NCBI GenBank assembly: GCA_002723085.1
Contig: PBNK01000008.1
Coordinates: 1-34,304, forward strand
DNA length: 34,304 bases
Origin: Crocinitomicaceae bacterium
GTDB taxonomy: Bacteria > Bacteroidota > Bacteroidia > Flavobacteriales_D > Parvicellaceae
Direction: 5' to 3'
Under the pieces are notes generated by a model. That model was not told the origin of the DNA. It worked only from the letters and a program-made list of their open reading frames with translations, and did no database searches. Within the stretch, counting starts at the first letter, position 1; each line of letters begins with the position of its first letter. Shown here piece after piece: positions 1-34,304 of this stretch. The translations under genes were made by a program, and so were the position numbers.

Positions 1-465
1 ACAGAGGCTGGAATTACTGAACCAGTTACAGCATTTTCAGCATGCTTTGGTGCACCATTTTTACCTTTACATCCAACTGTTTACGCTGAAATGTTAGGTG
101 AAAAAATGACTGAATCTAATGTAAATGTATGGTTGATTAATACAGGTTGGACTGGTGGTCCATATGGTATTGGAAACAGAATGAAATTATCTTATACAAG
201 AGCCATGATATCAGCAGCTCTTAACGGGGAATTAGAAAATGTTGATTTTAAAAAGCATGATGTTTTTGGTCTTAATATGCCAACTAGTTGTCCTAATGTT
301 CCTACTGAAGTTCTAAATCCAAAAAACACATGGGAAGACTCATATGCATATGATGTAAAAGCAAATCATTTAGCTGAACAGTTTAATAGAAATTTTGAAA
401 AATTTGCTGAATATGCTAATGATGAAATTTTAAAAGCAGCTCCAGTTGTTAAAGCTGAAGTTTAA
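1..465 (+). CDS. pckA: Phosphoenolpyruvate carboxykinase (ATP), C-terminal part
   Basis: The reading frame is open from base 1 to a TAA at 463-465, so this is the last 154 codons of a gene that begins outside the window. The translation contains the family's conserved C-terminal block: a TEP followed by FSACFGAPFLPLHP, then NTGWTGG and the basic stretch that ends in LSYTRAMISA. This matches ATP-dependent PEP carboxykinase, which converts oxaloacetate and ATP to PEP, CO2 and ADP in the cytoplasm (gluconeogenesis). The ATP-binding P-loop and metal ligands lie upstream, outside the window. The first internal ATG (91) is not the true start, because the conserved block precedes it. The gene converges on the next one with one base between the stop codons. 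Identification is by family motif and is secure; the symbol follows from it. Confidence 0.95.
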   Translation, partial: TEAGITEPVTAFSACFGAPFLPLHPTVYAEMLGEKMTESNVNVWLINTGWTGGPYGIGNRMKLSYTRAMISAALNGELENVDFKKHDVFGLNMPTSCPNVPTEVLNPKNTWEDSYAYDVKANHLAEQFNRNFEKFAEYANDEILKAAPVVKAEV

Positions 466-466
466 A

Positions 467-1216
467 TCAAAATCTATAAATTAGGTTAATATCAAAGTAC
501 CCTAATTTAAAATCAGCATAATTTACTGGATCTGAATATTGAGCATCTGGATCGTTTAGTAATGAATTATTTCTGAATATGTAATAATTAAATTGAGGAA
601 TTATTTGCATAGTAAAAATAAAAGCTTCATTCAACACCCAATCTATTCCAAATGAAACATCAAGTCCTGTTATAATATAATTACTAGTTCTTTGACCATC
701 TTCAAAAGATTGAATATCAGTGTAGTAATAGTTACCAATAGAATCTCTCATAAAAAGTTTATTAGAATATCCTAAATTTTGACTTCCCATTCCAATTATT
801 CCATCCAAACCAACATGGACTCTATTTCCTGAAAAACCTCTCAATTCTTCAAATCCAAATCTAAAATCATAATGATAATATGAAGAATTATAATATCTTC
901 TAGTAATACTACTATCTGTTGAGCTTATTGGAAGATAATAATCATATATAAGATCATTTCCTTCTGTTAAATGGTTGAAACTTAATCTTAAGTTTTTTTC
1001 ACCATAATTTCTTTTATAAAGTAGATTTATTTTAATATCGAAATTGTCTCTTTCTGAAATAATTCCAGTTAATAGTGGTGAAATATTGGTTCCAAAATAA
1101 TTTCTTTGACTTTCTATAGGAACAATTGTATCGTCTTCTATGTCAATATCATCTTGTCCTAATAAGCTTAAGCTTATTAAAAAAATAAAAATTAATGATA
1201 AATTAGTTTTTTTCAT
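467..1216 (-). CDS. Putative outer-membrane beta-barrel protein
   Basis: This 249-residue protein has an N-terminal signal peptide (about 1-20, MKK followed by a hydrophobic stretch ending SLLGQ), an acidic DDIDIEDD segment, and then many alternating hydrophobic/aromatic strands. It ends in a C-terminal aromatic residue (NLIYRF), as expected of an outer-membrane beta-barrel. No named family is recognisable. It starts one base after the parC stop on the same strand, so it is very probably the last gene of the parE-parC unit. That arrangement says little about function: small barrel or hypothetical genes are often trailed behind housekeeping genes in Bacteroidota. The stop (TGA, 467-469) faces the pckA stop. 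Alternatives are a lipid-anchored or periplasmic beta protein; the barrel call is inference from strand pattern and the final Phe. Confidence 0.7.
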   Translation of the reverse strand: MKKTNLSLIFIFLISLSLLGQDDIDIEDDTIVPIESQRNYFGTNISPLLTGIISERDNFDIKINLLYKRNYGEKNLRLSFNHLTEGNDLIYDYYLPISSTDSSITRRYYNSSYYHYDFRFGFEELRGFSGNRVHVGLDGIIGMGSQNLGYSNKLFMRDSIGNYYYTDIQSFEDGQRTSNYIITGLDVSFGIDWVLNEAFIFTMQIIPQFNYYIFRNNSLLNDPDAQYSDPVNYADFKLGYFDINLIYRF

Positions 1217-1217
1217 C

Positions 1218-3941
1218 TTAAAATATTTTCATTTGCCCTTCTTCATCAATATCGTTTTCATTTGATTTATCTTCAATAGACCATTCAACTTCTATTGATT
1301 TTTCATCAATTACATTTTCTTTTGATTCATTTTTAACTTCTTCTTTAACAATATTATCTTCTTTATTATGTTCTGTTTCTATTGAATCTTCATTATTTAT
1401 ATTATCACTTGTTATATCACTAGACTCTGGCCAATCTTCACCTTCTTTTGTTGGCAATAAGCTAATGCTTTTTATTTTTAATTTAGATAATTGATTTCCT
1501 TTAGCTTTCACGCCTTTAATATCTATTATATCGTTCAAAGCAAATACTTTATCTTGTAAATCTTTAGTTTCCTTTAAGCGTTTATTGAACGTTACACAAA
1601 CTTTAGGAAGATATTGAGTACTTGCAACCACTAATTCAGTTCCATTTTCTTCAGGAATAAATAAATGTTTTTTAGTTAAATTTTCAATATTAAATCTTTT
1701 AACATAAAACAATTCTTTGTCTGAATTCCAATATACACAAGATATAGGTCGATCTGAATGAAATTTTTCAATATGAATTAAATCATCTGAAAATCTATTA
1801 GATAATTCAAAACCACTAATTAAATAATGTCCGGACTTATAAATGGTTAAAATTTTATCGTCTCCTTTAAAACTCCCAAGATGTTTTCCTCTTTCATCAT
1901 TGTTTAGCCTGCAGACCACTTCATCCCACCAAATTTTTCTAGCTGCCAAAGTTGAGCCTCCTACTTCACGTTGTTCCACTTTAGAAATAAAATTCTTTGT
2001 TACTAAATTGCCTTTTGAAGTCCTAGATTTAATAAGTAATTCTCCAAAGTCAAGATCTATTTTCAATTTTTTAAGTTTAGGTCTTGGTCTAAGTTTTATT
2101 TGAACCGTTTCACGCCTTCCATTAGGGTTTACAGAAAAATAATGGATTTTAGCATCTTTCATATTCCCTGTTACATTATAATCTCTATCTCTGGTTATTG
2201 AGCTAACAGAAAATCTTTTCATGTATGATGGAGCAGATTTACCAGCTTGATAAATCATATGATAAATGGTTCTTTTATCTCCTTTTTTCCAAATGGCTGC
2301 ATGAATAATTCCTTTACCTACAAATTTTTTGTCGGCCATTTTAGTAACTATCATATTGCCCGATTGAAAAAATAGAATAACATCATCTAAATCAGAGCAA
2401 TCTTCAACATATTGATCTTTTCTTAATGACCAACCTATAAAACCTTCTTCTTTATTGACATATAATTTCTTATTTGATACTATTACTTTACTTGCATTAA
2501 TATTATCAAAAACTCTTATTTCAGTTTTTCTCTCTTTACCTTCAGAATATTTAGATTTAATATTTTTAAAGTAATCAATTGCATAATTAATTAGGTTGGA
2601 TAAATGAGCTACAACTTCTTTAATTTGTTCTTCAATTTTAAAGATATTATCATCTGCTTTATTGCTGTCAAATTTAGATATCCTCTTAATTTTAATTTCT
2701 GTTAATTTAACTATGTCTTCTTCTGATACTTTTTTCTTTAGGTTTTTAATATGAGGTTTTAATCCTTTATCAATAGCTTTTATAACACCTTCCCAAGTTT
2801 CCTCCTCTTCGATATCACGATAAATTCTATTTTCAATAAATATTCTTTCAAGAGAAAGCCAATGCCATTGGTTTTCTAACTCTTCTTTTTTAATCTCTAA
2901 TTCTTTCTTAAGTAATTCGACTGTATGGTCAGTATTTCTTTTTAAGATTTCAGTAACACCAATAAAAATAGGTTTGTTGCCATCTATTACACAAGCATTT
3001 GGAGATATAGACATTTCACAATTTGTAAATGCGTATAATGCATCAATCATTTTATCAGGTGAAACACCAGTTGGGATATGAATTACTATTTCAGCGTTTG
3101 ATGCTGTATTGTCTTCAATTTTTTTAACTTTTATTTTATTTTTGTCTGTAGCTTTAACAATGGATTCAATTAAACTATCAGTTGTTGTTCCATATGGTAT
3201 TTGATTGATAATCAATGTTTTATTGTTTATCTTTTCAATTGAAGCACGAACCCTTACTTTTCCACCTCTTAGCCCATCATTATATTGAGTAAAATCAGCA
3301 AGACCTCCATTTTCAAAATCAGGTAATAACTCAACTTTTTTTCCTCTTAAATAGTTAATACTTGCTTCAATAAGCTCTATAAAATTATGAGGTAATATTT
3401 TACAAGCTAAACCAACAGCTATTCCTTCTGCACCATGATTTAATAAAACCGGAAACTTTACTGGTAGATATTGCGGTTCCTTATTTCTCCCATCATAAGA
3501 ACTTAACCAATTGGTAGTTTTGGGGTTATACAAAACATGATTGGCAAATTTTGTAACTCTAGCTTCAATATACCTTGCAGCTGCTGCCCTATCTCCTGTT
3601 AGTACATTTCCCCAGTTTCCTTGACAATCTATTAATAAGTCTTTTTGGCCTATTTGTACAATTGCATCACCAATAGAAGTATCGCCATGAGGGTGATACT
3701 TCATAGTATTGCCAATAATATTAGCTACCTTATTATACCTGCCATCATCCAATTCTTTCATAGAATGAAGAATTCTTCTCTGCACAGGTTTTAAGCCATC
3801 CTCAATTGCAGGAACTGCTCTCTCTAGTATAACATAGGATGCATAATCTAAGAACCAATCTTTGTATAAGCCAGATAACGAAATTATTTTGTCATCTTCA
3901 GGTTGCTCTTCAAAATTTTGTACATTTTCTTCACTGCTCAT
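1218..3941 (-). CDS. parC: DNA topoisomerase IV subunit A (ParC)
   Basis: The 907-residue product is the breakage-reunion subunit of a type IIA topoisomerase that decatenates daughter chromosomes with ParE. The N-terminal core shows LKPVQRRILHSM (about 51-61), the region corresponding to the quinolone-resistance segment (KYHPHGDTSIGD, with Thr88 and Asp92 where E. coli ParC has Ser80 and Glu84), and the active-site block AAARYIEAR with catalytic Tyr124. A long coiled-coil section follows, then a beta-propeller-like C-terminal domain. The last ~70 residues are a strongly acidic Asn/Glu/Asp-rich tail that ends in GQMKIF. The ATG immediately follows the parE TAA with no gap, so the two subunits are translated as a coupled pair. 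ParC rather than GyrA is chosen because of the adjacent parE, the absence of an obvious GyrA-box (QRRGGKG) and the length. Confidence 0.95.
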   Translation of the reverse strand: MSSEENVQNFEEQPEDDKIISLSGLYKDWFLDYASYVILERAVPAIEDGLKPVQRRILHSMKELDDGRYNKVANIIGNTMKYHPHGDTSIGDAIVQIGQKDLLIDCQGNWGNVLTGDRAAAARYIEARVTKFANHVLYNPKTTNWLSSYDGRNKEPQYLPVKFPVLLNHGAEGIAVGLACKILPHNFIELIEASINYLRGKKVELLPDFENGGLADFTQYNDGLRGGKVRVRASIEKINNKTLIINQIPYGTTTDSLIESIVKATDKNKIKVKKIEDNTASNAEIVIHIPTGVSPDKMIDALYAFTNCEMSISPNACVIDGNKPIFIGVTEILKRNTDHTVELLKKELEIKKEELENQWHWLSLERIFIENRIYRDIEEEETWEGVIKAIDKGLKPHIKNLKKKVSEEDIVKLTEIKIKRISKFDSNKADDNIFKIEEQIKEVVAHLSNLINYAIDYFKNIKSKYSEGKERKTEIRVFDNINASKVIVSNKKLYVNKEEGFIGWSLRKDQYVEDCSDLDDVILFFQSGNMIVTKMADKKFVGKGIIHAAIWKKGDKRTIYHMIYQAGKSAPSYMKRFSVSSITRDRDYNVTGNMKDAKIHYFSVNPNGRRETVQIKLRPRPKLKKLKIDLDFGELLIKSRTSKGNLVTKNFISKVEQREVGGSTLAARKIWWDEVVCRLNNDERGKHLGSFKGDDKILTIYKSGHYLISGFELSNRFSDDLIHIEKFHSDRPISCVYWNSDKELFYVKRFNIENLTKKHLFIPEENGTELVVASTQYLPKVCVTFNKRLKETKDLQDKVFALNDIIDIKGVKAKGNQLSKLKIKSISLLPTKEGEDWPESSDITSDNINNEDSIETEHNKEDNIVKEEVKNESKENVIDEKSIEVEWSIEDKSNENDIDEEGQMKIF

Positions 3942-5804
3942 TTAAACCGCTTCTTTAATTTCATCCAATTTATCTTCTTCAACTTTTAAGTTTTCAATTA
4001 TAAAGTTTTGTCTATCTGGAGTGTTTTTCCCCATATAAAATTCTAATATCTCTTCAATTGAGTGGTCTTGAGACATTAAAACAGGTTCTAATCTAATGTC
4101 TTCTCCAATAAAGTTTTTGAATTCATCTGGAGAAATTTCACCTAATCCTTTAAATCTTGTAATTTCAGAATTTTTACCAAATATTTTTAAGGCTTCTTGT
4201 TTCTCTTCTTCAGAATAACAATACTTAGTTTCTTTTTTATTTCTAACTCTAAATAGAGGAGTTTGTAAAATAAAAACATGATTTTTTTTAACTAAGTCAG
4301 GAAAAAAACGAAGGAAAAAGGTCAAAAGTAATAATCTTATATGCATTCCATCAACATCAGCATCCGTTGCAACTATAATTTTATTGTAACGAAGATTATC
4401 CATATCTTCTTCGATATTAAGTGCAGCCTGAATTAAATTAAATTCTTCGTTTTCATAAACCACTTTTTTAGTAAGCCCATATGAATTTAATGGTTTTCCT
4501 CTTAGACTAAATACTGCTTGTGTTTTAACATTTCTACATTTAGTAATTGAACCACTAGCAGAATCACCCTCTGTAATAAAAATAGAAGTTTCTTCTCTTA
4601 ATTCAGATTTAAAATCATTAAAATGTATTTTACAATCTCTAAGTTTTTTATTATGAAGACTTACTTTTTTTGCTCTTTCTCTTGCTAATTTTCTAATTCC
4701 AGACAATTCTTTACGTTCTTTTTCAGATTGCTTGATCTTATTTTCCATTTGCTGAACAAGCTCAGGATTTCTATGTAGAAAATTATCTAGTTTTTCTTTA
4801 AGGAAGTCCATCACAAATCCACGAACAGATTTGCCATTAGGTTCCATTTCAAGTGACCCTAGTTTTGTTTTAGTTTGTGATTCAAAAACAGGTTCAATTA
4901 CTTTTATGCTAATGGCAGCAACAATTCCTTGTCTAATATCTATTGGCTCATACTTATTGAAAAAGTCTTTAATAACCTTTGCAATAGCTTCTCTAAAGGC
5001 ACTTTGATGAGTTCCTCCTTGTGTAGTGTGTTGTCCGTTTACAAATGAAGAATAGTCCTCCCCATAGCCTCTTGAATGTGTAAAAGCTACTTCAATATCT
5101 TCATCCTCAAGATGAATAATTGGATACAAAGGCTCTCCATCCATATTGTTTTCAAGCAAATCTTTCAATCCATTTTTAGAAAAGAATTTATTGCCATTAT
5201 AATTTATGGTTAATCCTCTATTTAGATAACAATAATTCCAGAACATTTTATCAAGATAATTTGGTCTGAATTTGTAGTTCTTAAATACCTCTTTGTCTGG
5301 AATGAAAAAAATCTTAGTTCCATTGTCTTCGTCAGTTGAAACTAGCTTACTATCTTCTGTAACTTCACCTTTTGAAAAAGAAACTTTTTTTAATTGCCCT
5401 TCTCTTATTGACTCTACAGTAAAATTAGCGGATAATGCATTTACTGCTTTGGTACCAACTCCATTAAGGCCAACTGATTTCTTAAATGCTCTTGAATCAT
5501 ATTTACCACCTGTATTCATTTTAGAAACAACATCTTTAACTTTACCTAAAGGAATTCCTCTTCCATAATCTCTAACATGAACTACTCCATCTTTAATGTC
5601 AATGTTTATTTTTTTACCATTGCCCATTACAAATTCATCTATTGAATTATCCACCACTTCCTTTACAAGAACATAGATTCCATCATCAGAAGAAGAACCA
5701 TCACCAAGTTTTCCTATATACATACCAGGACGTAACCTAATGTGCTCTTTCCAATCAAGAGATTTAATATTGTCTTCTGTATATTGAACGTTTTCTTCTG
5801 CCAT
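3942..5804 (-). CDS. parE: DNA topoisomerase IV subunit B (ParE)
   Basis: This is the ATPase subunit of topoisomerase IV, 620 residues from the chosen ATG. Visible blocks in order: GHKL ATPase residues ([11 protein letters not shown] near 50, GRGIPLG near 80, [14 protein letters not shown] near 115), a transducer region with the QTKTKLG segment, and the TOPRIM domain with EGDSASG (about 415) and the metal-binding DADVDGMHI (about 480). A TTG lies directly before the ATG (5805-5807) and would add one residue; the ATG is preferred. The gene is first in the parE-parC-barrel unit. The 162-bp region upstream contains several inverted repeats (listed separately). Length and the lack of the ~170-residue enterobacterial GyrB insert do not by themselves separate ParE from GyrB; adjacency to parC does. 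Confidence 0.94.
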
Positions 5805-5836
5805 CAATAGATAATTGTACTCATAAATTTAGTATT

Positions 5837-5894
5837 TCTAAAAGATAATATCTTCTAGAATGAATCAACTTTTCAACATGTTTGTTTGAAAAGT
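5837..5894. repeat. Two inverted repeats upstream of parE
   Basis: Two dyads lie between lon and parE. The first (5837-5859) is an almost perfect 23-nt palindrome: arms TCTAAAAGATA and TATCTTCTAGA around one central A, with one mismatched pair. The second (5868-5876 and 5886-5894) has perfect 9-bp arms, ACTTTTCAA and TTGAAAAGT, around a 9-nt loop. They lie 33 to 90 bases upstream of the parE ATG, in its leader or promoter. Neither is followed by a T-run on the minus strand, so they are more likely protein-binding or RNA-structure elements than intrinsic terminators. The role is unknown. Confidence 0.45.
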
Positions 5895-5900
5895 ATTGAA

Positions 5901-5934
5901 AGAGGTTATAAAACGAACAATTATATAAACCTCT
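5901..5934 (-). terminator. Weak candidate terminator after lon
   Basis: A 7-bp stem (AGAGGTT at 5901-5907, AACCTCT at 5928-5934), extendable by TATA with a bulge, lies about 33 bases after the lon stop. On the minus strand it is followed by TTTCAATACTTTT, which is only a broken T-run. It may be the lon terminator or part of a structured lon-parE spacer. Confidence 0.3.
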
Positions 5935-5966
5935 ATTAAACCTTAATTATAGTAATAAAAAGAAAA

Positions 5967-8384
5967 TTAACGAAGAGATAATTCAATTACCTCACTCATT
6001 TTTTTAACATAATGAAATTGAAGACCTTCTAAATAAGACTTTTTTATTTCATTTACATCCTTTTGATTGCTTTTTGGCATTAATATTTTTTTTATTCCTG
6101 CGCGCTTAGCAGCAAGAATTTTTTCTTTAATCCCTCCAACTGGAAGAACGTCTCCCCTTAATGTTATTTCACCAGTCATTGCTAAATAATCGATTACATT
6201 TTTCCCAGTTATGGATGATGCAAGAGCAGTAATCATTGTTACTCCCGCAGAAGGTCCATCTTTCGGAGTAGCTCCTTCAGGAACATGTATGTGGAAATTT
6301 GATTCATCAATGGTTTGTTGTTCAATTCCATATTTGTTTCCATTTGCTTTTAAGTATTCTAAAGCTATAACAGCAGATTCTTTCATGACATCTCCCAAAT
6401 TACCTGTTAAGGTAAGTTTGCCTTTTCCTTTTGTTTTTGATGTTTCAATAAATAGGATATCGCCACCGGTTCTTGTCCATGCTAAACCTGTTACAACTCC
6501 AGGTGTTAAGTGAGCTGTATATCTTCTTGGATCTAAACCAGGTCCAAGAATTCTTTGAATATCATTATTATTAATCACAGGCTGAAATTTCTCATCAAAA
6601 GCTATTTGCTTAGCTCTATTTCTGATTACTTTAGCTAACCTTTTATTTAAACCTCTAACCCCACTTTCATTTGTATATGAACTGATTATCTTCTCAATTA
6701 ATTTTGGAGTAAATTTTATAGATGATTTCTCAAAACCGTGTTCTGAAATCAATTTTGGAATTAAATGCTTTTTTGATATTTGAACTTTTTCTTCAACAGT
6801 ATATCCATTAATAGGTATAATCTCCATTCTATCTCTAAGAGCCGGTTGAATTGTAGATAAATCATTAGCTGTAGCAATGAATAACACTTTTGAAAGGTCA
6901 TATTCTATTTCAACAAAATTATCTTGAAAACTATCGTTTTGTTCAGGATCTAAAACTTCTAATAGCGCAGAAGAAGGATCTCCATGTCCTGATCTTCCGA
7001 CCTTGTCAATTTCATCTAAAACAAATACAGGATTAGAAGAACCACATTTTTTAAGATTATTGATAACCTTTCCAGGCATTGCACCAATATAGGTTTTTCT
7101 ATGTCCTCTTATTTCAGATTCATCGTGTAATCCACCTAAAGACATTCTAACGTATTTCCTTCCAATAGCTTCAGCAATGGATTTACCTAAAGATGTTTTA
7201 CCTACTCCAGGAGGTCCATACAAACACAATATAGGCGACTTCATGTCTCCTTTAAGTTTAAGTACAGATAAATATTCAATAATTCTTTCCTTGACTTTTT
7301 CTAATCCAAAATGATCTCTATCTAATATTTTTTGAACTTTATTTAAATTGAATTTATCATTAGTATATTCTCCCCAAGGTAAATCCAACAACAATTGACA
7401 GTAGTTAATTTGAACTCCATATTCAGCTCCTGAAGGATTCATTCTTTCCAACTTATCAAGTTCTTTTGTAAAAACTTTTTCTATTTCTTTAGACCATTTC
7501 TTAGATGGAATTTTACTTCTTAATTCATTAATTTCTTGCTGTACTGGGTTTTCACCAAGTTGATTTTGAATTTCCTTCATCTGTTGGTGCAAGTAAAATT
7601 CTTTTTGTTGTTGATCAATATCTGTTTTAACTCTAGATTGAATATCGTTTTTTAACTCTAGAATTTGCAACTCTTTTGTTAAATGCTTTAACAATAAATT
7701 AGCTCTTTTGTTAATATCAGGTTCTTGCAACATTTTTTGTTTCTCATCCACTTTAGCATTCATATGTGAGGAGATAAAATTCACTAAGAAATTATGACTC
7801 TCAATGTTTTTAATAGCAAATGAAGCCTCAGATGGAATGTTTGGAGAATACTTAATTATATTTAACGCTAAATCTTTTAAGCTATCAAATAAAGCTAGAG
7901 ATTCTTTTGATGGTTTTAAAAGTCTTTTTTCATCAAATTCTTTAATTTTAGCAATCAAATACGGTTCGTCTTGAACTTTGCCAACAAGTTTTAATCTTTT
8001 TTTACCTTGAATTATAATTGTGCTGCTGCCATCAGGCATTTTTAACATTTTCATGATTTGAGCAACAGTACCAGTATCATATAAATCTTCATATTGTGGT
8101 TCTTCAATATTAGAATCTTTTTGAGAAACAACTCCGATGATTTTATCTCCTTTATGTGCATCTTGAATTAACTTAATGCTTTTATCTCTCCCTAAAGTTA
8201 TAGGTATAACAACTCCAGGAAATAGTACATTATTTCTTAAAGGCAAAATTGGAAGTTTTTCAGGAACCTCTTCTTTATTCATTCTATCTTCATCTTCAGG
8301 AGATATTAATGGAATAAAATCAGTTTCTTTTTCAACCATATCTGAAAAATCTACCCAATCGTTATCTGCAAAAAAGTCATTCAT
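5967..8384 (-). CDS. lon: ATP-dependent protease Lon
   Basis: This 805-residue protein is a cytoplasmic AAA+ serine protease that degrades damaged and regulatory proteins. The layout is canonical: an N-terminal substrate-binding (LON) domain beginning with [16 protein letters not shown] (about 43-58), coiled coil (about 200-300), Walker [13 protein letters not shown], Walker [11 protein letters not shown], arginine-finger region DRMEIIPI, and a C-terminal protease domain with the Ser-Lys dyad at Ser712 ([11 protein letters not shown]) and Lys755 (GGIKEK). The dyad spacing of 43 residues equals that of E. coli Lon (679/722). The acidic N-terminal extension before the LON domain is common in Bacteroidota. 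The ATG at 8384 is the only well-placed start. The gene is followed downstream by parE after 162 bp. No clear TAnnTTTG element was seen in the 147-bp upstream spacer, so read-through from the GlmU-like gene is possible. Confidence 0.97.
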
Positions 8385-8531
8385 AATTTAATTTTAATGT
8401 CTTATGTGTCATTATGGCTGAAAAAAATCAGCTTTTAAATTTATTTTATATAATTAATTAATTCTTACTGAGAAAAATTAAAAAAAGTAAAACTTATATA
8501 TTAGTAAATCAATTGATGTGCCAAAGTGTAT

Positions 8532-9710
8532 TTAATCAACTGATGTTTGATTAAAAATATGCTGAAGAATTTCTTCATCCAATTTTGTGAATTTTAAATT
8601 TCTTCTTTTCATTACAATTTCTGCAAGATTCTTTGCCTTGTCAAATTCGTAAAGATCTGAATCCTCTCTTCCTCCCCAACTAAATGATGGAATAAACTTA
8701 GGAGGAAATCCAGAATCAAATATATTAGCAAATACTCCAATAACAGTACCTGTATTAAACATGGTGTTGATGCTAGATTTAGAATGATCTCCCATAATCG
8801 TTCCACAATATTGTGTTCCAGTAGCAATAAAAGCATTTTCAGCATAATTGTATGAACTTACTTCACCATAATTATTTTTTAAATTAGATGTATTAGTATC
8901 TGCACCAAGATTACACCATTCACCAATCACACTATTTCCTAAATATCCATCATGTGCTTTATTGGAAAACCCTAAAAAAACAGAATTCCCAACTTCACCT
9001 CCAACTTTACAGTTAGGTCCTATTGTGGTAGGACCATAAACCTTTGTGCCCAACTTAATAATTGAATCTTTCATCAACACAAATGGGCCTCTAATATTAG
9101 AACCCTCCATGATTTCAGCACCTTTTTGTATATATATTGGACCTTCTTTACTGTTTAATGTGGTTCCATTGATTTTAGCACCATCTTCAATGTAAATATC
9201 ATCACCAATAAACAAATTTCCAATACCCAAATTATCTTTTTTGAAACCCTTTAAATTGGTAAGTTTTAAATCATTTAAAATTTCTTGACCATTTAGTTGA
9301 AAAATATGGTGAGGATATTCAACAGTATTAACTTCTCCTTTATAATTAATAACATTATACCCTTCTAAACATTCTTCTATTTTATCGTCATTTGCAGGTA
9401 GAGGCTTTATTGCAAGTACAACATCATTTTTAATGAGAATAGTTTGATCTTTAAGACCAAGAATTGATTTACATAAATTGTCATTTGGCAGCACTGCTGC
9501 AGATACACCAAACTCTGCTTCTTGTTCAACAGAATTGTATTTTTTAGCTAAATAATCTTTAGTTCTAACCCCAACATCAAAACCAAGTTGTTTAGCCCAT
9601 TTTTCTTGAATAGTATAGATTCCTATTCTTAATTGCGCAACTGGTCTTGTGAAAGTTAGCGGCAATAACTGTTTATGATACTGCCCATCAAAAAGAACAC
9701 ATTTATTCAT
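8532..9710 (-). CDS. GlmU-like bifunctional sugar-phosphate enzyme (Bacteroidota type)
   Basis: The 392-residue protein belongs to the 'alternate GlmU' family of Bacteroidota (UDP-GlcNAc diphosphorylase / glucosamine-1-phosphate N-acetyltransferase). The N-terminus carries the family start: VLFDG, then LLPLTFTRPVAQLRIGIYT and EKW (about 5-37), in place of the usual GlmU LAAGxGTRM signature. From about 160 to 320 there is a left-handed beta-helix built of hexapeptide repeats (IGPNCKVGGEVGNSVFLG is one stretch), ending in a conserved region with SWGG. The expected product, UDP-GlcNAc, feeds peptidoglycan and surface polysaccharide. The gene lies behind the rpmE terminator and ahead of lon on the same strand. 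The family assignment is firm; the exact substrate is inferred from the family, and other nucleotide sugars are possible. Confidence 0.85.
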   Translation of the reverse strand: MNKCVLFDGQYHKQLLPLTFTRPVAQLRIGIYTIQEKWAKQLGFDVGVRTKDYLAKKYNSVEQEAEFGVSAAVLPNDNLCKSILGLKDQTILIKNDVVLAIKPLPANDDKIEECLEGYNVINYKGEVNTVEYPHHIFQLNGQEILNDLKLTNLKGFKKDNLGIGNLFIGDDIYIEDGAKINGTTLNSKEGPIYIQKGAEIMEGSNIRGPFVLMKDSIIKLGTKVYGPTTIGPNCKVGGEVGNSVFLGFSNKAHDGYLGNSVIGEWCNLGADTNTSNLKNNYGEVSSYNYAENAFIATGTQYCGTIMGDHSKSSINTMFNTGTVIGVFANIFDSGFPPKFIPSFSWGGREDSDLYEFDKAKNLAEIVMKRRNLKFTKLDEEILQHIFNQTSVD

Positions 9711-9737
9711 ATTGTAAATTATTCAATATTTTAAAAC

Positions 9738-9765
9738 AAAAAAAACCTCCTAATAAATAGGAGGT
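9738..9765 (-). terminator. Intrinsic terminator of rpmE
   Basis: On the minus strand ACCTCCT (9765-9759), a 7-nt loop, and AGGAGGT (9751-9745) form a perfect 7-bp stem followed directly by a T-run (9744-9738). It sits 33 bases beyond the rpmE stop and just before the GlmU-like start, so it separates the two transcripts. The shape is classic rho-independent. Confidence 0.85.
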
Positions 9766-9798
9766 CAATATATTTAAAATAAAGAAGTAATCCGAAAA

Positions 9799-10053
9799 TT
9801 ATTTCTTTTGTTTTGCGTATCTGTTTTTAAATTTATCAATTCTACCAGCAGTATCGACTAATGTTTGCTTACCTGTAAAGAAAGGGTGAGATTTATGAGA
9901 AATCTCTAATTTAACTACTGGATACTCATTTCCGTCTTCCCACTTGATAGTTTCTTTAGAAGGTGCGCAACTTTTACTTATAAAAGAATAGTCGTTAGAC
10001 ATGTCTTTAAATACAACTAATCTGTAATTATCTGGGTGAATTTCTTTTTTCAT
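9799..10053 (-). CDS. rpmE: 50S ribosomal protein L31, type B
   Basis: The 84-residue protein starts [10 protein letters not shown] and contains the L31 signature [18 protein letters not shown] followed by the basic tail [11 protein letters not shown]. The insertion around residues 20-45 and the lack of a CxxC zinc ribbon (only one Cys, near residue 29) place it in the type B (zinc-independent, YkgM/L31B) group. In many bacteria L31B replaces the zinc-binding L31 under zinc limitation; in Bacteroidota it is usually the only L31, so no zinc control is implied here. It is a single-gene transcript, with a strong promoter upstream (10077-10106) and an intrinsic terminator downstream (9738-9765). 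Confidence 0.96.
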
Positions 10054-10076
10054 TTTCTTTTTAATCTTAAAGTCTG

Positions 10077-10106
10077 CAAATTTAGTGTTTAAATTTACTT
10101 TTCAAA
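10077..10106 (-). promoter_or_regulatory. Bacteroidota-type promoter of rpmE
   Basis: Read on the minus strand, TTTG (10106-10103) is followed after 18 bases by TAAATTTG (10084-10077), an exact match to the Bacteroidota primary-sigma -33/-7 consensus (TTTG, about 17-23 nt, TAnnTTTG). It ends 23 bases before the rpmE start codon. This is the best promoter in the window and fits a highly expressed ribosomal protein gene. Confidence 0.8.
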
Positions 10107-10168
10107 AAATAATTATTAGGAATAATAACTTCTTTTTTTTTTAGTTATATATATTGCGGAGAAATTAA

Positions 10169-11563
10169 ATGAAAAATTACCTATTTCATATATTAATATC
10201 AGTTCTTATTGCATTTACTTTTTCATGTCGAAAAGAAAATGTTTTAACAAGTTCTAATTTTTCTATTGAATTTTCAAATGACACCATACTATTTGATACT
10301 TTATTTACTACAATTGGTTCAACTACAAAATATTTTAAATTTTATAACAACAATTCAGGAACATTAAATGTTAGTTCTATTGGGTTAGCTGGTGGAACTC
10401 AATCGCCTTTTAGAATTAATGTTGATGGAGCATCTGGAATCAATTTTAATGATATTGAGATTAAGTCTGGAGACAGCATGTTTGTTTTTGTTGAAGTTAC
10501 TATTGACCCTAATCAAAATAATTTACCTCTAATTGTTGAAGATTCTATATTATTTAACACTAATGGCAATGTTGAAAAAGTGGTTTTAAATGCTTGGGGG
10601 CAAGATGCCTATTTTCATGTTAATGAATTAGTTGAAGGAACTTGGTCAAACGACAAGCCGCATGTTATTTATGGCATTGCAGCTGTTGGTTATCCAACCT
10701 TAGACTCTAACAAAACACTTACAATTGAGGCTGGTACTAAAGTTCATGGACATGCCAATGCGACTTTGTATGTTTATAAAAGTTCCTTAGTCGTTAATGG
10801 AACTGTTAATAGCCCTGTTGTATTTCAACAAGATAGAACAGAAGATTATTTGCTTTATTCTGCCGATTCAAGCTCTGGTCAATGGAGAGGAATATATTTG
10901 TATGATCCTAACGCCAGTTTTCTTAAAAATGCTGAAATTAAAAATGCTACCATTGGCCTACAAATTGATACCAATTCTAACAATGAAATGGTAACGTTAG
11001 ATAAGTTAAAAGTAAACAACTCTCTATATGCTAACATATTAACTCAAGGAGCTAATGTGATGGCAACTAATTGCCTATTTGGAAGCAGTAATAACTTTTC
11101 AGCCTTTATTAGTTTTGGAGGCAATGTATCTTTCGAACATTGTACTTTTTCCAATTATTGGAACTACTCTAGAAATTCCCCAGCTTTTGTATTCAAAAAT
11201 TACTACGAAAGTATTGATGATAATTTAATATTTAGGCCCTTCAATCAAGCGGATTTTAAAAATTGTATTTTCTATGGATCAACCGAAAACGAATTCTATT
11301 TAGACACCTTAGAGAACTTTAATACAACAGCAGTTTTTACCAATTCAATCATAAGAATCGATACTGCTTTAGATAATCAAACGGTATTTAATAATTGTTT
11401 TGTTAATCAAGAACCGTATTTTCAAGAACCATATTTTTGGAATTTCGATATTACTGACTCTTCAAATGCTATTAACAACGGCACCACCTCTACCCTTTTA
11501 GAAGATCTTTTAGGTAGACCAAGAACTGCACCTAATGACTTAGGATGTTATGAACATCAATAG
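10169..11563 (+). CDS. Surface lipoprotein with a C-terminal anchor-like (choice-of-anchor Q) motif
   Basis: This 464-residue protein begins with a lipoprotein signal peptide (about 1-19, lipobox FSC followed by RKEN). Its N-terminal third looks like a beta-sandwich (FSNDTILFDTLFTTIGSTTK and SGDSMFVFVEVT are typical of an N-terminal immunoglobulin-like or CARDB-type domain). The middle resembles a parallel beta-helix (GTKVHGHANATLYVYKSSL, then short repeated turns such as FKNAEIKNATIGL-like runs). The C-terminus ends with LLGRPRTAPNDLGCYE, the typical end of beta-helix proteins with the choice-of-anchor Q motif. It is probably exported to the outer membrane; substrate or partner unknown. A GGAG precedes the ATG by 8 bases, a stronger Shine-Dalgarno than usual in this window. 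The next gene (VanW-glycosyltransferase) follows after 49 bp with a hairpin between. Confidence 0.75.
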   Translation: MKNYLFHILISVLIAFTFSCRKENVLTSSNFSIEFSNDTILFDTLFTTIGSTTKYFKFYNNNSGTLNVSSIGLAGGTQSPFRINVDGASGINFNDIEIKSGDSMFVFVEVTIDPNQNNLPLIVEDSILFNTNGNVEKVVLNAWGQDAYFHVNELVEGTWSNDKPHVIYGIAAVGYPTLDSNKTLTIEAGTKVHGHANATLYVYKSSLVVNGTVNSPVVFQQDRTEDYLLYSADSSSGQWRGIYLYDPNASFLKNAEIKNATIGLQIDTNSNNEMVTLDKLKVNNSLYANILTQGANVMATNCLFGSSNNFSAFISFGGNVSFEHCTFSNYWNYSRNSPAFVFKNYYESIDDNLIFRPFNQADFKNCIFYGSTENEFYLDTLENFNTTAVFTNSIIRIDTALDNQTVFNNCFVNQEPYFQEPYFWNFDITDSSNAINNGTTSTLLEDLLGRPRTAPNDLGCYEHQ

Positions 11564-11585
11564 TTAGAATTATTTTTATAATTTA

Positions 11586-11607
11586 AATGAGATATTTAAG
11601 TCTCATT
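11586..11607 (+). repeat. Hairpin just before the VanW-GT start codon
   Basis: AATGAGA (11586-11592) and TCTCATT (11601-11607) form a perfect 7-bp stem with an 8-nt loop, followed by ATTTT. It ends 5 bases before the ATG at 11613. It could be a weak terminator for the upstream lipoprotein gene or could hide the ribosome-binding region of the next gene. Confidence 0.45.
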
Positions 11608-11612
11608 ATTTT

Positions 11613-13352
11613 ATGAATAACAAAAATGAAATAGAAAAAAACAGTATTAAGAATAATACTGTTTTTAAAATTAAATCTTCTATTCATATATTCAACAGAA
11701 AAATTAACAACCTTATTTATCCAACTAAAAGGTTTAAAAATAAAAATCTTTTAGATAAACACTCTGTAATAGCTTTCTCGGAAAGTGATCTTTGGAACCC
11801 AAACGACAATGAACAAAATTGGATTTTAACAGCAGGTAAAATTGAAAACATCAGAATAGCAAGTAATAAGTTAAATGGTATTGAAATCGGAGCCAATGAA
11901 GTTTTTAGCTTCTGGAGGCATATTGGTAATCCTAATTTTGGAAAAGGTTATGTTGTTGGAAGGGAAATTAGAGAAGGTTGTGTAATTCCCACTATTGCAG
12001 GAGGCCTTTGCCAATTATCAAATGCTTTGTATGATACAGCACTAAAAGCAAACTTTGATATTATTGAAAGACACAAGCATACTAAAGTTATAAAAGGTTC
12101 ACTGGCAGAAAAAGATAGAGATGCAACAGTAAAATGGAATTATGTAGATTTAAGATTTAAGTCCAATTTTGATTTTAAAATCGAAGCCGAATTAACTTCA
12201 GAAAAGCTAATTATTAGTTTCAAAAGCATTAAAAAAAACACTACAAAAGACAATCAAAACTCTTTAAAATTTAGACAGTCCAATAAATTAAATGATTGCT
12301 ACTCATGTGGGAATTATTCATGTCCAAAACATGAAAAGAAAGATTATATTGACATAGAAACAACTAAAACGACATTTATTCTAGATGAAAAATGGCCAGA
12401 ATTTGATAAATACATCAATGACAAATCGAAAAAAGATGATTTTTATATAGTTCCCCTCAAAAAAAACCTTTTGATTAAAACCAATAGGTATTCTTGGAAA
12501 TCATTAAACAAAACTTCTTCAAAAGCCTTGTTTTTTTCTGGGATATACAGAGCCTTAAGATTAAGATTGTTTTCTTCAAATAAAAACAATGTATTTGAAT
12601 TAAGTTTAAAACTTGATAGATACATTTCTATTAATGCTTCCAAACACATTCCTATTGAATCAAAACATTTAGTAGTTTCACAAAATCTTCTACCCTTTTT
12701 ATATGAGTCTGGGGCATTGGGCGGAAGAACTTATGATGTTTTAATGACTAGGCTACCTATTGAATTATTACATAAAAAATTAAATGCAGCATTTTTGAAA
12801 CATCCAAACAGTAAAACACTTAATGATTATAGAGCACCTAATCATATAATTTCATTGGAAAACAAGGCTTTAACTCAAGCTAGAAAAATTATAACTCCAC
12901 ATAATGAAATTGGTGAAATCTTCAAACACAAAGTAGAAAAACTAAACTGGTACTATCCTAAAAATAAAAAAATAGATAAATCTGGAACTAAAATTTTATT
13001 TCCTGCATCATCTATTGGTAGAAAAGGTGTTTATTCTATAAAAAAATTGTGTCAAGATCTGAATTTAAGATTAACAATTAGTGGCAAGAAAAATGAGACG
13101 AAAGATTTTTGGGACAGCATTGAAACTGAAATATTTAGTGGTGATTTTAACGAAATTGGTTTAGTTATTTATCCTGCTTATGTAGAAAACCAACCAAGAA
13201 GTTTATTAAAAGCTATTTCACTTAATATTCCTGTAATAACAAGTTTTGAAGCAGGAATTAAAGAATCTGAAAATGTGAAAGTTATTGATGTAAATGATTA
13301 CAATTCTCTAAAAAAGGAAGTAATTAATATAAGAACTATTATTAATCAATAA
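11613..13352 (+). CDS. VanW-family protein fused to a glycosyltransferase-like domain
   Basis: This 579-residue protein joins two parts. Residues about 75-205 are a VanW domain: IASNKLNGIEIGANEVFSFW, GNPNFGKGYVVGREI, and the GGLCQLS block at 130-136. Then a Cys cluster, CYSCGNYSCPKH (229-240). Residues about 350-579 resemble a GT-B (GT4-like) glycosyltransferase: QARKIITPH (423-430), FPASSIGRKGV (463-473), LTISG (487-491) and PAYVENQPRSLLKAISLNIPVI (521-542), where the second Glu of the EX7E-type motif appears to be Lys533. VanW domains occur in glycopeptide-resistance clusters, but their biochemical role is unclear; here a cell-envelope glycan role is inferred. There is no signal peptide or clear membrane segment. 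The stop directly abuts the stop of the convergent DUF2064 gene. Confidence 0.72.
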   Translation: MNNKNEIEKNSIKNNTVFKIKSSIHIFNRKINNLIYPTKRFKNKNLLDKHSVIAFSESDLWNPNDNEQNWILTAGKIENIRIASNKLNGIEIGANEVFSFWRHIGNPNFGKGYVVGREIREGCVIPTIAGGLCQLSNALYDTALKANFDIIERHKHTKVIKGSLAEKDRDATVKWNYVDLRFKSNFDFKIEAELTSEKLIISFKSIKKNTTKDNQNSLKFRQSNKLNDCYSCGNYSCPKHEKKDYIDIETTKTTFILDEKWPEFDKYINDKSKKDDFYIVPLKKNLLIKTNRYSWKSLNKTSSKALFFSGIYRALRLRLFSSNKNNVFELSLKLDRYISINASKHIPIESKHLVVSQNLLPFLYESGALGGRTYDVLMTRLPIELLHKKLNAAFLKHPNSKTLNDYRAPNHIISLENKALTQARKIITPHNEIGEIFKHKVEKLNWYYPKNKKIDKSGTKILFPASSIGRKGVYSIKKLCQDLNLRLTISGKKNETKDFWDSIETEIFSGDFNEIGLVIYPAYVENQPRSLLKAISLNIPVITSFEAGIKESENVKVIDVNDYNSLKKEVINIRTIINQ

Positions 13353-13922
13353 CTAAAGTTGTATATCATCAAAAATAACCGATTCTTTAGCCTCTAATAC
13401 ACTGTAAGATTTTTTAAGCTTTTTCAATTGAATTATGGTGTCTAATAAATCGTTTTCATTTTCCCAAGGATAATAATTTAAAAAACTTGAATTGAAAGCA
13501 TTCATTCCAAACAATAAAATTCCGCCACTAAGTTTTGGGATTATAACCACATCTGTACTATCTAATTGTCTGAATGCATGTTGAATATCATCCTTATTTA
13601 AATGCATAGATTCAGTACCAATTAAAACTATTTTTTTAGCCCATCTGCCAAAAACTTCTTTAAGAGCATCATATATTTGTTGTTTTGGCTCTTTTGAATT
13701 GTGAATTTTTTTATCAAAATCTTTGTCATTAAATGAACTGTCGTTTTCTATGTAATTATCGTAATACAAATGTTTATCAACTTCTAAATTGTTGGCTATA
13801 CTTGCTGTATGATGAAGCAATTCTAAATAGATTGGCAACAAATGCTTTTTATCACTAGATTCTTTATCGAGATTGGTAAAAAAAGGATTTTTTACAAAAA
13901 TGATTAAATGATCCTCATTCAT
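13353..13922 (-). CDS. DUF2064 (rSAM/selenodomain-associated transferase 1-like) protein, degenerate
   Basis: This 189-residue protein has the shape of a small GT-A type transferase of the DUF2064 family: an N-terminal LIIFVKNP (6-13), a middle IVLIGTES, then GGILLFGMNAF and the C-terminal block YPWENENDLLDTI. In typical members the middle block reads GSDCP and precedes a glycine-rich EDGGYYLIG segment. Here the aspartate that should bind metal/nucleotide is Glu (GTES) and the acidic ED before GG is missing (KLSGG), so catalytic activity is doubtful. The start ATG overlaps the icmF stop by one base (TAATG), suggesting translational coupling to icmF. Function unknown; the family name is from motif similarity and is fairly sure. 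Confidence 0.68.
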   Translation of the reverse strand: MNEDHLIIFVKNPFFTNLDKESSDKKHLLPIYLELLHHTASIANNLEVDKHLYYDNYIENDSSFNDKDFDKKIHNSKEPKQQIYDALKEVFGRWAKKIVLIGTESMHLNKDDIQHAFRQLDSTDVVIIPKLSGGILLFGMNAFNSSFLNYYPWENENDLLDTIIQLKKLKKSYSVLEAKESVIFDDIQL

Positions 13923-16900
13923 TACATATTTCTTCTATACTGGCCTCCCACATCAAATAAAGAATCGGTTATTTGACCCAGAGAACAATGTTTGGTAGCC
14001 TCCATTAACTCATCAAAAATATTTTTATGGTTTATTGCAGCCTCCTTAATTTTATTAAGTGCATCTTCAGCTTTATTATTTTTAGATTGATGTAAAGCAT
14101 CTAGCATAGAAATTTGATAATCTTTTTCTTCATTTGTTGCTCTAATAACTTCTTGAGGAATTACAGTGGGTGAACCTTTAGAATTTAAAAAAGTGTTTAC
14201 TCCGACAATTGGAAACTCTCCTGTGTGTTTGAGCATTTCATAATGAAGGGATTCTTCTTGAATTTTACTTCGTTGGTACATGGTTTCCATTGCTCCCAAA
14301 ACTCCTCCTCTTTCGTTTATACTATCGAATTCAGACAATACTGCTTCCTCTACTAAATCTGTCAATTCATCAATAATATAAGAACCTTGCATTGGGTTTT
14401 CATTTTTTGCTAATCCCAACTCTTTATTAATGATTAATTGGATAGCCATTGCTCTTCTTACTGATTCTTCAGTAGGTGTAGTAATGGCTTCATCATATGC
14501 ATTGGTATGTAATGAATTACAATTATCATATATGGCATATAAAGCTTGTAAAGTAGTTCTTATATCATTAAAATCAATTTCTTGAGCATGTAATGATCTT
14601 CCTGAAGTTTGAATATGATATTTTAGTTTTTGAGCTCTTGGTCCTGCTCCATATTTATTTTTCATAGCTTTTGCCCATATTCTTCTAGCTACTCTACCAA
14701 TAACAGCATATTCTGGATCAATTCCATTAGAAAAGAAGAAAGAAAGGTTTGGACCAAAATCATCAATACTCATTCCTCTACTTAAATAATACTCTACATA
14801 CGTAAAGCCGTTAGATAATGTAAATGCAAGCTGAGTAATTGGGTTGGCTCCAGCTTCTGCAATGTGATATCCTGAAATAGATACAGAATAAAAATTTTGA
14901 ACTTTTTGACGAATAAAATATTCTTGAACATCACCCATTAAACGAAGAGCAAATTCTGTAGAAAAAATACAGGTATTTTGAGCTTGATCTTCTTTTAAAA
15001 TATCTGCTTGTACGGTTCCTCTTACCTGTGACAAGGTATTATTTTTAATTTTTTGATAAATATCAATTGGCAATACTTCGTCTCCAGTAACACCTAACAA
15101 CATTAATCCAAGACCATTATTTCCTTCTGGCAATTCACCTTGATATTTAGGTCTTGAGACCGCTCTTTCTTTATAAATAGAAGCAATTTTAGATTCAACC
15201 TCTTTTTCTAAATTATTTTCAGCAATGTATTTTTCACAATTCTGATCTATAGCTGCATTCATGAAAAAACCTAAAAGCATTGGAGCAGGACCATTAATGG
15301 TCATACTCACTGAAGTTGAAGGATTTGTTAAATCAAAACCTGAATATAATTTTTTTGCATCGTCTAGACAACAAATAGAAACACCAGCATTTCCTATTTT
15401 ACCGTAAATATCAGGTCTAATGTGAGGGTCATTTCCATATAGTGTAACAGAGTCAAAAGCTGTCGATAACCTTTTGGCTGGTAAACCAATACTAACATAG
15501 TGAAAACGTTTATTTGTTCTTTCTGGACCTCCTTCCCCAGCAAACATTCTTGTTGGATCTTCACCTTCTCTTTTAAAAGGAAATAATCCAGCTGTATAAG
15601 GAAATTCTCCAGGAACATTTTCCTGAAGTGACCACCTTAATATATCGCCCCATGTTTTCAATTTTGGGAGAGACACTTTAGGAATATTTAATGATGATAA
15701 AGAAAGAGAACTTGTTTTAACAGATAACTCCTTTCCCCTAACCCTAAATTTATAAATAGGTTGTTGATAAGAGTTGTATTTACTCTCCCAATTTTCAATT
15801 ATTTGAGTATTCCTTGCGTCAATATCTAGTTTTGTTTGTTCTAATTTTTTTTCTAAAACTTTTATGGCAGGTTCATTTTCATTAGAATCATCAATTTTAA
15901 GTTGATTAAGTGCAGAATCAATAACATACATTTTATCAGCAACATCCACTTGCTTGTTTACCCATTCATCGTAGGATCTATTGCTTTCAGCAATTTCAGA
16001 AAGATATCTAACCCTTTTTGTAGGAATTACAAAAACCTTTTCAGACATTTCATTTGTAATTTCATAATTTGAATCTAAACTTGCAGATGTTCTTTCTTTA
16101 ACTAAATCCATTAAAGCCCTATATAAATTATTCATTCCAGGGTCATTAAATTGTGAAGCTATAGTTCCATAAACAGGAAGACTTTCATCAGGAGCATCCC
16201 ATAAATTATGATTTCTTTTATATTGTTTTTTGACATCTCTTATTGCATCTAATGCCCCTCTCTTATCAAATTTATTAAGAGCAACAGCATCTGCAAAATC
16301 CAACATATCAATCTTTTCAAGTTGAGTTGCTGCACCAAATTCGGGAGTCATTACATATAATGAAACATCACTATGGTCTAAAATTTCAGTATCAGACTGT
16401 CCAATTCCTGATGTTTCAAGAATAATCATGTCAAATTTAGCTGCTTTTAAAATATCCAATGCTTGAGACACATGCTTTGATAAAGCTAAATTACTTTGTC
16501 TGGTAGCTAAAGACCTCATATAAACTCTATCACTTTTAATAGCATTCATTCTAATTCTATCACCTAATAAAGCACCACCTGTTTTTCTCTTAGATGGATC
16601 AACAGAAACAATAGCTAAATCTTTTTCTGGAAAATCAATTAAAAAACGCCTAACCAGTTCATCTACTAGAGATGATTTCCCAGCTCCTCCAGTACCTGTT
16701 ATTCCAAGAATAGGGATACTAACTTTTTTTGATAATTCTTCTATTTCATTAAGAGCATCAGCATGTTCTTTCCCATAATTCTCAGCAGATGAAATAAGTT
16801 GACCAATCTCTAAATGATTTCTTTTATTTAATTTTTTAATTTGACCGTTTAATTCAGAACCAGTAGGGAAATCACATTTTCTAACTAAATCATTTATCAT

Positions 16901-17299
16901 TCCTTGTAATCCCATTTCTCTTCCATCATCAGGATGATAAATTCTTGTAATTCCATAGTTGTGTAAATCTTGAATTTCTTCAGGAAGAATAGTACCACCA
17001 CCTCCTCCAAAAATCTTTATGTGTCCAGCATTTTTCTCGTTTAATAAATCAAACATGTATTTGAAGTACTCATTGTGACCACCTTGATATGAAGTCATGG
17101 CAATGGCCTGAGCATCTTCCTGAATAGCACAATTAACCACTTCTTCAACGCTTCTATCATGTCCTAAATGAATTACTTCACAACCAGTAGATTGAATAAT
17201 TCTACGCATGATGTTTATAGCAGCATCATGTCCGTCAAATAATGAAGCAGCTGTTACAATTCTAATTTTATATTTTGGAGTGTACGGTTTTTGGTCCAT
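13922..17299 (-). CDS. icmF: Fused acyl-CoA mutase: isobutyryl-CoA mutase type (IcmF)
   Basis: The 1125-residue protein has the IcmF domain order: B12-binding domain at the N-terminus (DGHDAAIN, cobalt-ligand His24), GTPase chaperone of MeaB type (Walker [17 protein letters not shown] about 199-214, base motif NKFD), a helical linker, and the substrate-binding TIM barrel. Fusion of all three is typical of IcmF; ordinary methylmalonyl-CoA mutase has separate MeaB. Two substrate-defining residues agree: Phe586 (RMFAGEGG) where methylmalonyl-CoA mutase has Tyr, and Gln774 ([10 protein letters not shown]) where it has Arg. The expected reaction is reversible isomerisation of isobutyryl-CoA and n-butyryl-CoA with adenosylcobalamin, GTP aiding cofactor loading. 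Databases often label such genes methylmalonyl-CoA mutase. It is first in a two-gene unit with the DUF2064 gene and is divergent from the ElyC-like gene. Confidence 0.92.
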
Positions 17300-17317
17300 T
17301 CAATTTTTTTTTTTTTA

Positions 17318-17325
17318 CAAAAATA
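17318..17325 (-). promoter_or_regulatory. Possible -7 element of icmF
   Basis: On the minus strand TATTTTTG matches TAnnTTTG and ends 18 bases before the icmF ATG. No TTTG was seen at the expected distance upstream, so support is partial. The divergent 93-bp spacer must also hold the promoter of the ElyC-like gene, for which no consensus match was found. Confidence 0.35.
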
Positions 17326-17392
17326 CATTTTTGATATTACTTGTTATAATTTATAATTTACATAAATTGCCATAATCTAAAAAAAACAAAAA

Positions 17393-18148
17393 ATGTTTTT
17401 TATTGCATCTAAAATATTGTCTTTTTTAATTGATCCTTTTTTTTGGATTGTTGTGCTCTTTGCTCTTGGAATATTTGCAAAAAGAATATATAGAAGAAGA
17501 AAATACTTTTTAATTGGTTCTATACTTTTAATTCTATTTTCTAATTCTTTTATTTTTAAAACAACAAGTAGCTTTTGGAGTATTGAAGCTGAAATAAAAA
17601 GTCCAAATAATTATGATTATGGCATTTTACTTGGAGGAATGATAAATCTTAATTCTAATAAAGATTGCATAAAATTTAATACTAATAATGACAGACTTTT
17701 AAATACTATCGAATTGTACCATTCAAAAATTATTGATAAAATAATAATTACCGGTGCTTCTGGAAGTATGGTTTCTGAGCTAATTGAAGCAGATTTAATT
17801 GAAAATTATTTAGTTAGAATTGGAATACCTAAAAATGACATTATCAAAGAAACAAAATCTAAAAATACATTTCAAAATGCTCAATTTACTGAACAAATCA
17901 TTCTTAACTATAATCATATTAAAAAGCCAACTTGTTTAATAATTACATCAGATTATCATATGCGAAGAGCTATGGCTTGTTTTTACAATACTGAATTAGA
18001 AGTGTACCCTTATTCAAAAAGAACTACAAATAATTATTATGATTTAGAATATTTGTTAATTCCTCAATCTCATACATTATTTAGTTGGAAAATACTATTG
18101 CATGAAATTGTTGGTTATTATGCTTATAAAATAATGGGATATACCTAG
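17393..18148 (+). CDS. YdcF/SanA/ElyC-family membrane protein (DUF218)
   Basis: The 251-residue protein begins with two hydrophobic segments (about 1-30 and 38-60, separated by the basic KRIYRRRKY) and then a DUF218 domain: YDYGILLGGM (about 75-84), KIIITGASGSM (about 117-127), ETKSKNTFQNA (about 153-163) and LIITSDYHMRRA (about 183-194). ElyC in E. coli affects peptidoglycan and enterobacterial antigen intermediates, and SanA affects vancomycin resistance; the exact reaction is not established, so only an envelope-biogenesis role is inferred. The ATG is 93 bp from the divergent icmF start. The TAG stop overlaps the stop of the convergent DUF72 gene by 4 bases through a CTAG palindrome. Confidence 0.85.
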   Translation: MFFIASKILSFLIDPFFWIVVLFALGIFAKRIYRRRKYFLIGSILLILFSNSFIFKTTSSFWSIEAEIKSPNNYDYGILLGGMINLNSNKDCIKFNTNNDRLLNTIELYHSKIIDKIIITGASGSMVSELIEADLIENYLVRIGIPKNDIIKETKSKNTFQNAQFTEQIILNYNHIKKPTCLIITSDYHMRRAMACFYNTELEVYPYSKRTTNNYYDLEYLLIPQSHTLFSWKILLHEIVGYYAYKIMGYT

Positions 18149-19044
18149 GATGATTTATAATAGTTAATCAATGGCTTAATATTTAAATTAAACTCGTTAT
18201 TTATATTTTGAATTAAAAGATTATAAAAACCAATAATTCTTGTTCGGTTTTCACCAGGTTGATGAACATAAAACCAAACCTTATTTAATCCAAAACCTCT
18301 TAATTCTTTGATTTTATTAATCCAATTTATAATCCTAGTTTTATCTGATGAGTGAGAAAAATCACCAACGTATCTTACAAAAAGTTGATCAGATGAAAGA
18401 CTAAAATGAGCTACATCTCTTCTTCCTGGAGTATCAGTCATAAGTGATACTAAATTATTTTCTTTAAATAATTGTTGCCATTCTAGATTTATATTTTTTT
18501 CAAACCATGATGGATGTCTAAATTCAATGGCTAAAGGAGAATCCTTAGGCCAATATGAAATGAATTTCTCTAATTCTGTAAATTGAGTTGATTTAAAATA
18601 ATTAGCCATTACGGCAAAACTAACGCCTGAAAAGTTTTTTAAATGTTCAACAGCAATAACGAATTCATCTAGTTTATAAATTGCATCAGAATGATTAATG
18701 TCTTTTCTATGAGTTATAACTTGAGGAAATTTCATTGAAAATTTAAATTCTTCATTAACCTGATCCATCCAATTATTTAACACATTAATTTTCGGTGTTG
18801 AATACCTAGTTGCATTAACCTCTATGCTATTAAATTGTAAAGCATAAGCTTTTAAGAAATCCTTTTTTGATGTATTTAATGGATATAATGCACCTTTATA
18901 TTGTTTATCTGACCAACCAGGAGCACCAAAATAAAACTGCAGAGGTTTTTTTTTAAATGATTTTAAAATTCTAATTGATTGATCAGAAATTGGATTAAAA
19001 TTAAAATCTATAGTATCTAATTGCTCTACTTGGCCAAATTTCAT
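18145..19044 (-). CDS. DUF72 (YecE-like) protein
   Basis: The 299-residue protein matches the DUF72 family: FYFGAPGWSDKQYKGALYP (about 38-56), FNSIEVNATRYSTP (about 71-84), FKFSMKFPQVITH (about 97-109), LAIEFRHPSW (about 170-179), then VRYVG and the KVWFYVHQPGEN block. The family has a TIM-barrel fold; a molecular role is not firmly known. It is a single gene on the minus strand and is divergent from rlmI by 60 bp. Nothing unusual besides the 4-base stop overlap with the ElyC-like gene. Confidence 0.88.
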   Translation of the reverse strand: MKFGQVEQLDTIDFNFNPISDQSIRILKSFKKKPLQFYFGAPGWSDKQYKGALYPLNTSKKDFLKAYALQFNSIEVNATRYSTPKINVLNNWMDQVNEEFKFSMKFPQVITHRKDINHSDAIYKLDEFVIAVEHLKNFSGVSFAVMANYFKSTQFTELEKFISYWPKDSPLAIEFRHPSWFEKNINLEWQQLFKENNLVSLMTDTPGRRDVAHFSLSSDQLFVRYVGDFSHSSDKTRIINWINKIKELRGFGLNKVWFYVHQPGENRTRIIGFYNLLIQNINNEFNLNIKPLINYYKSS

Positions 19045-19104
19045 TAAAAAATGATTTATTTTGAACTACTAAATTAAACTACTCTTTTAAATCCTATTAA
19101 ACTT

Positions 19105-20301
19105 TTGACGAATATTAAACAAATAAGATTAAAACCAACTAAAGAAAAATCCATACTTCGATTCCACCCATGGGTTTTTTCTGGAGCTATCAAGGATATA
19201 GATTCTGATATTAAAGAAGGTGATATTGTTGAAGTTATATCAAATAAAGGTCGTTACTTAGCTACAGGACATTACCAAATTGGAACCATTAGTGTTAGAA
19301 TTTTTGAATTTAAGCAACAAGAAATAAATGAAAAATATTGGGCAACTAAAATTGCTGATGCTATTTCTCTAAGAAAAGATTTAGGATTTATAAACAATAA
19401 AGAAACCAATATTTTTAGATTAATTCATGCTGAAGGTGATGAAATGCCTGGATGCATAATTGATATTTACAATACAGCTGCTATTGTACAGTTTCACTCA
19501 TATGGAATGTGGAAACTAAGAAAAACCTTTTCAAAAATAATTCAAAATTTATTGCCAAATATTGAATACATTTTTGATAAAAGCTTAGGAACTTTACCTG
19601 AGAAATTCATTTTAGAAAATTCTATAAAAAATGATTATTTATTTAAGACTGGTAATAAAAATGAAGTTATTGCATCTGAATATAACAACCTTTTTAAAAT
19701 AGATTGGATAAATGGTCAGAAAACTGGGTTTTTCATTGATCAAAGAGAAAATAGAGAATTACTCGGTCAATTATCAAAAAATAAAAAAGTATTAAATACC
19801 TTCTGTTATTCAGGTGGTTTTTCAATTTTTGCTTTAAATTCTGGAGCTAAAGAAGTATATTCTTTAGATAGTTCAAAAAAGGCTATTGATTTAGTAGAAA
19901 AAAACATAGAATTAATAAATAATAAAGTTGGTAATCACGTATCCATTGTTGCTGATGCTATGGATTACATAAAAAACCTGAAAGAAGATTTTGATATAAT
20001 AGTTCTTGACCCACCTGCTTTTGCAAAACATCAAAAAGTTAGACATAAAGCAATTCAGGGTTATAAAAGATTAAATGCTAGAGCCATTGAACAAATTAAA
20101 CCTGGAGGAATACTTTTTACTTTTTCTTGCTCTCAAGTAATTGATAAAGAACTATTTAGACATACTATTTTATCAGCGGCTATTAATGCTGGAAGATCAG
20201 TTAAGATATTACATCAGTTGCATCAACCAGCAGATCATCCAGTAAATATTTATCATCCTGAAAGTGAATACCTTAAGGGATTAGTATTAAAAATATATTA
20301 G
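19105..20301 (+). CDS. rlmI: 23S rRNA (cytosine-C5)-methyltransferase RlmI-like
   Basis: The 398-residue protein is a class I SAM-dependent RNA methyltransferase of the RlmI/YccW family, acting on 23S rRNA. It has an N-terminal PUA domain (IRLKPTKEKSILRFHPWVFSG, then an RYLATGHY turn), an EEHD-like middle region, and a Rossmann domain with FCYSGGFSIFAL (about 232-243), VLDPPAFAKH (about 300-309) and a catalytic-type SCS (about 345). The start is TTG at 19105; there is no in-frame ATG near the N-terminus (the next is far inside), and an in-frame stop lies at 19075. Homologues also begin 5-10 residues before the LKP block, which favours TTG. It is first in the rlmI-fmt-cupin run; fmt starts 4 bases after its stop. 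Confidence 0.88.
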   Translation: MTNIKQIRLKPTKEKSILRFHPWVFSGAIKDIDSDIKEGDIVEVISNKGRYLATGHYQIGTISVRIFEFKQQEINEKYWATKIADAISLRKDLGFINNKETNIFRLIHAEGDEMPGCIIDIYNTAAIVQFHSYGMWKLRKTFSKIIQNLLPNIEYIFDKSLGTLPEKFILENSIKNDYLFKTGNKNEVIASEYNNLFKIDWINGQKTGFFIDQRENRELLGQLSKNKKVLNTFCYSGGFSIFALNSGAKEVYSLDSSKKAIDLVEKNIELINNKVGNHVSIVADAMDYIKNLKEDFDIIVLDPPAFAKHQKVRHKAIQGYKRLNARAIEQIKPGGILFTFSCSQVIDKELFRHTILSAAINAGRSVKILHQLHQPADHPVNIYHPESEYLKGLVLKIY

Positions 20302-20305
20302 AACC

Positions 20306-21241
20306 ATGAGGATAGTTTTTATGGGAACACCTGAATTTTCAATTCCGTGTCTTGACATTTTAAATAACAGCAATCATGAAATTGTAGCAGTAGTTACTGC
20401 AACTGATAAACCAGCTGGAAGAGGAAAGAAATTAAAATCATCAGCTATAAAAAAATATGCAGTTGAAAATAATTTGAATTTACTGCAACCTGAAAAATTA
20501 AAAAATCAAATTTTTATAGATAATTTAAAAAATTTAAATGCAGATATATTTATTGTTATTGCATTTAGAATGTTGCCCAAAATTGTTTGGAATATTCCTA
20601 GATATGGCACTGTAAATCTTCATGCATCATTATTGCCGAACTACAGAGGAGCAGCACCAATAAATTGGGCTATAATAAACGGTGAAAAGGAATCAGGTAT
20701 AACTACTTTTTTTATTAATGAAGAAATTGATAAGGGATCAATTATTCTTCAAGAAAGTATTAAAATTGAAGATAAATTTAGTGCAGGTGATTTACATGAT
20801 ATTATGATGATAAAAGGAGCAAAATTAATTTTAGAAACAGTAAATAAAATTGAAAATAATTCAGTTAAAGAAATTGAGCAAGACGTGTTAACCAAAACCT
20901 TTAAAACTGCACCAAAACTTTCTAAAGATATTTGTAAAATTAAATGGAATTCTTCAGCTAAATCAATAACAAATCATATTAGAGGATTAAACCCATTCCC
21001 TGGTGCTTGGACTACATTAACTAATGGGGAAATTAATAAGCATTTTAAAATTTTTAGTGCTGATATTTCAAATGAAATTATTGGATTAGGTATTTTAAAA
21101 ATTATTAATAATCAACTATACATAGGATGTAATAATGGGTCCATTAGATTAATTGAAGTACAAATTGAGGGAAAAAAAAGAATGTTAGCTGAAGATTTTA
21201 TTAAAGGAAACATTATGATTAATAATTATTATACCTTATGA
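20306..21241 (+). CDS. fmt: Methionyl-tRNA formyltransferase
   Basis: This 311-residue enzyme formylates initiator Met-tRNA using 10-formyl-THF. The N-terminus is MRIVFMGTPEFSIP. The formyltransferase core has NLHASLLPNYRGAAPINWA (catalytic Asn and His about 109-111) and the IDKGSI block with its conserved Asp near 148, followed by the C-terminal OB-fold domain containing IRGLNPFPGAW. Length is normal. It overlaps the cupin ATG by 4 bases (ATGA) and follows rlmI after 4 bases, so the three are almost certainly one transcript, a translation/ribosome-modification pair with a cupin passenger. Confidence 0.96.
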   Translation: MRIVFMGTPEFSIPCLDILNNSNHEIVAVVTATDKPAGRGKKLKSSAIKKYAVENNLNLLQPEKLKNQIFIDNLKNLNADIFIVIAFRMLPKIVWNIPRYGTVNLHASLLPNYRGAAPINWAIINGEKESGITTFFINEEIDKGSIILQESIKIEDKFSAGDLHDIMMIKGAKLILETVNKIENNSVKEIEQDVLTKTFKTAPKLSKDICKIKWNSSAKSITNHIRGLNPFPGAWTTLTNGEINKHFKIFSADISNEIIGLGILKIINNQLYIGCNNGSIRLIEVQIEGKKRMLAEDFIKGNIMINNYYTL

Positions 21242-21639
21242 AATATATTTACTTCATTCTATTTATAAATATTCAAATATTTTCAATTTCTCAATCCTAT
21301 GTAAATCATTTTAATACTGTTGAACCTGATGTTTCATTTGAAAATATTCATGTAAAAAAATTATTTTCTGATTCAAATTCAACCACATTTGCTATTTGGG
21401 TAAAACAAAAAGTTAAAATGCATAAACATTTATCACATGTTGAAAACATATATGTAACTGAAGGTAGTGGAAACTTTTATTTAGGAGATTCAACATTTCT
21501 TATTAAATCAGGTGATCTTATAGTTGTGCCTAAAAATTCATGGCACGGTGTTGATGTAAATTCTGAAAATCCATTAAAAGTATTGTCTATTCAATCTCCA
21601 GAATTTATTGGAAATGATAGAGTATTTAAAGAAGAATAA
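21238..21639 (+). CDS. Exported cupin-domain protein
   Basis: The 133-residue protein has a signal-like hydrophobic N-terminus (KYIYFILFINIQIFSISQS, about 2-20) and a single cupin barrel. Likely metal ligands are HKHLSHVENIYV (the three His and Glu of motif 1, about residues 61-71) and the His of SWHGV in motif 2 (about 102). It may be a small periplasmic metal-binding enzyme or sensor; no substrate can be assigned. It is the last gene of the rlmI-fmt-cupin unit (4-bp overlap with fmt). A 67-bp spacer with an inverted repeat separates it from the Nudix regulator. Confidence 0.78.
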   Translation: MKYIYFILFINIQIFSISQSYVNHFNTVEPDVSFENIHVKKLFSDSNSTTFAIWVKQKVKMHKHLSHVENIYVTEGSGNFYLGDSTFLIKSGDLIVVPKNSWHGVDVNSENPLKVLSIQSPEFIGNDRVFKEE

Positions 21640-21644
21640 ACTTG

Positions 21645-21678
21645 TGTATTTTACAATGATTTATTTTATGTAAATACA
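21645..21678 (+). promoter_or_regulatory. Inverted repeat upstream of the Nudix regulator (candidate operator)
   Basis: TGTATTTTACA (21645-21655) and TGTAAATACA (21669-21678) are inverted copies that differ by one extra T, with 13 bases between. TATCTTTA at 21690-21697 matches the -7 consensus TAnnTTTG in 7 of 8 positions and lies 9 bases before the regulator ATG, so the right arm falls across the -33 region. No T-run follows, so this is unlikely to be a terminator. Position and symmetry suggest an autoregulatory operator. Confidence 0.45.
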
Positions 21679-21706
21679 ACATAAAAAGATATCTTTATAG
21701 GTAATT

Positions 21707-22387
21707 ATGGACAATAACTTTAACTATTCCATTTCTGTTGATTGTGTAATATTTGGATATGATTCAACGGACTTAAAGGTTTTGCTTATTAAAAGAGGTG
21801 AAAAACCTTACTTAGACTATTGGGCGCTTCCAGGAGATTTAATACATCCTAAAGAAAGCATTGATGATTCTGTCAAAAGAGTTTTAAAAGACTTAACAGG
21901 TTTGTCAAATGTTTATATGGAACAAGTAAAAACTTTTGGAGATGTGTGTAGACATCCTTTAGGAAGAGTTTTTACTATCGCTTATTATAGTTTATTAAAA
22001 ATTGATGATTATACATTAAGCCCATCTTCTTTTGCAAAAGAAGCCAAATGGCATTCTATAAACAGAATTGGTGAATTAGCTTTCGATCACAATAAAATTT
22101 TTGCCACTTGCAAGGAGAATCTGAAACAAAATGTTCAAAGACAACCCATTGGATTTGAATTGCTTCCTGAAAAATTTACACTTTCACAATTACAAAACTT
22201 ATATGAGACCATACTTCAAAAGCAATTTGACAAGAGAAATTTCAGAAAGAAAATAATCTCTATGAAAATTTTAAAAGATTCAGGTGAAATACAAAAAAGT
22301 GTATCTCATAGACCAGCTAAACTTTTTACTTTTAATCAGGAAAACTACATTAAATTAAAAGATACAGGGTTTAGTTTTGAAATTTAA
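21707..22387 (+). CDS. Nudix-fold transcriptional regulator (NrtR/AraR type)
   Basis: The 226-residue protein has an N-terminal Nudix-like domain (VDCVIFGYDSTDLKVLLIKR, then YWALPGDLIHPKES) and a C-terminal winged-helix DNA-binding domain (FTLSQLQNLYETIL through FRKKIISMKILKDSG, then ending in KLFTF). This is the layout of the NrtR family, which in Bacteroidota includes arabinose regulators (AraR). The Nudix box has lost its catalytic acids: the box Gly is Asp44, the first Glu of REUxEE is Val59 and the last two are Asp62-Leu63. It is therefore expected to be a ligand-binding regulator, not a hydrolase. Neighbouring genes give no obvious sugar pathway, so the target is unknown. The inverted repeat at 21645-21678 suggests autoregulation. 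Confidence 0.83.
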   Translation: MDNNFNYSISVDCVIFGYDSTDLKVLLIKRGEKPYLDYWALPGDLIHPKESIDDSVKRVLKDLTGLSNVYMEQVKTFGDVCRHPLGRVFTIAYYSLLKIDDYTLSPSSFAKEAKWHSINRIGELAFDHNKIFATCKENLKQNVQRQPIGFELLPEKFTLSQLQNLYETILQKQFDKRNFRKKIISMKILKDSGEIQKSVSHRPAKLFTFNQENYIKLKDTGFSFEI

Positions 22388-22430
22388 TTTCTGTTTATTT
22401 ACACAAAAATTCTGCTGCATAATTTACCAT

Positions 22431-22776
22431 TTATTGATGATTATGACCTACATCATTAACTACTTGAAGTTCCCAATTGAAAAGAAAATTATTTGAATTA
22501 CTAATAGAATCAATTTTAGAATAGAAATAATTTGCTCTTTCATACCTATTTATCCCTAATGCATTAGCCGCAGGTGTTATTCTTAATGAAGGGGCATTAG
22601 AATTATTATCGTTAGATCAAATATGAATGTATCGATTATTGTTGAAAATATTTTCTAAATTATAATAGATGTGTTTTTAAATCCATAGGGAAATGCAAAT
22701 GATGTATCAGGTATGTATACCAGCCCGAACATGTTTAGGAACATCAATTTAGTAGGATTCAAAATTGAATGATTAT
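22431..22776 (-). pseudogene. Decayed 3' end of an alpha/beta-hydrolase-like gene
   Basis: Read on the minus strand, one frame ending at TAA 22433-22431 gives a well-formed C-terminus including APSLRITPAANALGINRYE, then NYFYSKIDS and VVNDVGHNHQ. This resembles the ends of a Bacteroidota family of secreted alpha/beta-hydrolase-like proteins (recalled similarity, with a conserved VGH near the end). The same frame is broken by a TGA at 22622-22620. Further upstream, a block NPTKLMFLN...FAFPYGF lies in another frame. Adding one A to the A5 run near 22675 joins it to KHIYYNLENIF. The 5' part is missing; the lamin-tail gene ATG follows at 22803 on the other strand. It fills the 415-bp stretch without an intact gene. 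Confidence 0.6.
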
Positions 22777-22802
22777 ATTTGAGTGTATAAATTAAAATAA
22801 CT

Positions 22803-23501
22803 ATGTCACGTAGAATACAAAATTTATGTTTTTTTATTTTAATTATCTCTCTATTGGGTTTAAACTCTATAAAATGTGCTAAGACTGATGATGTTGTACC
22901 GATCAATACCAATCCTTCCGATTCTACTGGAAATGGTGGTGGAATTGATTCATCAGGAAATACAGGTGGAGTAACTGATTCGTTTGCTGGTTTTATTTTA
23001 AATGAAGTTTTATACGACCCCCCTGGTGCACTTGCAGGAGATGCAAATGGAGATGGTGTTCGTGACCCCAATGATGATGAATTTTTAGAATTTGTTAATC
23101 ATTCAGATTCTTCATATAACCTTAGTGGATATATGATTTTTGATGCAGATAGATTAGCTTTAGGAACACCAAATCATGTATTTCCTGAAAATACTTTTAT
23201 AAACCCTGAACAAGCAGTTGTGGTATTTGGTGGAGGAACTCCATCAGGTTCATTTGGTGGTGCTCAAGTTTTTGTTGCTTCAAATCAGGTTTTAAATCTT
23301 AATAATTCTGGGGATTTTATGACTTTAACAGATAGTTTAGGAAATGTAATTATTGAATTTGATATTACCCCTTTATCTGATAATCCAAATGAATCATATA
23401 CAAGGTCACCCGATATTACTGGAGATTTCATGCAACATAATTCTGTAATTAGTGGCACTTTATTTTCTCCAGGTACAAATGCTGATGGAAGTTCATTTTA
23501 A
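22803..23501 (+). CDS. Lamin-tail-domain lipoprotein (putative)
   Basis: The 232-residue protein has a signal sequence ending LNSIKC, a poor but possible lipobox with Cys at about 25, then a Gly/Ser/Thr-rich linker and a lamin-tail domain (LTD) from about 62: FILNEVLYDPP, the acidic DANGDGVRDPNDDEFLEFVN, NLSGYMI, then the strand pattern up to the C-terminus. DANGDGVRDPNDDE resembles a calcium-binding loop. LTDs are common in exported Bacteroidota proteins and often accompany nucleases or phosphatases; this copy has no enzyme domain. The SGNH hydrolase gene follows after 12 bp, so the two are likely co-expressed. Lipidation is uncertain because Lys precedes the Cys. Confidence 0.72.
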   Translation: MSRRIQNLCFFILIISLLGLNSIKCAKTDDVVPINTNPSDSTGNGGGIDSSGNTGGVTDSFAGFILNEVLYDPPGALAGDANGDGVRDPNDDEFLEFVNHSDSSYNLSGYMIFDADRLALGTPNHVFPENTFINPEQAVVVFGGGTPSGSFGGAQVFVASNQVLNLNNSGDFMTLTDSLGNVIIEFDITPLSDNPNESYTRSPDITGDFMQHNSVISGTLFSPGTNADGSSF

Positions 23502-23513
23502 TCTAATTATCAA

Positions 23514-24290
23514 ATGAAATTTTTTTTAACTAATTGGTTACTTTTTTTATTAATAAGTTGCTTTAATGCACAAGAAAAAACAATTAATGAAAATTTTTCT
23601 TTTGATAAAAAAAGTAAAGTACTTATGATAGGAAATAGTTTTACTTTTTATTGGAATCTGCCTCAAGTTGTTGAAAGAATGTTGGTTGACAATGGATTTA
23701 ATTACGAAGTTACTCAACAAACTATAGGTGGTTCTCAATTAAAAAAGCACTGGGATTTAAACACTAAAAACGATTATCAAATTGAAAATTATGATTATGT
23801 TGTTTTTAATGATCACAGCACTTACCCATTAAAAAAGCTTGACACATCTTCAAAATATTTTAATCTATTTTGTTCATTAGCAATAAGTAAAAATGTAAGG
23901 CCTTTTGTTTTTGGAACTTGGGAATATCAAATGTTAAAAGATCTTTCACAAAATAAAAAAAGAAATACCATGAGTATTTTAGACTCTTTAGCTTCTATAA
24001 ACAATGCAATATACGTTCCAGTGGGTAATGCTTTTGAATTAGCTGAAAGAAAATACCCTGAACTGGATTTATTTATGGATGACAATAAGCATCCATCTCC
24101 TAATGGAACCTATTTAGCAGCATGTGTATTTTATTCTATGTTAACAAAAGAAAGTTGTATTGGCGTAGCAAGAAGGTTTATTGGAACTGATAGTAATGGA
24201 AAAAAAATATATTACATTATTACAGAATCAAGAGCTTCAAAAAAATGTCAAGAAATAGCAGATATAATTACTGCTCCTCTAAGAAATTAA
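23514..24290 (+). CDS. Secreted SGNH/GDSL-type hydrolase
   Basis: The 258-residue protein begins with a signal peptide (about 1-20, ending SCFNAQ) and has the SGNH fold markers: block I LMIGNSFTFYW with catalytic Ser42, a Gly in block II (GGS near 72), Asn in block III (FNDHS, Asn99), and block V DDNKHPSPNGTY with Asp190 and His193. Such enzymes act as esterases or lipases on carbohydrate acetyl groups or lipids; the substrate here is unknown. It belongs with the preceding lamin-tail gene (12-bp gap). The TAA overlaps the convergent porin stop by 4 bases across a TTAA palindrome. Confidence 0.85.
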   Translation: MKFFLTNWLLFLLISCFNAQEKTINENFSFDKKSKVLMIGNSFTFYWNLPQVVERMLVDNGFNYEVTQQTIGGSQLKKHWDLNTKNDYQIENYDYVVFNDHSTYPLKKLDTSSKYFNLFCSLAISKNVRPFVFGTWEYQMLKDLSQNKKRNTMSILDSLASINNAIYVPVGNAFELAERKYPELDLFMDDNKHPSPNGTYLAACVFYSMLTKESCIGVARRFIGTDSNGKKIYYIITESRASKKCQEIADIITAPLRN

Positions 24291-25579
24291 AATTTTAGCT
24301 GAAAAACGCATTCAAGATTTAGTTGATTTAAATCTGAAGAATTTGGGAAATTATAATATGTAGCCATTAGTTGTGTTTTTACGGCTTTATTAGAGAAATA
24401 TTTTGAAAACCCAGCACCCATTGAATCATAATTAAGAAGTAAAGAATTATCGTTACTAAATTCCTTATAAGATTGTCCCCATTTTAAATCTATTGACCAA
24501 TCACTATTAAATAAATAACCAGCTTGAATATTATAAGCATTTCCTAATACAAGGTAATTGCTGATTTGGGTTGGTTCTAATAGATCAGTTCCAGCAGAAT
24601 TTAATGAAGATCCATGTAATTGATAAGCTGCTGTATTAACATATTCAGCAAGAAAATTAAAACCTTTATACTTAAATAAAAGGTCTACATAGTTTTTGAG
24701 GTAATTAGGAAACATATTTAAACCTGTGGAATCATAAAATACAAAAGTTTCTCTAGGTGGATCAAATCCAGGGTCAGGTTCAAGATAGTGGCCTTCACCA
24801 ACTGAGTGACTTGCCCCAATATTTAAACTAGATGCGGCACCAAACATTAATTTAGGTTTACTTTCTTTTGTTATATCGTGGCCTATTAACTCATTGCCAT
24901 TTGAAAAGAAACCAAATGGATATAGATTCATTCTTGCCCCATATTTAAGTCCCCCTTTATCTGTGTCATTTGAAAGAACTCCAAATGAATTTTTTCCATC
25001 TCCACTTGTAATAGCAGCAAAAGTTTTTAACCCAATACTACCTAATGAATATCTAGTTTCAATGAATAGACCAAACTCTCTTCCTGTTTTACAAAAAACT
25101 TTACTCAAATTATTTCTTGAAGCAAATTGAAGATTATATTCCATCATTTGCATAGAATGATTATTAAATGGAGATTGCTTTTGACCAAAATAAATACTAA
25201 TATTTTTTGTTGGATGATAACCAGCCCATGCATCCAATAATGGATAGGGATCACTAAAATCTGTTTGAATTAAAAAAGAAATCTCTCCATTATTTAAGCT
25301 TCCACTAACATTGAAGTATGCTCTCTTTACACCAAAGTAATTTTTAGAATTTTGAGTAGTATCGTCAAATCTAGAATTTAAAAAACTGGGCTGAGCCATT
25401 CCCCCAATTTTAAATAAATGAGTAGAATCATCAAAATTAAATAATATCCCATTTCCTAATGAATAAGAATATTCATTGTTTTTTTCAAATGTAGAGTTTG
25501 TAAATTCTTGTGTTTCCTGGGAATATAAATAATTAAAAAACAAAAGAGATATTAGAAATAAGGTGTATTTATTAATCAT
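24287..25579 (-). CDS. Outer-membrane porin (O/P type), copy 1
   Basis: The 430-residue protein has a signal peptide (about 1-20) and a beta-barrel of the porin O/P family: FGVKRAYFNVSGSLNNGEIS, TDFSDPYPLLDAWAGYHP, YFGQKQSPFNNHSMQMME, and a C-terminal FQLKF. It is the last gene of a four-gene unit; its ATG overlaps the M14 peptidase stop (ATGA). The family is often called phosphate-selective, but many Bacteroidota members have no known selectivity, so the substrate is open. It is a paralogue of the porin at 27105-28403; both carry the LDAW block, GQK, and LKYG segment in the same order. Confidence 0.85.
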   Translation of the reverse strand: MINKYTLFLISLLFFNYLYSQETQEFTNSTFEKNNEYSYSLGNGILFNFDDSTHLFKIGGMAQPSFLNSRFDDTTQNSKNYFGVKRAYFNVSGSLNNGEISFLIQTDFSDPYPLLDAWAGYHPTKNISIYFGQKQSPFNNHSMQMMEYNLQFASRNNLSKVFCKTGREFGLFIETRYSLGSIGLKTFAAITSGDGKNSFGVLSNDTDKGGLKYGARMNLYPFGFFSNGNELIGHDITKESKPKLMFGAASSLNIGASHSVGEGHYLEPDPGFDPPRETFVFYDSTGLNMFPNYLKNYVDLLFKYKGFNFLAEYVNTAAYQLHGSSLNSAGTDLLEPTQISNYLVLGNAYNIQAGYLFNSDWSIDLKWGQSYKEFSNDNSLLLNYDSMGAGFSKYFSNKAVKTQLMATYYNFPNSSDLNQLNLECVFQLKF

Positions 25580-27105
25580 AATTCTTTATTTAAAACGTAT
25601 CGATGAATTTTATTTACATCATCTGGCTTAATCACATTAAACCTTAAAAAACCAGATAGCATTTCAGGTTCTAATGTTTCAATAGCTAAGTTTGATCTTT
25701 TTTGATTCATTGGAACTATAAAAGTCCCTTTTTTAAAAACCTTTTTAGTTGTATATAATTCAGTATTAATTATATTTTCATAAAAACCTTGAAACAATAC
25801 AGGTGATTTTTTTAAAGAGGTAATTTTATAAGATTCTACTTCTAATAATTCATCAAATTTTAATGTGTCAATATCAAGACCTAATACTGATAATTTTGAA
25901 GCAACTTCATTGAGTTCATTTTCAATAACATAATAATTTGGACGTCTCCTAGTTAAAACAGGTTTGCATTTAAGCCCATTGTATAAAGTAACGTCAACAG
26001 GAATCAATTTATTTTCATATATATCTATCATGTTTAATGTATATCCTGATTTTTCTTTTTTATATTTTATAATGATTTCATCATTAAAATTATTTGCTTT
26101 TTCTAAAGCCAATTGTATTTCATGTGCATGATTAACTGATGTGTTTAAAAAGGAATAACTAAGTAAGTAAGTAGTAAAAACCCTTCTATTAAATGAATCT
26201 CTATTTAAACCAACACCTCTAACTTCCATTAACAATGAAATGGTGTTTGATAATGCATAAGATGTAGCACTAGATCGAGGACTTACAGAGCCCAAATTAA
26301 AATAGATGGCATTGTTTTTATGCTTTGAAGAAACATAATTGTGATACTTTAGTTCATGTTTATCTAGAAAAGGCTCTACTTTCTTTAAAAATAAATTTTC
26401 AGTTACTTCTTTAATGCTCGATGAAACATTTAAATTTCCAGAATACAGGAACATAACATCGAACATCTGAGTTACTCCATATTCTCCATATTTCACAAAA
26501 TCCACTTTATAAGGCTTATACTCATGAAAATCTACCATAACATCAGGTGAGAATTTGTTAATTGCCTTTTTAATATATATAGATTCTTGATTTGTGAATT
26601 TTGTTTGATCTCGATTTAAATCTTGTCCATTTGCTGCATACCTATCTTGTTTTTCATAACCATCTATATTTGCCATTGGAATAATAGCAATGCTTAGTTT
26701 TTCTTTTAAATGTTTTAAACTGTCTTCTTTAATTAAGTTATGTATTAAAAACAACATCCCTTCAGTACTTGCAGGTTCATTTCCATGAAGTCCACCCATA
26801 AAAGCAACTTTAGTTTTATAGTCTGTCTGATTCCCAATATAAACAATAGGTATTTCTTTTCCTTTTTGTGATGTACCAATAAATTCATATGATATTAATT
26901 TAGGGTATTTATTAACTAAATCGTCTAAAAACAACATCATTTCATCATATTTAGTAAACCCTTTATTTTTTTTAAATGCTGGAGTTGGAATAGTAATGTC
27001 AAAATCAGGAAAAAACTTATTGGTTATTTTTTTTGAATCTTGAGATTTTGAAGTTAAAATTAATCCAAATAGAGAGATAAAAAATATGATGTATTTATAT
27101 TTCAT
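25576..27105 (-). CDS. Secreted M14 zinc carboxypeptidase
   Basis: The 509-residue protein has a signal peptide (about 1-21) and an M14 metallocarboxypeptidase domain: zinc ligands His107 and Glu110 in GGLHGNEPASTEG and His194 in VDFHEY, an NRD (Asn164-Arg165) substrate contact, and the catalytic Glu294 in LLMEVRGVG. The C-terminal ~150 residues form an extra domain (VTLYNGLKCKP..., ETLEPEM) that is not recognised. Zinc carboxypeptidases of this type cleave C-terminal residues of peptides or, in some cases, cell-wall peptides. Its position between two porins, with TAATG/ATGA overlaps on both sides, suggests coordinated breakdown and import of peptide products, which is inference. Confidence 0.88.
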   Translation of the reverse strand: MKYKYIIFFISLFGLILTSKSQDSKKITNKFFPDFDITIPTPAFKKNKGFTKYDEMMLFLDDLVNKYPKLISYEFIGTSQKGKEIPIVYIGNQTDYKTKVAFMGGLHGNEPASTEGMLFLIHNLIKEDSLKHLKEKLSIAIIPMANIDGYEKQDRYAANGQDLNRDQTKFTNQESIYIKKAINKFSPDVMVDFHEYKPYKVDFVKYGEYGVTQMFDVMFLYSGNLNVSSSIKEVTENLFLKKVEPFLDKHELKYHNYVSSKHKNNAIYFNLGSVSPRSSATSYALSNTISLLMEVRGVGLNRDSFNRRVFTTYLLSYSFLNTSVNHAHEIQLALEKANNFNDEIIIKYKKEKSGYTLNMIDIYENKLIPVDVTLYNGLKCKPVLTRRRPNYYVIENELNEVASKLSVLGLDIDTLKFDELLEVESYKITSLKKSPVLFQGFYENIINTELYTTKKVFKKGTFIVPMNQKRSNLAIETLEPEMLSGFLRFNVIKPDDVNKIHRYVLNKEL

Positions 27106-28403
27106 TAAAAAGCTATTTGAACCATTAACCTAAATATATTTTCATTTCCTTGGTATTCAACTTCAAAAACATCTCTAATTATTGCATCATCAACATAAGT
27201 ATAAGATGCTTGAATTTTGTATGAATAATTTTTAAAAAGGTACTTGCTTATACCAATAGTATAATATTTATTTCTGTTGTAAAAAGCAGAGTTATTCATG
27301 AATGAATATTCATCCGGCATTAAATTGGTATATCGACCATCAATTGAAAACAATGATTTAAAAAGGTATCCTCCTTGAATATTTAAACCACTTCCAAGCA
27401 TCATTCTTCCTTTTATGTAATTTTCAACAGATCCATTAAATGATGTTGACACAGTTCCATTATTTCTGACTCTTTGTGAAATATCTTCAGGTATGAAAGC
27501 TTTAGTTTTTACAAATTCTGCAATAAGAGAAAAGCCTCTAAATTTAAAAAGTAAATCTCCACCATATTTTAAAAAATTTGGAAGACTGTATTCGTCCAAA
27601 TTGTTCATATAAAGAATATCACCATTACCTCTACCCCTTCTACTACTGATTCCAACATTATAACTTCCATTAATACCAATCATAAACTTTGGTGTTAATT
27701 CTCTAACCATATCAACTTGCCTAAATTGACCAAAGTTTCTAAATGTACCTAATGGCAAAATATTGATCCTTACTCCATATTTCAATCCTCCAAAATCATT
27801 TGAAATTGCGTTTGACCCGTCACCATTTGTTATGTTTAACATAGGTTTAATAACAGTCTTTCTTCCTAATTTAAATTTACCATCTAGAAAGACACCAACT
27901 TCTCTAATGCTTGAAAAAGCAGAAGTTAGTCTACTTCTTTCAGGCAATTGTAATGAATTAGAAGCCATTTGAAGTTCAATATTGTCTGTTGGGGTTGCTT
28001 TTTGACCTACTATGATTTTTATTTTTTTACTAAACTTATATCCTATCCAAGCATCAAGTAAAACTCCAGATAGTTCTCCATCTCCAGCATCTGATTGAGC
28101 TAAATCAACTTGTAACCTATAACTGAAAGCAGGATTTAATTGATTTCCAGAAAGACGCAATCTAACCCTTCTAGCTCTAAATCTATTATATCTATTCTCG
28201 TCGTTTATTTCGGAGGAATCAAAAACAATTGATTTTGATTCAAATAAAGATTGTGAATAACCTCTTATTACGGTTTTATGATTATCATCAGAACTGGCAA
28301 AAACTAATCCATTTCCAGGTATATAATCACCAAGTACTAAATCTTGAGAATTAATTGAATTAAATAAACTAAAAAGTAATATTGAATAACAAATCCTTAA
28401 CAT
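27105..28403 (-). CDS. Outer-membrane porin (O/P type), copy 2
   Basis: The 432-residue protein has a signal peptide (about 1-19, then QDLVLGDYIPG) and the O/P porin pattern: RFRARRVRLRLSGNQLNP, LLDAWIGYKF, IIVGQKATPTDNIELQM, GGLKYGVRINILPLG and a C-terminal aromatic (QIAF). Its stop overlaps the M14 start by one base (TAATG), and it starts 7 bases after the cupredoxin T9SS gene, so it is internal to the unit. It resembles the porin at 24287-25579 throughout and is probably a duplicate; the two have diverged considerably in sequence, suggesting different cargo. Confidence 0.85.
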   Translation of the reverse strand: MLRICYSILLFSLFNSINSQDLVLGDYIPGNGLVFASSDDNHKTVIRGYSQSLFESKSIVFDSSEINDENRYNRFRARRVRLRLSGNQLNPAFSYRLQVDLAQSDAGDGELSGVLLDAWIGYKFSKKIKIIVGQKATPTDNIELQMASNSLQLPERSRLTSAFSSIREVGVFLDGKFKLGRKTVIKPMLNITNGDGSNAISNDFGGLKYGVRINILPLGTFRNFGQFRQVDMVRELTPKFMIGINGSYNVGISSRRGRGNGDILYMNNLDEYSLPNFLKYGGDLLFKFRGFSLIAEFVKTKAFIPEDISQRVRNNGTVSTSFNGSVENYIKGRMMLGSGLNIQGGYLFKSLFSIDGRYTNLMPDEYSFMNNSAFYNRNKYYTIGISKYLFKNYSYKIQASYTYVDDAIIRDVFEVEYQGNENIFRLMVQIAF

Positions 28404-28410
28404 TTAAGCA

Positions 28411-30252
28411 TTAATCAACAACAATTATTTTGTGAATTACTACTCCGTTTTTATTGGAACATTCAACAAAATAAATATTGGTTGACAAATGAGATATATC
28501 AAGTCTCAACTTATTTGAAGATGGATTTTTGTTTATAACTACTCTTCCATATATGTCTCTAACTTTAACCTTATTTAAATTTTCTAGTGATGAAATATTT
28601 ATTAATCCATTAGAGGGATTAGGATATACTGAAATATAATTATTCATGCTTTGATTTATACCTGTTGGACATGCATCACAACTGCCCCAACATACAATAG
28701 ATAAAATGGTATCATTTGATGGTACTGTTAAAACTCTATTTGTGTTAGTAGTATCTCCATTAGTACATGATGCAGTAGGGTCATTTTGCTCCTGAATTGA
28801 CCATGAATCTGCTGAAAATTTATATTCAATTGATAATCCAGAATCTAATGGTATAGAAATTTCCCAAATATCATCTCCATCAGTATCACTCATTGCATTA
28901 CAATTGCCACACCAGCTGTTAAAGGTCCCATTTAATTCTGGAGTAGTGAATCCTGCTGTTACTTGACTCATATCAACTTTAAAAGTTACATTAGATTGAT
29001 TTGAAGGTGGAGCGGTAGGACATGTTCCATCTGTTTCACAACTTCCAAAACATGCTAGTAATGTAGTGTCTTGTGTTATATTTGGAAGAATACGATCATT
29101 CCAATTATTTGGATCAGAACAAGATAATCCTGATAAATCTTCTTTTGCTCCCCAATCACCTGCATTAGAAGGACTATTTAAGAAAATATAATTACCTGTT
29201 GTTCCTGCATTAATTGTTGCTATTCCTGTCCATATATTAGAACCTTGATCTGTCAATTGTATCGCCATTGCATCTCCTAATATTCCTCCTCCTGCATACA
29301 TACCAGCTGAACCAACTGTTATATTTGATGTATTAACAGAAAGAGTTACATTATAAGTCATTGGTGGTGTACCTCCACATAAAGGATAGGGACAAGAAGA
29401 TGTTTGCATTGAAGATGAACCATCAGAACAATTAACACCACCGAAAACCCAATTTCCAACATTTGCTGATGCTGTATCTTTCCATGCCCATGAATCAAGG
29501 TACTCCCATGGTTGTCCACTTCCATCAACATTAATATCTCCAAAAGTTTCTATAACATTTCCATTATAGAACAATTCAATTGCATCATCACCATTTTGGG
29601 AGATACTACTAGTTGCAAGTAGAACATGATCAAAAATTGAAAAACAACTCCCAAAATAAGAATTCATAGCAACAGTATCTCTAGCAATAAATACATGTTC
29701 GCCCATATTAACACTTATTGATGGAAATGTATATTCTTGACCATCAGATCCTCCCCCATTATTAGCAACTCCAACTCCATAAAGGCTTAAGTCAGAAATA
29801 TTTTGATTTGCAGTAAATTGTATTGCTTTTCCTTGAGAACCATTAGTTACAGTTGCCATTGATGAAGGTATATTTAAGTCAAATATTCCTGTTAAGGTAA
29901 GATCAAAAATTGAAGGTGAATTGACAATTATACTTCCAACCATACCACCGCCAGCATGAGGATCACATTGATAATCATATGTTCCAGAAATTGTAAATAC
30001 ATGTTGAAATGTCCAACCAGATCCGAGTGAATTTCCAAAGCTTTCAGGATTGTTTGGGAAGGTTGTTTGAGTTCCGTTAACATTATGTGTCCCTGACGTA
30101 CAAACAAAAGTTACCGTATCATTTAAATTAATGGTTAAACTTGAAGGTGAAAATGACATTCCAGCTGTAGAAACCGTATGATTTGTTTGTCCAATAAAAT
30201 TAGATAAAACAAAAAAAGATGATAAAAATAAAGTAAGTATAGTTTTTTTCAT
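28411..30252 (-). CDS. T9SS-exported cupredoxin, lamin-tail and carbohydrate-binding-like modules
   Basis: The 613-residue protein begins MKKTILTLFL (start 30252; an upstream in-frame ATG at 30276 would add MYYLYIIN and is less likely). Signal peptide 1-22. Residues 25-112 form a type 1 copper (plastocyanin-like) domain: His56 (GTHNVNG), Cys96, His99 and Met104 in a CxxHxxxxM pattern. Residues about 118-290 are lamin-tail-like. Then module A (300-412), module B (421-530; NGTFNSWCG and CWGSCDAC, a CBM/E-set-like fold by inference) and a T9SS type A sorting domain (about 537-613; YPNPSNGLI, VRDIYGR). The product should be secreted or displayed by T9SS. It heads a unit with porin, M14 peptidase and porin; modules A and B are shared with the giant protein upstream. 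Confidence 0.84.
   Translation of the reverse strand: MKKTILTLFLSSFFVLSNFIGQTNHTVSTAGMSFSPSSLTINLNDTVTFVCTSGTHNVNGTQTTFPNNPESFGNSLGSGWTFQHVFTISGTYDYQCDPHAGGGMVGSIIVNSPSIFDLTLTGIFDLNIPSSMATVTNGSQGKAIQFTANQNISDLSLYGVGVANNGGGSDGQEYTFPSISVNMGEHVFIARDTVAMNSYFGSCFSIFDHVLLATSSISQNGDDAIELFYNGNVIETFGDINVDGSGQPWEYLDSWAWKDTASANVGNWVFGGVNCSDGSSSMQTSSCPYPLCGGTPPMTYNVTLSVNTSNITVGSAGMYAGGGILGDAMAIQLTDQGSNIWTGIATINAGTTGNYIFLNSPSNAGDWGAKEDLSGLSCSDPNNWNDRILPNITQDTTLLACFGSCETDGTCPTAPPSNQSNVTFKVDMSQVTAGFTTPELNGTFNSWCGNCNAMSDTDGDDIWEISIPLDSGLSIEYKFSADSWSIQEQNDPTASCTNGDTTNTNRVLTVPSNDTILSIVCWGSCDACPTGINQSMNNYISVYPNPSNGLINISSLENLNKVKVRDIYGRVVINKNPSSNKLRLDISHLSTNIYFVECSNKNGVVIHKIIVVD
28668..28993 (-). repeat. B module in the cupredoxin protein
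   Basis: Copy of the B module (about 110 residues, VDM start, NGTFNSWCGNC, DGDDIWE, IEYKF, CWGSC end). It is related at DNA and protein level to the copies at 30633-30958, 32527-32862 and 34137-34304. Confidence 0.7.
29018..29358 (-). repeat. A module in the cupredoxin protein
   Basis: Copy of the A module (about 113 residues, VTLSVNT start, MYAGGGILGDAM, WTGIATINAGTTGNYIFLN, CFGSCETDGTCP end). Other copies are at 30985-31331, 32169-32511 and 32880-33219. Confidence 0.7.
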
Positions 30253-30330
30253 ATTAATTATATATAGATAGTACATTAAATTTACAATAAAAGATCATTA
30301 AAATATTAATCATTACTTTAAATTATAAAC

Positions 30331-30358
30331 AAAAAAAGGGAGCAATATGCTCCCTTTT
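30331..30358 (-). terminator. Intrinsic terminator of the giant T9SS gene
   Basis: On the minus strand AAAAGGGAGCA (30358-30348), a 3-nt loop and TGCTCCCTTTT (30344-30334) make a perfect 11-bp stem followed by more T's (to 30331). It lies 18 bases beyond the stop codon of the giant gene and before the cupredoxin gene. This is the strongest hairpin in the window and separates the giant gene from the cupredoxin-porin unit. Confidence 0.88.
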
Positions 30359-30376
30359 GAAATTAATGTGATATAT

Positions 30377-33300
30377 CTAATGGGTTACTAATATTCTTTT
30401 TACGGTAATTCCATTTTTGTCAATGCATTCAATAAAATACATGTTATTTGATAAATCTGATACATCAATGCTAATTTTTGATGATGTTGGAACAAGATTC
30501 ATGATTATTCTTCCAGTAATATCTCTTAAAATAACGTTATTTAATTTATTATGAGAGATCACATTAAGAAGTTCTGATGCAGGGTTAGGAAAAACAGTAA
30601 TATCATTAGTATTATTTGATATCAATCCAGACGAACATGGATCACAACTTCCCCAACACACTTGAGATAATGTAACATCAGTTCCCGGGACAACAAAGAC
30701 TCTATTGGTATTTACTGTGTCTCCATTAGTACATGGTGCAGTTGGATCATTTATTTCTTGTATACTCCATGTATCAGCAGAGAATTTATATTCAATTGCC
30801 AATCCTGAATCTAAGGGAATGGTTACCTCCCAAATATTATCTCCATCGGAATCACTCATTGAATTACAATTTCCACACCATCCATTAAATGTTCCATTTA
30901 ATTCAGGTGTTGTGAATCCAGCTGTAACTTGGCTCATATCTACTTGGAAGGTTACATTTACTTGTGGTGTTGGTGGTGGGGATGATGGACAACTTCCGTC
31001 AGTTTCGCAACTTCCAAAACAATGTAACATTGTAGTGTCAGATGTTATGTTAGGGAATGTTCTATCGTTCCAGTTGTTTGGATCTGCACAAGCTTGACCT
31101 GTAAGGTCTTCTTTTGCTCCCCAATCACTTCCACTGGTTGGACTGTTTAAGAAAATGTAATTACCGGTTGTTCCAGCAATCAATGTTGCAACACCAGTCC
31201 ATGTTCCATCACCATCAGGATCGGATAAAGGAACAGCTATTGCATCACCTAATACACCTCCACCTGCATACATTCCATTTGGACCAACTGTAATTGTTGA
31301 TGTATTCACAGATAAAGTAACATCATAAGTAACTGGTGGTGGTGGTGGTGGCAATGTTGTTTTGCTGTAAATAAATCTCCACCATCCTGCACCCATATTT
31401 ATATCAGCAGTCATAGTATCACCAGAAGCTGCAAAACTTAGCGTATAGTCTATAAATGGCGGGGCACCAGCCGGACTTGATAGCTCAGATCCATTAATAG
31501 CTTTAGGTATACCTAAATGAGCACCAGTTCCATTTATTCTTAGCACATTTGATGTTGAATCGTAATGATATGTAGAAGATGCTAATCCATCATGAGGAGC
31601 TACAGGGACATCACATCTATCCCCATTTCCGTCTTGCCAATTTTCAACCCATGTTGAACCATCCATAAAATGTGAATACAGTCCTGTTGAATCAAAATGA
31701 ATTGAATCGTCAAACAAACAAGCTCTGGTAACTAGATCAGTAGAGCTATTTGACCACCATGAGATATCCCCTTGGTTAGGACCAACACCTATTGCACCAG
31801 CAGATTCAACCAATTTCCATGTTCCTAGTAAAGGATCATTAAATGATGGGAGTTGATTTGCACATGTATCAGTATAAAATGTTACAGGACCAACCCAAGA
31901 ACTTAATGATGTTGAACCAGTACTAAACCCACAATCAGCTTTAACATAAACATCATATCCAGTATTACAAGTCAAACCAGTTAATGTATAACATGAATCC
32001 ATAACCATTGGTACGAGTGTTCCAGAACCAGGACTAAAGCCAATAGGGCCATATGTTAATTCATAAACAGAAGCACTAGGATGATTCCAACAAATTTGAA
32101 TTGATGTATCGGTTAACCAAGGAGCCATATTGTAAGCAGTTAAATTGTAGGGATCTGGACATATAACTGGACAAGTTCCGTCAGTTTCGCAACTTCCAAA
32201 ACAGTGTAATAGTGTTGTATCTGAATTAATTGTTGGTAATATTCTATCGTTCCAGTTATTTGCATCTGCACAAGGTTGACCGCTTAAATCTTCTTTAGCA
32301 CCCCAATCTCCAGTACTAGTAGGACTGTTTAAGAAAATGTAATTACCAGTTGTGCCAGCATTAATAGTTGCCACTCCACTCCAAATACCAGAACCTTGAT
32401 CGGTTAATTGAACAGCCATTGCATCTCCAAGAACTCCTCCACCTGCATACATTCCATTTGATCCAACTGTAATGTTTGCTGTATTAACCGATAATGTTAC
32501 ATTATATGTTGGTGGTGGTGAAGTAGGACATGTTGTACAGCTATTGTAACAAACTGTTCCTAAAGTTGAGTCAGATGATGGAATAGTTAATGATCTATTA
32601 GTATATCCTCCATTTGTTACTGTACATGGTTCTCCACCATTGAAATTCTCCTGATCATTCCATCCATTAACAGTAAATTTATACTCAATAGATGAACCAG
32701 CTGTTAATGGTAAAGTAACGTCCCAAACATTATCTCCATCAGCGTCTGACATTGCATTACATGATCCACACCATCCATTAAACGTTCCATTTATGTTAAC
32801 TGTGTATGGCGCAGTTTGTGAACCAGAGTACTGATTCATGTCTACACTAAATGTAACATCTGATGTTGTTGGTGGAGATGGACATGTTCCGTCAGTTTCG
32901 CAACTCCCAAAACAATGTAATAATGTAGTATCTGATGTTATGTTAGGAAGAATTCTGTCATCATAGTTATTAGGGTCACTACAAGGTTGACCTCCAAGAT
33001 TTTCTTTTGCACCCCAATCACTTCCACTAGTTGGACTATTTAAGAAAATGTAATTACCAGTTGTGCCAGCATTGATTGTTGCAACACCGCTCCATATACC
33101 AGAACCTTGATCAGTTAATTGAATCGCCATTGCATCTCCAAGTACGCCTCCACCTGCATACATTCCGTTTGATCCAACAGTAATGTTTGCTGTGTTAACT
33201 GACAATGTAACATCATATGTTGTTGGTGGTGATGATCCACAAAGTGGAAATGGACAATTTGAAGATTGAGTAGTTGATGAACCGTCAGTGCAATTAACAG

Positions 33301-34304
33301 CACCGTATACCCAATTACCAATGTTTGCAGCAGCTGTATCTTTCCAAGCCCATGCATCTTCAGTATCCCAACATGTAGGTGAACTACATCCGGCACCCTG
33401 TGTATCAGGATCGTCTCCTATTACACCATATATTTCTAGAGAGTTATAATATTCAGTGTTTCCATTTAAAGTAATTTCATTAAACCCTACTGCACCACTT
33501 CCAAACTGGATTTTAACACTTCTATCGAAAGCAACTCCAGCTACAGTTATGGTGTTTAAACCTAATGATAAAGGTTGAGCATTTGCCTGAAACCAATTTC
33601 CATTAGCAACAGTTTTTACCACACGGTAATTAGCACCACCTGATGGTAAACTAGTTACATTAATCACAAATGTTTGTTGTGCACCGTTGTTACCATCACC
33701 CAATTGAGGCGCAACAAATACATGTGTCCATGTTGCGTTTGGCCCATTTGCAAATAATGAGGATTCTGATGCTATATTAGATGACTTAATCAATTCAAAT
33801 GCATCATTTCCATTTGCTGTTGGGAATCCACTTTCGTGAAATAATGTTGGGAACGCAGCACCTGGAAACTGTTCTAAACAACCGTCAAAATAAGTTGATA
33901 ATGCGGCACTATCTCTACATAATAATACATGTTGTGCTGAACTAACAGAACGTACTGGAAAATTAAAAGTGGTTCCAGCAGTTGTACTTCCATTTGAATA
34001 TTGTTTGATTGAATATAAACTCATATCAGCAATTGAATTATTAGCAGTTAACATAACTGCTTTTCCTGAACTACCGCTGATACTCATATCCATTATTGCA
34101 GTAAATGTCAAATCAGCTGGTGTTGGTGGTGATGTTGGGCATGTTGTACAACTATTGTAACAAACTGTTCCTAAAGTTGAATCAGAAGCTGGAATTGTTA
34201 ATGACCTATTAGTAAATCCTCCATTTGTTACTGTACATGGTTCTCCACCATTGAAATTCTCCTGATCATTCCATCCATTAACAGTAAATTTATACTCAAT
34301 AGAT
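30377..34304 (-). CDS. Giant modular T9SS surface protein, C-terminal part
   Basis: The frame is open from the window edge to TAA at 30379-30377 (1308 codons visible); the real start lies outside. The TTG at 34111 is internal: the upstream codons encode a B module. Order from N-terminus: partial B module; lamin-tail-like domain with an inserted beta domain (TWTHVFVAPQLGD to about 33470); A module; B module; A module; fibronectin-III-like domain (about 32165-31870); lipocalin-like domain (LLGTWKLVESAG, about 31868-31370); Pro-rich linker; A module; B module; T9SS type A sorting domain (FPNPASELLNV, LRDITGR). Linkers between modules are Pro/Ser/Thr-rich. The protein is probably attached to or released from the cell surface by T9SS; adhesion or glycan binding is inferred from the modules. 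Its terminator is at 30331-30358. Confidence 0.85.
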   Translation of the reverse strand, partial: SIEYKFTVNGWNDQENFNGGEPCTVTNGGFTNRSLTIPASDSTLGTVCYNSCTTCPTSPPTPADLTFTAIMDMSISGSSGKAVMLTANNSIADMSLYSIKQYSNGSTTAGTTFNFPVRSVSSAQHVLLCRDSAALSTYFDGCLEQFPGAAFPTLFHESGFPTANGNDAFELIKSSNIASESSLFANGPNATWTHVFVAPQLGDGNNGAQQTFVINVTSLPSGGANYRVVKTVANGNWFQANAQPLSLGLNTITVAGVAFDRSVKIQFGSGAVGFNEITLNGNTEYYNSLEIYGVIGDDPDTQGAGCSSPTCWDTEDAWAWKDTAAANIGNWVYGAVNCTDGSSTTQSSNCPFPLCGSSPPTTYDVTLSVNTANITVGSNGMYAGGGVLGDAMAIQLTDQGSGIWSGVATINAGTTGNYIFLNSPTSGSDWGAKENLGGQPCSDPNNYDDRILPNITSDTTLLHCFGSCETDGTCPSPPTTSDVTFSVDMNQYSGSQTAPYTVNINGTFNGWCGSCNAMSDADGDNVWDVTLPLTAGSSIEYKFTVNGWNDQENFNGGEPCTVTNGGYTNRSLTIPSSDSTLGTVCYNSCTTCPTSPPPTYNVTLSVNTANITVGSNGMYAGGGVLGDAMAVQLTDQGSGIWSGVATINAGTTGNYIFLNSPTSTGDWGAKEDLSGQPCADANNWNDRILPTINSDTTLLHCFGSCETDGTCPVICPDPYNLTAYNMAPWLTDTSIQICWNHPSASVYELTYGPIGFSPGSGTLVPMVMDSCYTLTGLTCNTGYDVYVKADCGFSTGSTSLSSWVGPVTFYTDTCANQLPSFNDPLLGTWKLVESAGAIGVGPNQGDISWWSNSSTDLVTRACLFDDSIHFDSTGLYSHFMDGSTWVENWQDGNGDRCDVPVAPHDGLASSTYHYDSTSNVLRINGTGAHLGIPKAINGSELSSPAGAPPFIDYTLSFAASGDTMTADINMGAGWWRFIYSKTTLPPPPPPVTYDVTLSVNTSTITVGPNGMYAGGGVLGDAIAVPLSDPDGDGTWTGVATLIAGTTGNYIFLNSPTSGSDWGAKEDLTGQACADPNNWNDRTFPNITSDTTMLHCFGSCETDGSCPSSPPPTPQVNVTFQVDMSQVTAGFTTPELNGTFNGWCGNCNSMSDSDGDNIWEVTIPLDSGLAIEYKFSADTWSIQEINDPTAPCTNGDTVNTNRVFVVPGTDVTLSQVCWGSCDPCSSGLISNNTNDITVFPNPASELLNVISHNKLNNVILRDITGRIIMNLVPTSSKISIDVSDLSNNMYFIECIDKNGITVKRILVTH
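30633..30958 (-). repeat. B module, last copy in the giant protein
   Basis: Protein reads VDMSQVTAGFTTPELNGTF and ends CWGSCDPC. At protein level it is almost the same as the B module of the cupredoxin gene (28668-28993), closer than to the internal B module of its own gene. Confidence 0.7.
30985..31331 (-). repeat. A module, third copy in the giant protein
   Basis: A module with MYAGGGVLGDAIAVPL and a DPDGDGTW insertion in place of DQGSGIW. A run of GGT triplets (about 31335-31351) just upstream encodes the polyproline linker. Confidence 0.7.
32169..32511 (-). repeat. A module, second copy in the giant protein
   Basis: A module with MYAGGGVLGDAMAVQL and TSTGDWGAKEDLSGQPC. It lies downstream of the internal B module and upstream of the fibronectin-III-like domain. 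Confidence 0.7.
32527..32862 (-). repeat. B module, internal copy in the giant protein
   Basis: B module with NINGTFNGWCGSC and a GGYTNRSL segment. Its stretch 32605-32693 is identical to 34216-34304 (89 bp without mismatch). Confidence 0.8.
32880..33219 (-). repeat. A module, first copy in the giant protein
   Basis: A module with MYAGGGVLGDAMAIQL and DRILPNITSDTTLLH. Separated from the following B module by a short PTTSD-type linker. Confidence 0.7.
34137..34304 (-). repeat. B module cut by the window edge
   Basis: Partial B module, open at the right edge. Its 34216-34304 part is an exact 89-bp copy of 32605-32693, and the remainder differs at only about ten positions. Confidence 0.8.

Follow-up and report, generated by a model that had tools for sequence, protein, structure and literature searches.

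A conserved porin–M14 carboxypeptidase–porin gene set of Bacteroidota with a possible role in harvesting aspartyl peptides or polymers

We analysed a 34,304-nucleotide stretch of DNA from a marine bacterium (the window), in which four genes are tightly packed on the minus strand in the order cupredoxin protein, porin 1, M14 carboxypeptidase and porin 2 (Table 1). The gene boundaries and junctions are those proposed by an earlier reading made from the letters alone (the sequence-only reading): a 7 bp gap, a 1 bp overlap and a 4 bp overlap. Families were assigned to the four proteins with Pfam profiles, and all four scored above the curated cut-offs. An intrinsic-terminator-like hairpin lies between the unit and the preceding T9SS gene. 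As had been claimed, the unit lacks SusC/SusD; the ORF listing and a profile search found no such pair in the unit or its flanks within the window. In nearly all homologous loci the spacing between porin and M14 genes stays within −4 to +13 bp, so the arrangement is not due to chance. The four-gene unit is real.

Table 1. Features of the four-gene unit and its surroundings in the window
Feature	Coordinates	Strand	Remarks
T9SS surface protein with cupredoxin	28411..30252	-	613 aa; Copper-bind 49.7 bits; PF18962 T9SS tail 53.7 bits
O/P-type porin 1	27105..28403	-	432 aa; PF07396 46.4 bits; basic, Arg-rich, pI 9.5
M14 carboxypeptidase with C-terminal, mostly beta extension	25576..27105	-	509 aa; PF00246 73.6 bits
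O/P-type porin 2	24287..25579	-	430 aa; PF07396 24.4 bits (cut-off 20.9)
Hairpin and T run, intrinsic-terminator-like	30334..30358 (read 30358-30334)	-	between upstream T9SS gene and unit
Upstream T9SS protein	30377..34303	-	LTD-like, CBM48/20-like and fn3 domains; runs off contig end (contig 34304 bases)
DUF4886 protein	23514..24290	+	PF16227 40.7 bits; convergent with unit
LTD-domain protein	22803..23501	+	PF00932 45.8 bits; homologue of the wider operon's LTD lipoprotein
Decayed PahZ1 (poly-Asp hydrolase-1) remnant	22410..22726	-	C-terminal third only; one frameshift, two in-frame stops

The two porins, which both pass the curated PF07396 cut-off, are paralogous as proposed (32% identity, E 5e-50). 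Porin 1 is 39–73% identical to its orthologues (alignment A2), and beta strands predominate in its predicted model (pLDDT 84); a sequence search found no relatives of it in the PDB.

In the M14 enzyme, the zinc-binding and catalytic residues His107, Glu110, His194 and Glu294 stand where the sequence-only reading had placed them. All four, together with R165, were present in 56/56 homologues, and N164 in 55/56. The enzyme thus carries the marks of the M14 A/B type (HxxE...H zinc ligands, a catalytic Glu and an Asn-Arg pair for the terminal carboxylate), and a VIA-align structural comparison covering residues 8–328 gave a funnelin fold, with Z of 26–29 against carboxypeptidases A, B, O and T over residues 40–328. 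The protein had been called secreted. Its N-terminus is indeed signal-like, but it has neither a T9SS tail nor an evident lipobox, and so it is probably periplasmic. M14 specificity is set by pocket positions 253–255 and 203, and a basic residue at 255 gives carboxypeptidase O (CPO) its acidic preference. Mapped by counting along the sequence from the catalytic Glu and by secondary structure, Ser279 falls on position 255 and Arg277 on 253, so that by this count position 255 would be neither Arg nor the Asp of the Arg/Lys-specific enzymes. Two conserved basic residues, R277 (52/56 homologues) and R/K200, map beside positions 253–255 and 203.

We compared the window with 61 genome loci carrying its M14 clade, from genomes that share ancestry. 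O/P porins neighbour the M14 gene in 57 of these loci. Homologues of the isoaspartyl dipeptidase IadA were present in 34/61, and C4-dicarboxylate transporters recurred in three kinds (DcuC in 34/61, DctA in 23/61 and DASS in 10/61); the IadA and DcuC neighbours pass curated cut-offs, IadA even the equivalog one. A MocR regulator accompanies 26/61 loci, homologues of the LTD protein occur in 36, and DUF4886 is a recurrent partner (15 loci). The locus is found across many habitats and families. Judged by gene content, the gene set is widespread in Bacteroidota and its conserved core is porin–M14–porin; the cupredoxin is not part of it. Cultured carriers of an intact core include Chryseobacterium angstadtii (L043) and Flavobacterium rakeshii (L048). 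Our literature search met no account of such a locus: none of the papers searched connected an isoaspartyl dipeptidase to DcuC or to an M14 enzyme plus a porin, and a broader query added nothing.

The cupredoxin protein has a signal-like N-terminus, a plastocyanin/azurin-type cupredoxin domain (residues 26–111), an LTD-like region (about 117–293), two weakly CBM-like domains and a T9SS type A tail (542–611). Its C-terminal sorting domain agrees with the prediction that the product of the first gene is T9SS cargo. The carbohydrate-binding label does not hold, as the scores fall below the Pfam cut-offs (CBM_20 19.0 against 23.3; CBM_48 19.0 against 22.4). The copper ligands His56, Cys96, His99 and Met104 were correctly located, and with the plastocyanin/azurin domain they make up the full set of a type-1 copper protein; the ligands are also complete in 10/10 related domains that we inspected besides the window's. 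Moreover, a Copper-bind protein lies near M14 in 6/6 genomes of the window's family with enough upstream DNA, while the whole window genome encodes only two Copper-bind domains. These observations would suit a copper or redox system, in which the cupredoxin supplies electrons or copper to surface chemistry within peptide processing, and the sequence-only reading had included such a component. However, 52/61 loci lack the domain, and we rejected it as the core of the system. In the nine loci that have it, which belong to the clade of the window and to one further small lineage, it is carried by differing T9SS proteins at varying distances, often other than the porin-adjacent gene, and the porin-adjacent gene of relatives is often without it. 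We consider a copper system very improbable. Conservation beyond close relatives thus holds for porin–M14–porin and not for the cupredoxin, which by its distribution is specific to certain lineages and sits on shuffled T9SS surface proteins.

Close relatives carry an intact PahZ1 gene at the place where the window has its relic. A PahZ1 homologue, identified by PDB matches 6ve6 (E 9e-55) and 9o7u (1e-49), is present in 30/61 loci, with Ser176, Asp244 and His299 invariant. Thus, the intact enzyme expected of a polyaspartate system is found in 30 homologous loci, but in the window only as a relic. PahZ1 matches occurred in 11/11 genomes with this M14 (counting the window's relic) versus 0/9 relatives without it. 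Among 296 genomes of the phylum, 15 have PahZ1; in each of the three other genomes there that carry this M14, it lies about 2–8 kb away. PahZ1 homologues are not confined to genomes with this M14 clade, and where the clade is missing they often stand amid unrelated genes, so the presence of PahZ1 is not enough to define the locus. The Pedobacter enzyme cleaves beta-Asp amide bonds endo-wise, requires at least three Asp units, and cuts neither alpha-tri(Asp) nor alpha-linked Asp in general (PMC4456602). Its kinship to PHB depolymerases, which cut beta-ester bonds (PMC4456602), and the three recurring kinds of carriers could point instead to poly(beta-malate) or another C4-acid polyester, with PahZ1 homologues acting as esterases and the carriers importing malate. 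We regard this as highly unlikely, as IadA and the M14 carboxypeptidase indicate amides.

The earlier suggestion of outer-membrane uptake coupled to a peptidase is supported, and because PahZ1, IadA and C4-dicarboxylate carriers accompany porin–M14 it can be sharpened. We think it probable, though far from certain, that Bacteroidota possess a system for harvesting peptides or polymers of aspartyl, most likely beta-(iso)aspartyl, units, and that the four genes supply its outer-membrane and periplasmic components. When complete, such a system would have a PahZ1-type hydrolase at the cell surface to cut the polymer outside, and the two anion-type O/P porins would let acidic oligomers in. The M14 enzyme would then take off C-terminal aspartate, DcuC/DctA/DASS-type carriers would move aspartate or beta-Asp dipeptides over the inner membrane, and the last step would fall to cytosolic IadA, whose place may be taken in the window's species by IaaA, encoded elsewhere. 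LTD and T9SS proteins at the surface, which in the window's lineage include cupredoxin-bearing ones, probably bind the substrate or the surface. Having lost PahZ1, the window strain may feed on oligomers released by other cells. An aspartyl substrate is further favoured by the conserved R277 and R/K200 near the specificity pocket, by the basic nature of porin 1, and by the rest of the window genome, which encodes IaaA beside CphA/CphB on another contig as well as DASS and SDF carriers. Against it speak the decay of the window's PahZ1, the placement of IadA, DcuC and DctA, none of which adjoins the unit there, the absence from the window genome of any IadA over the cut-off (its amidohydrolase matches were all weak), Ser at position 255 of a pocket mapped by counting, and the shared ancestry of the compared genomes.

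Could the same genes serve general scavenging of acidic peptides, with M14 trimming ordinary acidic C-termini and PahZ1 and IadA treating isoaspartyl bonds of aged protein, so that no special polymer is involved? IadA enzymes are promiscuous and have a part in the turnover of proteins (PMC10206079), and the spread of the locus over many habitats and families fits such a role. However, the porin–M14 pair is constantly joined by PahZ1, with its need for at least three Asp and its sparing of alpha-tri(Asp), and a MocR regulator is tied to the locus; we therefore judge this explanation unlikely. Cyanophycin scavenging, in which M14 would act on cyanophycin or beta-Asp-Arg pieces and IadA would split the dipeptides, seems less likely still. 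The combination of IadA and a transporter recalls the Bacteroidetes cyanophycin utilization locus (Ben Hania et al. 2017, as described in PMC10206079), which likewise scavenges an aspartate-backbone polymer, and an M14/AspA-type family is known to split beta-Asp-Arg (work cited in PMC10206079). However, two rounds of searching with CphB of the window genome, itself on another contig, detected no cyanophycinase in the 61 loci; in its place they have M14 and, in 30 of them, a PahZ1 homologue. On this ground we rejected identity with that locus as it is described there. In addition, by the counted mapping position 255 of the M14 pocket is Ser rather than the Asp of Arg/Lys-specific enzymes and has conserved basic residues nearby, and PahZ1 leaves alpha-linked Asp uncut. 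According to work cited in PMC10206079, the M14/AspA-type hydrolase of cyanophycin dipeptides is a zinc enzyme whose substrates are beta-aspartyl dipeptides and whose annotation reads M14 or aspartoacylase. By profile scores rather than direct comparison, the window enzyme belongs with Peptidase_M14 (73.6 bits) far more clearly than with AstE_AspA (30.0 bits); its N-terminus resembles an export signal, and it is extended at the C-terminus.

What is known of polyaspartate hydrolases comes from bacteria growing on the synthetic polymer. The locus suggests a natural home for these enzymes, and their constant company of isoaspartyl dipeptidase, C4-dicarboxylate carriers and the porin–M14–porin core offers a concrete natural pathway to test. 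It also assigns a likely class of substrate to an M14 clade hitherto uncharacterised and to the porins that go with it, and may reveal one way in which aspartate-rich nitrogen is recycled in sea and lake water. More tentatively, the gene content raises the possibility that Bacteroidota use a natural beta-aspartyl polymer through a dedicated, regulated locus: PahZ1 would act outside the cell, followed by a matched pair of anion porins and a new acid-specific M14, with IadA and C4-dicarboxylate carriers inside. This would be the physiological context of polyaspartate hydrolases; oceanic relatives, the window strain among them, may have given up the surface hydrolase and use shared products. The nearest described counterpart is poly(aspartic acid) degradation by PahZ1/PahZ2 in Pedobacter sp. 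KP-2 and Sphingomonas sp. KT-1, studied with the synthetic polymer (PMC4456602). It shares with 30/61 loci a close PahZ1 homologue and with the present system the pairing of an endo-enzyme with an exo-type one. The exo-type enzyme there is the M20 protein PahZ2, whereas here it is an M14 carboxypeptidase; the present loci add porins, IadA and carriers, and the window's PahZ1 is a relic. SusCD-type loci with which Bacteroidota utilize polysaccharides or peptides are similar in combining outer-membrane import with surface proteins. While the window and most of its relatives have two O/P porins without SusC/SusD, four Bacteroidales loci (L079, L080, L087 and L088) have SusC/SusD instead of porins, paired with the same M14, IadA and DcuC.

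The four genes that the sequence-only reading had grouped as one tight unit were found consecutively on the minus strand with junctions of 7, -1 and -4 bp, and the eight residues it had named in the cupredoxin and the carboxypeptidase all lie at the positions it assigned. Its carbohydrate-binding label for the first protein was not upheld (matches below the cut-off). It had also described the M14 peptidase as secreted; the N-terminus is indeed signal-like, but a T9SS tail is absent and no lipobox is evident, from which we infer a periplasmic location. The last gene of the unit is convergent with a DUF4886 gene. Beyond the other end, the contig stops within the gene (30377-34303) for a large T9SS protein that carries repeated CBM-like and LTD-like domains. 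Domains of the LTD-like kind are found again in surface proteins near most of the homologous loci.

Features of the four-gene unit and its surroundings
Feature	Coordinates	Strand	Remark
Plastocyanin-type cupredoxin with T9SS sorting tail	30252-28411	-	Pfam, above curated cut-offs
O/P porin (first)	28403-27105	-	Pfam, above curated cut-off
M14 peptidase	27105-25576	-	Pfam, above curated cut-off
O/P porin (second)	25579-24287	-	Pfam, above curated cut-off
Strong terminator-like hairpin	30358-30334		Between the preceding T9SS gene and the unit
PahZ1 remnant	22410-22726	-	Where relatives keep an intact copy

Is this arrangement conserved beyond close relatives? When 84,980 species genomes were searched with the window M14 protein, we obtained 61 loci spread across Bacteroidota (a few bins with implausible names, e.g. 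Bdellovibrio and Algicola, are probably mis-binned or mis-named). On reading the neighbourhoods, porin genes adjoined the M14 gene in 57 of them, which bears out the M14-porin pairing. The first porin and M14 genes are spaced by -4 to +13 bp in almost every locus, the larger overlaps in a few being due to start calls set long. In the other four, all Bacteroidales, a SusC/SusD pair, judged from the sequences, takes the place of the porins.

Outside the window's clade the genes usually run in this order: a MocR regulator, in most cases divergent, then T9SS LTD protein, LTD lipoprotein, DcuC, IadA, porin, M14, porin, DctA. IadA scored 383 bits against an equivalog cut-off of 331 for beta-aspartyl peptidase, DcuC exceeded its own cut-off, the SDF protein matched DctA models best, just under their cut-off, and the MocR proteins combine GntR and aminotransferase domains. 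A further partner, present in 30 loci, looked initially like a weak PHB depolymerase; we rejected this assignment because it closely matches structures of poly(aspartic acid) hydrolase-1, PahZ1 (PDB 6ve6, E 9e-55; 9o7u, E 1e-49), to which PHB depolymerases are related (PMC4456602). Ser176, Asp244 and His299 are invariant in these homologues, which are likely to sit at the cell surface, being lipoprotein-like or T9SS-tailed. Pedobacter PahZ1 cleaves beta-amide bonds between aspartates endo-wise and leaves alpha-tri(Asp) uncut (PMC4456602).

Among 20 related genomes, PahZ1 matches occurred in 11/11 with this M14 versus 0/9 without it, a count that is not a probability because the genomes share ancestry. 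In an even draw of 296 genomes of the phylum, the M14 clade was present in 4 and PahZ1 in 15; in all three non-window M14 genomes PahZ1 lay about 2 to 8 kb from M14, and a very distant family is among them, with PahZ1, an M20 peptidase and M14 as direct neighbours. In a distant family, two loci (L138:4022-12829 and L144:811-9730) hold a row of PahZ1, an M20 peptidase with weak similarity to PahZ2 (E 3e-7), M14, a protein of the Na+/H+-antiporter family and an MFS transporter; the PahZ1 of L138 carries a T9SS tail. A second layout, which lacks M14 (L139:8232-17913), has PahZ1, an LTD protein, a DASS carrier, DUF4886, a SusD-like and a SusC-sized gene in a row. Within the DNA examined, at least one of PahZ1, IadA, DcuC, DctA and DASS lies near M14 in 54 loci of the 59-protein M14 tree; the remaining loci are the window, L058, and L033, L034 and L089, where the contig is broken close to M14 or the accompanying porin. 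IadA-less groups appear scattered among IadA-bearing ones in this tree, whose deep branching is weakly supported, suggesting loss or replacement of IadA.

In the model of the M14 protein (pLDDT 91), residues 40-328 adopt the carboxypeptidase A/B/O fold (Z 26-29; the best mature enzymes align over about 250 residues), and a distinct domain of mostly beta structure comes after them. We assigned pocket positions by gap-free counting from the catalytic Glu, backed by matching helix and strand positions; in bovine CPA numbering we take Arg277, present in 52/56 homologues, to be position 253, Ser279 to be 255 and K/R200 to lie next to 203. The M14 specificity pocket is shaped by these three positions, and CPO owes its acidic preference to a basic residue at 255 (PMC9925722). 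With Arg277 assigned to 253 and K/R200 beside 203, a preference of the window M14 for acidic C-termini is plausible. With a pI of 9.5 the first porin is basic and Arg-rich, consistent with the passage of anions; the second (pI 5.7) is not basic.

The reading with the best support is an envelope system that would take up aspartyl, probably beta-aspartyl, oligomers; its strongest rival is general acidic-peptide scavenging. Cyanophycin is a less likely substrate, as a search of the loci with the window genome's own CphB found no cyanophycinase and PahZ1 spares alpha-linked Asp, and polymalate is less likely given IadA and M14. The enzyme families are all known; for their combination we found no description in the searchable literature, most subscription papers (including that on a cyanophycin utilization locus) aside. 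We class the locus type as a polymer utilisation locus, of which the window holds a reduced version.

In relatives the intact PahZ1 gene lies just past the LTD and DUF4886 genes. The window's remnant spans roughly the C-terminal third of the protein; a frameshift and two in-frame stops interrupt it, and the catalytic serine is missing. No IadA above cut-off was found in the window genome, which encodes a DASS and an SDF carrier away from the unit. The strain thus seems to have kept uptake and trimming and lost the surface depolymerase; naturally read, it may live on fragments freed by others. Contig C41 of this genome (L130:3179-7757) carries CphA-like, CphB-like and IaaA-like genes (named from their sequences) side by side; this is likely a cyanophycin cluster, which makes both synthesis and use of the polymer by this organism probable.

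Finally, a copper or redox component had been proposed as a possibility, with the question whether a cupredoxin T9SS protein is conserved at the same place elsewhere. The domain occurs in only 9/61 loci (the window's clade and one three-genome marine group: L073, L075, L076), often away from the porin-adjacent gene, and the copper-centred reading is not supported. It is hosted by T9SS proteins ranging from 746 to about 1400 aa and, in L031, by a 148-aa open frame. Within the window's clade its association with M14 is real: all six window-family genomes with enough upstream sequence have a Copper-bind domain several kb or less from M14. The His-Cys-His-Met ligands are kept in the ten related domains inspected, except in L039, where the contig ends before the first His. 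Across the whole window genome there are only two Copper-bind domains; the other plastocyanin-type cupredoxin, short and T9SS-tailed, adjoins a proteorhodopsin-like gene on contig C13 (L131:3228-4822).
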